A stretch of DNA of 64,000 nt from Halapricum salinum (GCF_004799665.1 NZ_CP031310.1:62001-126000); one strand, 5' to 3'. Counted from the stretch's first letter, positions 1-64,000 are shown. Notes: generated from the sequence alone by a model not told the origin. A program made the numbers and translations.

Positions 1-311
1 GGCGCGTCCTGCCAGTAGCGGGCGTGGTCGTCGAGCTGCCGAGCGGCGTCTTGCACGCCCTCGAAATACTCGGTCCGGTCCTGTACTCGGCCGACGACGT
101 AGGTCTCGACGAACGTCTCGACTCCCTCGACGTCGCTCGGATAGAGCGCCTCGGCGGCGGCGACGAGCGTCTCGCGCTGATCGGCCGGCGATTTCCCGTC
201 GCTCTCATCTTCGTCCAGCGTCTCCCACGCGAGCGCGCCCAGGCCTGTGGTCGCGACGCCCGCGGCACCGAGCGCGACGAGCGCGTCCCGACGTGAGAGT
301 TCCGGCGTCAT
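1..311 (-). CDS. Gluconate 2-dehydrogenase subunit 3-like Tat-exported protein (C-terminus cut by window edge)
   Basis: Reading leftward from the ATG at 311, the protein opens with a Tat-type signal (LSRRDALVALGAAG followed by a hydrophobic run), then an acidic linker and a helical stretch beginning RETLVAAAEALYPSD. That opening is typical of the small subunit 3 of membrane-bound gluconate/GMC-type dehydrogenases, which helps export or anchor the flavin subunit. Only about 103 residues lie in the window. The start ATG overlaps the stop of the upstream glycosyltransferase gene by four bases (ATGA), so the two are translationally coupled. The partner flavoprotein would be expected just outside the window. 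Family assignment is by recognition and is moderate. Confidence 0.6.
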   Translation of the reverse strand, partial: MTPELSRRDALVALGAAGVATTGLGALAWETLDEDESDGKSPADQRETLVAAAEALYPSDVEGVETFVETYVVGRVQDRTEYFEGVQDAARQLDDHARYWQDA

Positions 312-2395
312 TCACCCACCTCCAGGGTCGTGTTCAGCGACTGTCCAGGACGGGTCTCCTCGGGCACGTACGTCGCTGCGCCCCCACAGCGGCGGGGATA
401 CTCACAGAGTTCCAGCCGCGGTGAGAGAACCGCGACGTCGTCCCCACGAGGCTCGACCGGAAGCGCGATCCCGTAGTTGAATCCCGCGCCCGTCCCGTAG
501 TCCACGACCAGCCGCGTCCGAATCGTATCCCGACCGTCGATCGGGACCGTGATCGGCTCGTCGATCGTCGGCCCGTCGAGTGTCGCTCGGTCGTCTTCGA
601 CGTCGAGCGTGACGACCAACTCTCCGTCGAGGTCGGTCACAGTGGTCGAATTGTCGCCGGCGTCGGTCTCGACGCGGATCGACACCAGCTGTGCGTACTG
701 AGGAATCCCGGCCGTCGTCTCAAGCCGGACTGTCGAGCCCTCGACAGCCTCGATCCGCTGGAGTCGCGGCGTGACGGGGTCGCCAGCGACGGGTGCCCAC
801 CCGCCACGGAAACTGTAGCGGTACAGCGCCCGATCTGGGAACGCCTCGATCACCTCGAACGGACGGTCTTCGAGCGCGTAGACGGCGTCGCCATCGTAGT
901 TCGGATCGTTGCGCAGCGGCTGGAAGGGGTGGTTGAGCCACGACCCGTACGGATCCGGGAGGAACACCAGTGCGTTCTCGAAGCTCGTCTCCTCGAAGGG
1001 TCCGTAGGCCGCCTCGTAGTGGGTCGTGATTCCCTGGTTGACCTCGATCTGATCCTCCGCCGTCTGCACGGCGGCGACGCCACCAACGCCCGAGGTGACG
1101 GCCAGCACGGCAACCCCAACAGCCAGCGCGCGCCGCCGCGAGAGCCGCGTCGTGAGGAGCGACCGCAACTGCGCTGCTCCCGTTCGAAGCGCCAGCCCCG
1201 CGAAGATCGACGCCGGCACGAGCAGGTCGTAGTGGTAGTACGGACCGAGATAGGCGATCAGGCCGTCGCCGATCTCCTCGACGTCGCCGATCATGTTCAG
1301 CGTCCCCCAGAAGTACAGTTCTCCCAGGATCACGGTGACGACGACACCTGCCAGAGCGAGTCTCCTGGCGGTGTACCGTCGGACGGCAACCCCGAACCCG
1401 ACGGCCGCCACGGCCGTCCCGAGGAGACCAGCGGCGAACCACCGGCCGGCGAAGGCGTCGAGGACGTACATGTTCGCGCGGGCCGCCAGTTGCGGGGTAT
1501 AGTCGATCTCCCGGCCGAGCAGCGCGCGCGTCCCGAAGCCGATCCCGTCCCGCGGAGCGAACGCGTGATAGGGAAACTCCAGGGCCGAGCCCGTCACGAC
1601 CACGTTGTACCCGAGCGTGATCGCGACGCCGACGAGCCCGAGTGCAGCGACGATCCCCTTCCCGAAGATTTGCTCGCGGTCGAGCGTCCGCAATCGCCAC
1701 AGCGCGTGGACGACGAACGGCAGGCCGAACAGGAAGGCCGTGTAGGGGCGGGCGAAAAAGGCCAGCGCGATGGCGACGCCCGCGACGCCGGCCAGCCGAC
1801 GGCTCCCCGTCCGGTCGCTCCGGAGATACGCCAGCGCGAAGACACAATTGAAGAACGTCGTCGGCGCGTACGGGAGGAAGACGGCCGTGTTGATCAGGTA
1901 GAGCGGCGAGGCGAGCAGGACGACCCCGGCCAGCAGGCCGGTCGACCGGTCGAATAGCTCCGCGCCGATCGCGACCACGAGCGCGACGATACCCGCCCCG
2001 AGTAGTGCCAGCGCCACCCTCGGAACGCCGAGTGCCAGAAACGGCGCGAACATCGCCGCCGGGACCGGATTGTACTTGGGGTACATCCCCTGGCTGCTCT
2101 CGACGAAGAACCACGGCCTGAAGGCTTCCGGGACAGGTGGCTGGAGGAACAGCTGTCCGTCTAGCAGCATCGCGGCCTGCTGGAGGTAGACGCCCTCGTC
2201 GTGATTCAGCGAGTGGTAGGGAAAGACCTGCGTGGCGACGGTCCAGATCGCGACTGCGCCGACGAGCGCCAGCGTCGCCACGGCGGCCAGCCAGTAGCGA
2301 TCGGGGTCGTCCTCGACGGCCGCACGGCCCCTGCGGACGCCCGCCACCAGTCGGTCACGAACCGATCGCACGGACTGTTCGGCTCCCGACATCAC
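308..2395 (-). CDS. Polytopic GT39/ArnT-like membrane glycosyltransferase
   Basis: A 695-residue membrane protein with about a dozen hydrophobic segments between residues 35 and 445 and a roughly 240-residue soluble C-terminal part. The first external loop carries NHDEGVYLQQA, the Asp/Glu-containing signature of PMT/ArnT-type glycosyltransferases that use polyprenyl-phosphate sugars and act at the outer face of the membrane. The acceptor is unknown. It is the fourth gene of a leftward run with the iron-type ABC transporter; its ATG overlaps the ATPase stop (ATGATG, so the second ATG at 2392 is an alternative start). Its translational coupling to a transporter is unusual and suggests co-regulation rather than a shared reaction. 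Confidence 0.75.
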   Translation of the reverse strand: MMSGAEQSVRSVRDRLVAGVRRGRAAVEDDPDRYWLAAVATLALVGAVAIWTVATQVFPYHSLNHDEGVYLQQAAMLLDGQLFLQPPVPEAFRPWFFVESSQGMYPKYNPVPAAMFAPFLALGVPRVALALLGAGIVALVVAIGAELFDRSTGLLAGVVLLASPLYLINTAVFLPYAPTTFFNCVFALAYLRSDRTGSRRLAGVAGVAIALAFFARPYTAFLFGLPFVVHALWRLRTLDREQIFGKGIVAALGLVGVAITLGYNVVVTGSALEFPYHAFAPRDGIGFGTRALLGREIDYTPQLAARANMYVLDAFAGRWFAAGLLGTAVAAVGFGVAVRRYTARRLALAGVVVTVILGELYFWGTLNMIGDVEEIGDGLIAYLGPYYHYDLLVPASIFAGLALRTGAAQLRSLLTTRLSRRRALAVGVAVLAVTSGVGGVAAVQTAEDQIEVNQGITTHYEAAYGPFEETSFENALVFLPDPYGSWLNHPFQPLRNDPNYDGDAVYALEDRPFEVIEAFPDRALYRYSFRGGWAPVAGDPVTPRLQRIEAVEGSTVRLETTAGIPQYAQLVSIRVETDAGDNSTTVTDLDGELVVTLDVEDDRATLDGPTIDEPITVPIDGRDTIRTRLVVDYGTGAGFNYGIALPVEPRGDDVAVLSPRLELCEYPRRCGGAATYVPEETRPGQSLNTTLEVGE

Positions 2396-3522
2396 TCCGC
2401 GGGATACCAGGCCAGCGAGTGGTCGGCTTCGAGTTCGATACAGACGCGCGTCCCGTGCTCGAAGTCAGTGGCGTGGTTGTGCTGGCAGTGGACGACGTCA
2501 CCCGAATCCATCGCCACCCGGTAGACGAACGATGGGCCGGTGTACTGGCGATGGACGATCTCACCGTCGGTCCCGCCAGGCGGGCAGGGCTTCGCGCGGA
2601 GGTCGTCCGGCCGGACCAGTACGTCGACGTCAGCCCCGCGGTAGGCGTCGATCGAGCCGTCGAGCTGCTCGTCGTCGAGCAGCCCCAGCGCCGTATCGAC
2701 GCCGCCGTCGACGACTTCCCCCGAGAGGAAACTGGCCTGCCCGAGGAAGCTCGCGACGAACCGCGATTCGGGGTGGCCGAAGACGTCCTCGGGTCGGCCG
2801 ATCTGTTCGACCTGGCCGTCGTTCATGATCGCCACCCGGTCGGAGATCGACAGCGCCTCCTCCTGGTCGTGCGTGACCGAGATGGCGGTGACGCCGGCCT
2901 CCTTGAGGATGCGCCGGACCTCCTGGCGCATCTCGATGCGCAGGCGAACGTCCAGATTCGAGAAGGGTTCGTCCAGCAGGAGGACGTCGGGTTCGGGCGC
3001 GAGCGAGCGCGCAAGTGCGACACGCTGGCGCTCCCCGCCCGAGAGGCTCTCTGGATTGCGGTCCTCGTAGCCCTCCAGATCGACGAGTTCGAGCATCTCC
3101 TGAACGCGGCCGTACTCCTCGCCCCCGTCGGCGTCGGTCAGTCCGAACGCGACGTTCTCGCCGACGGTGAGGTGGGGGAACAGGGCGAACTCCTGGAAGA
3201 CCAGCCCCACGTCGCGGTTCTCCGGCGAGACTGCCGTCGACGCGCCTGCGACCTTCTCGTCGGCGAGTCGAATCGTGCCGCCCGTGGGCTCGGCCAGCCC
3301 GGCGATCATCCGTAGGGTCGTCGTCTTTCCACAGCCGGAGGGTCCGAGCAGCGTGAGCAGTTCGCCCTCGTGAACGTCGATCGAGACGTTCTCGACGGCG
3401 GTGTCCTCGCCGAAGCGCTTGGTGATCTCGGCGAGTTCGAGGACGACCTCGCCGGTCGGAGCGGTGCGCGGTGGTACCTGTACGTACTGTCCGGTCGTCG
3501 TTGTGAGTTCATTCTTCGACAT
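2392..3522 (-). CDS. ABC transporter ATP-binding protein, iron(III)/PotA-type
   Basis: ATPase of an uptake transporter. Visible are the Walker A motif GPSGCGKTTT, the Q-loop segment, the signature LSGGERQRVALAR, Walker B DVLLLDEPFSNLD and the switch histidine in SVTHDQEEAL. The C-terminal third (from about residue 255) looks like the TOBE regulatory domain found in FbpC, CysA and PotA subunits. At 376 residues it has the usual length for that family. It overlaps the permease gene by 14 bases and the glycosyltransferase gene by 4, so it belongs to a tight operon. The iron assignment rests on the permease type, the binding protein and the upstream operator, not on the ATPase itself. Confidence 0.88.
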   Translation of the reverse strand: MSKNELTTTTGQYVQVPPRTAPTGEVVLELAEITKRFGEDTAVENVSIDVHEGELLTLLGPSGCGKTTTLRMIAGLAEPTGGTIRLADEKVAGASTAVSPENRDVGLVFQEFALFPHLTVGENVAFGLTDADGGEEYGRVQEMLELVDLEGYEDRNPESLSGGERQRVALARSLAPEPDVLLLDEPFSNLDVRLRIEMRQEVRRILKEAGVTAISVTHDQEEALSISDRVAIMNDGQVEQIGRPEDVFGHPESRFVASFLGQASFLSGEVVDGGVDTALGLLDDEQLDGSIDAYRGADVDVLVRPDDLRAKPCPPGGTDGEIVHRQYTGPSFVYRVAMDSGDVVHCQHNHATDFEHGTRVCIELEADHSLAWYPAE

Positions 3523-5131
3523 CGTATCCCCTCCAGAGAAGGACGAGCATCGACAATCCCGAGACGCCGATCAGGACCAGTGCCGGGAGCGCGGCGTCGC
3601 CGTAGTCGGCGGAGCTCCGCACGAGCCAGATGTAGGTCGCGAGCGTCTCGAAGCCGGGATAGCGCAACAGCAGCGTCGCAGCCATCTCCTTCATGCTGGT
3701 CAGAAAGACCAGCGCCGCGCCGGCGATGACGCCGGGCATCACCAGCGGCAGGACGACCTTCCGGAACGCCGACAGCGAGGAGTGCCCGAGCGTCCGGGCG
3801 GCCTCGACGAGCTTCTGGTCGGTCTGCAGCACCGACGACCGCAGCGTCCCCACGGCCTGGGGCATGAACCGGACGACGTACGCGAAGACGAGGATGTCGA
3901 CGGTGTAGTAGAGGCTGTCCACGTAGTGCAGCGTGAAGTAGAGCAGCCCCAGCCCGAGGACGATTCCGGGAACGGCGTAGCCGACGTAACTCGACCGCTC
4001 GGGCAGCGACGCCCAGCGGCTCTCACCCCGGGCCGACAGATACGCCAGCGGCAGCGCCGCGAGGACGCTGACGCCCGCAGCGAGCGAGGAGACGTACACC
4101 GAGTTCCAGGCGTAGATCCACTGGAACTCGTAGCCGCCGCCGATCCCGCCGGTCGAGCGACCCAGCCAGTACAGCAAGATCGCCGGTGGGAGGACCAGTG
4201 CCAGCACCGCCACAGTCGAACAAAACGCCAGTGCTGGCCCCTTCCAGTAGCCGAGCGAGATGATTCCGGGACGGTCGGTCCCGCGATTGACGTAGGCGTC
4301 TGATTCGTCGGCGCGCTCGATCCGGGACTCCGCAGCGAGGATGACGATGGCCATCCCAACGAGCAACAGCGAGAAGATCGACGCGTAATCCAGCCGCCAG
4401 GCGTCGTACTCGACGTAGATCATCCGCGTGAACACGTCGTACTGCATGAGCGCCGGCGTCCCGAAGTCCGAGAGCGTGTACAGTGCGACCAGCAACGCCC
4501 CGGCTGCGATCCCAGGCACGAGCTGTGGAAGCGTCACACGCCTGAACGCCGACAGCCGGGAGTGATTGAGCGAGCGCGCAGCCTCGATAGCCCGGCCATC
4601 CAGCGAGAGCAGCGACGCCCGCGTCGTGAGATAGACGTACGGATAAGTAAACAGCGTCAGCACGATCACCGATCCGACGAGCCCGTCGATCTCGGGGATT
4701 TGCTCGATCCCGATCGGTGCGAGTATGTCGGTGAACGCCCCGCCCTGGCCGGTCGCAGAGATGAACGCGAACGCCCCGATGTAGCTCGGGATCACCAGCG
4801 GCATCGCGGCGAGGACCGTCCAGAACCGTCGGAATGGCAGGTCGGTCTGGACGGTCAACATCGCCAGCGGGACGCCGACGAGAACCGACCCGATCGTCAC
4901 GGCGGTCACCAATACGACCGTGTTGAGGACGATGTCCAGGGTCTCCTGGCGCAGCAGAATTTCGAGGATCCGATCGAGCGGGACCTGACTGGCCTGGAGC
5001 ACGACCCAGAGCATCGGGGTCAACAGCGTGAGTGCGATCGAGCCAGCCAGCAGCGTCAGGACGAGCGACTGCCGATCCCGCGTGCTCGACGGAAGGGATG
5101 GCACGCGTTCGAATCGGTCAGTCGCGGACAT
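3509..5131 (-). CDS. ABC transporter permease, iron(III)/FbpB-type (fused double permease)
   Basis: A 540-residue permease with two homologous membrane halves, each carrying the cytoplasmic EAA-type loop that contacts the ATPase: EAARSLNHSRLSAFRRVTLP in the first half and EAARTLGHSSLSAFRKVVLP in the second. This duplicated architecture of about 12 helices is characteristic of FbpB/ThiP-like permeases for iron or thiamine. It starts six bases after the binding-protein stop and overlaps the ATPase gene. With the iron-box operator in front of the operon, ferric iron is the favoured substrate. Confidence 0.88.
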   Translation of the reverse strand: MSATDRFERVPSLPSSTRDRQSLVLTLLAGSIALTLLTPMLWVVLQASQVPLDRILEILLRQETLDIVLNTVVLVTAVTIGSVLVGVPLAMLTVQTDLPFRRFWTVLAAMPLVIPSYIGAFAFISATGQGGAFTDILAPIGIEQIPEIDGLVGSVIVLTLFTYPYVYLTTRASLLSLDGRAIEAARSLNHSRLSAFRRVTLPQLVPGIAAGALLVALYTLSDFGTPALMQYDVFTRMIYVEYDAWRLDYASIFSLLLVGMAIVILAAESRIERADESDAYVNRGTDRPGIISLGYWKGPALAFCSTVAVLALVLPPAILLYWLGRSTGGIGGGYEFQWIYAWNSVYVSSLAAGVSVLAALPLAYLSARGESRWASLPERSSYVGYAVPGIVLGLGLLYFTLHYVDSLYYTVDILVFAYVVRFMPQAVGTLRSSVLQTDQKLVEAARTLGHSSLSAFRKVVLPLVMPGVIAGAALVFLTSMKEMAATLLLRYPGFETLATYIWLVRSSADYGDAALPALVLIGVSGLSMLVLLWRGYDVEE

Positions 5132-5137
5132 GGTAGG

Positions 5138-6337
5138 TTAGACGCTCAGGCCGGCCTCACGCATCACGTCGAGCGTACCGCCCCGATCGGACAGTTCCGT
5201 GAGGTCGATGTCCGGCGCGTCCAGTTCGTCGACCGTCGGAAGGTCGCCGACCGGCTGGACGCCGGGGATCATCGGGTAGGCGTAGGTCCGGGTCGCAAAG
5301 AACTCTTGCGCTTCGGCCGAGAGCAGGTGTCGGACGAAGTCCGTCGCCGCCGCCGTGTCGTCGGCACCGGTCAGCACCGCCGCACCCGAGACGTTGACCA
5401 GCGCGCCGGCGTCGCCCTCGGTGAAGGCCAGTTCGATCGGCGGGTCGTCGTTCCAGGCCTTGACCCGCAGGGCGTAGTAGTGGTTTGCGAACCCGGCGTT
5501 GAGGTTACCGTCGGCGACGGCCTGTGAGACCTGGAACTCGTCGGCGTAGGTCTCGACGCCCGCGTTCTGCATATCCTCGAGCCACTGGATCGCCGTCTCA
5601 TCGTCGTGGATCAGCCGCATCGCCGTGATGAACGACTGGAAGGCTCCGTAGGACGGTGCCCAGCCCATCGATCCGCCCAGGGTATCGGGGAACTCCTGGA
5701 CCGTCGAGGGAACGTCACTCGCCGACAGCTCGTTCGTGTTGTACGGGACTGCCCGGGCACGGCCCGCGACGCCGACCCAGTTGCGCTCGTCGTCTTTGAA
5801 CGCCGACGGGACGGAACTGATGGCGTCCGCCGACAGCTGCTGGGTCGCGCCGGCCTCGGAGACGACACCCAGCGACCCCGCGTCGACCGACAGGAAGATG
5901 TCCTGCTGGACGTTGTCGGCGTCGGCCTCCTGTTTGATCGTGTTTGCCAGATCGGTGGAGGGCGCCGTCCGGTGCTCGATCGTCAGATCCGGATAGATCT
6001 CCTCGAGCTCCTCGAAGAGGTCGATGTAGAGTCCACCTTCACCGCCGCCGAGCGCGACGCCGAAGGTACCGGAGAGGTTCGGCAAGTCCCGGATCGACGT
6101 CCCGCTCGGCTCCGGCCGACTGCCGACGAACGGGCCCGATCCCTGGAACGAGCCCAGACTGAACTCGTTCATCTCCCCGTCACCCGAGGAGCCGTCACCG
6201 TTTCCGCCGGGCCCCCCGAGACAGCCAGCCACTGCGCCGACCGCAGTCACACCGCTCGCTGCCAGAAATCGCCGGCGAGAAGACGTCTCTCTGCCGCCCG
6301 ATGCGCCACCGTCGAAGTCGCTGTCGTGGTCCGTCAT
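5138..6337 (-). CDS. ABC transporter substrate-binding lipoprotein, probable ferric iron
   Basis: A 399-residue exported binding protein. The N-terminus has a Tat motif (SSRRRFLAASG) followed by a lipobox ending GAVAGCLGG, so it should be a lipid-anchored extracellular protein. A glycine/serine-rich linker follows, then a periplasmic-binding fold of the class that includes FbpA. It is the first gene of the transporter operon. Its ATG lies only 8 bases from a perfect TTTAGG-N4-CCTAAA box, so the operator overlaps the transcription start of a probably leaderless message. Substrate identity is inferred from the permease class and this box. Confidence 0.85.
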   Translation of the reverse strand: MTDHDSDFDGGASGGRETSSRRRFLAASGVTAVGAVAGCLGGPGGNGDGSSGDGEMNEFSLGSFQGSGPFVGSRPEPSGTSIRDLPNLSGTFGVALGGGEGGLYIDLFEELEEIYPDLTIEHRTAPSTDLANTIKQEADADNVQQDIFLSVDAGSLGVVSEAGATQQLSADAISSVPSAFKDDERNWVGVAGRARAVPYNTNELSASDVPSTVQEFPDTLGGSMGWAPSYGAFQSFITAMRLIHDDETAIQWLEDMQNAGVETYADEFQVSQAVADGNLNAGFANHYYALRVKAWNDDPPIELAFTEGDAGALVNVSGAAVLTGADDTAAATDFVRHLLSAEAQEFFATRTYAYPMIPGVQPVGDLPTVDELDAPDIDLTELSDRGGTLDVMREAGLSV

Positions 6338-6344
6338 TGTATGA

Positions 6345-6360
6345 TTTAGGTTTGCCTAAA
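6345..6360. promoter_or_regulatory. Iron-box-like operator upstream of the ABC transporter operon
   Basis: TTTAGG and CCTAAA form a perfect 6-bp inverted repeat around the spacer TTTG. It resembles binding sites of DtxR/IdeR/SirR-family iron repressors, whose half sites contain TTAGG. It ends 8 bases upstream of the binding-protein ATG, where a repressor would block transcription initiation. Confidence 0.7.
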
Positions 6361-6383
6361 GTTGTTAAGTCTGGCGGTTCTGG

Positions 6384-7547
6384 TCAGTCGTCAGCCACCG
6401 AGGCCGCGGGTTCGCTCGCCTGCAGTTCCCCGGCGTCGAGCGCTTCGAGACAGTCCAGCCAGTCGTGCATGTACTCCCCGCAGTGCTGCAGGAACTCGCC
6501 GTTCTCGTACTCGGAGACGTCCGCGGCGAGCAGTTCGTCGGCCATCTTCGCGAAGGCGTCGGCGTAACTGTCGGCCTCACCGACGCGGTCTGCGTACTCC
6601 CAGACGTGCTCGTTGAGTTCCAGGCCTGCCACCTCGTTGGTGAGGTCGCCGAAGGTCGAACGCGGGGCCTTGTTGTGCTCACACAGCGGGTCCCCGTTGT
6701 AGATCTGCTTGCCCAGCAGGTCCGCCGCGCGCTTGAGGAAGACGCCGCTCCAGATGTCGTCGAACCGGCCGACGTCCCACGGGTTGTCGTCCATCGGGAG
6801 CTGGTAGAAGGCGGGGATGACCTCGCGCTCGAAGGCGAGGTTCATCGAGCAGACGGTGAGATACTGGCCGGGCGCGGCGACGAAATCAGAGCCGAAGTGC
6901 TCGGCGTCGAGGCGCGTCTGGGCCTGGCCCTGCAGGTCGCCGTCCATCAGGATCCGGACGGCGTCCAGGTCGGGAACGTTCGTCCACAGGCCCTGGGAGG
7001 CGACGACGTCCGAGACGGTCGTGGTCTCCGTGCGCACGTCTTCGTCCATCGCGCTGTAGGGGTAGCCCCGGGGGTAGAGATCGGTATCGGTGTCGTACAG
7101 CACGTTCACCCAGCGCTCGTCGGACTCGACGGCCTCGATCGCCCCGCGGTAGTCGAGGTTGTCCATGTGGGTACCGAAGAAGTCGACCTCGTCGTGCGGT
7201 AGCGTGTCGTCGTCGATGAAGACGCCGCGCTCGAAGTCGCCGTCCCACATGTAGAGCAACCCGAAGCTCGTCTGGGCGTGGCTGGCTTCGGGGATCAGGT
7301 GGGCGAACTCGCTGACGTCGTGGTCGTCGAACCACGCCTCGCGCGCGCTCCCGTCGAAGACCTCGCCCGAGACCTCAAGGTCGTCGAGCATCGCGGCCAT
7401 CGCCTCGGTGTCACAGAAGTCCTCGGTGACGAGGACGACGTGCAGCCGGTCGGTGTCGAAGCCGTGTTCGCGGGCGTTCGCGACGTACTCACGCATACAC
7501 TCGTACTCCCGTATCGTCGGCACGATGACGCAGATGTCCGCTGTCAT
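6384..7547 (-). CDS. Reversibly glycosylated polypeptide / UDP-sugar mutase-like protein (alpha-1,4-glucan-protein synthase family)
   Basis: A 387-residue soluble protein. The opening ICVIVPTIREYE and the acidic motif GVFIDDDTLPHDE match the reversibly glycosylated polypeptide family, in which an Asp-triad binds the metal-UDP-sugar; characterised plant members are UDP-arabinopyranose mutases or autoglycosylating proteins. The archaeal role is unknown. No membrane segment or signal is present, so it is probably cytosolic. It is transcribed toward the iron ABC operon with a 46-bp gap and has its own iron-type box 16 bases upstream of the ATG, implying iron-dependent expression together with the transporter. 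Confidence 0.75.
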   Translation of the reverse strand: MTADICVIVPTIREYECMREYVANAREHGFDTDRLHVVLVTEDFCDTEAMAAMLDDLEVSGEVFDGSAREAWFDDHDVSEFAHLIPEASHAQTSFGLLYMWDGDFERGVFIDDDTLPHDEVDFFGTHMDNLDYRGAIEAVESDERWVNVLYDTDTDLYPRGYPYSAMDEDVRTETTTVSDVVASQGLWTNVPDLDAVRILMDGDLQGQAQTRLDAEHFGSDFVAAPGQYLTVCSMNLAFEREVIPAFYQLPMDDNPWDVGRFDDIWSGVFLKRAADLLGKQIYNGDPLCEHNKAPRSTFGDLTNEVAGLELNEHVWEYADRVGEADSYADAFAKMADELLAADVSEYENGEFLQHCGEYMHDWLDCLEALDAGELQASEPAASVADD

Positions 7548-7562
7548 GTCCTGGACGTGTAT

Positions 7563-7580
7563 CTTTAGGCCACCCTAAAG
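7563..7580. promoter_or_regulatory. Second iron-box-like operator, divergent promoter region
   Basis: CTTTAGG and CCTAAAG are perfect 7-bp inverted arms around CCAC. The core TTTAGG-N4-CCTAAA is the same as at 6345-6360. It lies 16 bases upstream of the leftward glycosylated-polypeptide gene (start 7547) and 73 bases upstream of the rightward methyltransferase (start 7653). Position favours control of the leftward gene. Confidence 0.7.
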
Positions 7581-7652
7581 AGTGTGTCGTTCCGGCACCA
7601 TCCCGGTCTGGACGTCCCGGGCGTACAAGCCGCTGGAGCCCGCACGAGACGT

Positions 7653-8249
7653 ATGGACCGACAGGCTGTCCGCCGCGAGTGGGACGCCATCGCCGAGACG
7701 TACGCCCGCCAGCGCGACCCCTCCGGGTCGGACGCGGCGCTGCTGGAGGACCTCGTGGACGCGCTGGGACCCGACCCGCTCGTCCTCGATGTCGGCTGTG
7801 GTGATGGGGCGCGCACGCTGGCGAACCTCCCGGACGGCGCGATCGGACTCGACGTCTCGCGGCGCGGGCTCGAACTCGCGACAGAGACGGTCCCCGAAGC
7901 GCGCCTCCTCCAGGGCGACATGCTCGCGATTCCCCTCCGGAAGGCGTCCGTCGACGCCATCACCGCCTATCACGCGGTGTTTCACGTCTCCCGGGATCGC
8001 CATTCCGACGTCTATCAGGAGTTCGCTCGCGTCCTGAAGCCGGGCGGGCGCCTCCTGATGACGCTTCCGGGGGGTTCGTTCGAGACCGTCCGCCGGGGCT
8101 GGATGGGCGGGCGGATGTTCTTCTCGGCACCCGGTCGCGACCGCACGCTCGCGCAGTTGCGCGAGGCCGGATTCGGCGACCTTCAGACGCGCGTCGTCGA
8201 CGATCCACTCGGCAGCGACAGCGAGTTCGTCTTCGCGACCCGGGAATGA
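7653..8249 (+). CDS. Class I SAM-dependent methyltransferase
   Basis: A 198-residue protein with the standard SAM-binding motif I VLDVGCGDGA (about residues 48-57), the acidic motif II region GLDVS, and a later motif RVLKPGGRLLMTLPGG typical of small-molecule methyltransferases of the Methyltransf_11 type. The ATG at 7653 is preferred over upstream in-frame codons because homologues normally start about 45 residues before motif I and the upstream segment looks non-coding. The substrate cannot be told. It is transcribed divergently from the iron-regulated cluster and could share its operator region. Confidence 0.82.
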   Translation: MDRQAVRREWDAIAETYARQRDPSGSDAALLEDLVDALGPDPLVLDVGCGDGARTLANLPDGAIGLDVSRRGLELATETVPEARLLQGDMLAIPLRKASVDAITAYHAVFHVSRDRHSDVYQEFARVLKPGGRLLMTLPGGSFETVRRGWMGGRMFFSAPGRDRTLAQLREAGFGDLQTRVVDDPLGSDSEFVFATRE

Positions 8250-8395
8250 GGTCGAGCACTGGAGGTGGCTCTGTTGAAACCCGCAACAGTTGAGAGAACT
8301 GGCGTGCGACATATAGGGCGCATATCCCGTACACGCCACCTTCAGTAGTTAAGACCGCACTTCTCGATGCAGAGGGTCAAAACTCGGCTAAGAAC
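8250..8395. other. Intergenic spacer with possible insertion-sequence relic
   Basis: The spacer between the methyltransferase and the histidine kinase starts a lower-GC patch. It contains GGCTCTGTTGAAACCC near 8270, which resembles sequence at the ends of some haloarchaeal insertion sequences, followed by an imperfect hairpin (GCGTG ... CACGC, about 8302-8336) that could terminate the two convergent genes. No transposase reading frame remains. The relic interpretation is a guess from memory of similar termini. Confidence 0.25.
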
Positions 8396-9832
8396 TCACA
8401 CGAAATCTTTCTGTTCCACCATCTCAATCACAAACCGTGCTCCGCCATCAGTTCCATCAGCTACAGACAGCTCCCATCCATGGGCTTTCACTATCCGTTT
8501 GACGATGGTCAACCCGAAACCAGTACCACCCTGTGCTGACGAATGGCCGGGCTCGAATACTTCATCACGCTTTTTTACTGGAATTCCTGTCCCATCGTCT
8601 TCGACGTAGATTCCCCGCTCATTGTGACGACCGACACGGACGGTCACGTCGGACCCACCGTGTTCAACAGCATTGCGGAACAAGTTCTCGAAAACGTGCC
8701 GTAGCCGGTCTGGATCACCTTGGAAAGTCATCTCATCGACAATGTTGATCTTTGCGTTTTTCGTGTCTACTGTCCCCCAGCACTTCCCGACGAGGTCAGT
8801 CAAGCTGATCGACTCGGTTTCGCTTATTGTGTCGCCCTGACGAGCAAGCGTCAACGTGTCCTCAACGATTGCCTCCATCCGGTCGAGCGCTCGAAGTAGT
8901 GGATCGAGATGATCGCTTTCAACCTGCTCGGCGAGGAGCGTTGCACGCCCCTGTGCGACATTAAGCGGATTGCGCAAATCGTGGGACACGACACTCGCAA
9001 ACTCTTTGAGGCGCTCGTTCTGCTGGTGTAACTGTCTTTCCTGCTCGACGCGTTCGGTCACGTTCCGAGTAACCCCGACCAGACGCGTGATTTCACTCTC
9101 ATTGACCACCGGGGCAAGCTTCGTCTGCCAGAAGCGTGCTCCTTCGCCGACCTGGAGTTCCTCCTGGTACGAGATTGGTTCGCCAGCGTTGACACAGCGG
9201 TGATAGTTCGCTTCTAACTCAGCACCCTGCTCCTCACCGAACACATCACGTGGTGTCTGGCCCTGCACCTCCTCTGTCGTAATTCCGGTCTGGCGCTCGT
9301 AGGAGGGGCTGAGTCGTTCGAATTCAAATCGAACACTATCCTCACTTTCTTCGACATTAATGAGAAAGATGGCATCCTCGACGTTGTTCAAGAGGGCTTC
9401 GTACTCTTCGGCGAGTTCCTGGGCTTCGGCCTCGTACTGCTTTCGCTCAGTGATATCCCGACTGCTAAGGAGAACCCCATCGATCAGATCATCGTCAAGT
9501 CGATTCCGCATTGTGGCTTCGATCCAGCGCCACGAACCGTCGGCGTGGCGAAATCGGACTTCGACAGTCTCGGATTCAGACGGGTTCGAGAGAACGGTTT
9601 CCAGCGCGTCGGCGTTTCGTTCCCGGTCTTCGGGGTGGACGAACTCGTATCCTTCGTTGTCAACCAATTCGTCGGGATCGTAGCCGAGAATCCGTGTGAC
9701 AGCCGGACTGACGTAGGTTATCGTCCCGTCGGGATCAACGACTGTTGCGAGATCGTTTACCTCCTCAACGAGTGTCCGATACCAGTCAGACCCGTATTTG
9801 CCGTTCTCTCGGGGAGTCATATCGTCTGCCAT
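8396..9832 (-). CDS. PAS-PAS sensor histidine kinase
   Basis: A soluble two-component sensor of 478 residues: PAS domain 1 (about 20-135), PAS domain 2 (about 145-260), a HisKA dimerisation helix with the phospho-accepting His284 in VVSHDLRNPL, and a HATPase domain with the N-box FENLFRNAVEHG, G1 box VEDDGTGIP and G2 GGTGFGLTIVK. No membrane segment is visible, so it senses an intracellular cue such as redox or a ligand. The ATG at 9832 (MADDM) is preferred to the one 57 bases upstream because the extension lacks conservation features. Its base composition is clearly more AT-rich than its neighbours, suggesting recent acquisition. No partner receiver gene is adjacent. Confidence 0.85.
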   Translation of the reverse strand: MADDMTPRENGKYGSDWYRTLVEEVNDLATVVDPDGTITYVSPAVTRILGYDPDELVDNEGYEFVHPEDRERNADALETVLSNPSESETVEVRFRHADGSWRWIEATMRNRLDDDLIDGVLLSSRDITERKQYEAEAQELAEEYEALLNNVEDAIFLINVEESEDSVRFEFERLSPSYERQTGITTEEVQGQTPRDVFGEEQGAELEANYHRCVNAGEPISYQEELQVGEGARFWQTKLAPVVNESEITRLVGVTRNVTERVEQERQLHQQNERLKEFASVVSHDLRNPLNVAQGRATLLAEQVESDHLDPLLRALDRMEAIVEDTLTLARQGDTISETESISLTDLVGKCWGTVDTKNAKINIVDEMTFQGDPDRLRHVFENLFRNAVEHGGSDVTVRVGRHNERGIYVEDDGTGIPVKKRDEVFEPGHSSAQGGTGFGLTIVKRIVKAHGWELSVADGTDGGARFVIEMVEQKDFV

Positions 9833-9918
9833 TAGTCGTAATGTGTCCAGTACACATGTATCCATTTTGAACTTGTGTCCCCACCCCAATAGAAGCGACC
9901 CTCATTTCAGTACGTATA

Positions 9919-9949
9919 CGTGTAGTTAGCAAAAATTACTGACTACACG
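9919..9949. promoter_or_regulatory. Inverted repeat in AT-rich spacer (9833-10105)
   Basis: Arms CGTGTAGT and ACTACACG pair perfectly, extended by further AG/CT pairing around an A/T-rich centre. It sits about 87 bases upstream of the kinase start in a 273-bp AT-rich spacer that has no other gene I can support. It could be an operator for the kinase or a hairpin of an upstream transcript. Confidence 0.35.
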
Positions 9950-10105
9950 CTCTATATCTTGCACGCTCTTACAGACAGGTACCCAGTAGTTCGTCGCAAT
10001 CATGCTACATACAGCGCGCATATCGGTCATTTCCAGAAGTCACAGACGCGAATTAGTAATGCCCGATTTCGACAATATTATACAAGACTGGAATCTACCG
10101 TCGAT

Positions 10106-10267
10106 ATGATGCCCCTCCAAATGTTTGGAATCAACCCACTCGGTAGTTTAGTGCTGGCACTCGTGGTCCCGCTCGTCATCGTTGTCTTCGGAACGTACGT
10201 GGGAGTGCTCATGGCGCTTCAATCGTTCTTCGGTGAGTCGTCGTGGCAGGACGTCTCGACCGAGTGA
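10106..10267 (+). CDS. Small single-pass membrane protein (53 aa)
   Basis: A short frame starting at ATG 10106 encodes a hydrophobic helix (LGSLVLALVVPLVIVVFGTY) flanked by a short N-terminus and an acidic, soluble C-terminal tail ending WQDVSTE. The composition is that of a genuine haloarchaeal mini-membrane protein rather than a shadow frame: the tail is acidic and there is no competing frame on the other strand. The longer frame from 9959 is rejected because its extra 49 residues look like translated spacer. Function is unknown; it stands alone in the low-GC patch. Confidence 0.55.
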   Translation: MMPLQMFGINPLGSLVLALVVPLVIVVFGTYVGVLMALQSFFGESSWQDVSTE

Positions 10268-10403
10268 AACGTTCGCCCGCCAACCCCCGATGCAATTGGG
10301 ATGGTCAATTGACCCCGGTAGTGGGTGATAGATACACGCACTGTATTCAGCACGGCTGCTGAAACCTATCTTCTATCAAGGGTTTCGACGAGACTCTGGA
10401 TAT

Positions 10404-10431
10404 CGGAACTATCGGAAATCACCCGGTTCCG
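10404..10431 (+). promoter_or_regulatory. Cassette repeat A: 18-bp motif within an inverted repeat before the Orc1/Cdc6-type gene
   Basis: TATCGGAAATCACCCGGT lies at 10410-10427, directly preceded by a related 9-mer TATCGGAAC (10401-10409). The segment is bounded by CGGAAC (10404-10409) and GTTCCG (10426-10431), a perfect inverted pair. It ends 4 bases before the ATG at 10435, where it would overlap the promoter and start of a leaderless transcript. The same 18-mer recurs at 11481. Confidence 0.65.
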
Positions 10432-10434
10432 TTT

Positions 10435-11475
10435 ATGGGGCTGGCGGCCGACGGTGCCAACGTGATCACGGACGCGCGAGTCCTCCAGACGGAATTCGTC
10501 CCCAGCGAGGTCGTCCACCGCCACGCGGAGGTCGACACGATCGCCGGGGCACTGGAGCCGCTGGTCGACGACGACCGGCCCGAAGACGCCCTGCTGTTCG
10601 GACCGACCGGCGTGGGCAAGACCTGCGTCGCTCGCTACACCGTCTCGCGTCTCCGCGAGCAACTGCTGGATCTCCGAACGTGCTACGTCAACTGCTGGTC
10701 CGACCGCACTCGCTTTCGCGTCCTCTATCGGCTGCTCGACGCCATCGACCGAACCGTCGATGTCCACCGGCGCTCGACGCCGAAAGACGAACTGCTCGAT
10801 CGGCTTCGCGAGGCCGACGACCACCCCTACGTCGCGGTGTTAGACGAGGCCGACCAGCTCGAAGATCCCTCGCTGCTGTACGACCTCTCGCGGCTGCCCC
10901 ACCTCACCCTGGTCGTCGTCGCCAACCGCGAGACGGACCTGTTCGCCTCGCTGAGCGAGCGGACGAGTTCGCGCCTGCAATCGAGCACCCGACTCAGCTT
11001 CGACCGCTACGGCACCGACGAACTCGTCGCCATCCTACAAGGCCGCGCCGAGCAGGGGCTCGAACCCGGTGCGATTTCCGATTCGCAACTGCGTCGGATC
11101 GCCGACGCCGCCGCCGGCGACGCCCGGATCGCGATCGGGACGCTCCGGTCTGCGGCCCGGACTGCAGAACGCGAAGACGCCGACGCCATCACCGACGCGA
11201 TGCTCACCGACGCCATCCCCGACGCCCGCGAGACGGTCCGCCAGCGGGCGATCGACCAGCTGACCGACCACCAGCGCGTCTGCTACCGGATCGTCGCCGA
11301 AGCCGGCGAGATCGAACCCGGCGACCTCTACGAGCGCTACCGTGAGCGCGTCGACGAACCTCGGACCCGCCGCACGGTGCGAGACTACCTGTCGAAACTC
11401 GACCACTACAACCTCGTCCGCGCGAGCGGGGAGAAACGCGGCCGGACCTACCACGCGGTCGGCAGATCCGAGTAA
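10435..11475 (+). CDS. Orc1/Cdc6-family AAA+ ATPase (short paralogue)
   Basis: A 346-residue AAA+ protein with Walker A GPTGVGKT (residues 56-63), Walker B VAVLDEAD (133-140), a sensor-1 region ending VVVANRE, an arginine-rich lid and a C-terminal winged helix (about 275-346). This order is that of archaeal Orc1/Cdc6 initiators, which load the replicative helicase, but it is shorter than most of them. It is followed by an inactivated-looking RecA-like protein, a small protein and a divergent B-family polymerase in the same direction. The flanking 18-bp repeats suggest it, or a partner, binds DNA at its own locus. Whether it is a replication initiator, a repair loader or a regulator is open. 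Confidence 0.8.
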   Translation: MGLAADGANVITDARVLQTEFVPSEVVHRHAEVDTIAGALEPLVDDDRPEDALLFGPTGVGKTCVARYTVSRLREQLLDLRTCYVNCWSDRTRFRVLYRLLDAIDRTVDVHRRSTPKDELLDRLREADDHPYVAVLDEADQLEDPSLLYDLSRLPHLTLVVVANRETDLFASLSERTSSRLQSSTRLSFDRYGTDELVAILQGRAEQGLEPGAISDSQLRRIADAAAGDARIAIGTLRSAARTAEREDADAITDAMLTDAIPDARETVRQRAIDQLTDHQRVCYRIVAEAGEIEPGDLYERYRERVDEPRTRRTVRDYLSKLDHYNLVRASGEKRGRTYHAVGRSE

Positions 11476-11498
11476 CGGAATATCGGAAATCACCCGGT
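11476..11498 (+). promoter_or_regulatory. Cassette repeat B before the RecA-like gene
   Basis: The identical 18-mer TATCGGAAATCACCCGGT is at 11481-11498, preceded by CGGAA (11476-11480) as in repeat A apart from one missing base. It begins directly after the stop of the Orc1/Cdc6-type gene and ends 34 bases upstream of the next ATG (11533), so it may carry a second promoter or operator inside the cassette. Confidence 0.65.
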
Positions 11499-11532
11499 CA
11501 GGCCTTTTGCCCCGTCGGGCCTCGCTCCGGCT

Positions 11533-12207
11533 ATGCCAGACGCGATCGACCCGGACCCCGATCCGGGCCTGACGCTGCTCGAAACGCCCGCTGCACAGTC
11601 GACGGCCGTCCACGAGTTTGCCCTCGCCACGCTCGAAACCGCCGGCGAGGCCTACTGGATCGACGCGGCCAATACCGCCACGACGCGCGTGCTGTTCGAC
11701 CTCGCCAGGGACGATCGGCACCTCCGGGGGCTCCGGATCGCCCGGGCGTTCACCGCCTACCAGCACCACCAGCTCGTCCGCCGCGTGGTCGAGCGAGTCG
11801 GGGCCCGCACCGCGCTGGTGGTCGTCCCGAACGTCGGAGCGCTCTACGGCGACGCCGATCTGGCCGACTGGGAGGCCGCCGACCTGCTGGAAGCGAGCCT
11901 CCGATATCTCTCGGAACTGGGCCACGCCGCCGACCTCCCCGTGATTGTGACGACCGCCGGCGACGGCGAACACGCCGATACCTGCCGGGAACACGCTGAC
12001 AGCGTCGTCACGTGTCGCGAGACGCGGTTCGGCCACGCCTTCGAGGGCGGGGGCGTCGAGACGACCGCCTACCGCTGCGGCCGGTTCTGGCAGACGACGA
12101 TCCCCTACTGGGTCGAGTTGTGTGGAACCGTCCCGGCCGTCGAATTTCCGATAGTCCCGGGTCTGGACCACGCGCCAGCCGTCGGCCAGCGGACCCTGGA
12201 GGTCTGA
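11533..12207 (+). CDS. RecA/RadA-superfamily-like protein lacking the P-loop
   Basis: A 224-residue protein whose core is laid out like a RadA/RecA ATPase: a strand with acidic end (AYWIDAANTAT), a region RIARAFTAYQHHQLVRRV reminiscent of the RadA segment following that strand, a Walker-B-like strand TALVVVPNVGALY, a helix and then LPVIVTTAG as in RecA folds. The N-terminal P-loop (GxxxxGKT) is missing and the Walker B acid is replaced by proline (residues 94-105). It therefore probably cannot bind or hydrolyse ATP and may be a structural or partner-binding subunit. It lies between the Orc1/Cdc6-type gene and the polymerase cassette genes, all rightward. The fold call is by pattern only. Confidence 0.55.
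   Translation: MPDAIDPDPDPGLTLLETPAAQSTAVHEFALATLETAGEAYWIDAANTATTRVLFDLARDDRHLRGLRIARAFTAYQHHQLVRRVVERVGARTALVVVPNVGALYGDADLADWEAADLLEASLRYLSELGHAADLPVIVTTAGDGEHADTCREHADSVVTCRETRFGHAFEGGGVETTAYRCGRFWQTTIPYWVELCGTVPAVEFPIVPGLDHAPAVGQRTLEV
12144..12155 (-). promoter_or_regulatory. Possible cassette repeat C (inverted partial copy)
   Basis: ATTTCCGATAGT on the plus strand is the exact complement of ACTATCGGAAAT from repeat A (10408-10419). It lies near the end of the RecA-like coding sequence, 54-65 bases upstream of the next ATG (12209). Because it is within codons it could be coincidental, but its position before the third cassette gene parallels repeats A and B. Confidence 0.35.
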
Positions 12208-12208
12208 G

Positions 12209-12490
12209 ATGGGCCGAACGAGCCCCACCTACCGGGACCTGCTCAGGGGGGTCGAATCGGATCTCGATCCCTTCCGGCGGGCGCTCCGGCGGGAGTCCCA
12301 GTGCGATTTCGACCGGCTGTTCGAGCGCGCCGACCGCCACGCCGACGCCGCGGCCTACCTGAACCCGACCGACCCCGAGCGCGCCGTGCTCTGGTCGATC
12401 CTGCTCTCCCAGGAGCGAGCGATCCGCCGCCTGCAGGCCGCCTACGAGGACGATCTCGACACGATCGAGGCCGGAGGGCAGCGATGCTGA
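12209..12490 (+). CDS. Small conserved haloarchaeal protein in the polymerase cassette (93 aa)
   Basis: A 93-residue soluble, helical protein opening MGRTSPTYRDLLRG, with a central FDRLFERADRHADAAAYLN and an ending rich in charged residues. I recognise this as a small domain-of-unknown-function family seen in haloarchaea but cannot name a function. It starts one base after the stop of the RecA-like gene, and its last seven bases overlap the polymerase ATG (12484), which strongly implies translational coupling and a direct functional link to the polymerase. Confidence 0.7.
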   Translation: MGRTSPTYRDLLRGVESDLDPFRRALRRESQCDFDRLFERADRHADAAAYLNPTDPERAVLWSILLSQERAIRRLQAAYEDDLDTIEAGGQRC

Positions 12491-14613
12491 CCGCCGAGTT
12501 CGACGGCCAGACGGTCCGGCACTGGCACGTCGATCCGGGCGGCGGCGTCCACGTCGAGCGCGAGCAGTTCCATCCGACTGTGTACGTCGCGAGCGACCGC
12601 GATCTGGGTTCGCTTGCCGACGCGCTCACTGGCGATCCGAAGGTCCGCGAGACGGCGTTCGAGCGCTGGCGGACGAATCTCCACGATCGCGAGCCACAGC
12701 GCGTTCTGGGGGTCACGCTCGACCGCGCCGCTGACGTGCGGCCGTTCGCCCGCGAGGTCAAACACACCCACGAACGCGGAGACCACCCGCCAGGGACCTA
12801 CCGACTGTACAACGTCGACCTCACTCCGGGCTTCCGATACTGTCTGGCGACCGGGAGGGAGCCGACACCCAGTCGAAGCCTCCGGACGACCCGCCTGTCG
12901 CTCCCCGAGCGATCGCTGGTCGACGAGACGCTGGAGGGGTTGCGGCTCGACGGCGAGCGTCTCGACGGGACCGACCAGCGAAAGCGCGAGTCCCTGCGCG
13001 AGCACCTCGCGTCTCACGATCCAGACGTGCTCGTGCTCTCTGCGGGTGAGCTCGTTCCGCACCTCGCCGGCGACGGGACCGCGAACGTCGGGGCCGCAGA
13101 CGACACCACTGGCGCGAACGGCGTCGACCTCGGCCGCGGGCCCGGCTACGAGTGTCTCGCGGGCGCGAACGTCTATCACAGCTACGGCCAGGCAGGCTAC
13201 TCGCCGGCCCGATACGACATCCCCGGGCGGGTGCTGATCGACCGCTCGAACAGCTTCCTGTGGGGCGAATCGAGCCTCGACGGCATGCTCGACCTCGTCG
13301 AGCTGTCCGGCCGGCCGCTGCAGGAACTGTCCTGGGCGTCGATCGGGACAGTCCTGACTGCCATCGAGATCCGCGAGGCCCTCGACCGGGGCGTGCTCGT
13401 CCCCTGGAACAAGTGGGAACCGGAGGCGTTCAAATCTCCGTCCCGACTGTACGATGCGGACAGGGGCGGCTTCATCTTCGCCCCCGAAGTTGGCCTCCAC
13501 GAGGACGTCCACGAACTGGACTTCGCCTCGCTGTACCCCTCGATCATCCGCGAGTACAACGTCAGCCCCGAAACAGTGGACTGCGACTGCCACGACCGGG
13601 CAGACGTCCCCGAGGTCGGCTACAGCGTCTGTGACCGGTCGGGCTTTCTCCCCGACGTTCTGGACCCGCTGCTGGATCGACGAGCCGAACTCAAACGGCA
13701 GATCGACGCGGCCGACGATCCCGAACGCGTGGCGGCGCTGGAATCACGATCGGGGGCACTCAAGTGGATCCTCGTCGCCTCGTTCGGCTATCAGGGGTAT
13801 CGCAACGCCAAGTTCGGCCGCATCGAGTGCCACGAGGCGATCAACGCCTACGCCCGCGAGATCGCCCTGCAGGCCAAGCAACGCCTGGAGGCCGGCGGCT
13901 GGCGCGTCCTCCACGGCATCGTCGACAGTCTGTGGGTGACGCCCGCCCGAAGCGATCCCGAACCACTGGAGCGAATCGTTGCAGACATTTCGGCCTCGGT
14001 AGGAATCGATCTCGAACGCGACGGCCGCTACGAGTGGGTGGCCTTCCCGCCGAAACGCGACGCGCCGGGCGGCGCGCTCACGCGCTACGTCGGCAAGCGC
14101 GCCGACGGCGAGTACAAGCTCAGAGGGATCGAGGCCCGCCAGCGCTCGACGCCGCCGTTCGTCGCCGAGCGCCAGCGCGAACTCGTCCAGCGGTTCGACG
14201 AAACCCGCGATCCGTCGGCAGTGTGTGACCACCTTCAGGGCACGCTCGCGACGCTCCGCCGCGGCGACGTCGATCCAGAAGAGCTGGTACTCACCACACG
14301 CCTCTCGAAGTCGCCGGCGGCCTACCAGCAGGCGACTCGAACCGAGGCGGCGCTGCGGCGGTGTCGCCAGCTCGACCGAACGCGCCACCCCGGCCAGTCG
14401 GTTCGGTACGTCGTGATCGACGATTCGGCCCGCCAGCCCGAGCGCGTGCGCCTGGCCGAGGAAGAACCCGACAGCTACGACACAGAGTTCTACGCCTCGC
14501 TGCTACTGCGGGCGGCCGCGAGCGTGCTCTCGGCGGTCGGGTGGGACCTCGATCGGATCGATCGCTATCTCCGAGAGACCGTCGACGCGTGCCTGGACGC
14601 CTTCGGTGGATAG
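12484..14613 (+). CDS. Divergent B-family DNA polymerase with disrupted catalytic motif C
   Basis: A 709-residue family B polymerase homologue. Motif A is well kept (LDFASLYPS, catalytic Asp346). Motif B is altered: Lys427 is present, but the usual N-S-x-Y-G is V-A-S-F-G (431-435). Motif C, normally YGDTDS, reads HGIVDS (477-482), so the first metal-binding Asp is Ile479. The N-terminal exonuclease region lacks a clear DIE motif. This fits the archaeal PolB2-like group, described in the literature as having disrupted catalytic motifs. The true start is the ATG at 12484, overlapping the preceding gene by 7 bases; the in-frame extension to 12301 is arginine-rich read-through of that gene. It ends the cassette; the next gene is convergent, 6 bases away. 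Confidence 0.85.
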   Translation: MLTAEFDGQTVRHWHVDPGGGVHVEREQFHPTVYVASDRDLGSLADALTGDPKVRETAFERWRTNLHDREPQRVLGVTLDRAADVRPFAREVKHTHERGDHPPGTYRLYNVDLTPGFRYCLATGREPTPSRSLRTTRLSLPERSLVDETLEGLRLDGERLDGTDQRKRESLREHLASHDPDVLVLSAGELVPHLAGDGTANVGAADDTTGANGVDLGRGPGYECLAGANVYHSYGQAGYSPARYDIPGRVLIDRSNSFLWGESSLDGMLDLVELSGRPLQELSWASIGTVLTAIEIREALDRGVLVPWNKWEPEAFKSPSRLYDADRGGFIFAPEVGLHEDVHELDFASLYPSIIREYNVSPETVDCDCHDRADVPEVGYSVCDRSGFLPDVLDPLLDRRAELKRQIDAADDPERVAALESRSGALKWILVASFGYQGYRNAKFGRIECHEAINAYAREIALQAKQRLEAGGWRVLHGIVDSLWVTPARSDPEPLERIVADISASVGIDLERDGRYEWVAFPPKRDAPGGALTRYVGKRADGEYKLRGIEARQRSTPPFVAERQRELVQRFDETRDPSAVCDHLQGTLATLRRGDVDPEELVLTTRLSKSPAAYQQATRTEAALRRCRQLDRTRHPGQSVRYVVIDDSARQPERVRLAEEEPDSYDTEFYASLLLRAAASVLSAVGWDLDRIDRYLRETVDACLDAFGG

Positions 14614-14619
14614 TCGCCC

Positions 14620-15900
14620 CTACGTCCCGTGCTGCCAGGAGTCCATGTACTCGCGCTGCTCGTCGGATAGCTCGTCGATCTCGATGCCCTCGGCGTCGAG
14701 TTTGATCTCCGCGACTTCCCGGTCGAGTCGGTCGGGCACGTCGTGGACGCCGGCGTCGTACTCCGCACCGTTGAGAGCCATTTCGCGGGCGCAGACGGCC
14801 TGAATCCCGAAGCTCTGGTCCATGACCTCGACGGGGTGGCCCTCGGCTTTCGGGGCCGCGAGGTTGACCAGCCGACCGTCCGCGAGGACGTTGAGCTGGC
14901 GGCCGTCGGGCAGGACGTAGCCGGTGACACCGTCGCGGGCCTCGATGACCTCCTCGGCCATCTCCTCCAGTTGTTCGAGGTTGATCTCGACGTCGAAGTG
15001 ACCGGCGTTGGCCAGCAGGACGCCGTCGCCCATGACCTCGAAGTCCTCCTCGGTGATGACGTCGCGATTGCCCGTCGTCGTGACGAAGATGTCGCCTTTG
15101 TTTGCAGCCTCCTTCATCGGGAGAACCTCGAAGCCTTCCATGTGTGCTTCCAGAGCCTGTCGCGGGTCGATCTCGGTGACGACCACGTCGGCGTTCAGTC
15201 CGGCGGCCTTCTTGGCGACGCCTTTGCCACACTGGCCGTAGCCGCCGACGACGACGGTCTTGCCCGCGATTGCGAGGTTCGTCGTGAGTTCTATCGCCGT
15301 GAGCGAGGCCTCGCCCGTGCCGTGGACGTTGTCGAACAGCCGCTTCATCGGCGTGTCGTTGACGGCGAACATCGGATAGTCGAGCGCGCCGTCGTCGTCC
15401 ATCGCGCGCAGCCGGTGGACGCCCGTCGTCGTCTCCTCACAGCCGCCGACGATCGAGTCGATGAGTTCGGGATACTCCTCGTGAATCAGGAACACGAGGT
15501 CCGCGCCGTCGTCGATAGTGATCGTCGGATCGTGGTCGACTACGGCGTGCATCGCGTCGTAGTAGGCCTCGTCGTCGACGCCGCGTTTCGCGTAGGACGT
15601 GATGTTGTCGGTGGCGTTCAGCGCCGCGGAGACGTCGTCGTGGGTCGAGAGGGGATTACAGCCCGTGATGGCGACTTCGGCCCCGGCGGCCGCGAGCGCC
15701 TCGGTCAGGACGGCCGTCGTCGCCTCGACATGCATCGCCATGGCGATCGTTTCGCCTTCGAGTGGTTTCTCGGCCTCGAACTGTTCGCGGAGGTGCTCGA
15801 CGATCGACATGTGCTGGCGTGCCCAGTCGATCTTCTTGCGGCCCTTCTGGACGGCCGTTTCGACGTCGTCGAGTCGCTCGGCAATCGGCTGCTCGGTCAT
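14620..15900 (-). CDS. ahcY: Adenosylhomocysteinase (S-adenosylhomocysteine hydrolase)
   Basis: A 426-residue cytosolic enzyme that splits S-adenosylhomocysteine to adenosine and homocysteine, relieving product inhibition of methyltransferases. Diagnostic features are the NAD-binding motif [16 protein letters not shown], the preceding [18 protein letters not shown] segment, [20 protein letters not shown] and the C-terminal [12 protein letters not shown]. The ATG at 15900 ([10 protein letters not shown]) is favoured over an upstream in-frame codon at 15927. It converges on the polymerase gene with a 6-bp gap. Together with the MTA/SAH deaminase at 20206-21504 it suggests active SAM recycling. 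Confidence 0.93.
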
Positions 15901-16016
15901 ATCTCCCCAAATGGTCAGGGGTGGCAAAACACTGCCGAAGCCGACCGAGGGCCGGTCGTCACGACGAGAGAGCTATCGCTGACAGAGCGGTGAAAACAGA
16001 AGAAAAACCGCGCGTT

Positions 16017-16823
16017 CTATCGACCTTTCGCGTGTGCCGGGGGACCGCGCTGCTGGCCGTCCTCGCCGTCGTCGGTTTCGTCGTCGCCACTCGGGCCGCG
16101 ATCTTCGGGCGGGCCGGCGTCTTCAGGCGGGCCCTGGGTCTTGTTCTCTGACGGGCCGGCGTCTTCAGGCGGCCCCTGGGTCTTGTTCTCCGGTGGGCCG
16201 GCGTGGGCGGGCGGCCCCTGGGTCTTGTTCTCGGGCGGGCCAGCGTGTGCGGGCGCGTTTCCGGGGTTGAACGTCGTCACGAACGAGGAGACGAACTGCC
16301 CCATGGGCCCGGAGACGTTCTCGTTCTGGACCGTGTGGACAAACGAGCTGACGTACAGCCCGAACGGATTGCTGTCCTCGACCGTGACGTTGCTGTAGTC
16401 GACGGTCCCGTTGTCGAAGGTCACGTTGAGGTCGACGTCCGAGGTCACGTTCTCGGTCTCGTTCTCGACGACTGACTCTGCGAGCAGATCGGCGGTCGTC
16501 GACCCCGTAAGGTTGTCCGAGGACGCGTTGACCGCGACGGTCAGATTGTCCTCGGGCGCGGACAATTCGACGACACCCTCGTCGTCAGTCGTGTAGTTTC
16601 CAACCCCGTCGTAAGTCGTATTCGTCGCGTTCGTCGTGTTCACCGTCGCGACAGCGACCGACGCGTTCGAGACGGTCGTATTGTTCTGTGTCACAGAGAC
16701 GGTGACGTCGTCCCCGTCCTGTGAGACCGAGACGGTCAATCCGTCTGCCGCTGCGGCCGGACCCACGATAGAGAGGGCCACGGTGACAGCGACGATCAGT
16801 GCGAGTGCCTTGCTGGTGCGCAT
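16017..16823 (-). CDS. Secreted Thr/Asn-rich protein with Pro/Gly-rich C-terminal repeats
   Basis: About 268 residues. A Sec-type signal (MRTSKALALIVAVTVALS then GPAAAADG) is followed by a beta-rich domain unusually dense in N-glycosylation sequons (NNTT, NAS, NTT, NAT, NLT and others). The C-terminus holds three and a half copies of a 14-residue unit of the form AHAGPPENKTQGPP, ending in an acidic patch and RGPPAHAKGR. No membrane anchor or enzyme motif is seen. It is likely a glycosylated extracellular or cell-surface protein. The ATG at 16823 places the signal at the N-terminus; upstream in-frame ATGs at 16853 and 16883 are possible. Function unknown. Confidence 0.7.
   Translation of the reverse strand: MRTSKALALIVAVTVALSIVGPAAAADGLTVSVSQDGDDVTVSVTQNNTTVSNASVAVATVNTTNATNTTYDGVGNYTTDDEGVVELSAPEDNLTVAVNASSDNLTGSTTADLLAESVVENETENVTSDVDLNVTFDNGTVDYSNVTVEDSNPFGLYVSSFVHTVQNENVSGPMGQFVSSFVTTFNPGNAPAHAGPPENKTQGPPAHAGPPENKTQGPPEDAGPSENKTQGPPEDAGPPEDRGPSGDDETDDGEDGQQRGPPAHAKGR
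16109..16252. repeat. 42-bp coding tandem repeat
   Basis: GGGTCTTGTTCTC recurs at 16136, 16178 and 16220, an exact 42-bp period, encoding the 14-residue Pro/Gly units of the secreted protein on the minus strand. Copies differ at synonymous and non-synonymous sites, so the array is not freshly amplified. Repeat number is likely to vary between strains. Confidence 0.85.
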
Positions 16824-17022
16824 CTCATCCGATAGAGCGTGTGTAATTCCCATAAACCCGAACTCTCGTTCACCGCTGTTCACGACACGATCTTCAGCGA
16901 TAATACCGCCATAGGTTCCGCTTTACTGTTTAAAAACACATTCTAGCGTTTAATACACATACATTGTATAGATATGAAAGAGTACCCACGCATGTCGTCA
17001 CGTTTTTCAATCTCGACAGTTC

Positions 17023-17038
17023 CTGACTAATTAGTCAG
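17023..17038. promoter_or_regulatory. Perfect 16-bp palindrome upstream of the MATE exporter
   Basis: CTGACTAATTAGTCAG is fully self-complementary and lies 32 bases upstream of the first possible GTG start of the MATE gene. Position and symmetry are those of an operator for a TetR/MarR-like dimeric repressor. No such regulator gene is adjacent. The rest of the 16824-17070 spacer is AT-rich, with TATA-like stretches for both flanking genes. Confidence 0.6.
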
Positions 17039-17070
17039 TATGTTGGTCGCGAGCGTTCGATGGTCGGTCG

Positions 17071-18585
17071 GTGATTCTCGTGTCGACTGACGAGTCTGGC
17101 CCGTCGGTGAATCTCACCGAGGGGCCGTTGCTAAAGCCGTTGATCGTGCTGTCGCTGCCGATCGTCGCCTCGCAGTTGATGCAAGTCACGTACAATCTTG
17201 CCGACACCTTCTGGGTCGGACGGCTCGGGGAGAACGCGGTGACGGCGCTGTCGCTGTCGCTGCCGTTCGTCTTTCTGATGGTCAGTCTCGGCGGAGGATT
17301 GACTGTCGCCGGGACAGTGTTAGTCTCGCAGAACACTGGCGCGGGCCGGACGGATCGCGTGAGTCACGTCGCCGGCCAGACCATCGCGTTCGTCTCGCTC
17401 GTCTCGGTCGTGCTCGCCGGACTCGGCTTCCTACTCGCACCCACACTGCTACCGTTGATCGGAGGCTCAGCAGACCCCGAAGCGATCCGGCTGGCAGTCG
17501 TCTACACGCGGATCATCTTCGTGGGCGTCGTGTTCATGTTCGGCTTCTTCATCTTCCAGGCACTCTTGCGCGGGTACGGCGACACCGTGACGCCGATGTA
17601 CCTGATGGGCGCGAGCGTCGTCCTGAACGTCGTGCTCGACCCCTTCCTCATCTTCGGCTTCGAAAACAATCTCCTGTTCGAGTGGGCCGACGCGCTACCG
17701 GTCGGGATCGACTTCGTGGCGCTACAGGCGGATCTCTACGCCGCGACAGGATTTGCCGGCTTCGGCGTCGAAGGTGCGGCGATCGCGACGGTCGCCTCCC
17801 GCGGTGTAGCCGCGATGATCGGCCTCTGGTTGCTGTTTTCGGGCCGACTCGGACTGACGCTCTCGCTGTCGGATCTCTATCTCGAACGAGAGACGGTCAA
17901 GAAGATCGTCGACATCGGCGTGCCGACAGCGGCCGAGCAGGGCGCGAACTCCCTGGCCTACACGGCGATGACGGCGCTGGCGGCGCTGGTCAGCGGCCCC
18001 GCCGTCGCAGCCTACGGGATCGGCAACCGCATCAATACGTTCGTGTTCCTGCCCGCAGTCGGACTGGCGCGCGGGACCGAGACGGCCGTCGGGCAGAATC
18101 TCGGAGCCGAAAAGGCAGACCGAGCGAAGCGAGCCGTCCTGCTGTCGAGTGGGATCGTCGTGGCAGTCTTCGGGTTCGTGAGTGTCCTGGTGTTCGTTCT
18201 CGCACGGCCGCTCGTGACGATCTTCATTCCGGGCGAAGCCGACGTCATCCGTCTCGGGACGGACTACTTCAAGATCATCGGCCCGACCTACGTCTTCATG
18301 GGGATCTTCCAGGTCGTCAACGCCGGGTTCCGCGGTGCCGGCTCGACGCGGACGGCGATGCTGTTCTCGATGCTCTCCCAGTGGGGGCTACGTATCCCGC
18401 CGACGTACCTGCTGATCACCCTCGCGGGGATCGGTGCGACGGGCGTCTGGGCCGGGATCGCGTTCTCACACGTCGCCGCAGCCGTTGCGGTCGGGATCTG
18501 GTACGTCCGCGGCGACTGGGCGAGCAGTGTGATCGAAGACGACGACACACCGGATTCGACGGAAACTGAGCCGTCCGTGGACTGA
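17071..18585 (+). CDS. MATE-family multidrug/cation efflux transporter
   Basis: A membrane protein of about 504 residues with roughly 12 hydrophobic helices and MATE landmarks: PLIVLSLPIVASQLMQ at the start, NLADTFWVGRLGENAVTALS in helix 2 and the mirrored VPTAAEQGANSLAYTAM in the second half. It should export organic cations or drugs using a Na+ or H+ gradient. The start is GTG; 17071 and 17080 are both possible, the second giving MSTDESGPS. A perfect 16-bp palindrome lies just upstream and is likely its operator. The acidic tail after the last helix is typical of haloarchaeal proteins. Confidence 0.9.
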   Translation: MILVSTDESGPSVNLTEGPLLKPLIVLSLPIVASQLMQVTYNLADTFWVGRLGENAVTALSLSLPFVFLMVSLGGGLTVAGTVLVSQNTGAGRTDRVSHVAGQTIAFVSLVSVVLAGLGFLLAPTLLPLIGGSADPEAIRLAVVYTRIIFVGVVFMFGFFIFQALLRGYGDTVTPMYLMGASVVLNVVLDPFLIFGFENNLLFEWADALPVGIDFVALQADLYAATGFAGFGVEGAAIATVASRGVAAMIGLWLLFSGRLGLTLSLSDLYLERETVKKIVDIGVPTAAEQGANSLAYTAMTALAALVSGPAVAAYGIGNRINTFVFLPAVGLARGTETAVGQNLGAEKADRAKRAVLLSSGIVVAVFGFVSVLVFVLARPLVTIFIPGEADVIRLGTDYFKIIGPTYVFMGIFQVVNAGFRGAGSTRTAMLFSMLSQWGLRIPPTYLLITLAGIGATGVWAGIAFSHVAAAVAVGIWYVRGDWASSVIEDDDTPDSTETEPSVD

Positions 18586-18611
18586 CGGTTCCTCACGGGG
18601 CGAAACACTTC

Positions 18612-18693
18612 ATAGTGGTTGCTGTAACGATTTACCGGTGTGACCGCACGACTGCGTGCGGTCAACCCGGAACAGACTTACAGCAACCACTAT
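18612..18693 (+). repeat. 82-nt structured element, copy 1
   Basis: Outer arms ATAGTGGTTGCTGTAA (18612-18627) and its exact complement (18678-18693) enclose a conserved CGATTTACC side, a CCGG/CCGG stem, an inner 9-10 bp stem (18642-18650 with 18655-18663) with loop ACTG, and a conserved GGAACAGAC side. It lies 26 bases after the MATE stop and 34 bases before the pilin start. Two further copies occur at 26107-26188 (inverted) and 42715-42796. Confidence 0.85.
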
Positions 18694-18727
18694 CAGTCAC
18701 CGGCGACAAAAGGACGACTATCAGACG

Positions 18728-19606
18728 ATGGCGAGAGACGACACCCGCGGACAGTCAGAGATTCTCGGTTCGCTCTTGATGGTAGCGATCGTGGTCGTCC
18801 TCGGTGTCGTCCTCACGGTCGCGGCGTTCGCGTTCCTCGAAGGCGGCGAAGCGGCAGATCCGGTGTCGCTGACGACCGGCGTAGACGCCGAAAACGTCAC
18901 GGTCGGCCACCAGGCTGGCCGGACGATCGACGTCACCCAGACGACGGTGATCCTCCGGCAAGGGTCGACCGAGCGGCGGATTCCACTCACCGATTTCCAG
19001 CGCGTCAGCGGCAGCGCCGACGGGACGATGGTCGCGGGCGACGTGCTCAAGTCAGGCCACGGCCTCGACTCTGGGTCAGTCGACGTCCTCGTCGTCGACG
19101 AGAACCACAATCAGGTCCTCTCCGAGGAGACGCTGACGATTCCAGCACCCGGGATAGACGTGCTCCAGTTCGACGAGGCGACGATCGAAAGCTTCGAGTC
19201 CAGCCAGGACGAGGACGGCACCTACACCGTTCTCGACGGCGGTGACACCCTGAAGCTGACGAACAACACCTGGAAGCGGATCGACTACGACTACGAGATC
19301 AACGACTCGACGGTTCTGACGTTCGAATTCAAGAGCACGAGCGAAGGCGAGATCCACGGAATCGGCCTGGAAAACGACAACGGCCAGACCTCGGACCGTA
19401 TCTTCCACGTTTTCGGAACACAGAACTGGGGCGAGCGGGACTTCGACACCTACCAGCTGGGCGACGGCTGGGTGCGATACGAGATTCCAGTCGGTGACTA
19501 CTACACTGGCTCGGCGACGTATCTCGTGTTCGTCAACGACGACGACAGCGACGCCAGCGGCAACTCCTACTTCCGAAATGTCCGTGTCTCCGAAGAAGAG
19601 ACCTGA
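18728..19606 (+). CDS. Type IV pilin-like protein with C-terminal probable carbohydrate-binding domain
   Basis: A 292-residue protein. The N-terminus has the archaeal prepilin signature RGQSEILGSLLMVAIVVVLG: a short basic leader, a likely PibD cleavage before QSEIL and a hydrophobic assembly helix. Residues 45-150 resemble the usual archaeal pilin beta domain. From about 160 to the end the sequence (TVLDGGDTLKLTNNTWKRI, then GIGLENDN, WVRYEIPVG and YLVFVNDDDSD) closely recalls a jelly-roll module found attached to bacterial and cyanobacterial glycosidases and calcium-binding extracellular proteins. This would give a pilus tip or minor pilin that binds polysaccharide. The fusion is read directly; the binding role is inferred. 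Confidence 0.7.
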   Translation: MARDDTRGQSEILGSLLMVAIVVVLGVVLTVAAFAFLEGGEAADPVSLTTGVDAENVTVGHQAGRTIDVTQTTVILRQGSTERRIPLTDFQRVSGSADGTMVAGDVLKSGHGLDSGSVDVLVVDENHNQVLSEETLTIPAPGIDVLQFDEATIESFESSQDEDGTYTVLDGGDTLKLTNNTWKRIDYDYEINDSTVLTFEFKSTSEGEIHGIGLENDNGQTSDRIFHVFGTQNWGERDFDTYQLGDGWVRYEIPVGDYYTGSATYLVFVNDDDSDASGNSYFRNVRVSEEET

Positions 19607-19787
19607 CCTGTCGACGGCCGACACGACTGCGCGTTCATGCGCAGTCAGTCCAGCCGGGAGACCTGACCTGTCGACGGCCGGCTCGTGAGCAGTCTCGTCT
19701 GCGAACAGCCCAGCCGGGAGACCTGACCTGTCGACGGCCGGCCCGCGAGCGCTCTCGTGCGCGAGCAGTCCGGCCGGGAGACGACTG
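19598..19787. repeat. 60-bp tandem array with hairpin cores after the pilin gene
   Basis: A 23-nt segment beginning GAGACCTGACCTG recurs at 19598, 19658 and 19718 with an exact 60-bp period; the first copy covers the pilin stop codon and a fourth copy is truncated at 19778. Between copies, three cores each form an 8-bp hairpin with a 6-nt loop at the same register (19625-19646, 19685-19706, 19745-19766). Stem bases change in a compensated way between units. It fills the gap to the next, convergent gene. Confidence 0.85.
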
Positions 19788-19797
19788 ACTGCTGATC

Positions 19798-19977
19798 TCA
19801 GGCGATCCGGTCCAGTCGGGCTGTGTCTTCGACCGCCGCCGAGATCCACGTCGTCACGCCGTCCGCGTCGTCGAAAATCGTCACTTCGTCCGGGTCCTCC
19901 GGGTCATCGTATCGGAAGTCGAGCTCGTACGTCGGCAGCCCATCAGTCTCGGTGACGAGGATGTCGCCGGAACTCAT
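19798..19977 (-). CDS. Small acidic haloarchaeal protein (59 aa)
   Basis: An acidic 59-residue protein (MSSGDILVTETDGLPTYELD to ...AVEDTARLDRIA) resembling small domain-of-unknown-function proteins common in haloarchaea. The start at 19977 overlaps the stop of the zinc-ribbon gene by four bases (ATGA), arguing for translational coupling and for this start over the in-frame codon at 20001. There are no catalytic motifs; the role is unknown. It converges on the pilin gene across the hairpin array. Confidence 0.65.
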   Translation of the reverse strand: MSSGDILVTETDGLPTYELDFRYDDPEDPDEVTIFDDADGVTTWISAAVEDTARLDRIA

Positions 19978-20111
19978 CGGTCCTCGAAGGTAGAATCGCA
20001 CAACTCACCCTGGCACTCCGGACACGCCGCCCGATAGGACGCCGGGACGACTCGTTTTCCACAATCCGCACACTCGAACCGCAATCGACTGGACATCTGT
20101 TTCGAACTCAT
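19974..20111 (-). CDS. Small zinc-ribbon protein (45 aa)
   Basis: A 45-residue frame starting at ATG 20111. It has two knuckles, FECADCGKR and AACPECQGE, a C-x2-C ... C-x2-C zinc ribbon like the rubrerythrin-like/rubredoxin-type mini-proteins widespread in haloarchaea. It probably binds Zn2+ and may contact nucleic acid or protein. Its TGA overlaps the ATG of the next gene. The upstream spacer 20112-20205 is AT-rich (TTTATAATTATATTT near 20152), consistent with a promoter. It is easy to miss because of its length. Confidence 0.75.
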   Translation of the reverse strand: MSSKQMSSRLRFECADCGKRVVPASYRAACPECQGELCDSTFEDR

Positions 20112-20205
20112 TGCCAGAAGGTCCCGTATCGCCAGCAATAAATGTTTCTCGTTTATAATTATATTTCCTAATATCCCGTAATACTCGATCGAGTCGGCTG
20201 CCAGG

Positions 20206-21504
20206 TCACTGGGCGCGGTCGATCAATTCTCGGGCTCGCTCGCTAGCCCGTTTTCGGACCGCGTCCTCGTCGAAGACCTGAACCTCGCGGTCGCGCAACA
20301 GGACCTGACCGTCACAGATAGTGTGGCGGACGTCACTACCACGGGCGGCGTAGGCGAGGTGGCTCACGAGGTCGTGTTCGGGCGTGAGATGCGGCGCGTC
20401 CAGATCCACGACCGCGAGATCGGCGTTCGCGCCGGCTTCGATCCGCCCCGAGTCGAGACCGAGGAGATCCGCGCTCCCCTGTGTAGCCATCTCGACCACA
20501 CTCGCGGCGTCGACGGCGCTGGCGTCCTCGGCGGCGAGCTTGCCGAGCATCGCGGCGTCGCGCATCTCGTCGAACATGTCCAGGTCGTTGTTCGAGGCCG
20601 CCCCGTCCGTACCGAGGCCGACGCGCACGCCGGCGTCCAGCATGTCCTGGACGGGGGCCATCCCGCTGGCGAGTTTCATGTTCGAGGCCGGGCAGTGGAC
20701 GACGCCGGTCCCGGTCTCGGCGAGCAACTCGATCTCGCTCTCGTCGACGTGAACGCCGTGGGCGACAAAGGTATCCGGGCCGAGAAGATCGAGGCCGTCT
20801 GCGTATTCGAGCGGGCGCTCGTCGTGTTCCTCGACGAGCGGATCGACCTCGTCTTCGGTCTCGTTGGCGTGGAAGTGGATCGGCAGGCCTTCCTCGCGGG
20901 CTTTCGGGACGAACTCACGGAGGTACTCCTCACCGACGGTGGTCAGACTGTGGGGCTGGAAGGTCGTCGTGATCCGGCCGTCGGCCGCGCCGTCGAGTTC
21001 GAGCGCGACGTCAAGGCTCTCCTGCATGTCTGCCCGCGCGCCCCCATCGTCTTTCGCGACGGTGACCGCAGTGTGGCCGAGGACCGCACGGACACCCGCG
21101 TCTTCGACGGCAGCCGCGATCTCGGGGACGTGGAAGTACATGTCCGAGAACGCCGTCGTCCCCGACTTGATCATCTCGACGATCCCCAGTTCCGCGCCGG
21201 CCCGGACGTCCTCGGGAGTGAATTCGGCCTCGACCGGCCAGATGTCTTCCTGAAGCCATGCATCGAGCGGCTTGTCGTCGGCGTATCCCCGGAGGAGCGT
21301 CATCGCGACGTGCGTGTGTGCGTTGACCAGCCCCGGGATCACGAGGTCGCCACCGGCGTCGAGTTCGTCCGCTGGTGCGGCGCTACGGGCCTCGTCACCA
21401 ACTGCTTGGATTGTGCCGCTGTCCTGATCGATCAGTACGTCCGCGCGCTCGATCGTCAGATCGGGTCGGAGGACGCGCCCACCCGAGACGAGGAGGTCAC
21501 TCAT
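20206..21504 (-). CDS. 5-methylthioadenosine/S-adenosylhomocysteine deaminase-type amidohydrolase
   Basis: A 432-residue TIM-barrel amidohydrolase. Metal-binding signatures are NAHTHVAMTLLRG, IHFHANETEDE, FVAHGVHV and GLGTDGAASNNDLDMFDEM, the pattern of the MtaD/SAH deaminase branch, which converts methylthioadenosine, S-adenosylhomocysteine or adenosine to inosine derivatives. The ATG at 21504 (MSDLLVSGG) is chosen because the beta-sandwich domain starts there; an upstream in-frame stretch is non-conserved. It starts back to back with the MFS gene. It is functionally linked to ahcY in SAM turnover. Confidence 0.88.
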   Translation of the reverse strand: MSDLLVSGGRVLRPDLTIERADVLIDQDSGTIQAVGDEARSAAPADELDAGGDLVIPGLVNAHTHVAMTLLRGYADDKPLDAWLQEDIWPVEAEFTPEDVRAGAELGIVEMIKSGTTAFSDMYFHVPEIAAAVEDAGVRAVLGHTAVTVAKDDGGARADMQESLDVALELDGAADGRITTTFQPHSLTTVGEEYLREFVPKAREEGLPIHFHANETEDEVDPLVEEHDERPLEYADGLDLLGPDTFVAHGVHVDESEIELLAETGTGVVHCPASNMKLASGMAPVQDMLDAGVRVGLGTDGAASNNDLDMFDEMRDAAMLGKLAAEDASAVDAASVVEMATQGSADLLGLDSGRIEAGANADLAVVDLDAPHLTPEHDLVSHLAYAARGSDVRHTICDGQVLLRDREVQVFDEDAVRKRASERARELIDRAQ

Positions 21505-21592
21505 GGCCCGGGATTCACACGCGGGCGGTTTGACCGTTCGGGTCTGGATCGATGTCGTCACCGTCTTTTCCATCCGCCCGATAGCACCGTCG

Positions 21593-22786
21593 ATGGCCGT
21601 CGCGACCCGCATCCGTGAGGTGCTCGTAGCAGTGAACCAATCCCGGAGCCGTCTTCTGGGAACGGTCGCGGCCGGCTGGTTTCTCGTGCTCGGGATGCGC
21701 TTCGTGATCCCGGCGATCCTGCCGACCATCCGCACGGAGTACGCTATCTCGAACGCGACCGCGGGCGTGGCCGTGACGATCTTGTGGCTCGCCTACGCCG
21801 GGATGCAGTTTCCGACTGGTGTATTCATCGACCGCGTCGGCGAGCGGGTCCTGCTCGTCGGCTCGATGCTGCTCTCGGCGCTCGGTCTCCTGGCCTACAG
21901 TTTCGCCCCCGTCTTCTCGCTCTTTCTGGTCGCGACGGTCGTGTTTGGGCTCGGAACCGGTCTCTATGGGCCGACTCGCGGGACGGTGCTCTCACGGTGT
22001 TTCGCCGACCGGGAGGGCGTCGCCTTCGGGACGGTGCTGGCGGCCGGGAGCGCGGGCGCAGCGTTGCTCCCGTTTCTCGCGGCGCTGGCGATCGGCAGCG
22101 TCGGCTGGCGGATCGCACTGGCCGGGGCCGCACCGATCTTCCTGGTGGTCGCGATCGGTCTCTGGTGGATCGTGCCGGCGCGTCCGACCGCCCGAACCGA
22201 TCGCTCGCTCCTCCCGGACCTCCGGGCGTCGGTCGCTGGATTTCGGGATCGGAGACTCCTGCTCGCCGTCGCCGGCGCGACGCTCATGCTCTTTGGCTTC
22301 CAGGGCGTGACGGCCTTTTTGACGACGTATCTCTTCGAGCAGAAAGGACTCTCCCAGGGGCTTGCCGGTGGTCTGTTGAGTCTGCTGTTCGTCGGCGGGG
22401 CGCTGGCCCAGACGACCACCGGCGCGCTCGCGGATCGCTACGGGACGCCGCGCGTGCTCGCCGGCGTCGCGTTCGTGAGCGTCGTTCCGCTGGTCGCACT
22501 CCCGCTGCTCTCCGGGCCCGTAGCGCTCGGCGTGGCCTCGTTCGTGATCGGCTTTCGGATGAGTTCCGGGCCGCTGTCGAACGCCTACATCGTCGACGTA
22601 CTGCCCGACGACGTCGAGGGGACCGCCTGGGGCCTGCTGCGGACCTCGTTTTTCGTCGTCGGCTCGTTCGGCTCCGTGCTCGTGGGCCTCATGGCCGACT
22701 GGAACGTCTTCGACGGTGCGTTCTACCTGCTGGCGGGGCTGACCGCGCTCGCGGGGCTGATCTATCTGGTATTACCCGAACGCTGA
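21593..22786 (+). CDS. Major facilitator superfamily transporter
   Basis: A 397-residue polytopic protein with about 12 hydrophobic helices and MFS loop motifs: GVFIDRVGERVLLVGS between helices 2 and 3 and GALADRYGTPRVLAG in the second half. It is an H+-coupled secondary transporter of unknown substrate. The ATG at 21593 (MAVATRIREV) is chosen; upstream in-frame sequence runs back into the deaminase start and looks like spacer. It lies 89 bases from the divergent deaminase gene, so the two may share a promoter region. Confidence 0.82.
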   Translation: MAVATRIREVLVAVNQSRSRLLGTVAAGWFLVLGMRFVIPAILPTIRTEYAISNATAGVAVTILWLAYAGMQFPTGVFIDRVGERVLLVGSMLLSALGLLAYSFAPVFSLFLVATVVFGLGTGLYGPTRGTVLSRCFADREGVAFGTVLAAGSAGAALLPFLAALAIGSVGWRIALAGAAPIFLVVAIGLWWIVPARPTARTDRSLLPDLRASVAGFRDRRLLLAVAGATLMLFGFQGVTAFLTTYLFEQKGLSQGLAGGLLSLLFVGGALAQTTTGALADRYGTPRVLAGVAFVSVVPLVALPLLSGPVALGVASFVIGFRMSSGPLSNAYIVDVLPDDVEGTAWGLLRTSFFVVGSFGSVLVGLMADWNVFDGAFYLLAGLTALAGLIYLVLPER

Positions 22787-22855
22787 GGGACGGGCCGACC
22801 TGGCCGGCCGCCAGCAGAGGGAAAAGCAATTCCCCGCCCGGAACTACCTTCGACT

Positions 22856-23704
22856 ATGCGCATCGCCCTGCCCAACAAGGGCCGCCTCCACGAGCCGAGC
22901 GTCGACCTGCTGGAACGTGCGGGCTTGCACGTCGTCGACGGGGCCGACCGCAAGCTCTACGCCGAGACCGTCGATCCAGACGTCACCGTGCTGTTCGCCC
23001 GCGCCGCCGACATCCCCGAGTACGTCTCGGATGGAGCCGCCGACGTCGGCATCACGGGATTAGATCAGGTCGAGGAATCCGCGACCGGCGATCTGATCGA
23101 CCTGCTCGACCTGGAGTTCGGCCGCTGTAAGCTCGTACTGGCTGCGCCCGAGGACGGCGACATCGAGTCGGTGGCAGATCTCGACGGCGGCACCGTCGCC
23201 ACGGAGTTCCCGAACGTCACGCGCGACTTTTTCGCCGACTGGGACGTCGAGGTCGACATCGCGGAGGTGTCGGGCGCAACTGAGTTGACACCGCACGTCG
23301 ACATCGCCGACGCCATCGTCGACATCACCTCGACCGGGACCACGCTGCGGATGAACCGCCTGGAGATCGTCGCGGACGTGCTCGAATCGTCCGTCCGGCT
23401 GTTCGCTCGCGAGGACGTCGTCGACGACGAGAAAGTCCAGCAGATCGAGACCGCCCTCGCGTCGGTGCTCGCGGCCGACGGGAAACGCTACCTGATGATG
23501 AACGTTCCCGAAGAGGCGCTGGACGATGTGAAAGACGTGTTGCCCGGGATGGGCGGGCCGACGGTGATGGATATCGCCGGGAAAGAGGACGTGGCGGTTC
23601 ACGCCGTCGTCGACGATAGCGACGTCTTCGAGACGATCAACTCTCTCAAGGACGTGGGTGCGAGCGACGTGCTCGTGACCGAGATCGAGCGTCTCGTCGA
23701 GTGA
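22856..23704 (+). CDS. hisG: ATP phosphoribosyltransferase, long form
   Basis: The first enzyme of histidine synthesis, joining PRPP and ATP to give phosphoribosyl-ATP. The 282-residue length and the C-terminal ACT-like regulatory segment ([20 protein letters not shown] ... [11 protein letters not shown]) mark the long, histidine-inhibited form. Characteristic are the start [35 protein letters not shown] and the PRPP-loop [16 protein letters not shown]. It stands alone here, not in a his operon, as is usual in haloarchaea. Confidence 0.95.
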
Positions 23705-23731
23705 ACGGGCCATAGTGCCCTTCCGGGGAGA

Positions 23732-25498
23732 TCACTCGATAATAAGTGAGACTGTGATTTTCTCTTCGTCCCCGTAGGAGTTCGTCGCCGTAATCGCCAG
23801 TATGTACTCACCACCGACGTATCTCTCTGGAGGTGTGACAGTAATCGATGGTGACGTCGATGTCTGGTTGCTGTCCCAGGCGAGTTCGTACGTTCCGTCT
23901 TCTCCGACCCGATTATCACTGACGTCGTTCCCAGCGTCACTCGTGACGTCCCAGTCTGTCCAGAGTTGGCGGATCGCAATCTGGTTGGTGTACGCGGCCG
24001 AGATCGTGAGTTCACCCTGGCCACCAACCCCGATCGTCTCTCCCGTTGCGCTCAGTGTCAGGTCACTACACCCGTCCCGCGTGAAGTCCCACCGCTGCTC
24101 GTCGTCTCGGACGACGACCGACCCTCGCATCCCCTCGTCGTGATGGGCGTAACACGCGTAGCGGTAGACTCCAATGTGGTCGAGCGTCTTCGACTCCGAG
24201 TACGGTGCTGCTCGGGGATCCGGGACGGTGCTGGGGTCGTCTTCGACCCGTTCCTGCCGGACGATGTAGTGTTCCCCGTCGCCGATCCACTCCCAGGTGA
24301 CCGTCGTCCCCCGATCGACGATCACGGCCGGCGGATCGAGGGCGTGGCCATTGGGCCCCGCCCCGACATCGATGGTCACCTCGGTCTGGCCTCGTTTGTC
24401 TACGACGGTCCCGTCGTACCCGTTCGACTCGAAGACCCACGGATCGAGGGGAGGGGAACCGCGCTCGATCTGGTTGCCACAGAACGTCTGCTCGTCGAAG
24501 GAAACCGGGCCGACGTCGCCCCCGTTTCGCATCCGGTATGGACTCGCCGCGAACCCGTGGACGTAGTTCTCGATGATTTCGTTGTTCTGGCTCCAGGCAC
24601 CGCCGTCGACATCATCCGAGGGTGCCCAGGCCCCAAAACTGATCGGGAGTGGCGAGTCGCCGATGTCGTTCCACCGGACGAGACAGTCATTGCCCTTCAG
24701 ATCGAGGGCCGCGTTGACCTCGCCCTCCGTGTTGTGGCCAGCGTTGCGCGTCGTGCAGTGTTCGATCGTGACGTTCGAACTACCGAGCTTCACGTCGACG
24801 AGTTCGTTGTGGCGGTACCCGGCGCTGTTGTCGATGTGGTGGATTCGAACGTTCTGACTCCGGTCGAGCGTGTCGTACTTGTAGTACGGTTCGCCCCGAT
24901 GCGTCTCGGGGCTCCCGACATAGACGATCTCCCGGACGTGACCGATCTCGTGGTTGTCAACCCGCCGGTCGAACTGCATCCCCGCCGGGCCGATGACCTC
25001 GAAGTTGCCGATGGAGCTATCACGGATCCGCTGGGTCTGGACCATCGCCCTCGCGCAGTTGCCCATCCGAGAGGGTTCGAGGACGACGTCGTAGAGGTAC
25101 TCGGGTCCCTCACCCGTCTCCTGGTCGTATCGACTCACCGGCGTAATGAACACGCACCGGTCGACCCAGGCATCGTAGTCCTGATACTTTCGGTCGGGCT
25201 CAAGGAGCCCGTCGATAGTCATTCCACGGACGTGAACGTGACTGTGGGCGATCCGCAACGCGTGAGAAGCCCCCGCTGGCGGGCTGATGACTGCGTCTGT
25301 CGGGCCTGTGAGCGTGATCGGCTCGTCGGGGTTCCCGTCACTGGTTGTCCACACTTCCTCGCGATACTCGCCGGGTTCGAGTTCGATAGTGTCGCCGGGG
25401 TCGGCCTGTTCGAACGCAGTCTGGATCGTCGCCAGCGGATCCTGTTCATCCCCTGTGTTTGCGTCGTCACCGTTCGGGGAGACGTACAGTGTGACCAC
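23732..25498 (-). CDS. Beta-helix protein with an internal cupredoxin (type 1 copper) domain
   Basis: 588 residues in three parts. Residues 1-350 are a right-handed parallel beta-helix of the DUF1565/pectate-lyase-like type, starting LYVSPNGDDANTG. Residues 375-465 form a plastocyanin/halocyanin-like domain with His410, Cys449, His452 and Met457 in the correct C-x2-H-x4-M spacing for a type 1 copper site. Residues 475-588 form an Ig-like beta domain. The start is GTG at 25498 and an in-frame stop lies six bases upstream, so no signal peptide can be hidden upstream. That is odd for domains normally found outside the cell. It could be a polysaccharide-active or structural protein; no function is assigned. 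Confidence 0.7.
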   Translation of the reverse strand: MVTLYVSPNGDDANTGDEQDPLATIQTAFEQADPGDTIELEPGEYREEVWTTSDGNPDEPITLTGPTDAVISPPAGASHALRIAHSHVHVRGMTIDGLLEPDRKYQDYDAWVDRCVFITPVSRYDQETGEGPEYLYDVVLEPSRMGNCARAMVQTQRIRDSSIGNFEVIGPAGMQFDRRVDNHEIGHVREIVYVGSPETHRGEPYYKYDTLDRSQNVRIHHIDNSAGYRHNELVDVKLGSSNVTIEHCTTRNAGHNTEGEVNAALDLKGNDCLVRWNDIGDSPLPISFGAWAPSDDVDGGAWSQNNEIIENYVHGFAASPYRMRNGGDVGPVSFDEQTFCGNQIERGSPPLDPWVFESNGYDGTVVDKRGQTEVTIDVGAGPNGHALDPPAVIVDRGTTVTWEWIGDGEHYIVRQERVEDDPSTVPDPRAAPYSESKTLDHIGVYRYACYAHHDEGMRGSVVVRDDEQRWDFTRDGCSDLTLSATGETIGVGGQGELTISAAYTNQIAIRQLWTDWDVTSDAGNDVSDNRVGEDGTYELAWDSNQTSTSPSITVTPPERYVGGEYILAITATNSYGDEEKITVSLIIE

Positions 25499-25610
25499 GC
25501 GCTAGCAATGGACAGTACCAACAAAAATATATCTCCTGTTGAACTTTCGGAGGGGATCGGATGTCCGGACCACTGTGATCGAAACGGACATTCGGCCGAC
25601 AGAACGCGAC

Positions 25611-26045
25611 TTACAACAGCCCGAACAGATTCGCGAGCGCGATTCCCATGGCAGTCGCGAAAGCGAAGTGCAACAGCGTCAACACGGCCGTCGGCTTGGG
25701 GGCGAGATCGTAGACGCGCGAGATCGCCAGCGCGTCCGCGAGCAGCGTCGCCAGAAGAACGATCAACACGCCGAGTTCCTCGGAGATGAACGCGACGCTC
25801 TCGCGGCCGTACTGCCCGAGCAGGATCGAGACGAGCGCCGGCGCGGGCGCGACCGTCGCGGCCTTCTGACTCGGGACCTCACCGATGAAGAACGTGGCCG
25901 CCAGGTGCAGCGTCACGGCGTAGAACACCCAGGCAACGACGAACGTGACGATGAGCGGGACGACGCCGCCGCCAGCGAGGCCACTCTGCAAGATCGGTGT
26001 CGAAACGCCCGAAGCGACGAGCGACGAAGACGCGAGAGCCCACAT
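25611..26045 (-). CDS. Conserved haloarchaeal multi-pass membrane protein (144 aa)
   Basis: A 144-residue protein with four hydrophobic segments (for example LIVTFVVAWVFYAVTLHLAA and LGVLIVLLATLLADALAI), the start at ATG 26045 giving MWALASSS. It resembles a family of small haloarchaeal membrane proteins of unknown function. The longer in-frame extension upstream runs through the 82-nt element and antisense to the TBP gene and is rejected. The 112-bp spacer to the beta-helix gene holds an A/T-rich promoter for the latter (AAAAATATAT near 25524). Confidence 0.7.
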   Translation of the reverse strand: MWALASSSLVASGVSTPILQSGLAGGGVVPLIVTFVVAWVFYAVTLHLAATFFIGEVPSQKAATVAPAPALVSILLGQYGRESVAFISEELGVLIVLLATLLADALAISRVYDLAPKPTAVLTLLHFAFATAMGIALANLFGLL

Positions 26046-26106
26046 ACCTGCGCTTCGGACGGGAGTGATTTGTACGCTGTTGTTCGAGCCAGCGAGCGAG
26101 GTGCTC

Positions 26107-26188
26107 AAAGTGATTACTGTAGGTCTGTTCCACATCGACCGCCCGGAGCCGGGCGGTCGTAGTGGTAAATCGCTACAGTAATCACTAT
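26107..26188 (-). repeat. 82-nt structured element, copy 2 (inverted)
   Basis: On the minus strand it reads ATAGTGATTACTGTAG ... CTACAGTAATCACTTT with the same internal plan and exact length as copies 1 and 3. Relative to them, the outer arms, the 4-bp middle stem and the inner stem show compensatory changes (G-C to A-T, G-C to C-G, A-T to C-G). It begins on the last base of the TBP stop codon, so it would form the immediate 3' end of the TBP transcript. Confidence 0.85.
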
Positions 26189-26748
26189 CAGTCGAGCAGG
26201 CCGAGTTCTTCGAGCCGGGAGACGATCTTGTCGACCGCTTCCTCGGCGTCCTCGGGCTTCTTGCCGCCGGTGATGACGAGCTTGCCCGATCCAAAGAGCA
26301 GGGCAACGACGTCCGGGTCGTCGAGACGATAGACGAGACCGGGGAACTGCTCGGGCTCGTACTCGATGTTTTCGAGGCCGAGCCCGATCGCGATGGCGTT
26401 GAGGTTGAGATTCCGTCCCAGATCCGCAGAGGTGACGATGTTCTGGACGACGATCTCGGGATCCTCGTCGACCTGGATCTGCAGGTCGCGCAGCTTGTCG
26501 AAGACGATCCGCAGGCTCTCGTGGACGTCGTCCGTACTCTTTGCACCTGTACAGACGATCTTGCCGGATCGGAAGATCAGCGCCGCGGATTTGGGTTCCT
26601 GGGTCCGGTAGACCAGCCCCGGGAACTGCTCGGGATCGTAATCCGCCCCCTCCAGGTCCATGGCCACGCTCTGCAGATCGAGTTCCTGGCCGATGCCCGT
26701 CGAGGCGACGACGTTTTCGATGTTGATGGTTTCCTTGGGGTCAACCAT
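26188..26748 (-). CDS. tbp: TATA-box-binding protein
   Basis: A 186-residue general transcription factor made of two symmetric repeats: the paired segments NIENVVASTGIGQELDLQSV / VQNIVTSADLGRNLNLNAIA and DYDPEQFPGLVYR / EYEPEQFPGLVYRL show the duplicated saddle fold. Phe and Val residues for DNA intercalation are kept. It recruits TFB and RNA polymerase to TATA boxes. It is transcribed divergently from the tRNA methyltransferase gene from a very AT-rich promoter and is followed without gap by an 82-nt hairpin element. A tfb gene is at 51203. Confidence 0.96.
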   Translation of the reverse strand: MVDPKETINIENVVASTGIGQELDLQSVAMDLEGADYDPEQFPGLVYRTQEPKSAALIFRSGKIVCTGAKSTDDVHESLRIVFDKLRDLQIQVDEDPEIVVQNIVTSADLGRNLNLNAIAIGLGLENIEYEPEQFPGLVYRLDDPDVVALLFGSGKLVITGGKKPEDAEEAVDKIVSRLEELGLLD

Positions 26749-26860
26749 GTCTCGGGCTAACAGTCGTATTTAAGTACTATAAAGGTTGGTATTTAAGATT
26801 TATAAAGACTGTCGATCTTACCCCGGCGAATCGATCGATATCGGCCGTATCGCGCCGTTT
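26749..26860. promoter_or_regulatory. Divergent promoter region between tbp and the tRNA methyltransferase
   Basis: The spacer has TATTTAAGTA (26767-26776), CTATAAAG (26777-26784), ATTTAAG (26791-26797) and TTTATAAAG (26799-26807). The first lies about 20-28 bases upstream of the tbp ATG on its strand, fitting a near-leaderless start; the last is about 55 bases upstream of the rightward ATG at 26861, leaving a short leader. Overlapping TATA boxes near a TBP gene could allow autoregulation. Confidence 0.6.
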
Positions 26861-27883
26861 ATGAACGTGCCGGGTCGTCCACCGAACGTGTACCTCCTCG
26901 AACTCGCCGGCCAGGATGATCGGTTCGCCATCGCCGAAGCGGCGACGGCCGCGAGTGACGTCACCCCGATCGCTGCGGGGCTGGCGACTGCCCGGGGACT
27001 CGGCGACGGTTTCGAGACGCTCGCGTTCGCCCACCGGGCGAGCGACCTCCTCGGGACCACGGGCGCGACGGTCGACAGCGCCGTCGCGCTGCTCGACGCG
27101 GCTACCCTGGATCGTGCAGGGTCCGTCGCCGTCCGTGCGCGTGACGTTCGCGGAACGACTGACGTCGACACGCAGGCCGCCGAGCGCGCCCTCGGTCAGG
27201 TCCTGGTCGACCGCGGATTCACCGTCGATCTCGACGACCCAGATCACGTCTTGCAGGCGCTCTTTTCGAACACCGACGACGCGAGCGCGGCCGACCCGGG
27301 CGAGAACGGCGTGGCCGCACTCGGTTGGCTCACCGTCGAGACCGACCGCGCGTTCGCCGACCGCCAGCCCACCGACCGGCCCTTCTTCCAGCCGGGCAGT
27401 ATGTCTCCGCAACTGGCTCGCGCCCTGGTGAACCTCGCCGGTGCCGAGCCCAAAACGACGATCCTCGATCCGATGTGTGGCACCGGCGGGATCTTACTGG
27501 AGGCGGGTCGCGTCGGCGCGACGCCCATCGGCGGCGACGCCCAGACGAAGATGGTTCGGGGTACACGCCAGAACCTCCGGGAGTTGCTCGACGGCGACTG
27601 GCACGTCTACCGCGGTGACGCGAGTCACATCCCCATCGCCGACGACAGCGTCGATGGCGTCGTCTTCGACGCGCCCTACGGCCGCCAGTCGAAGATCGAA
27701 GGCGACCTCGAGGACCTCGTCGCCGACGCACTCGCGGAAGCACGACGGGTAGCTTCACAGGCTGTCGTGGTCGGTGACCGATCCTGGGCTGAGACGGCAG
27801 AAGAAAGCGGCTGGGTAGTCGACGCGACCTTCGAACGACGAGTCCACCGCTCGCTGACCAGGTATATCGCCGTGGTCCGGTAG
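26861..27883 (+). CDS. trmG10: tRNA (guanine(10)-N2)-methyltransferase, THUMP-containing
   Basis: A 340-residue enzyme that methylates guanosine 10 of tRNA to m2G/m2,2G. The N-terminal half corresponds to a THUMP/ferredoxin-like RNA-binding region. The C-terminal Rossmann domain has the SAM motif ILDPMCGTGGILLEA and the catalytic motif DAPYGRQ, the N-methyltransferase [DN]PPY variant used by the Trm11/TrmG10 group. The ATG at 26861 is preferred because the upstream in-frame stretch crosses the promoter. Divergent from tbp. Confidence 0.88.
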   Translation: MNVPGRPPNVYLLELAGQDDRFAIAEAATAASDVTPIAAGLATARGLGDGFETLAFAHRASDLLGTTGATVDSAVALLDAATLDRAGSVAVRARDVRGTTDVDTQAAERALGQVLVDRGFTVDLDDPDHVLQALFSNTDDASAADPGENGVAALGWLTVETDRAFADRQPTDRPFFQPGSMSPQLARALVNLAGAEPKTTILDPMCGTGGILLEAGRVGATPIGGDAQTKMVRGTRQNLRELLDGDWHVYRGDASHIPIADDSVDGVVFDAPYGRQSKIEGDLEDLVADALAEARRVASQAVVVGDRSWAETAEESGWVVDATFERRVHRSLTRYIAVVR

Positions 27884-27902
27884 AGTCCGTGAGGAACGCA
27901 GC

Positions 27903-28463
27903 TCATCCTTCGAGCGCATCGAGAACCGGCCGGTGAGACCCGTCCATCCGCTCGATGAGAGACCGCACCCGCTCGCGCGCGGCCTCGTCGGCAGTGACGA
28001 GGACCATCCCCTCGTCGGGCTGGCCGTAGACGACGCTCGCGCCCTCTACAACGGCCAGCACCGCCGGCAGCGCCGCCAGATCCTCCTCGCCCTCGACGAC
28101 GATCAACGTCGTCGCGGCGGGTTCGCGCCCCAGTGCCGACTGTAGGGCCGTCAATAGCGCGTCGGTCAGCGTCCCCGGCGGATTCTCGACGGCGACGGTC
28201 TGCTCGAACGGCGATTCGTCGACGACCGCCTCGCGAACGTCGTCCTCGACGTCCGTGCGCTTGGTACGCTCGTCGACGAGCGCGACCGCCGGCGTGTGTC
28301 CGGCCGCGAGCAAATGGTAGGTCACGATATCGCCGACGGCGACGATTGGACGCGTGGCCGCCGCGAGAAGTGCTTCGGTGTCGGTGTAGATCGGGCCGAG
28401 CGGCTCTTTCAACTCGCTCCGCAGCGCCGCGGGCAGTTCGAGAACGACGTCGTCCCCGGGCAC
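27903..28463 (-). CDS. GTP-dependent dephospho-CoA kinase (DUF359 family)
   Basis: A 186-residue protein of the archaeal GTP-dependent dephospho-CoA kinase family, which performs the last step of CoA synthesis. Supporting segments are LKEPLGPIYTD, PIVAVGDIVTYHLLAAGHTP, VALVDERTKR and LIVVEGEEDLAALPAVL, in the order of the family. It is the last gene of the leftward operon aIF2-gamma/PIN/RpoE1/Spt4 and starts one base after the spt4 stop, an arrangement conserved in many archaea. Confidence 0.9.
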   Translation of the reverse strand: MPGDDVVLELPAALRSELKEPLGPIYTDTEALLAAATRPIVAVGDIVTYHLLAAGHTPAVALVDERTKRTDVEDDVREAVVDESPFEQTVAVENPPGTLTDALLTALQSALGREPAATTLIVVEGEEDLAALPAVLAVVEGASVVYGQPDEGMVLVTADEAARERVRSLIERMDGSHRPVLDALEG

Positions 28464-28464
28464 G

Positions 28465-28668
28465 TTAGCGGACTTTCAGCGCGTACTTGCCGGGTTCGGT
28501 GACCTCCATCTCGGCGGCGATCTCGGAGGTCTCGGGATGGGCGATGATGACGTAACCAGCCCAGTCCTCGGTGAGAGAGGTCGAACCACACGCTTCACAG
28601 GCGTCGTCCTCGGTGATAGCTGAATCCTGAACGCTGTGGCATTCCCGACAGACCAGCCGATCAGCCAT
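28465..28668 (-). CDS. spt4: Transcription elongation factor Spt4 (RNA polymerase subunit E'')
   Basis: A 67-residue zinc-ribbon protein (CRECHSVQ ... CEACGST) with the Spt4 core WAGYVIIAHPETSEIA and the ending GKYALKVR. With Spt5/NusG it clamps RNA polymerase during elongation. The ATG shares its first base with the rpoE1 stop, and the kinase gene follows directly, so it is embedded in a translationally coupled operon. Confidence 0.94.
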   Translation of the reverse strand: MADRLVCRECHSVQDSAITEDDACEACGSTSLTEDWAGYVIIAHPETSEIAAEMEVTEPGKYALKVR

Positions 28669-29240
28669 CAGCTCTCACCTGCTTGGGCCTCGCGCTTCTT
28701 GCGTTCCTCTTCGAGCCAGCCGTGCTTGCCCAGGCCGACCTGCTTCGCGGTGAGACCGATCTTCGAATCTCGAGGGTTGCGTTCGTCGATGGACTTGGTG
28801 ACGATCCGGGCCCGGACGGCGTCGCCGACGCCGAGGGTACGATTCGAATCCCGCGAGGCGAGCATCTGGCCTTCCTCGTCGTATGCCAGATACTCGTCGG
28901 AAATCTGGGAGACGTGCAACAGGCCGTCGACGGGACCGATACCCACGAAGGCACCGAAGTTGACCACTTCGACGACCTCGCCGTCGACGATCTCCTGCAT
29001 CTGGGGATCGAAGGTGAGCGCGTCGAACTCGGCCTCGTAGTAGACGCCCGGTCTGTTCGGGAGGACCGCACCTTCACCGATGTCGTGGACTTCGATGACC
29101 GAGACGACCGAACCGACGTCTTCGTCCATGCGGCCTTCGAGTTTGTCTTGCAGCAGTTTCTTCACCAGGTCTGGGGACACGTCTGCGAGGAACGCCGGTG
29201 GCACCTCGACCGTGTCGCGAATCCGTACACGTTTGTACAT
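28668..29240 (-). CDS. rpoE1: DNA-directed RNA polymerase subunit E' (Rpb7-like)
   Basis: A 190-residue RNA polymerase stalk subunit. Residues 1-80 form the RNP-like tip domain (MYKRVRIRDTVEVPPAFLA) and residues 80-165 the S1 domain (GEVVEVVNFGAFVGIGPVDG, LHVSQISDEY). It pairs with subunit F to bind emerging RNA and help promoter opening. It starts 2 bases after the PIN gene stop and overlaps spt4. Confidence 0.95.
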   Translation of the reverse strand: MYKRVRIRDTVEVPPAFLADVSPDLVKKLLQDKLEGRMDEDVGSVVSVIEVHDIGEGAVLPNRPGVYYEAEFDALTFDPQMQEIVDGEVVEVVNFGAFVGIGPVDGLLHVSQISDEYLAYDEEGQMLASRDSNRTLGVGDAVRARIVTKSIDERNPRDSKIGLTAKQVGLGKHGWLEEERKKREAQAGES

Positions 29241-29242
29241 TG

Positions 29243-29620
29243 TTATAGTTGAGTGATATCGAGTTTGTGTCGGCCCCGTAAACTAATTACGGGAACGCCG
29301 GCGTCGAGCAGGCGTTCTTTCAGGGGCGCGTCGTTCGTCACGGCGTACTCGACGCCGTCGCGCTGGGCGATCTCCAGCACCGCGTCGTCCGCGTACTCGG
29401 CAGCGGCCTCGACGACAGCACAGCGGTCGGCCAGATCCCGGCCGACGCTCGCGGCGGTCGCCTCCTCGCTCGCACCGCCGGCGAGCTTGTCCAGTTCGTC
29501 GAGGACGGCCTGCGGGACCACGCAGTCGGCGGCCCCGAGCAGGCGATCGAGTTCCTCGAAGACGCGGACGTCACATTCGACGGGCATCATCAGCGCGTTG
29601 GTGTCGAGCACGACTGTCAT
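29243..29620 (-). CDS. PIN-domain RNA-associated protein (Fcf1/Nob1-like)
   Basis: A 125-residue PIN domain: VLDTNALMMP (first metal-binding Asp), a central VVPQAVLDELDKLAGG, and the second acidic cluster around YADDAVLEIA and VTNDAPLKERL. The ending VPVISLRGRHKLDI is the usual tail of the archaeal family found next to aIF2-gamma, thought to be involved in rRNA processing. Its ATG overlaps the aIF2-gamma stop by one base (TAATG). No antitoxin is adjacent, so a toxin-antitoxin role is unlikely. Confidence 0.88.
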   Translation of the reverse strand: MTVVLDTNALMMPVECDVRVFEELDRLLGAADCVVPQAVLDELDKLAGGASEEATAASVGRDLADRCAVVEAAAEYADDAVLEIAQRDGVEYAVTNDAPLKERLLDAGVPVISLRGRHKLDITQL

Positions 29621-30849
29621 TACCGCAGCGTTCCGATTCCGATCAGCCGCCAGCGTGTGCCGACGCGACGATTGATCGCGATCTTCGACCCTTCTCGCGC
29701 GCAGACCGGTCGCTTGAGCGCGACTTCGGCCTCGCCGCCGCGAGCGCTCGTCACGGTGCCGACCGTCGTCGCCGTCCCGACCGTGAGCATCAGCGGCTCG
29801 TTGGTCGAGATGGACTCGACCTCCTCTGCCTCGTCGCCGACGATCCGTTCGAGCAGCTGGACGTCCATCGTGAACTGCTGGTGGACGGGCGGCAGCGACC
29901 CGGGCGGCCCGGCGATCTGTCCGGCCAGGCCGTCGCCTTTCGTCAACGACGGGTCGAGACCGGTACCCACGCCGAGCAATCCACCAGGGGTGGCTTCGTC
30001 GACGGACTGGCCGCCAGCCTGCAGCGAGCGGATCGTCGTCGTGACGGGTTCCCACTCGGTCTGGCCGCCTTCCTCGACCTCGCGGCCCGGGCGGAGTTCG
30101 ATCTCGTCGTCGGGTTCGAGTTTGCCCTGCGAGAGACTGCCGCCGAGCACGCCACCCAAAAGCGACTCCCACGTGGTTCCGGGGCGATTGATGTCGAAGC
30201 TCCGGGCGACGAGCATCTCGGCCTCGGCGTCAGAGTCGCGCTCGGGCGTCGGAATCGTCTCCTCGACGGTCTCGATCAGGAGGTCGACGTTCGCGCCGGC
30301 CTGGGCACTGATCGGCACGATCGGCGCGTCTTCGGCGACCGTGCCCTCCACGAAGTCTTTGATCTGCTGGTAGTTCTCGCGCGCCTGCTCGGCGTCGACC
30401 AGATCGACCTTGTTCTGGGCGATGACGATGTTCTCGATCCCGATGATATCGAGGGCCATCAGGTGCTCTTCGGTCTGAGCCTGTGGCACGTCCTCGGTCG
30501 CAGAGATCACGAGCACTGCGCCGTCCATGATCGCCGCGCCAGAGAGCATCGTCGCCATCAGCGTCTCGTGGCCCGGCGCGTCGACAAAGGAAACCGTGCG
30601 CAGGTGCTCGGTCTCGACGCCGTGCTCCTCGCACTCTTCGGCGACTGTGTAAGCGGCCTGATCGTCGCATTCGGGGCACTTTCGGAACGTCGCGTCGGCG
30701 TAGCCCAGACGGATGGAGATTCCGCGTTTGAGCTCCTCGGAGTGCTGGTCCGTCCACTCTCCTGAGAGGGCCTCGACCAGGGTCGTCTTCCCGTGGTCGA
30801 CGTGGCCGACGAGTCCGATGTTCACCTCCGGTTGATTGTTCGATGTCAT
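29620..30849 (-). CDS. eif2g: Translation initiation factor aIF2, gamma subunit
   Basis: A 409-residue GTPase that carries initiator Met-tRNA to the ribosome. G1 is [11 protein letters not shown]3 [12 protein letters not shown]4 AQNKVDLV, and the insert [20 protein letters not shown] keeps some zinc-knuckle cysteines. Domains II and III follow ([20 protein letters not shown] ... [13 protein letters not shown]). The ATG at 30849 ([16 protein letters not shown]) is preferred to longer in-frame starts. It heads the operon with PIN, rpoE1, spt4 and the CoA kinase; AGGTTTATCAC upstream on its strand is a plausible TATA box. Confidence 0.95.
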
Positions 30850-30911
30850 CTCGAAAGTAATCTTGCTCGGACTTGGCCCCGTGCGAGTGATAAACCTACT
30901 GTTTACGAGTT

Positions 30912-30922
30912 CCCCGAAGGGG
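30912..30922 (-). terminator. Short GC hairpin after the MscS gene
   Basis: On the minus strand CCCCTTCGGGG, a 4-bp stem with the very stable TTCG loop, lies 13 bases after the MscS stop and upstream of the aIF2-gamma promoter. It could mark the end of the MscS transcript. No strong T-run follows, so this is tentative. Confidence 0.4.
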
Positions 30923-30934
30923 TCATCGTGTCGG

Positions 30935-31489
30935 TCACTCCCCCGGAGTCTCCTTCCACGTCCACTTCGATTCGACGGTGCGATTGGCGAGGACGACCAG
31001 GTCGCCATCGTCGAGTCTGAGGCGGCTCTTGCGCAGGCCGATCGATTCTACTGTGCCGGTGATCGAGTCAGTCGTCACGGTGTCGCCGGGGTTGAAGTCC
31101 GGATCACGCAGCAGGTAGACCCCGGCGACGGTGTCGGCGATCATGTTCGAGAGCGCGTAGGAGATACCCAGCGCGATGAAACCGGCGGCAGTCCCGAGGC
31201 TGGCGGCGATCTGCCCCATCCCGAGGATGCTCAAGAGAGTGAGTCCGGCTCCGAACCACAGGAAAATCGAGACGACCAGTACGAACAGATCCGCGACGAG
31301 TTGCTGGTCGCCGCTGTAGACGCGACCGAGCGCCGCCCGCAGAATCGTCGTGACGAGCTTGATACCCACGAAGGCGACGACAAGGAAGATCAGCCCCGAG
31401 ATGAGCCTGGGTATCGCACTCTCGACGTCGGCGAGAAACGATTCGAGAATCGAGTCGACGGAGACCGTCGCCAGCGCTACGTCGAGCAT
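30935..31489 (-). CDS. Compact MscS-type mechanosensitive channel
   Basis: A 184-residue protein with an N-terminal amphipathic stretch, three hydrophobic helices and the pore-helix pattern [20 protein letters not shown] followed by the MscS beta domain ([34 protein letters not shown]). It ends soon after the beta domain, lacking the large C-terminal vestibule of E. coli MscS. It should open under membrane tension to release solutes on osmotic downshift. The ATG at 31489 is chosen; the longer extension reads through the divergent promoter of the ArsR-type gene. Confidence 0.85.
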
Positions 31490-31596
31490 AGTAGCCGGTC
31501 GGACAGCACCCACAAAGGTGTACTGCCATCGTGACAGATGGGTAATAAAAGCGGATTTCAGTGAACGCTTTTGATGGTGGGCAATCATGAACAGGT

Positions 31597-32496
31597 ATGA
31601 GCGGGATCAGCGACCAGACTGGCGACGCCGCCGTCGAGCCGGCCGAGGCCTTCTCGGTCATCGCCAACGAGACCCGGCTGGACATCCTCGAAGCCCTCTG
31701 GGAGTTCGAGGAGAAGCCGGTTCGCTTCTCGGAGCTGTTCGAGCAGATCGAGATGGACGACAGCGCCCAGTTCAACTACCACCTCCAGCAACTCACCGAC
31801 CAGTTCGTCGTCAAGACCGAGGAGGGATACGACCTGAGCCACACCGGCGGACAGGTGATTCGAGCCCTGCGAGCCGGGACGTACACTCGATCACCCGAGC
31901 TCGGTCCATTCACCGTCGACGGGGCCTGTACTCGATGCGGCGGTCCTCTGGCCGCCGAATACGCCGACGAACAGCTCTCGATCGCCTGCCAGGATTGCGG
32001 GAAGGCCCACGGCAAGTACGGCTTCCCGCCGGGTGGGATCGAGGACCGAACCGAAGACGAGATCGCCCGGGCCTTCGACGAGCGCGTCCGCCATCTCTAC
32101 TGTCTGGCCGTCGACGGCGTCTGTCCCGAATGCTCGGGGCGAATCCACACCGAGATCACCCGCGAGGGCGCGTGCTGTCTCGACGTCGAAGTCCGGGCTG
32201 AGCACGTCTGCGAACGCTGTCGCCACGACCTCTGTTCGTCCGTGGGACTTGCACTCCTCGATAAAGCCCCGGTGACGGCTTTCTACGACGATCACGGGAT
32301 CGACCTCACCGATCGGCCCTACTGGACGCTGCCGTGGTGTGTCGACGACCAGTACGTCGAGGTCGAGTCGAGCGACCCCTGGCGGATTCAGATCTCGATT
32401 CCCCTCGCCGAAGAGCAACTCACGGTCACGCTCGACGGCGACCTCCGGATCGTCGACACTCACCGTGTCGAGTGTGCTGGCTCGACCGGTTGCTGA
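31597..32496 (+). CDS. ArsR-like winged-helix regulator with zinc-ribbon C-terminal domain
   Basis: A 299-residue DNA-binding protein. Residues 15-95 are a winged helix of the ArsR type (FSVIANETRLDILEALWEFE, then FNYHLQQLTDQFVV). The rest has several Cys pairs (CTRCGG, CQDCG, CPECSG, CERCRHDLC) forming zinc ribbons, a haloarchaeal architecture common for one-component regulators with unknown ligands. It is divergent from the MscS gene and has no obvious target beyond its neighbours. The 32497-32638 spacer after it is AT-rich near 32575-32605 and provides the promoter of the next small gene. Confidence 0.82.
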   Translation: MSGISDQTGDAAVEPAEAFSVIANETRLDILEALWEFEEKPVRFSELFEQIEMDDSAQFNYHLQQLTDQFVVKTEEGYDLSHTGGQVIRALRAGTYTRSPELGPFTVDGACTRCGGPLAAEYADEQLSIACQDCGKAHGKYGFPPGGIEDRTEDEIARAFDERVRHLYCLAVDGVCPECSGRIHTEITREGACCLDVEVRAEHVCERCRHDLCSSVGLALLDKAPVTAFYDDHGIDLTDRPYWTLPWCVDDQYVEVESSDPWRIQISIPLAEEQLTVTLDGDLRIVDTHRVECAGSTGC

Positions 32497-32638
32497 TTCT
32501 GTCGACTCTCCCTGTCGCTCGCGTCCGTGCTCGCTCAAACGCGTTTCAGCACTCGACTGCGATCCCCCGGCTTGCTTTAATATCATTCAGATTATACTTA
32601 ATGTGGTAGGAACCGTCTATCCAGGTAGGTGAGATAGT

Positions 32639-32818
32639 ATGCGAGAATCCGACTCCGCGATAGACGTCCCGGCCCCCGATCCCCAGGCGAGTGTCGACAG
32701 CGTGGCCGCCGTTTCGGCGGTGGTGGTGCTGGCTCTGATCGCCCCGTTCGCGGTCGCGACCTACCCCGTGTTGCTCGGCGCGGTCGCGCCGCTGCTGGGC
32801 GTCGCGCTCGTCCGGTAA
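32639..32818 (+). CDS. Small two-helix membrane protein (59 aa)
   Basis: The ATG at 32639 opens a 59-residue frame: an acidic N-terminus (MRESDSAIDVPAPDPQ) and two hydrophobic helices (VAAVSAVVVLALIAPFAVAT and LLGAVAPLLGVALV). Codons favour GC at third positions as in neighbouring genes, and an AT-rich promoter (ATTATACTTAATG near 32591) precedes it, so it is likely a real gene. Function unknown. Confidence 0.6.
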   Translation: MRESDSAIDVPAPDPQASVDSVAAVSAVVVLALIAPFAVATYPVLLGAVAPLLGVALVR

Positions 32819-32886
32819 AGTGAGAGACGTCTACTGATGTCTCGATGGGCGAGACGCTTTTGCCCGTTCTCCCCCTTGTTCATGTC

Positions 32887-33855
32887 GTGCGAGAGTACGG
32901 CTTCGAGCTGGCATTGTGCGACGTGCTGGAGACGCCGGACCGTGTCGTGAGTCGCCAGCTCGGAGCGCACGTCCACGGCCGGCGAATCGCCGACACGGTC
33001 GTCCTCGAACCCGGTCCGGACTTCGAATCTCGGGCAGCGATCACGAGCGAGACGATTCCCGACCGCGCCATCGCGGCCGACGTCGGCGTCGGCCGGGCGC
33101 GGGACGTCCGTGCGGTGTTCGACGGCATGCGCCCGGAACGGGCCCAGTCGCTGGTCGACCACTGCGTCGAGATCGGTTTCTTCGAGCGCGAGCGTCGCGG
33201 CGGCCGGAGCTACGTCCGCCAGACGGCGCGCTACCCCGAGGTGTGGTTCGATCGACTCCTTGGGATCGAGAACAAGCCCGACCTGGATCGGCCGGGTGAT
33301 CTGTACTCGCAACTGCGTCGGGACGTCGCGCTGGGGCTGTTCGACGCGGTCGTGCTGGCGACGACCACCTACGTCACTGGCGCGCACCTGAACCGAATTC
33401 CAGACGCAGTCGGCGTCTGGCGCTTCGATCCCGACGCGGGCGAGCGGGAAGTCGTCCGCGAACCGACGTCGCTCGACGCTGGCGCGGGGAGTGCCGAGAT
33501 CGTCGCCGAACACCCGGGCCGGACGGAGATCGAACTGGTGAGTGTGGCCGAAAAACGACAGGCGCGGCGGCGACTCGCCGAGCGCACCTACGGGAAGGGG
33601 TGGCGACCTGCGGAACTTCCCGGATGTGCCAACTGCGCGCCCGATGCGGATGGTCGGTCTGCGACGCTGCCGTACTGTGACTGGCACGAACACGTCGTCG
33701 AGCCAGTCGCCGAGTGTGGGCCTGACTGTGGGGGCTACGAGGCAGCCGAGTCTCCCGAGGTCGATCCAGCCGCCGAGCGGGACGCGTCGAGCGCGTGGGT
33801 TCGCGAACCGGGCGGCTTCAAACGCCGACAAGCGGGCCTCGATCGATTCGGTTAG
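32887..33855 (+). CDS. Conserved haloarchaeal protein of the DUF5787 type
   Basis: About 322 residues from the GTG at 32887 (MREYGFELALCDVLE), the start expected for this family; an upstream ATG at 32845 is in frame but adds an atypical hydrophobic stretch. Segments include VLEPGPDF, a wHTH-like middle (RSYVRQTARYPEVWF, LIGIEN-like LLGIENKPDL) and a Cys/His-rich part (CANCAPDADG, CDWHEHVVE, CGPDCGGY) likely to bind zinc. The pattern LLGIENKPDLD ... LYSQLRRDVALGLFDAVVLAT recalls restriction-endonuclease-like folds, but I do not assign nuclease activity. Its stop overlaps a convergent small gene. Confidence 0.65.
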   Translation: MREYGFELALCDVLETPDRVVSRQLGAHVHGRRIADTVVLEPGPDFESRAAITSETIPDRAIAADVGVGRARDVRAVFDGMRPERAQSLVDHCVEIGFFERERRGGRSYVRQTARYPEVWFDRLLGIENKPDLDRPGDLYSQLRRDVALGLFDAVVLATTTYVTGAHLNRIPDAVGVWRFDPDAGEREVVREPTSLDAGAGSAEIVAEHPGRTEIELVSVAEKRQARRRLAERTYGKGWRPAELPGCANCAPDADGRSATLPYCDWHEHVVEPVAECGPDCGGYEAAESPEVDPAAERDASSAWVREPGGFKRRQAGLDRFG

Positions 33856-34031
33856 GCCGCCGCGCGGGCCGAGAAGACGAACAGGCCGATCACTGCCGCG
33901 ACACCGACGTTGAGTACCCACGCGATTGCTGCCCCGCGGGCGAGATCGAACGCCGTCATCACACCGATGGCGATGACGACCGCGCCGACGGCTGCGAGAA
34001 TATCTCTGTTTTCGACATCGCTCTCGTCCAT
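33852..34031 (-). CDS. Small two-helix membrane protein (59 aa), convergent
   Basis: The ATG at 34031 gives MDESDVENRDILAAVGAVVI and a second helix (AWVLNVGVAAVIGLFVFSA), ending RAAA. The acidic N-terminus and paired helices are typical of haloarchaeal mini-membrane proteins. Its TAA overlaps the TAG of the rightward DUF5787-type gene by three bases, an economical convergent junction. Function unknown. Confidence 0.65.
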   Translation of the reverse strand: MDESDVENRDILAAVGAVVIAIGVMTAFDLARGAAIAWVLNVGVAAVIGLFVFSARAAA

Positions 34032-34089
34032 GCCCTGCGGTTTTTTCTGGGGTTACCTGTACCTACTGGTATCGACCTTCCGCACCCAC

Positions 34090-34911
34090 TCACAACTCGA
34101 AGCGCTCGCCATCGACGGCCATATCCTCGGCGAAGGCCTGCTCGGCCGGAATGTAGTGTGAGAGGTGGACCAGCCGCGTCTCAGTGGCGTCGAGGCGCTC
34201 GCCCAGTTGTCGCGCCCCCTCGATCGTCATGTGCTTGTCGCCGAACGTCCGCGGAACACCGTCGTCGTCCTCGTGGCGGCCGCCAAGCGGGTGGTACTCG
34301 CAGTTCTCGGCGGGCACGATTCCATCTGCGAGCAACAGATCGGCGTCGGAGAGCACCTCCTGGGAGCGCCCGGGGATCGCGAAGCTCGTGTCGCCACTGA
34401 GCGCGAGTCGCCCGCCAGTCTCGGGATCTTCGACGAGCAGGCCGTAGCACACGAGCGGCGGGTGATCGACCGGAACGAGTGTGACTTCGAGGCCGCAGGT
34501 CTCGAACGTCTCGAAGGGTGACTGTGGACGGACCTCGACCGCGTCGAGGTAGTCGTACCGGCGGCGGACAGTCTGGGCGACGCTCTCGCCCGTCTCGGGA
34601 TCGGTCTCGTCGGCGGCGTACAGTGGCATGTCGCGGGTGAGCCGATAGACGTTCCCGAGGCCGTCGAGATGGTCGAAGTGAACGTGGCTGATCAGCGCCG
34701 CGTCAGGCGGGTCGAAATCTTCGCGAAGGAACTGATAGCGAAAGTCCGGGCTGGCGTCGAGTAACAGTGTCTCGCCCGTGGTGGAGCGGACGTGAACCGA
34801 GAAGCGGCTGCGTTCGACGCCCAGTTCCCGGGCGCGCTCACAGGTGTCACAGTCACAGCCCACCGTTGGTGTGCCAGTGGTGTCCCCCGTTCCGAGCAGC
34901 GTTACCTCCAT
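34090..34911 (-). CDS. Metallo-beta-lactamase-fold hydrolase, PhnP/RNase Z-like
   Basis: A 273-residue MBL-fold enzyme. The opening LLGTGDTTGTPTVGCDCDTC with its Cys cluster and the metal motif SHVHFDHLDG, later LALSGDTS and LVHLSHY, fit the PhnP-like phosphodiesterase branch, which hydrolyses cyclic phosphodiesters. The usual partner phn genes are absent, so the substrate is open; nucleotide or sugar cyclic phosphates are possible. It is separated by 266 bp from the AAA ATPase gene upstream. Confidence 0.82.
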   Translation of the reverse strand: MEVTLLGTGDTTGTPTVGCDCDTCERARELGVERSRFSVHVRSTTGETLLLDASPDFRYQFLREDFDPPDAALISHVHFDHLDGLGNVYRLTRDMPLYAADETDPETGESVAQTVRRRYDYLDAVEVRPQSPFETFETCGLEVTLVPVDHPPLVCYGLLVEDPETGGRLALSGDTSFAIPGRSQEVLSDADLLLADGIVPAENCEYHPLGGRHEDDDGVPRTFGDKHMTIEGARQLGERLDATETRLVHLSHYIPAEQAFAEDMAVDGERFEL

Positions 34912-35126
34912 CGACTACACAGAAGTGGCGACAGGTCTTCAATGGTCGGAGATTACGACAGCAGCGGATTTCGTCTCTGTCCCCGCTGGTTTGCAGAATC
35001 GTCCGTGACTCGCTGGCTAGGAAACAGAGACTCTATCGCGAACAGCAACTCAGGAAAGCCCTCGACTCGCTCGGGGTCGCGTCGCTCCTTCGCTCGTTGT
35101 ACTCGCGAAGACCTCGCACAATGTCG

Positions 35127-35147
35127 GCTCGACACGAGGTCGAGCCA
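35127..35147 (-). terminator. Perfect 8-bp hairpin after the AAA ATPase gene
   Basis: GGCTCGAC and GTCGAGCC pair around ACGAG, 30 bases beyond the stop of the leftward ATPase gene. It is the clearest structure in the 266-bp spacer 34912-35177, which otherwise holds no gene I can support; its reading frames are arginine/serine-rich noise. Confidence 0.45.
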
Positions 35148-35177
35148 GCGCGCGCCACCGCAGAGACCAGTATTCGA

Positions 35178-36509
35178 TCAGTGTTCGTGCTCGTGGTCGT
35201 GTCCGTCGCCACCGGGCGTCCCGCCGGCCACGAGCGCGTCGTGATCGCCCTCGATCATATCGAGGTTCTTCAGATTGTCCCGTTCCTCGAAGTTGGCGAT
35301 GGCGTCTTCGAGGTCCTGCTGCGTGAGAGTGGTGCGCTCCTCGGTGAGCGCGTCCAGCACGGCCTCCCGGAGGACGAGCCGGAGGTCGCTGCCGGTGAGT
35401 CCTTCGGTCATCTCCGCGAGCTTCTCGGGCTCGAAGTCGACGATCTCCATCTCGCGAGTGACCAGCCGGAGGATGTCCGCACGCATCCCGCTATCCGGCT
35501 TGGGGAAGTTGACGATCTCGTCGAAGCGCCGCCACGCCGCGGCGTCGAGCTGGTCGGGGTGGTTGGTCGCGCCGATCAGCAGCACCTCGTCTTCGATGAG
35601 GCTCACTTCGTCGATCGACTTCAGGAGCGTGTTCACGGCGCGCTTGATCGCGGCGTGCTCGTCGCTCGCGCGGGTCTTGGCGACGAAGTCGAACTCGTCC
35701 ATGAACAGGATACAGGGCGAGAGTCGCTTTGCCACCTCGAAGACCTTCTCGACGTTTTTGGCCGTCTCACCCAGGTACTGGGAGGTGATCATCGAGAGCT
35801 TGACTTCGACGAACGGCAGGTCGAGATCGTGCGCGAGTGCGCGAGCGATAGAGGTCTTCCCGGTGCCCGGCGGCCCCACAAAGAGGAGCTTTCCGATCTC
35901 ACGGAGGCCGATCTGGGCGAGGTAGTCCCGGTGCTCGATGGCCTTGACGAGCTTGTTGATCTCGTCTTCCTGGTCGTGAGTGAGGACGAGGTCAGCGAGA
36001 GTTATCTCGACTTCCTCGGGGGCCCGGACGTCGACGAGGTCGAGCATCTCCTCTTCTTCCTCGTCGGCGAAGTACTCCTCGAGCATCGAATCGATCCAGA
36101 CACGATCGGCCCGGATCGGCCGGTTGTCCTCGCGGGCCTGTTCGTAGCTCAGGTCGTCGAATTCGTCCTCGTATGCAGCTGCGAGGACGGGGTTGTTCGC
36201 AAGGTCCTTGGCGTCGACGCGATCGAGGAACCACTCTTCGGCCATGTCGTCGTCGGTGAAGCTGAGCGCGCCGTCGAACTCGTCGTGGTCGGTGAACATC
36301 AGCCCGGAGATGGCGTCCCAGGGCCGCTCGACACCGGTGGCTTCCCGTGCAGTCTCGACGGTCGGTGTCAGCGGGCGCTCGATCGTCCCGTCGACCCAGA
36401 AGACCGCGCGATAGGCCGGCGGAAGGTCGTCCGGGTCGAGATCTCGATTGTCCGTGTAGGCCGACGCAGTTAACATAAACTCGATGACGTCGCGTGCCGC
36501 GTTGCTCAT
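35178..36509 (-). CDS. AAA-type ATPase with His-rich C-terminal tail
   Basis: A 443-residue ATPase. The N-terminal 190 residues are acidic and of unknown fold; the AAA module has Walker A FVGPPGTGKTSIA, Walker B CILFMDEFDFV, sensor 1 VLLIGATNHPDQLD and the arginine-finger region AAAWRRFDEIVNFP. It is closest to the Cdc48/FtsH-like classic clade but has a single ATPase domain. The C-terminus ends GGDGHDHEHEH, a likely metal-binding tail. The ATG at 36509 (MSNAARDVIEF) is chosen over the in-frame codon at 36698, whose extension crosses the promoter of the divergent thiolase gene. The role is probably protein remodelling; partner unknown. Confidence 0.8.
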   Translation of the reverse strand: MSNAARDVIEFMLTASAYTDNRDLDPDDLPPAYRAVFWVDGTIERPLTPTVETAREATGVERPWDAISGLMFTDHDEFDGALSFTDDDMAEEWFLDRVDAKDLANNPVLAAAYEDEFDDLSYEQAREDNRPIRADRVWIDSMLEEYFADEEEEEMLDLVDVRAPEEVEITLADLVLTHDQEDEINKLVKAIEHRDYLAQIGLREIGKLLFVGPPGTGKTSIARALAHDLDLPFVEVKLSMITSQYLGETAKNVEKVFEVAKRLSPCILFMDEFDFVAKTRASDEHAAIKRAVNTLLKSIDEVSLIEDEVLLIGATNHPDQLDAAAWRRFDEIVNFPKPDSGMRADILRLVTREMEIVDFEPEKLAEMTEGLTGSDLRLVLREAVLDALTEERTTLTQQDLEDAIANFEERDNLKNLDMIEGDHDALVAGGTPGGDGHDHEHEH

Positions 36510-36645
36510 TCCCCAAATCCTTGTTCCGCGCCGATAATAAGTGGCCCGAAGTGTACCCGCCACGACCACGCATCGTGGAATCATCGCTGAACAACCCACT
36601 ACCAGTTGGACAACCGTTAACAGGATCGCAACCGAGTGATCGATC

Positions 36646-37788
36646 ATGACAGACCAGACACCGGTCGTCGTGCAGGCGGTTCGAACCCCGCAGGGCAAAG
36701 AGGACGGCGTCTACGCCGACACCCGAAGCGAGGACTTCTCGGTGCCGTTGATCAACGAGATGCTCGCCGAGACTGGCCTCGACAGCGAGGCCGTCGACGA
36801 CCTGCTGTGGGGCTGTGCACAGCAACGCGACGAGCAGGGGAACAACGTGGCGCGGGTCATCGCGCTCATGTCCGACCTCGGTGAAGCGGTCCCGGCGACG
36901 ACAATCAATCGCTGGTGTGCCTCCTCGGCCGAAGCCATCATGCGCGGCGCGGACGCGATCGCCGCCGGGCAACGGGACTGCGTCATCGCGGGCGGGATGG
37001 AGTCGATGAGTCGTGTGAAAATGGACGCAAACACCCACAACGTCCACCCGCGGCTGGCCCAGATGTACAACATCGGGGAACTCTCGATGGGGATGACAGC
37101 AGAGAAGGTCGCCGAAGAGCACGGTGTTTCCCGGGAGGCCCAGGACGAGTACGCGCTGCGGAGCCACGAGCGCGCGGCCGAGGCAACCGAGTCGGGCCGC
37201 TTCGAGGACGAGATCGTCCCGATCGACACGGGCGAACAGACAGTCGAGCGGGACGAGGGCATCCGCTACGACACCAGCCTGGAGAAGATGGCCTCCCTCC
37301 CCACGGTGTTCAAGTCGGATGGGTCGGTCACGCCCGGCAACGCCTCGCAGGTCAGCGACGGCGCGGCGGGGACGATGCTCACCTCGAAGTCGTTCGCGGA
37401 GGACAACGATCTGGACATCCTCGCGGAAGTCGGCAACCACATGGTCGCGGGCGTCGATCCCACGGTGATGGGTATCGGCCCGGTACCCGCAGTCCGCAAG
37501 CTCTGTGAGCGTACCGGCCGGGATACCGACGACTACGACCTCGTAGAGTTGAACGAAGCGTTCTCCTCCCAGTGTCTCTATTGCAAGGACGAACTGGGCT
37601 TCGACGACGAAATCTACAACGTCAACGGCGGCGCGATCGCAATCGGCCACCCGCTCGGGGCCTCAGGTGCGCGCTTGCCCGTGACGCTGATCCACGAGAT
37701 GAACAAGCGCGACGCCGAGTTGGGCCTGGCGACGGAGTGCGTCGGGTTCGGTCAGGGTGCGGCGATCGAGTTCAAGTTGCCGCAGTAG
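36646..37788 (+). CDS. Acetyl-CoA acetyltransferase / thiolase
   Basis: A 380-residue thiolase catalysing reversible condensation of acyl-CoAs. The nucleophile is Cys91 in [12 protein letters not shown], the second active-site segment is [16 protein letters not shown] and the C-terminal Cys365 lies in [10 protein letters not shown] (the usual form is C-x-G-GG). It could serve beta-oxidation, isoprenoid or polyhydroxyalkanoate synthesis; context does not decide. It starts 136 bp from the divergent AAA ATPase gene and converges on the photolyase gene with a 1-bp gap. Confidence 0.92.
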
Positions 37789-37789
37789 C

Positions 37790-39223
37790 TTAGTTGTCTA
37801 ACTCCTCGTATCGCCGCTCGACGTCGATCATCGGCCGCGGGTAGTCGAGACCGAGTTCGACGCCGTACTCGGCCTGTTGGCCCCCGTCCAGCCGCCAGGG
37901 GCGGTGGGCGTACTCTGGCGGTAGTTCGGCCAGTTCCGGCAGCCACGTCGTGACGTAGGTCGCCTCGCTGTCGTAATACTCGGCCTGTGAGAGCACGTCG
38001 AAGTGGTTGTCACGCGAGTCGTTGCCGACGCCGGCCTGGTAGGCCCAGTTACCCCAGTTCGAGGCGACGTCGTAGTCGACTAGCTGCTCCTCGAAGTAGG
38101 CCGCACCCCACTGCCAGTCGATTTCGAGCGCGTCGGCCAGAAACGAGGCGACGTTCTGGCGACCCCGGTTGGACATGTAGCCCGTCCGATTCAACTCGCG
38201 CATGTTGGCATCGACGAACGGGACGCCAGTCCGGCCGTTTGTCCACCGCTCGAACGCGTCTCGATCCCGTCGCCAATGTTTCTCGACGTCCCGAATGCCG
38301 GCCGGGCCGAAGAAGTCGGCTCCGTGCTTGCGAAACTGAAACTGGAAGAAATCACGCCACAACAACTCGAAGACCAGCCAGTAGGTGTCCTCGTTGGCGA
38401 CACGCTCGCTCTCGTAGCGCTCGACTTCGCGATAGATCGTCCGCGGGGAGAGACAGCCAGCAGCCAGCCACGGCGAGAGCTTCGCGGAGTAATTCGCACC
38501 GAGCAACCCGTTTCGGGTCTGCTTGTACTCTCTGAGGTGGTCGCCCTCCCAGATGTACTTCTCCAGTCGCCGGCTGGCGGCGGTTTCGCCGCCCTCGAAA
38601 TTCAGTACTGCGCGATCGTCACGCTCCGGTTCGTCGAACCCCAACTCGTCCTGCGTGGGTATCTCGCCGGGGTCGAGATCCGGCGTCCGAATCGAGTCAG
38701 ATGCCTCGACGAGATCTCGCACCGTCACCGCGTCCTCGACGTCCTTTCGCCAGGGTGTGAACGTGTCCTCGATCTGCTCGGGCGGCGTCGGGAGGTCGTC
38801 GGGATGGTAGAGCGTGTGCGTCCACCGCGTCTCGAAGCCCGTCTCTTCGGGGAGTGCCGCCCGGACGGCACGCTCGACCTCGCGTTCCTCAGTGGCAGGC
38901 GTCGTCTGAGCGAAGACAGCGTCAGCGTCGGTAGTCGTTGCGAGCTCGGAGAGGACCCGTTCGGGCTGTCCCTCCCTGACGAACAGATCCCCATCGCGCT
39001 CTCGAAGCGAGGATCGAAGGTCACGAACGCTTTCGAGTCGGAACTGAGCGCGACGGGAGCCGATCTTCTGAGTTCCGTACCGAGTTTCGCCGCGCCGTCG
39101 CGGATCGAAGACGTAGACGGGGACGATGGCATCGAAGCCAGCGACGGCGTCAGCCAGCGTCGGGTTGTCGGTCACGCGGAGGTCGTCACGAAACCAGACG
39201 ACGGCTGTGTCCATGGTAGCCAC
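37790..39223 (-). CDS. Cryptochrome/photolyase family protein, CRY-DASH type
   Basis: A 477-residue flavoprotein. Residues 1-150 are the Rossmann antenna domain (VVWFRDDLRVTDNPTL); the FAD-binding helical domain follows with TRNGLLGANYSAKLSPWLAAG, VFELLWRDFFQF, MRELNRTGYMSNRGRQNVAS and WGNWAYQAGVGNDSRD. These are typical of DASH cryptochromes, which repair cyclobutane dimers in single-stranded DNA and may act as blue-light sensors. ATG 39223 or 39214 may be the start. It suits a high-light, UV-exposed habitat. Confidence 0.9.
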   Translation of the reverse strand: MATMDTAVVWFRDDLRVTDNPTLADAVAGFDAIVPVYVFDPRRRGETRYGTQKIGSRRAQFRLESVRDLRSSLRERDGDLFVREGQPERVLSELATTTDADAVFAQTTPATEEREVERAVRAALPEETGFETRWTHTLYHPDDLPTPPEQIEDTFTPWRKDVEDAVTVRDLVEASDSIRTPDLDPGEIPTQDELGFDEPERDDRAVLNFEGGETAASRRLEKYIWEGDHLREYKQTRNGLLGANYSAKLSPWLAAGCLSPRTIYREVERYESERVANEDTYWLVFELLWRDFFQFQFRKHGADFFGPAGIRDVEKHWRRDRDAFERWTNGRTGVPFVDANMRELNRTGYMSNRGRQNVASFLADALEIDWQWGAAYFEEQLVDYDVASNWGNWAYQAGVGNDSRDNHFDVLSQAEYYDSEATYVTTWLPELAELPPEYAHRPWRLDGGQQAEYGVELGLDYPRPMIDVERRYEELDN

Positions 39224-39322
39224 AGGGGCCAGAGTGACAAGAGCGCCAGGCCGCCGACAACGCGCGGGCCGTTGTCCCGCGTTCGCGGGAGCTTATGACT
39301 GCGGCCCTACTCCGCTCTCACA

Positions 39323-39763
39323 ATGACTGTCGCCGACATCTTCAACGAGATTCCCTTCGCCAAGCACCTCGGGATCGAGATTACCGAAGCAGCCGACGGT
39401 CACGCCGAGGGCCGCCTCGAACTCGAAGCCGAGCACTCCTCGAACCCCGCACGGATGATCGGCCACGGTGGCGTCACCTACTCGCTGGCGGACACCGTCG
39501 GCGGAGCCGCTGTCGTCTCACTCACCGAAGACGTCGCGCCGACGATCGACATGCGGATGGACTACCTCGCGCCCGTCACCCAGGACATCCACGCCGTGGC
39601 CGACGTCGTCCGGGACGGCGGAAACATGGCCGTCGTCGAGGTCGAGGTCTACGACACCGACGAGACACACGTCGCGACCGCGCACGGCGTCTACAAGACC
39701 AGCGGGCAGGGCGGCGAGAACCCCTGGCGGGCCGAGGACGACCCACGCGAGGGCGCCGACTAG
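39323..39763 (+). CDS. PaaI-family hot-dog thioesterase
   Basis: A 146-residue hot-dog fold protein with the PaaI-type active-site segment ARMIGHGGVTYSLADTVGG and the typical MDYLAPV strand. Such enzymes hydrolyse aryl- or acyl-CoA esters and often clear dead-end CoA intermediates. It has the usual family length. It is transcribed away from the photolyase gene, and its TAG stop overlaps the stop of the convergent antiporter (shared CTAG). Confidence 0.88.
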   Translation: MTVADIFNEIPFAKHLGIEITEAADGHAEGRLELEAEHSSNPARMIGHGGVTYSLADTVGGAAVVSLTEDVAPTIDMRMDYLAPVTQDIHAVADVVRDGGNMAVVEVEVYDTDETHVATAHGVYKTSGQGGENPWRAEDDPREGAD

Positions 39764-41655
39764 CCCTGTTCTACGTTCTGACAGAACGCCATCCCTTCTC
39801 GAACCGCCTCGGTCCGGCCGATCAACGTGACTTTGTCACCTTCGGAGATCGTGTAGTCGGCACTCGGGACGAAGGTGTCGCCGTCGGTGCTGACTAACAC
39901 GATCAGGCACGTATCAGGCAACTGTGGACCCAGTTCGCGAACGGACTCGCCGACGATATCGGGATTGGTCACCTCGACCTCCTGAACGTCGCCGACCCGA
40001 CTGTCGTCCGTCATCCAGTGTGCGAGTGCGGGCCGCTCGATCTGGTTGTCGATCGCCCAGGCGGTCGCCATCGACGAGGAGATCGTCCGGACGCCCAGGT
40101 CCTCGAAGGCCTCGACGTTGTCGGGGTTGTTCGCTCGCGCGATTACGTTCTCGACATCGAACTTCGTCGCCGACAGCTGTGCGACCAGCAGGTTCGCGTC
40201 GTCGTCACCGGTCGCGGCGACGACGACCTTGGCGTTGGCCGCGCCCGCCGAGCGTAACACGTCGGTGTCGGTTCCGTCGCCGACCTCGACGGTGTAGCCC
40301 GCCTTGCGGGCCTGTTCGACCGCGACGTCGTCCTCCTCGATTATCACGATATTCTCCCCGCGCTCTTCCAGCCGTGCAGCGAGCGAACGACCGACCCGCC
40401 CGCCGCCGACGATGATGACTCGCATTGGTATCACATCCAGGTATTCCGCGATGTACCGCGCCAGACCACCCTCGAAGACGGCCGTCACGAGGATGACCAG
40501 AAAGACCGTTCCCAGGAGGATGTTCGCCTCCTGGACAGACCCCTGGGCCTGTAACTGCACCGCAAAGAGCGTCGCCACCGACGCCGGGATGATCCCCCGC
40601 GGCCCGACGAAACTCACGAACACCTTCTCACCGGTCGTGAACCGATCGCCGTACATCGAGAGAAACACCAGCGCCGGCCGGATCACAAGCGCGACCGCCA
40701 GCACGACCAGGAAGCCAGGGATCCCGACCTCGGCGAGGGCCTCGATCTCCAGCAGCGCCGCGAGCGCGATGAACACGAACGACAGCACGAGCAGCGTGAT
40801 ATCCCCCTTGAAATCGATGATGTCCTCCTCGTATGGGATGTCGGCGTTCCCGAGCAGGAACCCGGAGGTGGCGGCCGCGGCGACGCCGGCTTCGCCGGCC
40901 AGGAAGTTCGCGCCGGCGTACGACACCAGCGCCCCGGCCAGAACGAGCACCCGGGCGTTCCGCGGCGCGTCGCCCGGCGAGAGGTCGATGTACTGCAGCA
41001 CGTAGTAGACGACGGCGGCGACGACGATGCCGACGAGCAACCCCTGTCCGAACCGGGAGACAATCTCGCGGAACAACTCGCTCGTCGAATCGTGCCGGAT
41101 GACGATCACCTTGAACACCGCGACGGCGATGATCGCCGCGGTCACGTCGTTGACGATCCCCTCCGTCTCGAGGGCGGCGGCCACGCGGTCCCGGACGGGA
41201 ACGACGTGGAGGATCGGCGTGATGACCGTCGGCCCGGTCGCGACCAGCAGGGCCCCGATCAGAAACGACAGCCCCCAGCCGGCGGCCGGGAACGCGAAGT
41301 TGACGACGACAGCGGTCCCGACCAGAGCGATGGCCGCGCCGAGCGTGACCAGCCGGAAGGTCGCTGCCGGTGCCTCGCGGATGCGCTCGATCTGGAGGTG
41401 GAACGCCCCCTCGAAGACGATGATCGCGACGGCGAGGCCGACGATCGCCGACAGCGTCGTCGCGCCGCCGAACGTCGACAGCGAGAGGATCGGGTCCCCC
41501 AAGAGGAGTTCGGAGACCGGCCCGAGCGCCAGTCCGGCGGCGATGTAGAAGATGATACTCGGGAGCTGCAGCCGGGCGGCCAGGAGCTGTGCGAGGACCC
41601 CCAGCGCGAAGATCATCGCGACGAGTGCGATCAGCGTCGCCGTCCCGGCACTCAT
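39760..41655 (-). CDS. CPA-family cation/proton antiporter with TrkA-N and TrkA-C domains
   Basis: About 631 residues. Residues 1-390 are some 12 hydrophobic helices with antiporter signatures ([51 protein letters not shown]). Residues 395-520 are a TrkA-N Rossmann domain ([36 protein letters not shown]) and the C-terminus a TrkA-C domain, so transport is probably gated by NAD(H) or nucleotide. The likely substrate is Na+ or K+ in exchange for H+. ATG 41655 (MSAGTATL) is preferred; 41694 is in frame upstream. Confidence 0.88.
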
Positions 41656-41794
41656 CGAGTCTCCTCCATGTGTCTCCCCGTTCGGCCGATTCATATATAA
41701 GAAGGGTGATCACCGTGCCGCGATCGCGTACCACACCCGACCGCAGGAGCAACTCGAAATCTATTTTCCCCGGGCGCGTGTCAGTTCACACGGA

Positions 41795-42442
41795 ATGTTC
41801 GTTCTCGTCAACCTCAAGACCTACCCGTGTGACCCGATCGACGTCGCGGCCGCAGCCGCCGACGTCGCCGACGACAGCGGCGTCCGCGTCGGCGTCGCCC
41901 CGCAGGCCACCCACATCGAAGCCGTCGCCCAGACGGGCGTCGAGACCTGGGCCCAGCACGTCGACCCGATCGACTACGGCTCCAACACCGGCCACACGCT
42001 CGCCGAGACCGTCGCGGAGGCCGGCGCGGAGGGGACGCTCATCAACCACTCCGAGCACCGCCTGAAACTCGCGGACATCGACGCCTCCGTCCAGGCCGCC
42101 GAGCGTGCAGGACTGGAGACCTGCGTCTGTGCGAATAACCCCGCCCAGATCGGTGCCGCCGCCGCGCTCGGCCCGGACTCCGTGGCCGTCGAACCGCCGG
42201 AACTCATCGGCGGCGACGTCTCGGTCGCCAGCGCCGACCCCGACATCGTCACCGACGCCGTCGACGCCGCCGCGAACGTCGACGAGAGCGTCGATGTCTT
42301 CTGTGGCGCGGGCATCTCGACCGGCGACGACGTCGCGGCCGCCGAAGACCTGGGTGCGACAGGCGTGCTCCTGGCGAGCGGCGTCGCCAAGGCCGACGAT
42401 CCGCGTGCGGTCCTCGAAGATCTCGTCGACCCGGTCGCCTGA
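41795..42442 (+). CDS. tpiA: Triosephosphate isomerase, archaeal type
   Basis: A 215-residue TIM of the short archaeal form, interconverting glyceraldehyde-3-phosphate and dihydroxyacetone phosphate. Seen are VLVNLKTYP (catalytic-site Lys), [29 protein letters not shown] (catalytic His) and EPPELIGG (catalytic Glu region), then [28 protein letters not shown] for phosphate binding, the last printed here only as its two halves [11 protein letters not shown] and GVLLASGV in strict terms. ATG 41795 follows a spacer (41656-41794) with AT-rich promoter sequence near 41690. Confidence 0.94.
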
Positions 42443-42484
42443 TCGGCCACGCCGCGGTTTTTCTCGCTGCGAAAAGACTGTCCC

Positions 42485-42714
42485 ATGGTTAAGTGTATCA
42501 ACCACATAGTTGGAGGTGGAACCTCGATCCGTGGGGTTCCCGACGGGAACGACCGTCGAGAACGTCCGGGACTCCAGTGGCTGCCGGGACGCAGTCACTG
42601 ATTGGCATCGCCATCGAACCGCGCGGAATAGCCGGCGTGGGTGGCCACCACGCTGGCGCTTCTCGGTGCGGACACCCCAGGGGCACGTTGGGACGGCACC
42701 CTGCCTTCGTTTTC
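42485..42714 (+). ncRNA. Candidate structured non-coding RNA between tpiA and dinB
   Basis: The 272 bp between the tpiA stop and the 82-nt element has no convincing protein frame but holds a series of hairpins: GGAACC/GGTTCC (42518-42540), CGACGG/CCGTCG (42541-42558, 6-nt loop), CGTCC/GGACG (42563-42591) and a 10-bp stem GCCGGCGTGG/CCACGCTGGC (42631-42657, one G-T pair). TTAAGTGTAT near 42489 could be its TATA box. A 38-codon frame from 42485 is not coding-like. The whole 415-bp gap 42443-42857 is thus this region plus the repeat. It could also be spacer with chance GC hairpins. Confidence 0.35.
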
Positions 42715-42796
42715 ATAGTGGTTCCTGTAGCGATTTACCGGTCCGATCGCACCGCTCCGTGCGATCGATCCGGAACAGACCTACAGCAACCACTAT
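42715..42796 (+). repeat. 82-nt structured element, copy 3
   Basis: Left arm ATAGTGGTTCCTGTAG (42715-42730) and right arm CTACAGCAACCACTAT (42781-42796) pair with one mismatch. The CGATTTACC and GGAACAGAC internal sides are identical to the other copies. The inner stem is 42744-42752 with 42759-42767. Compared with copy 1, two inner pairs are exchanged with compensation (C-G to T-A, T-A to C-G). It lies 61 bases upstream of dinB. Confidence 0.85.
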
Positions 42797-42857
42797 CAGT
42801 CTCGAAGTGGCGACGTCGACAGAAACTGTAACGGGCCTGCTCGCCTAACCATCGACT

Positions 42858-44084
42858 ATGCCGAGCCGTGGGCGACTGCCCGGGACCGACCGCCGCCCCG
42901 ACCAGCTCGTCTGTCACCTCGATATGGACTGCTTTTACGCCGCCTGCGAGCGACTTCGAGAGCCCGAACTCGAAGGCGAACCCCTCGTCGTCGGGATGGG
43001 CTACGAAGACGGCGAGACGGTCGGCGCAGTCGCGACCGCGAGCTACGAGGCCCGCGAATACGGCGTCGAGAGCGCGATGGCCATCTCCGAGGCGCTGGAG
43101 TTGTTACCGCGACGGGCAACCGCCGACAGCCCCGAAGACACCGGCTACTACCGCCCCGTGGACATGGGCTACTACGAGTCGATCAGCGAGCAGGTCAAGG
43201 CGATCCTGCAAGACAGTGCCGACGTCGTCCGCGAGGTCAGCATCGACGAGGCCTACCTCGACGTCACCGAACAGGTCGACTGGGACGGCGTCGAGGACTT
43301 CGCGAGCGACCTCAAGGATCGGATCGAGCGCGAGGTCGGCGTCGTCGCCAGCGTCGGGGTCGCGCCGACGATGTCGGCCGCGAAGATCGCCAGCGACGCC
43401 GACAAGCCCGACGGCCTGGTCGTGATCGAACCCGGCGAAGTACAGGACTTTCTCGCGCCGATGGACGTCGAAGCCGTCCACAACGTCGGCCCAGTCACCG
43501 CCCGGGAACTCCGAGAGATGGACATCGAGACCGCGGGCGACCTCGCGAGTGACGACCCCGATCGGCTCGCGGATCGCTTCGGCGAGCGCGGCCTGGAGAT
43601 CTATCGATTCGCCCGCGGCGAGGACGCCCGCGAGGTCACACCACGCGACGACCCCAAGAGTTTCTCGCGGGAGTCGGCGTTCTCGGAGACGGTCGAAGAC
43701 CACGAGCGCGTCCGCGAGCGGGTTCGGACGCTCGCCGAGGCGGTCGCGAAACGGGCGACTCGGGAGAACGCGCTCTATCAGACGGTGGGAATCAAGATCG
43801 TGACGCCACCGTACGACGTGAACACGCGCGCCCGGTCGCTGTCGGGTCCCGTCGACGATCCCGACCTCGTCGAGGCCATCGCGATGGATCTGCTGGACGA
43901 GTTTACGGAGGCGAGAGTCCGCAAGGTCGGCGTCCGCGTCTCGAAGCTCTCGTTCACCGACCGCCAGCAGGTCAGCCTCGACGGCTTCGGCGGTGATGGT
44001 GACAGTAGCGACGCGCAAATCGACGACGGAGAGTCGGCAACCGACCGGCGGCGCGGGCAGACCTCGCTGACGGATTTCGAGTGA
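42858..44084 (+). CDS. dinB: DNA polymerase IV, Y-family translesion polymerase
   Basis: A 408-residue Y-family polymerase. Catalytic motifs are HLDMDCFYAACE (first acidic residue), SIDEAYLDVTEQV (the acidic pair) and the following VASVGVAPTMSAAKIASDADKPDG split by the usual Lys; the fingers motif YEAREYGVESAM is present. The little-finger domain starts near residue 265. The C-terminus ends GQTSLTDFE, a PCNA-interaction (PIP) box. It bypasses DNA lesions. Start at ATG 42858. The 82-nt element copy 3 lies in its 5' region. Confidence 0.94.
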   Translation: MPSRGRLPGTDRRPDQLVCHLDMDCFYAACERLREPELEGEPLVVGMGYEDGETVGAVATASYEAREYGVESAMAISEALELLPRRATADSPEDTGYYRPVDMGYYESISEQVKAILQDSADVVREVSIDEAYLDVTEQVDWDGVEDFASDLKDRIEREVGVVASVGVAPTMSAAKIASDADKPDGLVVIEPGEVQDFLAPMDVEAVHNVGPVTARELREMDIETAGDLASDDPDRLADRFGERGLEIYRFARGEDAREVTPRDDPKSFSRESAFSETVEDHERVRERVRTLAEAVAKRATRENALYQTVGIKIVTPPYDVNTRARSLSGPVDDPDLVEAIAMDLLDEFTEARVRKVGVRVSKLSFTDRQQVSLDGFGGDGDSSDAQIDDGESATDRRRGQTSLTDFE

Positions 44085-44109
44085 GCTGCGAATGGTCGGC
44101 GTCGAGAAT

Positions 44110-45252
44110 CTACCGCTGCTCGACGGGCGTCCACGTCCGGCCACGCTCGCCGACGTACTTCGATTCGGGTCGGATGAGGCGGTTATCTTCGAGTTGTTCG
44201 AGACAGTGGGCCATCCACCCGCCGACGCGGGCGACGCCGAAAGTCGCCGTGAAGAGGTCACGCGGGACGCCGACGCCGTGCAGCAGTGCCGCGGTGTAGA
44301 ACTCGACGTTGGTCTCCAGTCGCCGCCCGGGCTTGTGCTCGTCCAGCAGGTCGACCGCGACATCCTCGAACTCGACGACGGTCTCGAAGAAGTCGCTGTC
44401 GCCGCCGTCGGCGTAGAACTGCTCGGCCGCCGCCGAGAGGACGGCCGCCCGGGGGTCACGAACTCGATAGACGCGGTGGCCGAATCCCATCAGTCGCTCG
44501 CCGGCGTCGAGTTTCTCGCGGACGAATCCCTCGGGGTCGCCCGAGTCGTGGACGGCCTGCAGCATGTCCAGTACGGGACCGGGCGCGCCGCCGTGGAGCG
44601 GTCCTTTCAGGGTTCCGACGGCTGCGGTGGCCGCCGAGACGACGTCCGATTCGGTCGAGACGACGACCCTCGCGGTAAAGGTCGAGGCGTTGAGACCGTG
44701 GTCGACGACGGTGTTGAGGTAGGTTTCGAGGCCGCGGACAGCAGCCTCGGCCGGGCGCTCACCGGTCAGCATGTAGAGGTAGTTGGCGGCGTGGCCCAGA
44801 TCCGGATCGGGCGCGACCGGCTCGTTGCCCTGGCGATATCGCCAGTAGGCCGCGACGATCGTGGGGAACGCGGCAATCACGCGCTTGGCGTCTTCGTCGG
44901 GCTCGCCATCTTCGTGGCCGAGGTTCGCCGCGGCCGCGCCCATCCGGAGGGCGTCCATGGCGGGCTTTTCCTCCTCGGCGGCCCGCTGAAGGACTGCGTG
45001 GACCGCCGGCCCGATCGATCGCTGCTCTGCGAGATCGGTCCGGAAGGCCGCTAGCTCTTCGCTATCGGGTACCTGGTCGTGAAAGAGCAGATAGAGCGTC
45101 TCCTCGTAGGTCGCGTTGGTCGCCAGCTCCGGCAGTTCGAACCCGCCGATGATCAGTTCGCCCGTCTCACCGTCGATCGAACTCAGTCGCGTCGCCGCCA
45201 CGGGAACTCCTTCGAGGCCCCGGTTGATGTCATCGCCAGCCATGCTGGTCAT
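44110..45252 (-). CDS. Citrate synthase-family protein, divergent (citrate synthase 2-like)
   Basis: A 380-residue member of the citrate/methylcitrate synthase family. Active-site histidines are His220 in GPLHGGAPGPV and His259 in MGFGHRVYRV; the third catalytic residue, normally Asp in NVDFYS, is Glu317 in NVEFYTAALL, and the normal HGGAN/HGGAAE is HGGAP. A Glu at this site is also seen in bacterial citrate synthase 2-type paralogues, so activity may be low, altered or directed to another acyl-CoA. The start may be ATG 45252 or 45243. It converges on dinB. Confidence 0.82.
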   Translation of the reverse strand: MTSMAGDDINRGLEGVPVAATRLSSIDGETGELIIGGFELPELATNATYEETLYLLFHDQVPDSEELAAFRTDLAEQRSIGPAVHAVLQRAAEEEKPAMDALRMGAAAANLGHEDGEPDEDAKRVIAAFPTIVAAYWRYRQGNEPVAPDPDLGHAANYLYMLTGERPAEAAVRGLETYLNTVVDHGLNASTFTARVVVSTESDVVSAATAAVGTLKGPLHGGAPGPVLDMLQAVHDSGDPEGFVREKLDAGERLMGFGHRVYRVRDPRAAVLSAAAEQFYADGGDSDFFETVVEFEDVAVDLLDEHKPGRRLETNVEFYTAALLHGVGVPRDLFTATFGVARVGGWMAHCLEQLEDNRLIRPESKYVGERGRTWTPVEQR

Positions 45253-45325
45253 TATAGCGGGGCTGGTTTATGTTTCCCGGGATCGCGTCACGATGTCACA
45301 CGCCAGCCGGCTCGACACACCCGAG

Positions 45326-45679
45326 TCAATCCAGCCCGTTTTCGAGGTTCTCCAGCAGTTTCCCGACGAACAGGCCGGTTCGCGGCGAAATCGCGTCGGG
45401 ATCGTCCGTCTCGATGTCGACGGGGTGGGCCGACAGCGTCTGGACGAAGCGCTCTGAGTGTGTCATCGTCTGGAGCATGTCCACGACGTCGACGGTCAGG
45501 CCCTCGTCGGAGGTGTCCATCTCCGGGTGGCGCTGTTTCTCGGCCTCCGTATAACGGATCGTCCAGGCCGGGCCGCCGACCGTTTCGACGATCTCCGCGA
45601 CCGAGCCGATCGCGATTCGGTCGTCCTCGCGGCCGACGTAGACCCAGCCGTCCTCGACGATCGTTGGATAGCGCGTCAT
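45326..45679 (-). CDS. Conserved haloarchaeal hypothetical protein (117 aa)
   Basis: A 117-residue soluble, acidic protein starting MTRYPTIVEDGWVYVG and ending KLLENLENGLD. No catalytic motif or known domain is recognised. The composition and third-position GC match genuine genes, and no competing frame on the other strand is convincing. It lies between the citrate synthase-like gene and the FNT-UspA gene, all leftward, with gaps of 73 and 63 bp; a shared transcript is possible but not evident. Confidence 0.65.
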   Translation of the reverse strand: MTRYPTIVEDGWVYVGREDDRIAIGSVAEIVETVGGPAWTIRYTEAEKQRHPEMDTSDEGLTVDVVDMLQTMTHSERFVQTLSAHPVDIETDDPDAISPRTGLFVGKLLENLENGLD

Positions 45680-45742
45680 GTCCTCCCGTCCGTGTCAGGT
45701 GTTCGCACTCGGCGTATAAATCGCTTCACCCGTCGAGACGCG

Positions 45743-47554
45743 TTACCTGCCGAAGAGCCGCCGCCAGAGGCTCCGCCGCGTCGCGCGCTCGGCGATGACG
45801 ACCGAAGACTCGACGTCGTCGAGAATGTCCATGTGCAGCGTGTTCCGGACCAGTCGCGCGAGCAGGCCGCGCTCGCTCGCCCCGAGAAAGACCATCGTGT
45901 GCGCCGCGGCTTCGCGCTCGATCGCCGCCTCGACGTCGCCGGAATCGTCGACGACGATCTCGGCGTCTTCGAGGCCGTGGTCGGCCGCCCAGTCGGACAG
46001 GAACTGCTCGCCGTCTTCGATCTCCGCCGGGTCGTCGACGACGTACAGCAGGGTCACCTCGGTTTCCTCGACCGACTGCAGTGCGGCGACGACCTCCGCA
46101 CTCAGGTCCGAGTTTGGCCCGCCGACGGTCGGCAACAGGATTTGCGAGCTATCCATCCCCTCGTCGTCGACGACCAGGAAGTCACACGGCAGACTGTTGG
46201 TCAGCTCTTCGAGCGGCTGTTCGGCTCGGGCGGCGTCCCACAGCCGATCTTCGCCCCAGCCCATCACGACCAGATCGGCCTCGTCGCGGCCGGCGACGGT
46301 GAAGAGTTCCTCGAACGAGCGATGAGAGACGACCGTCGACGTCTCGACGTCGACCTCGTAGTCGTCGGTGACGCTGCAGACGTCTGCCATGAGTCGGTCG
46401 GACTCCTCGACGATCCGCCGCCGTCCGGCGGAGTCGTATCCCTGGTGAGGTGTCTGTACGATGTGGACCGCGTGGACGGTCGCGTCCTCGTGGGCGCTGG
46501 CGATGGCGCTGGCGAATTTCACGAGCGGCTGTTCTGTCCGTGGATTGGCGATCGGAACCAGGATTCGATAGCCAGTCGACTCCTCGCGCGTATGCTTGGC
46601 AGCGGTGTCGATCACCGGGACGTAGCGACGGCCACCGAAGAGGCCGCCGAACAGCCACTCTTTCGGCGAGAGGCGCCGGTACGCGCCCTCGAAACGAGCG
46701 GACTCCAGGCGGTATTCACTCGTCTGGAAGTAGTTGACTGCCGTCACCAGCACGACGCCGCCGACGGTATTGCCAGCCAGGACGGGGATGACGAACTCGG
46801 TCATCCCGATCCACAGCGTCACGCCCTCGGCCCCGACGAACACCAGATACAGCATCTCGGTGAACGAGACGACCACGTGGAAGAGGCCGCCGATCGGGAT
46901 CGACAGGAACGCGAGATAAACCACGACGAGCCGTGAGATCGTGTCCTGTGAGGCGTAGTTGACCCAGACGACACCCGCGACGATCAGCCCCGCAAACGCC
47001 GCTTTCGTGAACAGCGCGACGGGATCCGCGTCGATCCCCTTCTGTGCGATCGACAGCGCTGCCGTCGACGCGTCAGCGGAGAGCACGTTCCCGTAGGCCA
47101 GCGCGGCCGCGCCGAGCGCGCCGCCCGTGAAGTTCCCAGCCAGCACGACGGCCCAGTTCCGGAGCAGAGCCGGAATACTGGCCAGTCGTTCGAGGGTGAG
47201 CGCCACCGGGGGCAGGGTGTTCTCGGTGTAGAGCTGATAGCCGCCGATGATGATGTAGATGAATCCCAGCGGGTACAGCATCGCGCTGAGGACCGGATCG
47301 GCGTCGGTCGAGGCCGTCAGCGAGACGTACAGCAGAAAGGTGATCGTGATCGCGAACCCGGCGGCGAGCCCGCTGAAATAGAGTTCGCGACTGCCCGAGG
47401 TGATCTCCTCGTCGGCCGCCGCGATGATCCGCTGGAACACCTCGTCGCTGGAGAATCGATCGCGAATGACTCGACCCGCCGCAGGTGCGCCGCTGCGGGA
47501 TCGTTCGACCGCCTCGCGTACCTCCTCTTCACCGTTGGGATCCCTGTCGGCCAT
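45743..47554 (-). CDS. Formate/nitrite transporter-family protein fused to two UspA domains
   Basis: 603 residues. Residues 40-295 form an FNT-type channel with about six helices (ELYFSGLAAGFAITITFLLY, VVLAGNFTGGALGAAAL, GLFHVVVSFTEMLYLVFVGA, VLAGNTVGGVVLVTAVNYF), which conducts small monovalent anions. Two universal stress domains follow (about 320-455 and 465-600), the first with GRDEADLVVMGWG and the second with TMVFLGASERGLLARL, the ATP/phosphate-binding pattern G-x2-G-x9-G(S/T) in degenerate form. The fusion suggests nucleotide-dependent gating of anion flux. Start ATG 47554. Confidence 0.85.
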   Translation of the reverse strand: MADRDPNGEEEVREAVERSRSGAPAAGRVIRDRFSSDEVFQRIIAAADEEITSGSRELYFSGLAAGFAITITFLLYVSLTASTDADPVLSAMLYPLGFIYIIIGGYQLYTENTLPPVALTLERLASIPALLRNWAVVLAGNFTGGALGAAALAYGNVLSADASTAALSIAQKGIDADPVALFTKAAFAGLIVAGVVWVNYASQDTISRLVVVYLAFLSIPIGGLFHVVVSFTEMLYLVFVGAEGVTLWIGMTEFVIPVLAGNTVGGVVLVTAVNYFQTSEYRLESARFEGAYRRLSPKEWLFGGLFGGRRYVPVIDTAAKHTREESTGYRILVPIANPRTEQPLVKFASAIASAHEDATVHAVHIVQTPHQGYDSAGRRRIVEESDRLMADVCSVTDDYEVDVETSTVVSHRSFEELFTVAGRDEADLVVMGWGEDRLWDAARAEQPLEELTNSLPCDFLVVDDEGMDSSQILLPTVGGPNSDLSAEVVAALQSVEETEVTLLYVVDDPAEIEDGEQFLSDWAADHGLEDAEIVVDDSGDVEAAIEREAAAHTMVFLGASERGLLARLVRNTLHMDILDDVESSVVIAERATRRSLWRRLFGR

Positions 47555-47689
47555 CTATCGACGTGCTCCGGGCGAAGCGACTAAGGCCTTTCCACCTCCG
47601 GCGGTCGAGTACCGTCTCGAACGACTGTCGAATCCTCGAAACGTGTCTGACTGAGAGTTATGAACGCCGGGGACAGTCACTCTAGCAAC

Positions 47690-49681
47690 ATGAGTGACGA
47701 GCGGACGATCACGGTCGCGGAAGTGAGCGACGGGCCCGGCGGGCAGGGCGAACCGGGGACCGACGTCTCGCTGCCAGTCGTCGAGTTGCTGACGGGCCGG
47801 GGGTTCGTCACCGGCAAGTCCGGGTCGGGGAAGTCCAACACCGCCTCGGTCATCGCCGAGAATCTACTGGACAGTGGCTACGGCCTCCTCGTGGTGGACA
47901 TTGACGGCGAGTATTACGGTCTCAAAGAGGAGTACGAGATTCTCCACGTCGGCGCCGACGAGGAGTGTGACATCCAGGTCACGACCGAACACGCCGAGAA
48001 GATCGCCTCCCTGGCGCTAGAACAGAACGTCCCCATCATCCTCGACATCTCCTCGTTTCTGGACGACGAGGAAGCCGAGGCCCTCCTGACGGCAGTCTCC
48101 AAACAGCTGTTCGCGAAGGCCAAGAAGCTCAAACAGCCCTTCCTCATGCTGGTCGAGGAAGTCCACGAGTGGATCCCCGAGAACGGTTCCGTGGGCGAGG
48201 TCGGGAAGATGCTGATCAAGATCGGCAAGCGCGGCCGCAAGCACGGCCTGGGAATCGTCGGCATCTCCCAGCGCCCCGCGGACGTCAAGAAAGACTACAT
48301 CACCCAGTGCGACTGGCTCGTCTGGCACCGACTGACCTGGAACAACGACACCAAGGTCGTTCGGCGGGTGCTCGACGGCGAGTACGCGAGCGCTGTCGAG
48401 GATCTGAACGACGGCGAGGCGTTCATGATGACCGACTGGTCCGAGAGCGTCAGGCGGGTCCAGTTCCACCGCAAGCAGACCTTCGACGCCGGCGCGACTC
48501 CCGGGCTGGACGACTTCGAGCGACCTGAACTCAAGTCGGTCAGCGACGACCTCGTCTCGGAGTTGCAGTCGATCAGCGAGGAGGAGGCCCAGCGCGAGAG
48601 CACCATCGAGGAACTCCGCGAGGAACTGGACAGGAAGAACTCTCGAATCGCCGAACTGGAGACGGAGTTGCAGGACGCACGGGACCTGAGCCGAATGGCA
48701 GACCAGTTCGTCGACGCGATGCTCGACCAGGTCGAGGGCGCAAGTCCGGGTCGTACCGAGACTGAACGGATGCGCGCTCGACGACAGCGCCGTGAGGGGC
48801 AGGCTCTCGAAGGGCCGACGCCAGAGGCCGAGACGTTGCCCCCGGCCGAGGAGAAGGCAGCGGCGGCCGACGGGCCCGGCGAAGACGGCGACTTCGGAGC
48901 GATGGACGAATCGGCGGACGAGAGCGACGGCTTCGCGGCGATGGACGGCGACGCGATGGCCGAGGCTGCCGACGCCTTCGCGGCCGCGATGGACGAAGAC
49001 GACGAGCAGGACGAGAGTGCGGACGACAACGAGCAGGACGAGAGTGCGGACGCCGACGACGCCGGCGGATTCCCTTCCTTCGAGGAGCCCGAGGACATGC
49101 CCCGACTCGACGGAGCGCCCGAAGCCGAACTGGACTTTTCGGAGGCCGACCTCCCGGAGTTCGGGTTCAAGACGCCGGACGAAAGCCCTGAGGCCTCGTC
49201 GGACCGCCACGCGACGAACGGCCACGCGACGAACGACGCGGCCGGCGGAGCGACCGCGAGCGCAGTCTCGGCAGCGCCAGATGGGAGCGACGACGACGCC
49301 ATCGCCGCGGCGGTCAGCGCCGTCGACGGCGAGGAGACGCCGACCGTCCAGCGGCCGACGCCAGCCGCAGTCGGCTCGATCCGAGCGGAGATTCGTGGAC
49401 TCGACGAGAAGACCCGCCGAATGCTGGCCTACTACGACGAGCAAGGGCCGGCGACCCCGCTCGACGCGCACTTCGTCGCCGGCGGCACGGGTGATCGGAC
49501 CAACGCCTACGCGCACAATCGAACGCTGCGGACGGCAGGATTGATCGAACACGTGGGTCGGGGTAACTACGACGTCTGCGTCCGCGAGCGACTCGACGAG
49601 GCGACCGACGGGCGACTCGACGAACAGGAACTCGACGCTTTCAGCGCACGACTGACCGCGGAGTTCGGCCGCGGCGAGTAG
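47690..49681 (+). CDS. HerA/FtsK-superfamily (DUF87) ATPase with long acidic C-terminal region
   Basis: About 663 residues. Residues 1-270 are a HerA-like ATPase with Walker A VTGKSGSGKSNTAS, Walker B PFLMLVEEVHEWIP and the ISQRPADVKKD segment typical of DUF87. A coiled coil (about 285-350, IEELREELDRKNSRIAELE) and a very acidic, repetitive linker (with a duplicated DEQDESADDN-like unit, DNA near 49000-49060) follow, and the C-terminus is a winged-helix-like domain (VGRGNYDVCVRERLDEAT). HerA proteins usually act with NurA in DNA-end resection, but no nurA is adjacent. Start ATG 47690; 47660 is possible. Confidence 0.82.
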   Translation: MSDERTITVAEVSDGPGGQGEPGTDVSLPVVELLTGRGFVTGKSGSGKSNTASVIAENLLDSGYGLLVVDIDGEYYGLKEEYEILHVGADEECDIQVTTEHAEKIASLALEQNVPIILDISSFLDDEEAEALLTAVSKQLFAKAKKLKQPFLMLVEEVHEWIPENGSVGEVGKMLIKIGKRGRKHGLGIVGISQRPADVKKDYITQCDWLVWHRLTWNNDTKVVRRVLDGEYASAVEDLNDGEAFMMTDWSESVRRVQFHRKQTFDAGATPGLDDFERPELKSVSDDLVSELQSISEEEAQRESTIEELREELDRKNSRIAELETELQDARDLSRMADQFVDAMLDQVEGASPGRTETERMRARRQRREGQALEGPTPEAETLPPAEEKAAAADGPGEDGDFGAMDESADESDGFAAMDGDAMAEAADAFAAAMDEDDEQDESADDNEQDESADADDAGGFPSFEEPEDMPRLDGAPEAELDFSEADLPEFGFKTPDESPEASSDRHATNGHATNDAAGGATASAVSAAPDGSDDDAIAAAVSAVDGEETPTVQRPTPAAVGSIRAEIRGLDEKTRRMLAYYDEQGPATPLDAHFVAGGTGDRTNAYAHNRTLRTAGLIEHVGRGNYDVCVRERLDEATDGRLDEQELDAFSARLTAEFGRGE

Positions 49682-49699
49682 CCTCGGGGAGTCCGACGC

Positions 49700-50281
49700 T
49701 TAGCTTCCGGGGAGGATGTCCCCGAGCGCGGCCCCGACGGACATTGGGACGAACGCGACGACGACGTTTGCGAGTGCAAGCGCCGGATCGGCCCAGTCGA
49801 CGCGGCCCCAGGCAGTCAGCATGACGGTCGCCATCAGCAACGAGAGAACGAGGACGCTGGCCAGTCGTCGCGGAACGATCCCGAAGAGCCGGTTTTTGAC
49901 CCGAACGTCCTGGATCTCGGCGACGTAGAGCACGCCAGTGGTGAGTGCCACTGCGAAGACTGCCGTCCCTGCGAGCAGCAAGGGGCGGTCGACCAGAAAT
50001 TCGCCGATCTCCTGGGTACCGCCCTCGACTGCCATCGGAACACCAAACAGGAATGCACCGAGCAACGCTTCTGCGGCGTCGGCCCGGTCGAACCCCCAGA
50101 TGACACGGCCGAACGCGGCGTCCGAGCCCTGAGCCTCCGTGGCCACTCGCATCGCTTCCTCGACTTTCTCGCGCTCCTCGTCGGTATCGACCGTCTCTGC
50201 CAGCTCTTCGAGTTGATCGAAGATATCACCGATATCCGGCTCTTCGTCGTCGAGATCCGCAGGTGGAGCGGCGCTACTCAT
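49700..50281 (-). CDS. DUF2391-type integral membrane protein
   Basis: A 193-residue protein with an acidic, partly coiled N-terminus (IGDIFDQLEELAETVDTDEE) and five or so hydrophobic helices (ALLGAFLFGVPMAVEGG, LLLAGTAVFAVALTTGVLY, LASVLVLSLLMATVML). It matches a family of putative integral membrane proteins found in haloarchaea and cyanobacteria with no assigned function. It overlaps the start of the dehydrogenase-gene stop region by 8 bases, so the two leftward genes are probably co-transcribed. Confidence 0.72.
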   Translation of the reverse strand: MSSAAPPADLDDEEPDIGDIFDQLEELAETVDTDEEREKVEEAMRVATEAQGSDAAFGRVIWGFDRADAAEALLGAFLFGVPMAVEGGTQEIGEFLVDRPLLLAGTAVFAVALTTGVLYVAEIQDVRVKNRLFGIVPRRLASVLVLSLLMATVMLTAWGRVDWADPALALANVVVAFVPMSVGAALGDILPGS

Positions 50282-51086
50282 CAGTCAGATTCGTCGGCTG
50301 GTCGTCGTTCCATTCGTAGAATCCGTCGCCCGAGACCCGGCCGAGTCGGCCGTCTTCGACCCGTTCGACGAGGGTTGCAGGCGGCTCGAAGCGTGGCCCG
50401 AGATCACTCGCCAATCGTTCGAGTGCCGCCAGAACCGTGTCCAGCCCCTGTCGATCGGCCAGTTCGAGCGGGCCGATGTCCGCACCACCGGAGAGAGTCA
50501 TCGTCCGGTCGATCGTCGCCGGATCGGCCACGCCCTGGTCGTAGGTCCGGATCGCCTCGACCTGCTGGGCGAGTCGGAGCCGGTCGGCGACGAATCCCGG
50601 GCCGTCGTGGACCCGGAGCGGTTGCCAGCCCAGTCGCTCGACGAAAGACTCGGCGGCCGCAACTCGCTGCTCGCTCGCCCCCTCGGGAACGACGACCTCG
50701 ATCGGACCGTCCCAGCCGACCGGCACAGTCGAATGCAGCCCGACGAGTCGATCGGGTTCGCGCAACGCCACTGCCAGGCTGGTCACGGCCGTCGACTCGA
50801 CGGTCACGAGAAGCTGTGTCTCGCCTGGGGCAGCGTCCTCGACGTCAGCGAGTCGTTCGCGCGTGGGCTCGACCGCGTCCGTCCGCGTCTCGACGACGAC
50901 GTCCGCGTCCCCGACAGCGCCCGTGAGATCGGTCGTTCCGTCGGCGTCGGGGCTGGACAGCGAGTCGACGGCGTCCAGCACGGCGTTGGCGTCCTCGCCA
51001 CAGAGGGTGACCGACGAGCCGCTGTCGGCACAGGCTCGGGCGAGTGCGCGGCCGACTGGTCCCACGCCCAGAATCACCACGTGCAT
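50274..51086 (-). CDS. 3-hydroxyacyl-CoA dehydrogenase-like NAD-binding protein
   Basis: 270 residues. An N-terminal Rossmann motif VVILGVGPVGRALARAC is followed by ADVVVETRTDAVEPTRERL and VGLHSTVPVG, corresponding to the NAD-binding and catalytic segments of 3-hydroxyacyl-CoA dehydrogenases (normally GxHFxxP; here GLHSTVP keeps the His). The C-terminal helical dimerisation domain has GFVADRLRLAQQVEAIRTYDQG. It probably oxidises 3-hydroxyacyl-CoA or a related hydroxy acid; sequence divergence from classic enzymes is notable. It is leftward, upstream of the DUF2391 gene, and divergent from tfb. Confidence 0.78.
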   Translation of the reverse strand: MHVVILGVGPVGRALARACADSGSSVTLCGEDANAVLDAVDSLSSPDADGTTDLTGAVGDADVVVETRTDAVEPTRERLADVEDAAPGETQLLVTVESTAVTSLAVALREPDRLVGLHSTVPVGWDGPIEVVVPEGASEQRVAAAESFVERLGWQPLRVHDGPGFVADRLRLAQQVEAIRTYDQGVADPATIDRTMTLSGGADIGPLELADRQGLDTVLAALERLASDLGPRFEPPATLVERVEDGRLGRVSGDGFYEWNDDQPTNLTDE

Positions 51087-51168
51087 GGACGACAGCGAGG
51101 GCGCGTGGCCGGATAAGCGTTCCCTCCCGACCGCCAGCGAGAATTTTCAGCGATACTGTCGAGGCAAA

Positions 51169-51178
51169 CTTTATTACT
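51169..51178 (+). promoter_or_regulatory. TATA box of tfb
   Basis: ACTTTATTAC lies 25-34 bases upstream of the tfb ATG at 51203, so transcription should start only a few bases from the start codon. This is the typical near-leaderless layout of haloarchaeal genes. Confidence 0.6.
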
Positions 51179-51202
51179 GCCGTAAATCTCTAGGGAAAGA
51201 CA

Positions 51203-52171
51203 ATGGTACGTTCCAGTCGGCAGCGAGAGCGAGAGCGAGTGGGCACCGACGAGAACACTGAGGAAACCGAGCAGGACGAGAAGGAGGCCTGTCCGGAGTG
51301 TGAGTCGACGTCGCTGGTCGCGAGCGCAGACGGCGGTGAGCTGGTCTGCGACGACTGTGGGCTCGTCATCGAAGAGGGAACCATCGACCGCGGGCCCGAG
51401 TGGCGCGCGTTCGACCACAGCGAGCGCCAGCAGAAGTCCCGCGTGGGCGCACCCACCACGCAGACGATGCACGACAAGGGCCTCACCACGACGATCGACT
51501 GGAAGGACAAGGACGCCTACGGCCGCTCGATCTCCTCGAAAAAGCGCAGTCAGATGCACCGCCTGCGCCGCTGGCAGGAACGTATCCGAACCAAGGACGC
51601 GGGCGAGCGCAACCTCCAGTTCGCCCTCAGCGAGATCGATCGCATGGCCTCCGCACTGGGCGTCCCCCGCTCGGTCCGGGAGGTCGCGTCGGTCATCTAC
51701 CGTCGCGCTCTGGACGACGACCTCATCCGTGGCCGCTCAATCGAAGGTGTCGCCACCGCCGCGCTCTACGCCGCCTGCCGACAGGAAGACATCCCCCGCA
51801 GTCTCGAAGAAGTCTCTGACGTCTCCCGCGTCGAACAGAAAGAGATCGGCCGTACGTACCGCTACATCTCCCAGGAACTCGGCCTCAAGATGGAGCCGGT
51901 CGACCCCAAGAAGTACGTCCCTCGCTTTTGCTCGTCGCTGGAACTCTCCGAAGAGGTGCAAACGAAGGCCAACGAGATTATCGACGTGACCGCCGAACAG
52001 GGCCTGCTCTCGGGCAAATCGCCGACGGGCTACGCTGCCGCCGCCATCTACGCCGCCTCGCTGCTCTGTAACGAGAAGAAGACCCAGCGGGAAGTCGCCG
52101 ACGTGGCGCAGGTGACCGAGGTGACGATCCGGAATCGGTATCAGGAGCAGATCGAAGCGATGGGGATCTGA
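51203..52171 (+). CDS. tfb: Transcription initiation factor B (TFB/TFIIB)
   Basis: A 322-residue general transcription factor. The N-terminal zinc ribbon is CPECESTSL ... CDDCG; the B-reader/linker region ([27 protein letters not shown]) is intact; two cyclin folds follow ([17 protein letters not shown]-like [35 protein letters not shown]) with the C-terminal recognition helix [17 protein letters not shown]. It joins TBP to RNA polymerase and reads BRE sequences. Haloarchaea have several TFBs; this looks like a full, canonical one. Confidence 0.96.
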
Positions 52172-52289
52172 CTGCGGCGACCGCAGGCCGCCCACCAGTA
52201 CCGACTGCAACCCTCGCCTCACAGTTCTCGTTTTCATTCGTTGAAAATGGGACGGTACAGCTATTGCTCTGACTGCGACTACGTCGTGT

Positions 52290-53984
52290 ATGAGACTATT
52301 CGAGCGGTACACCGACATTCTCTGGTGGACGATGGACCGGGTCGGTGTGACGGAGTCGGTCGAACGGAAGGTGCTCGCTGCGGTCGTGATCCAGTTCGGC
52401 ATCTCCGTTCTGCTGGCGACAGTTCCGCTGTTCGTCGATGGGATAGCACAGCTTCTGGTTGCGGTAGGCCTGTTGACTGTCGCTCTGGTCGCGTTCGTCA
52501 ACACGGTCATCATCACCCGCAGGGACATGATCGGACCGATCGAGACCCTCGAACGTCACGCCCGCGCTATCGCCGGGGGCGACTTCTCGACCGACGTTCA
52601 GCGAATCGATCAGGCCGACGAACTCGGCCAGCTGACCGACGAATTCGCCGACATGCAGGCGTATCTGGCTCTGGTCGCCAGACAGGCCGACGCCCTCGCC
52701 CGGAAGGACTTCGACGCGACCGTCCTCGACGAGGAGGTCCCAGGTGAGTTCGGTGACTCCCTCCGGACCATGAACGAGAGCCTCACCGAGTACACTCGTG
52801 AACTCCAGACGATGACCGAACGCCTGGAGCGTCGTTCGGAACGGCTGGACGAACTCGTCGCGGCTTTCGGAAACGCGGCCGAGCGTGCCCGAGCAGGCGA
52901 TCTGACGGCGACGATCGAGGACGAGACCGTCGAACTCGACGACGACTCGTATCGAGCAGTCGCCGAGAACTACAACGCGCTGGTCACGACGCTCGCGGAG
53001 ACGATCGCCGACGTCGCCGACTTCGCTGCAGATGTCGACGCTGCGAGTGACGACGTCGACGCGAGTATGCGCGAGGTCGCAGACGCGAGCGAAGAAGTGG
53101 CGACCTCGGTACAGGCGATCAGCGACGGCGCGGCCGACCAGACCCAGCAGCTCCGGACCGTCTCCGAAGCGATGAACGATCTCTCGGCGACGGTCGAAGA
53201 GATCGCCGCCGCTGCCGACGAGGTAGCCGAAACCGCCAGCACGGCGGCAGAACGCGGCCGATCGGGTCAGACAGCTGCGACCGGCGCGATCGACGAACTC
53301 CACGCGCTGGAGTCCCGGATCGACGAGACCGCACGGGCAGTCGACTCGCTCGTCGACCAGATCGGCGAGATCGACGAGATCGTCACGTTCATCGACGACA
53401 TCGCCGCCGAGACGAACATGCTCGCACTGAACGCCTCGATCGAAGCCGCTCGGGCCGGCGAAGCCGGCGAGGGATTCGCCGTCGTCGCCGAGGAGATCAA
53501 GAGTCTGGCCGAGGAGACTGCCGACGCGGCGGGGGACGTCTCCGACCGTATCGAGACGGTTCAGGACGCTTCCGAATCGGCTGCCGGGGACGTCGAAGCG
53601 ATGACCGCACAGGTCGACGAGACGGTCGTCTCAGTCGAGGGGGCGCTCGGCGATCTGAAAGAGATCGTAACGCTCGTCGAGGACTTCGATAGCGGCGTCC
53701 GCGAGATCAGCACCGCGACCGACGACCAGGCGGCGACCGCGACCGAAGTGGTCGACCTCGTCGACGACGTGGCGACGATCAGCGAGCGGACCGCCGGCGA
53801 GGCCGAGGACGTCGCCGCGGCCGCCGAAGAGCAGACGGCCGCGATCAGCACCGTCACCGACTCCGTCGAGCAACTGTCGGCTGACGCGACGGACCTGCAC
53901 GACCGGCTCGATTCGTTCGTGCTCGATTCGGAGTCGCCCGCCGGAACGAGCTCGCTGTCGGCACCGGCGAGTACAGACGACTGA
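52290..53984 (+). CDS. Methyl-accepting chemotaxis transducer with two transmembrane helices
   Basis: A 564-residue transducer. Two hydrophobic helices at about 27-75 ([20 protein letters not shown] and a following one) leave almost no extracellular loop, so it senses membrane or cytosolic cues. HAMP ([20 protein letters not shown]) and a second HAMP-like unit precede the signalling coiled coil, whose hairpin tip [20 protein letters not shown] contacts CheA/CheW. Glu/Gln-rich methylation helices flank it. Start ATG 52290. No che genes are in the window. Confidence 0.9.
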
Positions 53985-53998
53985 CGCGGTTGGGGCGG

Positions 53999-55663
53999 CT
54001 ACAGCTCTTTGCTCACGTACGGGCCGTCTTGCTCGTAACCCAACTTCTCGCGATAATATTCGCGCGCGCCGATCCCGCTGATGACACTGAGCTTCTCGAA
54101 CCCGGCGTCGCGGGCGCGTCGTTCGGCCTCCCCGAGTAACTTCTTGCCGTACCCCTTGTGCTGCCAGTCGGGGACGTCACCCGTGGCTCCACGGTCGCCG
54201 ACACCGACGGTGTTGCCGTAGACGTGCAGTTCCCGGACGAGTGCGGCGTCGTCCAGTTCTCCCCGCACAGGATCGTTCGGAAATCGGAGCCGGCAGAACC
54301 CTACCAGCAGGTCCTTCTGGCGGTCCTCGTAACTGATGAAGTGTTCCGTGCCGCCGCCGGCCTCGTAGGTGAGCGTGTCGAGCGTGATCTCCTCGGGATC
54401 CTCGTCGTTCATCCCCACTTCGCGACAGCGGATACAGTCACAGGTCCAGCCGTGTTCGGCCATCCGCTGGCGCGCGAGTTGCCGGAGATTGGACTTCTGG
54501 ACGCCGGCCTCGATGAAGTCTGCCGGAATGTCGCGCTGGACGCGCTGGAGACGGGTGTACGGCGGGATCATGTCCTTGATCTCGGCGACCAGTTCGGCGG
54601 CCTCCTCGCTCGAAAGGGGGTCGTAGTCGTCGCGGTGCCACATGTCGTAGGTCGCCGTCCCCTCGACGATCAGCGTCGGATAGATCTTGAGGTAGTCCGG
54701 CCGCCAGTCGCTGTGCTCGAAGATGCGACGGAAGTCCTCGAGACACATCTCTGTCGACATGCCGGGCTGGCCGGGCATCATGTGATAGCCGACCTTGAAC
54801 CCGGCGTCGCGGAGGCGGCGCGTCGCGTCGATGCTGGCCTGGATGCCGTGACCGCGGTGCATCTCGCGGTTGATCCGCTCGTAGGTGGTCTGGACGCCAA
54901 CCTCGACTTTCGTGCCCCCCAGTCGTAACATCCGGTCGATCTGCTCGGGGTCACACCAGTCGGGCTTGGTCTCGAATGTCGTCCCGATATTTCTGATACT
55001 GTTGGTCTCGTTCTCGGCGATGACGTCCTCCAGATACGAAAATTCGTATTCCTCGGGATCCTGGGCGAACGAGACGCCTTCGGCTGGCTCCGGGTCGGCG
55101 TCGGGGTCGAAGTCGTTCATCGCTTCGAGCGCGCGCTTGACGAACCACTCCTGGTAGTCGTGGCTGCGGGCGGTCATCGTCCCGCCCATCAGGATCAACT
55201 CCACTTTGTCGACGGTGTGGCCGATCTCACGGAGCTGGTTCAATCGGAGCGTGACCTGTCCGTAGGGGTCGTAGTCGTTCTGCTTGCCCCGGGCTGCAGC
55301 GGGCTCGTTGCCGGTGTAGCTCTGGGCGCTCGAGAACTCCGAATCAGGGCCGCCCGGACAGTAGAGACACTTCCCGTGGGGGCAGCGCTCGGGCGAGGTC
55401 ATGATCGCCACGGGCGCGACGCCCGAGGCCGTCCGGACGGGCTTGCGACGCAGCACCGATTCCAGTTCCTCCCGGCGGCCCTCTGGGGCGCGGTCGAGCA
55501 ACTCGGAGTTCTTTGGAACCTTCGGTGCGGCGTGTTTCGAGCAGACCTCGCGTTTGGCCTGCTCGACATCGTCGCGCTCGATCTCGCCGTCGAGAATTCG
55601 CTCGATCAGCTCCTCGCAGACGCGTTCGAAGGTCTCGTCGGTCCCGGCAGTGTCAGTACTCAT
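53999..55663 (-). CDS. elp3: Elp3, tRNA uridine(34) 5-carboxymethyl-forming radical SAM/acetyltransferase
   Basis: A 554-residue enzyme that builds the cm5 group on wobble uridine. The radical-SAM cluster is CPHGKCLYCPGG (near residue 95) and the C-terminal GNAT domain carries HKGYGKKLLGEAERRARDAG for acetyl-CoA. RLGGTKVEVGVQTTYERI and KVGYHMMPGQPG are core radical-SAM strands. It has the usual archaeal length, acting without the other Elongator subunits. It converges on the transducer gene with a 14-bp gap. Confidence 0.95.
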   Translation of the reverse strand: MSTDTAGTDETFERVCEELIERILDGEIERDDVEQAKREVCSKHAAPKVPKNSELLDRAPEGRREELESVLRRKPVRTASGVAPVAIMTSPERCPHGKCLYCPGGPDSEFSSAQSYTGNEPAAARGKQNDYDPYGQVTLRLNQLREIGHTVDKVELILMGGTMTARSHDYQEWFVKRALEAMNDFDPDADPEPAEGVSFAQDPEEYEFSYLEDVIAENETNSIRNIGTTFETKPDWCDPEQIDRMLRLGGTKVEVGVQTTYERINREMHRGHGIQASIDATRRLRDAGFKVGYHMMPGQPGMSTEMCLEDFRRIFEHSDWRPDYLKIYPTLIVEGTATYDMWHRDDYDPLSSEEAAELVAEIKDMIPPYTRLQRVQRDIPADFIEAGVQKSNLRQLARQRMAEHGWTCDCIRCREVGMNDEDPEEITLDTLTYEAGGGTEHFISYEDRQKDLLVGFCRLRFPNDPVRGELDDAALVRELHVYGNTVGVGDRGATGDVPDWQHKGYGKKLLGEAERRARDAGFEKLSVISGIGAREYYREKLGYEQDGPYVSKEL

Positions 55664-55720
55664 AGCCGCGTAACTGTCTCCTAGTGGTCGAGTAAGGCGA
55701 ATAAGGGTGTCGCTCCGCGC

Positions 55721-57931
55721 TTAGACGTGGTCGGCGACGGTCTCGACGACCGAATCGAGCACTTCGGTCCGGCGGCCCGCGAGGAAGGTCAGCTGCTGGG
55801 AACGGGTGCTCCCTGCTTCGACGCCCGCGTCGGGGAGAGCCTCGGCGACGGCGTCGGCGACGGCGCGCACGTCCAGTTCGTGCTCACTGCGGAGGTGGAG
55901 TTCGTCCTCGGCGACACCGACGATGGCGTCGACGTCCGCACGCTGGCGGCGGAGCAGTTCGTCCAGCAGCAGCGTCGTCGGCGGGAAGTCGAAGCGGTGC
56001 GTGAACGCGTCCGTGTCGAGGACGGCGACGTCGGCGCCGTCGACCGTCTGGACGTCGAAGTTGGCTTCCGCGGTCTCGACGGCGATGTCGAGTTTCGTGC
56101 GGAACTGCTCGCTGACGTGAGCGGCGAGTCCGCGGGCGTCCTCGTCGTCGACGTCGCTCGCCCGGCCCTCGAACAGGAGGTCGGCGATCAGCTGGCGCTT
56201 GTCCTCGTAGGACTGGTAGTACGCCTCCAGCGCGACCGCGTCGCGAATGTCAGCGATCGTCTCGGCGTCGTAGCCCGCCTCGCTGGCTGCCTCGGCGTAG
56301 GCCTCGGGAGCGTCTTCCCAGAAGCTCACGGCGGGTAGATGGCGAATGTCCTCACGGACACCCTCGTCGACGTGGACCGCGACGTTCGCGGCGACCGTCG
56401 CCGCCGTCGGGCCGTCGAGCTGGCCGTCGACCGTCGTCAGCGCCGCGGGATCGGTGTTCGGGCTGACGACCGTCTCGACTTCCTCGGCGATCTCGGGTTC
56501 GGCGACTGTGTCGACGACCACGCGGTCTGCGTCATAGACGTTCAGGAATTCCAGCCCGTCGAGGGACTCGCGGGTCCCGCCGACGGCGGCGAAGACGTAC
56601 AGGGGGAGCTGCTCGTCGTGGCGCTCGCGGTTGCCGAGCATCGTCGTGACGTCCTTGGTCGCGTCGTCCATCTCGTAGACGTCGCCCTCCAGCGGTCGGC
56701 GATCGAAGTAGTGATACTCGGCGTCGGATCGCGAATGCTGCTCACGAATGAGCGGCAGGGTCGCCCGCTCGATGGCCGCGCCGGCGACGTAGCCGTCGGC
56801 GGTCGCGCTGTGGCGGACGATCACCGGGCGATCCTCGAAGACGGCGCGTCGGATCGCACCCGCAGCGTCACGGAACGCCTCGGAGAGATCTGCCAGCGTC
56901 TCGTCGTCCGCCAGCAGATCGACCGCGTCGGGGCGAGCCTTCTCGGTGAGCGAGGCTTCCATCCGCTCGACGGTCTCCTCGCGCTCGTCACCTTCGAGTT
57001 CGACCAGTTCCTCGGTCTCGACTTGCAGTTCGCCACGGCGACGCCGGACCTCGCCGGTCAGTCGCACGACGTCGTCCTCGCCGATGTCGGGATAGGCGCG
57101 GACGCCGGCCTCTTCGAAGGCCGCACAGTCGACGGTCCCGGTGCCGTCGGCGAGTTCGAACACAGTCGGGCCGCTGGTCTGGCGCGCCGTCTCGATGACG
57201 CCTTCCAGGTCGACGACCTCACCGACGTGATCGTCGAGACTGTCGACCGTCACGAGTTCCGCCTCGACCTCCTCGGCGGGCTTCTGGACGGCCGTAGCAC
57301 CGGCTCCACCTGACTCACTGACGGTCTCGGCCTGCGAGTCGGCCTGTCGGGACCGAACCGCACCGGCTTCCGGTTGGTCCGCTTCCGGCTCGGCGTCGGC
57401 CTGTGTCTGGTCGTCCCAGTCGTCGCTCTGTTGTGCCTCGTCCTGGGCCTCGGTCTCCTGCTGGTCGTCCCGATCGTCGGTCTCCTGTCGATCGTCTCGC
57501 TGCTCCTGTTCGGCTGACTGGTCGTCCGATTCCTCGTCCTCGACGTCTTCGGGCAGTTTCGGCCCGTCGAACTCGGGGTCGTCGATCAGTTTCCCGCGGA
57601 ACTCGCGGTCGGACTGGCGGATCGACCAGCCGAGATCGATGTTGCCGTTGTCTCTGACGTTTTTCACCTGGACGTAGACCGTCTCGCCCGGCTCCCAGTC
57701 GAGGTTGTCGAGCCGTCGGTCGAGCTCGCTCTCGTGGAGCAGGCCGGTGACGCTGTCACCGATGTCGACGAAGACGCCGAACTCGGCGAAGCCGTCGACC
57801 GAACCCTTGTAGTATCGGCCGGGCGTGAGCTGGCCGGGACGTGTGCCCCGGAACTCGAACGCTACGTCTTCCTGGTGAATGTCGCAGATCTTGCCATCGA
57901 CAGAGGTACCGCAAATGATGCACGAACCCAT
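55721..57931 (-). CDS. Zinc-finger/S1/OB/DHH-fold protein with degenerate DHH motifs (RecJ-related)
   Basis: 736 residues. A treble-cleft-like finger (Cys4, Cys7, Cys16, His19) is followed by an S1 domain (37-105, GSVDGFAEFGVFVDIGDSVT), an acidic Gln/Glu/Asp linker (125-215), an OB fold (235-310) and a DHH-phosphoesterase-like region (365-600). There the first motif reads HSATADG (374-380) in place of H-x-D-A-D-G and the DHH itself is DTV (474-476), so metal binding is probably lost. It likely binds single-stranded nucleic acid as a structural RecJ/Cdc45-like partner. Start ATG 57931 is chosen because it opens the zinc finger. Confidence 0.78.
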   Translation of the reverse strand: MGSCIICGTSVDGKICDIHQEDVAFEFRGTRPGQLTPGRYYKGSVDGFAEFGVFVDIGDSVTGLLHESELDRRLDNLDWEPGETVYVQVKNVRDNGNIDLGWSIRQSDREFRGKLIDDPEFDGPKLPEDVEDEESDDQSAEQEQRDDRQETDDRDDQQETEAQDEAQQSDDWDDQTQADAEPEADQPEAGAVRSRQADSQAETVSESGGAGATAVQKPAEEVEAELVTVDSLDDHVGEVVDLEGVIETARQTSGPTVFELADGTGTVDCAAFEEAGVRAYPDIGEDDVVRLTGEVRRRRGELQVETEELVELEGDEREETVERMEASLTEKARPDAVDLLADDETLADLSEAFRDAAGAIRRAVFEDRPVIVRHSATADGYVAGAAIERATLPLIREQHSRSDAEYHYFDRRPLEGDVYEMDDATKDVTTMLGNRERHDEQLPLYVFAAVGGTRESLDGLEFLNVYDADRVVVDTVAEPEIAEEVETVVSPNTDPAALTTVDGQLDGPTAATVAANVAVHVDEGVREDIRHLPAVSFWEDAPEAYAEAASEAGYDAETIADIRDAVALEAYYQSYEDKRQLIADLLFEGRASDVDDEDARGLAAHVSEQFRTKLDIAVETAEANFDVQTVDGADVAVLDTDAFTHRFDFPPTTLLLDELLRRQRADVDAIVGVAEDELHLRSEHELDVRAVADAVAEALPDAGVEAGSTRSQQLTFLAGRRTEVLDSVVETVADHV

Positions 57932-57990
57932 TGGTCTGTCCAAATACATCCGGATTAAAACGGTTGTCGAATCGGCCGCGCCCACCTCAG

Positions 57991-58254
57991 TCACTCGAAG
58001 ACTGGGCTATCGTCGCGGAGTCGGTCGATTTCCTCGGTCAGCGTCGCGATTTGCTCGGGAAACATCGCTATCTCGATCTCGTTGCCCTCGTCGTCGGCCA
58101 CGGAAAGTTTCACGCGCTTGTCGCCGTACTCGCGAACCCCCACGGATTCGGTGTCGTAGAGTTTGACCGTCGCCGATCGGGTCGACGGACCGACGTGCTT
58201 GATCGCGCCGTCTTGCAGCTCGAACATGAAGTCGTCGAGGTCGATCGTCAGCAT
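57991..58254 (-). CDS. Small conserved haloarchaeal protein (87 aa)
   Basis: An 87-residue soluble protein starting MLTIDLDDFMFELQDGAIKH and containing VKLYDTESVGVREYGDKRVK and IAMFPEQIATLTEEIDRL, a beta-rich front and a helical end. It matches no domain I can name. It lies between the DHH-fold gene and the YIP1-like gene, all leftward, spaced 59 and 25 bp. Start ATG 58254; the longer in-frame extension overlaps the YIP1-like gene in another frame and is rejected. Confidence 0.68.
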   Translation of the reverse strand: MLTIDLDDFMFELQDGAIKHVGPSTRSATVKLYDTESVGVREYGDKRVKLSVADDEGNEIEIAMFPEQIATLTEEIDRLRDDSPVFE

Positions 58255-58279
58255 GCCAGATCCGGCGGTGGCCAGCGGC

Positions 58280-58909
58280 TTAAATTGAGAGGACTCCGAC
58301 GACGTCGCCGACGTTCTGGACGGTCCAGTCGACGAGCCGGCGGGCCGCCCCGAACCCGCGGAAGCCGTAGCCGAAGCCGATCGCCGCGGGGATGGCGATG
58401 GCAGGAACGACCCGTCGATACGGCGCGTCGTGGACCACGGCGATTCCGACAGCGAGCAGTATCGTCCCGTAAGCCGCGCAGGCGACACGGACCGCGGGGA
58501 TCGGCAGGCCGGCGAACACACAGGGTGCCGTCGCGTAGGCCATCACCTGAACCGTCTCGCTGATCCCCGCCCGGTCTGGAACCAAGGCCATGAGCAGGAC
58601 CGTCTGGAGCGCCACCAGCAAGTGTAGTGCCAGCGGCGCGATGAGAATCGCCGTCACCGCCAGCCACAACAGCGCCCCGGCCGGCCCGCCGCCGATCCAC
58701 TCGATGGACGACGGGACGAGAGCGTAGCGACTCCCCTCTGCGATCACCACCACGGCGATCAGGAAGAACAACCCTGGGGCCTGATCCGCGGGCGCGACGG
58801 CCGCCCGGAAGAACCGTCGCGGCGCGATCAGGACCTCGACCCACGCACGAGCGACCGCCCGCGGCCCCCTGTCACGCCCGCCCTCGGGGTTCTCGATCCA
58901 CTGTGTCAC
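58280..58909 (-). CDS. YIP1-family membrane protein
   Basis: A 209-residue protein from the GTG at 58909 (MTQWIENPEGGRDRG). After a short cytosolic leader with the typical FFRAAVAPADQAPGLFFLI segment there are five hydrophobic helices, as in the YIP1/DUF1282 membrane family, whose prokaryotic role is unknown. The GTG start is preferred because homologues begin with W-x-x-NP-x-GGRDRGP; the longer frame from 58981 overlaps spacer. Leftward, probably co-transcribed with the small downstream gene. Confidence 0.72.
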   Translation of the reverse strand: MTQWIENPEGGRDRGPRAVARAWVEVLIAPRRFFRAAVAPADQAPGLFFLIAVVVIAEGSRYALVPSSIEWIGGGPAGALLWLAVTAILIAPLALHLLVALQTVLLMALVPDRAGISETVQVMAYATAPCVFAGLPIPAVRVACAAYGTILLAVGIAVVHDAPYRRVVPAIAIPAAIGFGYGFRGFGAARRLVDWTVQNVGDVVGVLSI

Positions 58910-59035
58910 GGTCCCGTCTCGGGGCCGGGGTGATTTGTCCGTTTGGAAATCCGACGCGTCCAGCCCGGTGGGACAGAACACGAGTCCGGACTCTACGGAC
59001 GGTACATTGAGGCGGGCCGGGATCCAGGCCGGGAT

Positions 59036-59446
59036 ATGAACCGACGTGCGTTACTCGGGTCCGCCGCTGTGGTGGTCGGTGGCGGACTCGCGGGCTGTGG
59101 TGGGACCGGATTTTCGGGGACAGTCGGGACCAACGAGACGCCGTTCTCAGTCGAGCACAGCCACGACTACGACGCCACGCCCTCGGGGACGCGCTACGTG
59201 ATCTCGGTCACGGCGACGAACGACGGCAACGACCCAGTTCCGGAGGATAATCGCCGCCCCAAATTCGCGTGTGTCTTTCGGGACGAATCGGGTGATACGA
59301 TCCACGAGACGTCCCGGGAACTCCTCGAATCGATCCCTCCCGGCGGATCGGTCGATCTGGAGTTTATCCTCGCGGTCGATGTCGACCAGGCGAAACGGTA
59401 CGTCCTCTCGGTGGGGTGGGCACCGGACCAGGAATCAGGCGAGTAG
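59036..59446 (+). CDS. Small Tat-exported lipoprotein
   Basis: 136 residues. The N-terminus MNRRALLGSAAVVVGGGLAG ends in a lipobox LAGC, giving a lipid anchor. The mature part is a beta-sandwich-like domain (YVISVTATNDGNDPVPEDNR, VDLEFILAVDVDQAKRYVLS), similar in pattern to small haloarchaeal FxLYD/transglutaminase-inhibitor-like extracellular domains. No enzyme motif. It converges on the FMN reductase gene across a tandem repeat. Confidence 0.7.
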   Translation: MNRRALLGSAAVVVGGGLAGCGGTGFSGTVGTNETPFSVEHSHDYDATPSGTRYVISVTATNDGNDPVPEDNRRPKFACVFRDESGDTIHETSRELLESIPPGGSVDLEFILAVDVDQAKRYVLSVGWAPDQESGE

Positions 59447-59452
59447 TCAGCG

Positions 59453-59568
59453 CCTTCGACGCCGACGATCGAATTCTCGTGGCCCGAGGCCACTCGGTCA
59501 ATCGTCGACACCTTCGACGCCAACTATCGAATTCTCGTGGCACGAGGCCACTCGGTCAATCGTCGGCG
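59453..59568. repeat. 58-bp tandem duplication at a convergent gene junction
   Basis: Two units, 59453-59510 and 59511-59568, are 53/58 identical. The second contains the last codons and stop of the leftward FMN reductase gene; the first is a displaced copy of that tail and 3' region. Each holds a small hairpin: GTGGCC-CGA-GGCCAC in unit 1 and CTCGTG-G-CACGAG in unit 2. It may have arisen by slippage and could act as a terminator pair for both genes. Confidence 0.8.
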
Positions 59569-60134
59569 CCGACGTTCTCCAGGCTCTCCATGCACGCCGG
59601 ATCGGGTTCGATATTCGCGTACCTGACGGCCTCCTCGCCGAGTGTCGCGACGCGCTCGTCGATGTCGCTATCGGTAATCTCGCCCTCCGCGACGACCGTC
59701 CGCGCACGCGGCAACGCCGCCTGGTGGGGGATCACCCAGCAGTCCAGCGCGCGACAGACCGACCGAAGGTGCTCCAGGGCCGTGATCGGGAAGGATCCGC
59801 CGGCGACTCCGAGCAGACCGACAGTCTTCTTCTCGAACTCGTCGAACCCACAGTAATCGAGGGCGTTCTTCAGCGCCGAGGAGTACGAGCCGTGATAGAC
59901 GGGCGTCCCCAGGAGGATCGAGTCGGCCTCGTCGATTCGCTGCTGGAGTTGCGCTGCGTCGCCGACCTCGCGTGCGTCCGCATCGAACACTGGAAGGTCG
60001 AGGTTTCGAAGGTCGATCAGATCCGTACTCGCACCCGCCTCAGACGCGGCTTCGAGCGCACGCTCCAGTGCGACGCGTGTGTAGCTGGCGTCTCTGAGAC
60101 TGCCGGCGACGGCGACGACGTGTGGTGCTGTCAT
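59556..60134 (-). CDS. NADPH-dependent FMN reductase (flavodoxin-like fold)
   Basis: A 192-residue flavoprotein with the FMN phosphate-binding start VAVAGSLRDASYTRVALERA and the motif LLGTPVYHGSYSSALKNALD typical of the NADPH-dependent FMN reductase family (ArsH/azoreductase relatives). It reduces free FMN or quinone-like acceptors in the cytosol. Start ATG 60134. Its 3' end is duplicated just downstream (59453-59510). Confidence 0.88.
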   Translation of the reverse strand: MTAPHVVAVAGSLRDASYTRVALERALEAASEAGASTDLIDLRNLDLPVFDADAREVGDAAQLQQRIDEADSILLGTPVYHGSYSSALKNALDYCGFDEFEKKTVGLLGVAGGSFPITALEHLRSVCRALDCWVIPHQAALPRARTVVAEGEITDSDIDERVATLGEEAVRYANIEPDPACMESLENVGADD

Positions 60135-60199
60135 GGCCCGGAATTCGACCGCGCTGATAAAATAGCCGTGGTGTTTCGGCTCTTCTCACGATAGCCCGG

Positions 60200-61123
60200 T
60201 TATCGCCTGAGTCGGGCGACGGTGTTCCCACCGTCGTCGACGAGTTCGACCAGCCCGTCGTCTTCGAGATCTTCGAGAAGCCCCAGCAGCCACTCGCGAC
60301 TCCCTTCGCCGTCGCTGTCGGGGACGTAATCGACACGCACGCGTGGCCCGAGATCGTCGATTTCGAGTTCCGCGGCGTCTTTGAGGATCGAAATTACGCG
60401 TCCGCGCATCTGCCGGCGGCTCCCCTCGAATTCGGGCTGGGTAGGGACGTCCGGCGCGGTGAAGTCGCCCGTCTCGTAGGCGTGACACCACTGTCGCCAG
60501 GGACAGCCCGCCGCGTCACACGACGGTGTCTTCTCGCAGGCGACCCCGCCGAGTTCCATGATCGCGTTGTTCCACACCCGCGATTCCCCCTCGGGCATGA
60601 GGTCGCGGGCGACGCGCTCGAACGCCGAATCATCGTCAGGGACGTCGAACGCGCGGTAGAGCACGCGCTTGACGTTCGTGTCGACGACGGCGTCGCCGTT
60701 GTCGAACGCGAAGGAGGCGACGGCATTGGCGGTGTAGGGACCGACGCCCATCAGCTCCTGCAGCCCCTCGGGATCACGCGGGAACTCGCCGTCGTACTCC
60801 TCGACGACTTGCCGCGCGGCCTCGTGGAGGTACTTCGCGCGGTTGTTGTACCCGAGGCTGTGATCGGTCCAGAAGCCCACGACGTCCGCCCGATCGGCCG
60901 CCGCCAGATCCTCGGGTGTGGGCCAGGTATCCAGAAAGTCCTCCCAGGCCGAGACGACCCGATCGAGTTGGGTCTGCTGGCTCATCACCTCCGAGACGAG
61001 GATCTCGTAGGCGTCGTCGGTCCGCCGCCACGGGAAGTCGCGATGATCGTCCTCGTACCACTCGATCAGCGCCTGCTGAACCGCTCCGGAGTCTGCGGGG
61101 AGATACTCGGCCGACTCGCTCAT
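60200..61123 (-). CDS. mutY: A/G-specific adenine DNA glycosylase
   Basis: A 307-residue base-excision enzyme removing A opposite 8-oxoG. Visible are WYEDDHRDFPWRRTDDAYEI, SEVMSQQTQLDRV (catalytic Glu and minor-groove residues), the helix-hairpin-helix LMGVGPYTANAVASFAF, catalytic Asp in AVVDTNVKRVLYR and the iron-sulphur cysteines CEKTPSC ... CPWRQWC. The C-terminus has a winged-helix-like segment instead of the bacterial MutT-like domain. Start ATG 61123 (MSESAEYLP); the in-frame extension is arginine-rich spacer. Confidence 0.92.
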   Translation of the reverse strand: MSESAEYLPADSGAVQQALIEWYEDDHRDFPWRRTDDAYEILVSEVMSQQTQLDRVVSAWEDFLDTWPTPEDLAAADRADVVGFWTDHSLGYNNRAKYLHEAARQVVEEYDGEFPRDPEGLQELMGVGPYTANAVASFAFDNGDAVVDTNVKRVLYRAFDVPDDDSAFERVARDLMPEGESRVWNNAIMELGGVACEKTPSCDAAGCPWRQWCHAYETGDFTAPDVPTQPEFEGSRRQMRGRVISILKDAAELEIDDLGPRVRVDYVPDSDGEGSREWLLGLLEDLEDDGLVELVDDGGNTVARLRR

Positions 61124-61193
61124 CACCCGGAGGTTCGGCCCCGCGACCTTGAGTGTGCCGGACCCCGAAGGCCCCACGCGGAGGCGCAGGCCC

Positions 61194-63083
61194 CTAGTCG
61201 TCCTGTCTGGCGTGCTCCCAGGTGAACGCCGATTCCTCGAAGATGCGTTCTTCACTGGCGAACACGTCCGAGAAGACGAACCGTGCACCCATCCCGGAAG
61301 TACCGTCGACCCACAGCGACCAGCCGTGGGCTTCCGCGATGGTCTTGACGATAGACAGCCCCAGTCCGGTGCCGCTCTCGCTGGTCGTGTGGCCGTACTC
61401 GAAGATGTTGTCCATCTCCTCGTCGGGGATACCTGGCCCGTCGTCTTCGACGTAAAAGCCGTCCTCTGTCAGACCGACTGTCACTGTGACCTCCGGGCCG
61501 ACGTGATCGATCGCGTTCCGAAAGAGGTTCTCGAACGCCCGCAGCAGGCGATTGCGCTCGCCCTCGATGACGATGCTGTCTTCGACACGGAGGGTCGCGT
61601 CCTTGTTGTCGATGTTGTTCCAGGCCTCCTCGGCGACCGACCCGAGGTCGAACCGTTCGGTCTCCTCGACGGATTCGCCCTTGCGGGTCAGCGTCAGGAC
61701 GTCGTCGATGATCGAGTCGATACGGTCGTGCGCGCCGTCGATCTTCTCGACGTGTTCCCGGAGGTCGTCCTGTGTCTCGTCCAGTTTCGTCCGCAGGAGT
61801 TCGACGTGACCGCGCGCGACCGCGAGTGGATTTCGGAGGTCGTGGCTCAGCGTCGAGGCGAACTGATCGAGCCGGCGGTTCTGGCGTTCCATCTCCTGAC
61901 GGGAACTCTCGGCTTCGTGTCTGGCTTGCTGGGCCTGCCGGACCTGGGAGGCGAGGGCGTCGCGCATACTGTCGAACGCCCGGTAGAGGCGGCCGATCTC
62001 GTCCTCCCGAGACGTCGAGAGGTCGACGTCGAGCGATCCGGACTCGATCTCGTTGGTCCGCTGGCGGAGGCGTGCCAGCGGAACGACCGTCGAGCGGCCG
62101 AGGACGAGTCCGACGACACACAGCGAGATCAATGCGGCGAGCACGAGGACGATCACGTTCCGGCCGACCGTCCCGCTGACGGCGTACAGCGTGCCCGTAT
62201 CCGCAGTCGAGACCGCGACCCAGTCGGTCCCGTCGATCGCGGCGTAGGTTCGAACTTCGTTCCTTGATTCGACCGTGGCCATTCCATTCCTGGAGATGGC
62301 CCGCGAGAAGGCCCGGGCCGAGGAGAGCGTTGCGGCTCGGCTGTCGCCGATCCCGACGACACCCTCCCCCTGCTCGTTGAGGAGATACGTCTGGACGTCG
62401 CCGCCGACCGAGCTAGTGCCGGCGTGTTCGCCGAGGCGACTCACGACGACGAGTCGGCGGTCCGAAGAGACGCGACTCACGAACGCGACTGCCGGCTCTC
62501 CGTCGACGGTGTAGGAGTGGTCCGAGACTGCCACGCCGTCCGCAGTCGCGAAGTCGGAGCCCATCGGCCCGTCCCACGGCTGGTCGACCTCGGTCAGTGA
62601 CTCGCCGGTGTACGACGAGTCCGTACTGGCGAGGACGGTCTCGCTCGCTACGTCGACGTAGTGGAGACTGTGGATCGTCTCCGAACCGTTCGCTCTCGCG
62701 CCCTGAAGGTACTCCCCAAGCACGGCGCTGTCACCCCCGTCCGGGAGGCGGACCGTGATCAGTCTGGTCTGTGAGCGCATTCCCTCGACCCACTCGCCGA
62801 CCGACTGGGCGCGGAGGTCGGCCGTCGTCTCGAGTTTTGTCGTCGCGTCGTCCTGAATGGTCCCCTGGATCTGGACGTACGTCACCACGCCGATCACGCC
62901 GATCAGGACGACGACCAGCGACAGCGCGACCAGGAATTTCAGTGCCAGTCGCTGGCGGACGAATCGCGGAGTCAATCGTTCGTACACCCGGTGGCGGATC
63001 GAGTCGGACGGTTCCCCACCCCCAGCGTTTTGACTCCCCGTGGCGGACGAGCGGCTCGAATCTGTATCACGGCCGGGTGTCAT
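61194..63083 (-). CDS. Membrane sensor histidine kinase with extracellular dCache-like domain and HAMP
   Basis: 629 residues. The first helix (about 45-70, LALKFLVALSLVVVLIGVIG) and a second (about 308-330) bracket a 240-residue extracellular sensor with Cache-like features (YLLNEQGEGVVGIG, YAAIDGTDWVAVSTA). HAMP, coiled coil, HisKA with phospho-accepting His in STLSHDLRNPL, and HATPase with FENLFRNAIDHVG, VEDDGPGIP and GTGLGLSIVKTI follow. It should sense a small external ligand. No receiver gene is adjacent. The kinase core is close to those at 8396 and 63589. Confidence 0.9.
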   Translation of the reverse strand: MTPGRDTDSSRSSATGSQNAGGGEPSDSIRHRVYERLTPRFVRQRLALKFLVALSLVVVLIGVIGVVTYVQIQGTIQDDATTKLETTADLRAQSVGEWVEGMRSQTRLITVRLPDGGDSAVLGEYLQGARANGSETIHSLHYVDVASETVLASTDSSYTGESLTEVDQPWDGPMGSDFATADGVAVSDHSYTVDGEPAVAFVSRVSSDRRLVVVSRLGEHAGTSSVGGDVQTYLLNEQGEGVVGIGDSRAATLSSARAFSRAISRNGMATVESRNEVRTYAAIDGTDWVAVSTADTGTLYAVSGTVGRNVIVLVLAALISLCVVGLVLGRSTVVPLARLRQRTNEIESGSLDVDLSTSREDEIGRLYRAFDSMRDALASQVRQAQQARHEAESSRQEMERQNRRLDQFASTLSHDLRNPLAVARGHVELLRTKLDETQDDLREHVEKIDGAHDRIDSIIDDVLTLTRKGESVEETERFDLGSVAEEAWNNIDNKDATLRVEDSIVIEGERNRLLRAFENLFRNAIDHVGPEVTVTVGLTEDGFYVEDDGPGIPDEEMDNIFEYGHTTSESGTGLGLSIVKTIAEAHGWSLWVDGTSGMGARFVFSDVFASEERIFEESAFTWEHARQDD

Positions 63084-63222
63084 AGTTTGGCGGGAACGTG
63101 TCGCTCCCGGACCCCTTCGATACGTGCATAGTCGGCCAACATCTCATAAAAGGATTGGGATACGCTCACGTGGGGCAGCGACCTGTCGAAAGGCGTTTTG
63201 GTCGGCGACGGCTATCGCAGCT

Positions 63223-63570
63223 ATGAGCCTCGACGACCTAGACGCCGACGTGACTGGCGTCGCTGGTGACCTGGGCGACAGTCTCGCGGTCGACCTCGAT
63301 CGAGAGACACGGACAGAACTCGCGATGCTGGTCGCCGCGATGGATCCGGACGACCCCGACGAACTGATCCGCCGGGCCGTCCACGCCTTCTTCCAGCAGC
63401 AAGTCGATACTGGGCGGCTGGACTTCCAGCTTCGGGCGGCCTACGACGTGACCTACGACGAGTATCTCTCCGGAATGACCTTCGACGAGATGACCGGCGG
63501 GATGGGGGGACTAGGTGGGGCTGGCGGCGGACCACAGGGTGATCCTGACGACCGTCGTTATCAGTTTTAA
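63223..63570 (+). CDS. Conserved haloarchaeal hypothetical protein with Gly-rich tail (115 aa)
   Basis: 115 residues from ATG 63223. A helical, acidic domain (DRETRTELAMLVAAMDPDDP, DELIRRAVHAFFQQQVDTG, LRAAYDVTYDEYLSGM) is followed by a Gly/Met-rich tail (GGMGGLGGAGGGPQGD) ending DDRRYQF. I do not recognise a function. The upstream spacer 63084-63222 has an AT-rich promoter-like part near 63145. It sits between two leftward histidine kinases; a functional link is not shown. Confidence 0.7.
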   Translation: MSLDDLDADVTGVAGDLGDSLAVDLDRETRTELAMLVAAMDPDDPDELIRRAVHAFFQQQVDTGRLDFQLRAAYDVTYDEYLSGMTFDEMTGGMGGLGGAGGGPQGDPDDRRYQF

Positions 63571-63588
63571 GCCGACGGCCACTCGACC

Positions 63589-64000
63589 CTACGGAGAGAC
63601 GATTTCGACGCCGGTGATCTCGAAGCGAGCACCGCCATCACGACTCTCGGTCACGCTGATGTCCCAACCGTGAGCGAGGGCGACTTCCTTGACGATACTC
63701 AGCCCGAAGCCAGTGCCGTCTTCGGCGGTAGAATACCCGGCGTCGAACACGTCGTCCCGTTCGTCCACGGGGATCCCGGGACCGTCGTCGGAGACGTAAA
63801 AACCGTGGCCACCCCTATCGGAACCGCGAGTGGTCGTCGGCAGCGGTTCGATCAGCCCGACCGTCACAGTTGCGTCCGGGCCCGCATGGTCCGCAGCGTT
63901 CGCCAACAGGTTCTCGAACAACTGCCGGAGCCTGTTCGGATCGGCTTCGATTCGGAACGTCTCGACGGTTTCGACGGCCACAGTCGATCGATCGATGCTT
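63589..64000 (-). CDS. Histidine kinase HATPase domain (N-terminus cut by window edge)
   Basis: The leftward frame is open to the window end and encodes the C-terminal ATPase domain of a sensor kinase: N-box RQLFENLLANAADHAG, G1 VSDDGPGIPVDERDDVFDAG, G2 GTGFGLSIVKEVALAHGW and a terminal RFEITGVEIVSP. Its sensor and HisKA parts lie outside the window. The N-box and G-box spacing is complete, so the domain should be active. Close in sequence to the kinases at 8396 and 61194. Confidence 0.88.
   Translation of the reverse strand, partial: SIDRSTVAVETVETFRIEADPNRLRQLFENLLANAADHAGPDATVTVGLIEPLPTTTRGSDRGGHGFYVSDDGPGIPVDERDDVFDAGYSTAEDGTGFGLSIVKEVALAHGWDISVTESRDGGARFEITGVEIVSP

Follow-up and report, generated by a model that had tools for sequence, protein, structure and literature searches.

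The stretch of DNA analysed here (the window), 64 kb of the 3.45-Mb genome of the haloarchaeon Halapricum salinum, contains four plus-strand open reading frames between positions 10435 and 14613, all read in one direction (Table 1). In an ORF scan of the window, 57 bp lie between the first, an Orc1/Cdc6-family gene (orc), and the second, a RecA-like gene (iRadA); 1 bp separates iRadA from a small gene (PPB2), which overlaps the polymerase gene (PolB2) by 7 nt. This layout agrees with an earlier note on the same DNA, which had described four co-directional genes, the last three 1 bp apart or overlapping.

Table 1. Genes and promoter elements of the cassette, in window coordinates
Feature	Position	Strand	Basis
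Type-1 promoter element TCGGAA-CTA-TCGGAA with TATA-like TTTAT, orc promoter	10403..10436	+	Same place in most homologous orc promoters of the clade, about -59 to -65 from the start
TATCGGAAATCACCCGGT, copy 1	10410..10427	+	Exact repeat
orc: AAA+ protein of the Orc1/Cdc6 family, carrying a winged helix and predicted to be an autoregulated transcription factor	10462..11475	+	TIGR02928 1.2e-59; Cdc6_lid; start comparison
Type-1 element CGGAATATCGGAAA..., just past the orc stop codon; predicted promoter of iRadA-PPB2-PolB2	11476..11507	+	Related elements before iRadA elsewhere
TATCGGAAATCACCCGGT, copy 2	11481..11498	+	Exact repeat
iRadA: RadA/Rad51-fold protein, no P-loop	11533..12207	+	RadB HMM 2.8e-4; profile against Rad51/RadA 1.3e-10; AlphaFold pLDDT 87; Foldseek to RadA 4.6e-10
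PPB2: arCOG07300-type small protein, conserved N-terminal arm MGRT...R9	12209..12490	+	Alignment of 28 homologues
PolB2: family B polymerase, first motif C Asp replaced by Ile	12484..14613	+	NF004418 1.5e-259; 57/57 pattern

By gene content and order, the three tightly spaced genes after orc are the haloarchaeal PolB2 operon, iRadA-PPB2-PolB2. A gene-neighbourhood search of haloarchaeal genomes, the check proposed in the earlier note, found this co-localisation to be kept, with iRadA at 55 of 57 PolB2 loci, PPB2 at about as many, and a co-directional orc upstream at 35. The 57 copies are not fully independent, L045 being identical to L087. The neighbourhood conserved across these loci bears out the idea of a dedicated DNA machine distinct from the replisome; element defence and a replisome mimic, two of the roles that had been suggested for it, gained no support. 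Nor are composition and function unexplained, as had been thought: the composition is already known, since two publications report the same operon with orc1/cdc6 neighbours, described in 2014 (Makarova, PMC4104785) and modelled as the PolB2 mutasome in 2025 (Timinskas, PMC11791011), and a probable function has been published with it.

The polymerase matches the PolB2-type model over its full length (residues 8-707), and a domain-level Pfam search finds in it the polymerase domain alone and no exonuclease domain. Its motif C reads His-Gly-Ile-Val-Asp where Tyr-x-Asp-Thr-Asp is expected, with the motif A Asp and the second motif C Asp retained; the criterion for PolB2, a change from YxDTD to HxxxD at motif C, was taken from PMC8764526. 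Across 57 of 57 haloarchaeal PolB2 there is no variation in the Ile-Val-Asp, the motif A Asp or those motif B residues that were tested, and the motif C His is kept in 55. The earlier note was thus correct that a catalytic Asp has gone, but because all relatives share the replacement "damaged" is the wrong word, and on the alignment the "missing" residue is typical of the family. Dpo2 of Sulfolobus islandicus has Ile-Ile-Asp in motif C; with Ile at the same position, Sulfolobus Dpo2 is reported to incorporate nucleotides as actively as the replicase, and it is an active, exonuclease-free mismatch extender with a translesion role; the authors of that study cite evidence that the second motif C Asp is the metal ligand (PMC8764526). 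By analogy, haloarchaeal PolB2 is not necessarily catalytically dead and may well be active. Many PolB2 C-terminal tails end in L-x-x-F/Y, which hints at PCNA binding, and an in-frame TGA is reported in some PolB2 matches.

The RecA-like protein (224 aa) has no GxxxxGK[ST] Walker A motif or P-loop and also lacks the N-terminal oligomerisation domain. Its RadA/Rad51 fold is supported by a family profile of 31 homologues, which matches both Rad51 and RadA at about 1e-10, and by the structural model (Table 1); no convincing canonical PCNA-binding motif was seen in the window's iRadA. PPB2 belongs to a class of about 90 aa and carries the MGRT arm, a motif named in PMC11791011, together with Arg3 and Arg9; M1, G2, R3, T7 and R9 are invariant among the aligned homologues.

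The orc product scores above the TIGR02928 cutoff and retains an intact Walker A (GPTGVGKT) and Walker B (LDEAD), with a weak match to the winged helix Cdc6_C (2.3e-4, under its cutoff), and it diverges from the better-scoring paralogues of its own genome (202 bits vs 340 and 478). Its start was moved to GTG 10462, the likely start codon from comparison of homologues, because ATG 10435 lies inside the TATA-like TTTATG and homologues begin M-I-x-D-A. An Orc1/Cdc6-type ATPase with features of a replication loader had been proposed; the family assignment stands, but a regulatory role suits the protein better than that of a loader. In three genomes (G005, G028 and G043, first ~200 bases of contig 1) the chromosome record opens at an orc of the regulator-like family, which may have been taken there for an origin marker.

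The most informative part of the earlier note was its remark that a repeat joins the first two genes. The 18-bp repeat TATCGGAAATCACCCGGT stands ahead of each in an exact copy, with 0.02 matches expected at up to three mismatches. These two are the only exact copies in the genome; the one further genomic match (L003) has three mismatches and apparently lies in a coding region. Both copies fall within a tandem promoter element, here termed type 1, whose pattern, TCGGAA-N3-TCGGAA followed by a TATA box, was derived from upstream regions set side by side. Exact ANTTTC is absent from the window element on both strands. The iRadA promoter of the window has a poor TATA-like stretch (CTTTTG) and, with its units 8 bp apart, escapes the strict expression for the element. 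When the strict element was sought across the window's own genome as the mark of a wider regulon, only the two cassette copies were promoter-like; the three extra matches overlap other ORFs, and such a regulon was rejected.

Of 284 haloarchaeal genomes searched, 49 contain the pattern TCGGAA-N2-W-TCGGAA-N14-18-TTWA, at about 57 distinct sites in all; the reversed control gave no match. Thirty of these sites were inspected, and 26 precede an orc of the window family, with PolB2 nearby or not; the remaining four lie before iRadA-PPB2-PolB2, a truncated orc, a TFB-like reading frame and, in one case, in an unexplained position. A looser variant, modelled on the promoters of iRadA, was met at 11 sites, nine of them ahead of orc or iRadA (control, 0). 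Upstream of iRadA, CGGAAA is found at 34 of 55 loci vs 6.6 expected, the tandem type-1 element at 22 of 55 (0.5% of control windows), mostly 14-15 nt from the TATA box, and an often tandem ACTTTCAC-type element at 11 of 55 (0.16% of control windows); the strict expressions miss 22 of the 55 promoters, the window's included, several of which hold near matches. Placement before orc is regular: in 42 of 65 cases the element begins between -59 and -61 relative to the start codon, and in 49 of 65 its two units lie 9 bp apart. At one locus (L145, G082:C17:54732) an intact type-1 element and the first orc codons are present, after which the gene seems to be truncated. We found no prior description of the type-1 element in the open-access literature, and it appears to be new.

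The elements before orc and iRadA are more alike within a locus than between loci (16.06 vs 14.84 of 24; 0 of 5000 permutations), an effect absent from an adjacent control window (13.62 vs 13.51). Element type also tracks the Orc phylogeny. With loci chosen by their element left out, there are 28 changes in 118 tips vs 61.8 when shuffled, and 6 vs 35.4 when the 84 tips bearing an element are taken alone. These figures concern classes defined after inspection of the sequences and are not proof of recognition by Orc, because genes are passed on together with their promoters. Of the classes, types 1 and 2 alone are solid, since B and D10 turn up in the upstream control window too. In a separate Orc clade (L244-L266, L309) a palindrome, TTTCCGGAAA, occupies the same promoter position.

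A further element may connect these promoters with the response to UV. TTTCACTTTCA is an 11-bp motif ahead of UV-B-induced genes of Halobacterium (Boubriak 2008, PMC2556686), and sites of this type are carried by other haloarchaeal PolB2 operons and some orcs. Searching for ACTTTCACTTTCA plus a TATA box gave matches in 107 of 194 genomes and few in the control, at sites preceding radA, topoVI-B, an RPA-like gene, an iRadA operon and others (genes named from translations); ACTTTCAC alone is too common to inform (61 matches vs 42 in the control). A single genome can hold both type-1 and UV-type elements, since that of the window has TTTCACTTTCAC before its own radA (L310 1440-1475; G000:C1:928294). 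The hexamer ACTTTC of the UV motif fits the Sulfolobus DDRE (PMC5817253, PMC9738581); Haloarcula-like Orc promoters carry ACTTTC, and some haloarchaeal Orc clades ACTTTC(AC). Among the other TTTCACTTTCA promoters, those at L177, L178, L183-L185, L191, L195 and L199 (near position 1500) are followed by a conserved leader resembling CAGTCACACGCTCC, with a threonine-dehydratase-like gene downstream, and L197 has a similar leader before an HtpX-like gene; the leader is possibly an unannotated small RNA or leader sequence. At L171, L173 and L175 the gene of a small zinc-finger-like protein, with a conserved ORF downstream, lies behind a TTTCACTTTCA promoter and may belong to the UV regulon.

We propose, at a probability of roughly 0.7, that the cassette is a PolB2 translesion mutasome operon together with its own autoregulated, damage-responsive transcription factor of the Orc1/Cdc6 type. 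In Sulfolobus, Orc1-2 binds ANTTTC both in the promoter of its own gene and in those of the damage response (PMC9738581), where the hexamer lies just upstream of the BRE at -44 to -39 (PMC5817253), and this precedent, with the likeness of orc and iRadA elements at the same locus, makes autoregulation by Orc the best reading. Orc, once activated, most likely by DNA damage, would bind the tandem element through its winged helix and help to bring TFB/TBP to its own promoter as well as that of the iRadA-PPB2-PolB2 operon; we infer both the binding and the damage induction. The position of the element upstream of BRE/TATA suggests activation over repression. PolB2, acting alongside the Rad51-like iRadA and the scaffold PPB2, would then extend primer ends that are mismatched or contain a lesion.

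The missing P-loop and first motif C Asp of the window genes could also betray a decaying or selfish leftover, an inactive polymerase with RecA relics under relaxed selection, and a decaying pseudogene was the outcome that the earlier note had named as fatal to its own view. We found purifying selection instead: dN/dS is 0.08-0.24 for PolB2 and below 0.45 for all four genes (nine pairs), which refutes decay unless the window copy alone is affected, the window ORFs are intact, PolB2-type matches are present in most genera sampled, and the motif A Asp, Ile-Val-Asp and other motif residues do not vary in the family, all of which makes a leftover extremely improbable. Quite unlikely, in our judgement, is a role for the element as a replication origin recognition site, with Orc as the initiator of an orc-adjacent origin. 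ORB-type sites also contain GGAAAC-like cores, and in several genomes the chromosome record has an orc of the window family close to its base 1. Haloarchaeal Orc genes, moreover, often adjoin their origin (PMC7776575). However, a search of 600 bp upstream found no inverted repeats of ORB type on either side of an AT-rich core, and the region was rejected as an origin; each promoter has a single tandem element at a fixed distance to TATA box and start codon, a copy also stands ahead of the iRadA operon, at times without an adjacent orc (L136), and one more-distant Orc group, possibly of chromosomal initiators, is without the element.

The element might, alternatively, be bound by another factor, such as a TFB paralogue or an unknown regulator, with Orc merely a co-regulated member of the mutasome acting, for example, at stalled forks. 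That TTTCACTTTCA elements, to which PMC2556686 assigns no regulator, also precede radA, topoVI-B and RPA-like genes agrees with this, as does the replication-related role that Makarova et al. proposed for the arORC2 neighbour (PMC4104785). We nevertheless consider it unlikely, as the type-1 element is almost exclusive to the window Orc family and the PolB2 operon, accompanies orc even where PolB2 sits elsewhere and is of a kind that tracks the Orc clade, and regulation by Orc1-2 of Sulfolobus has been studied by experiment (PMC9738581).

The cassette shares with the archaeal PolB2 operon or mutasome, S. islandicus Dpo2 included, the same three proteins in the same order, the orc1/cdc6 neighbour, the loss of the first motif C Asp (IID in S. 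islandicus, IVD in the window), the PPB2 MGRT arm and a RadA fold without P-loop. To this the window adds a defined promoter element shared by orc and operon, where the accessible portions of the publications give the neighbourhood only. Like Sulfolobus Orc1-2, the window protein would be a non-initiator Orc with AAA+ and winged-helix domains, linked to the PolB2 system and with a regulatory element placed immediately before BRE/TATA in the promoter of its own gene. Unlike the Sulfolobus DDRE, that element consists of two TCGGAA units in tandem at a 9-bp spacing and not of a single ANTTTC; as ANTTTC is lacking, we liken the window Orc to Orc1-2 in its probable mode of action and do not equate the two. 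Compared to the Halobacterium UV-B motif, the window element holds the same place before the TATA box but differs in sequence, TTTCACTTTCA being found before radA, topoVI-B, RPA-like genes and some PolB2 operons and single or tandem ACTTTCAC before some orcs. Bacterial Pol V and ImuA-ImuB-DnaE2 mutasomes under LexA likewise combine an inducible error-prone polymerase, a RecA-type partner and a dedicated regulator; in contrast to these, polymerase and regulator here are non-homologous and the promoter logic is archaeal. Bacterial PolB2 neighbourhoods are themselves enriched in lexA (PMC11791011).

The operon itself was known, and the gap addressed here is the control of the PolB2 operon in euryarchaea and the function of orphan haloarchaeal Orcs (PMC7776575), of which Haloferax volcanii alone has 12 Orc1/Cdc6 paralogues without known function (PMC7776575). 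An operator nearly exclusive to one orc family and the PolB2 operon makes the function of this Orc directly testable in tractable haloarchaea, and regulation by Orc would link the Orc1-2 response of Sulfolobus with the UV motif of Halobacterium. More tentatively, and at somewhat less than even odds, many orphan haloarchaeal Orc1/Cdc6 proteins could be autoregulated DNA-damage transcription factors with lineage-specific operators near -60 that control translesion synthesis. If so, these operators would derive from one TTTC/GAAA-cored site, and the Orc-based damage response of Sulfolobus would be an ancient archaeal counterpart of LexA/SOS.
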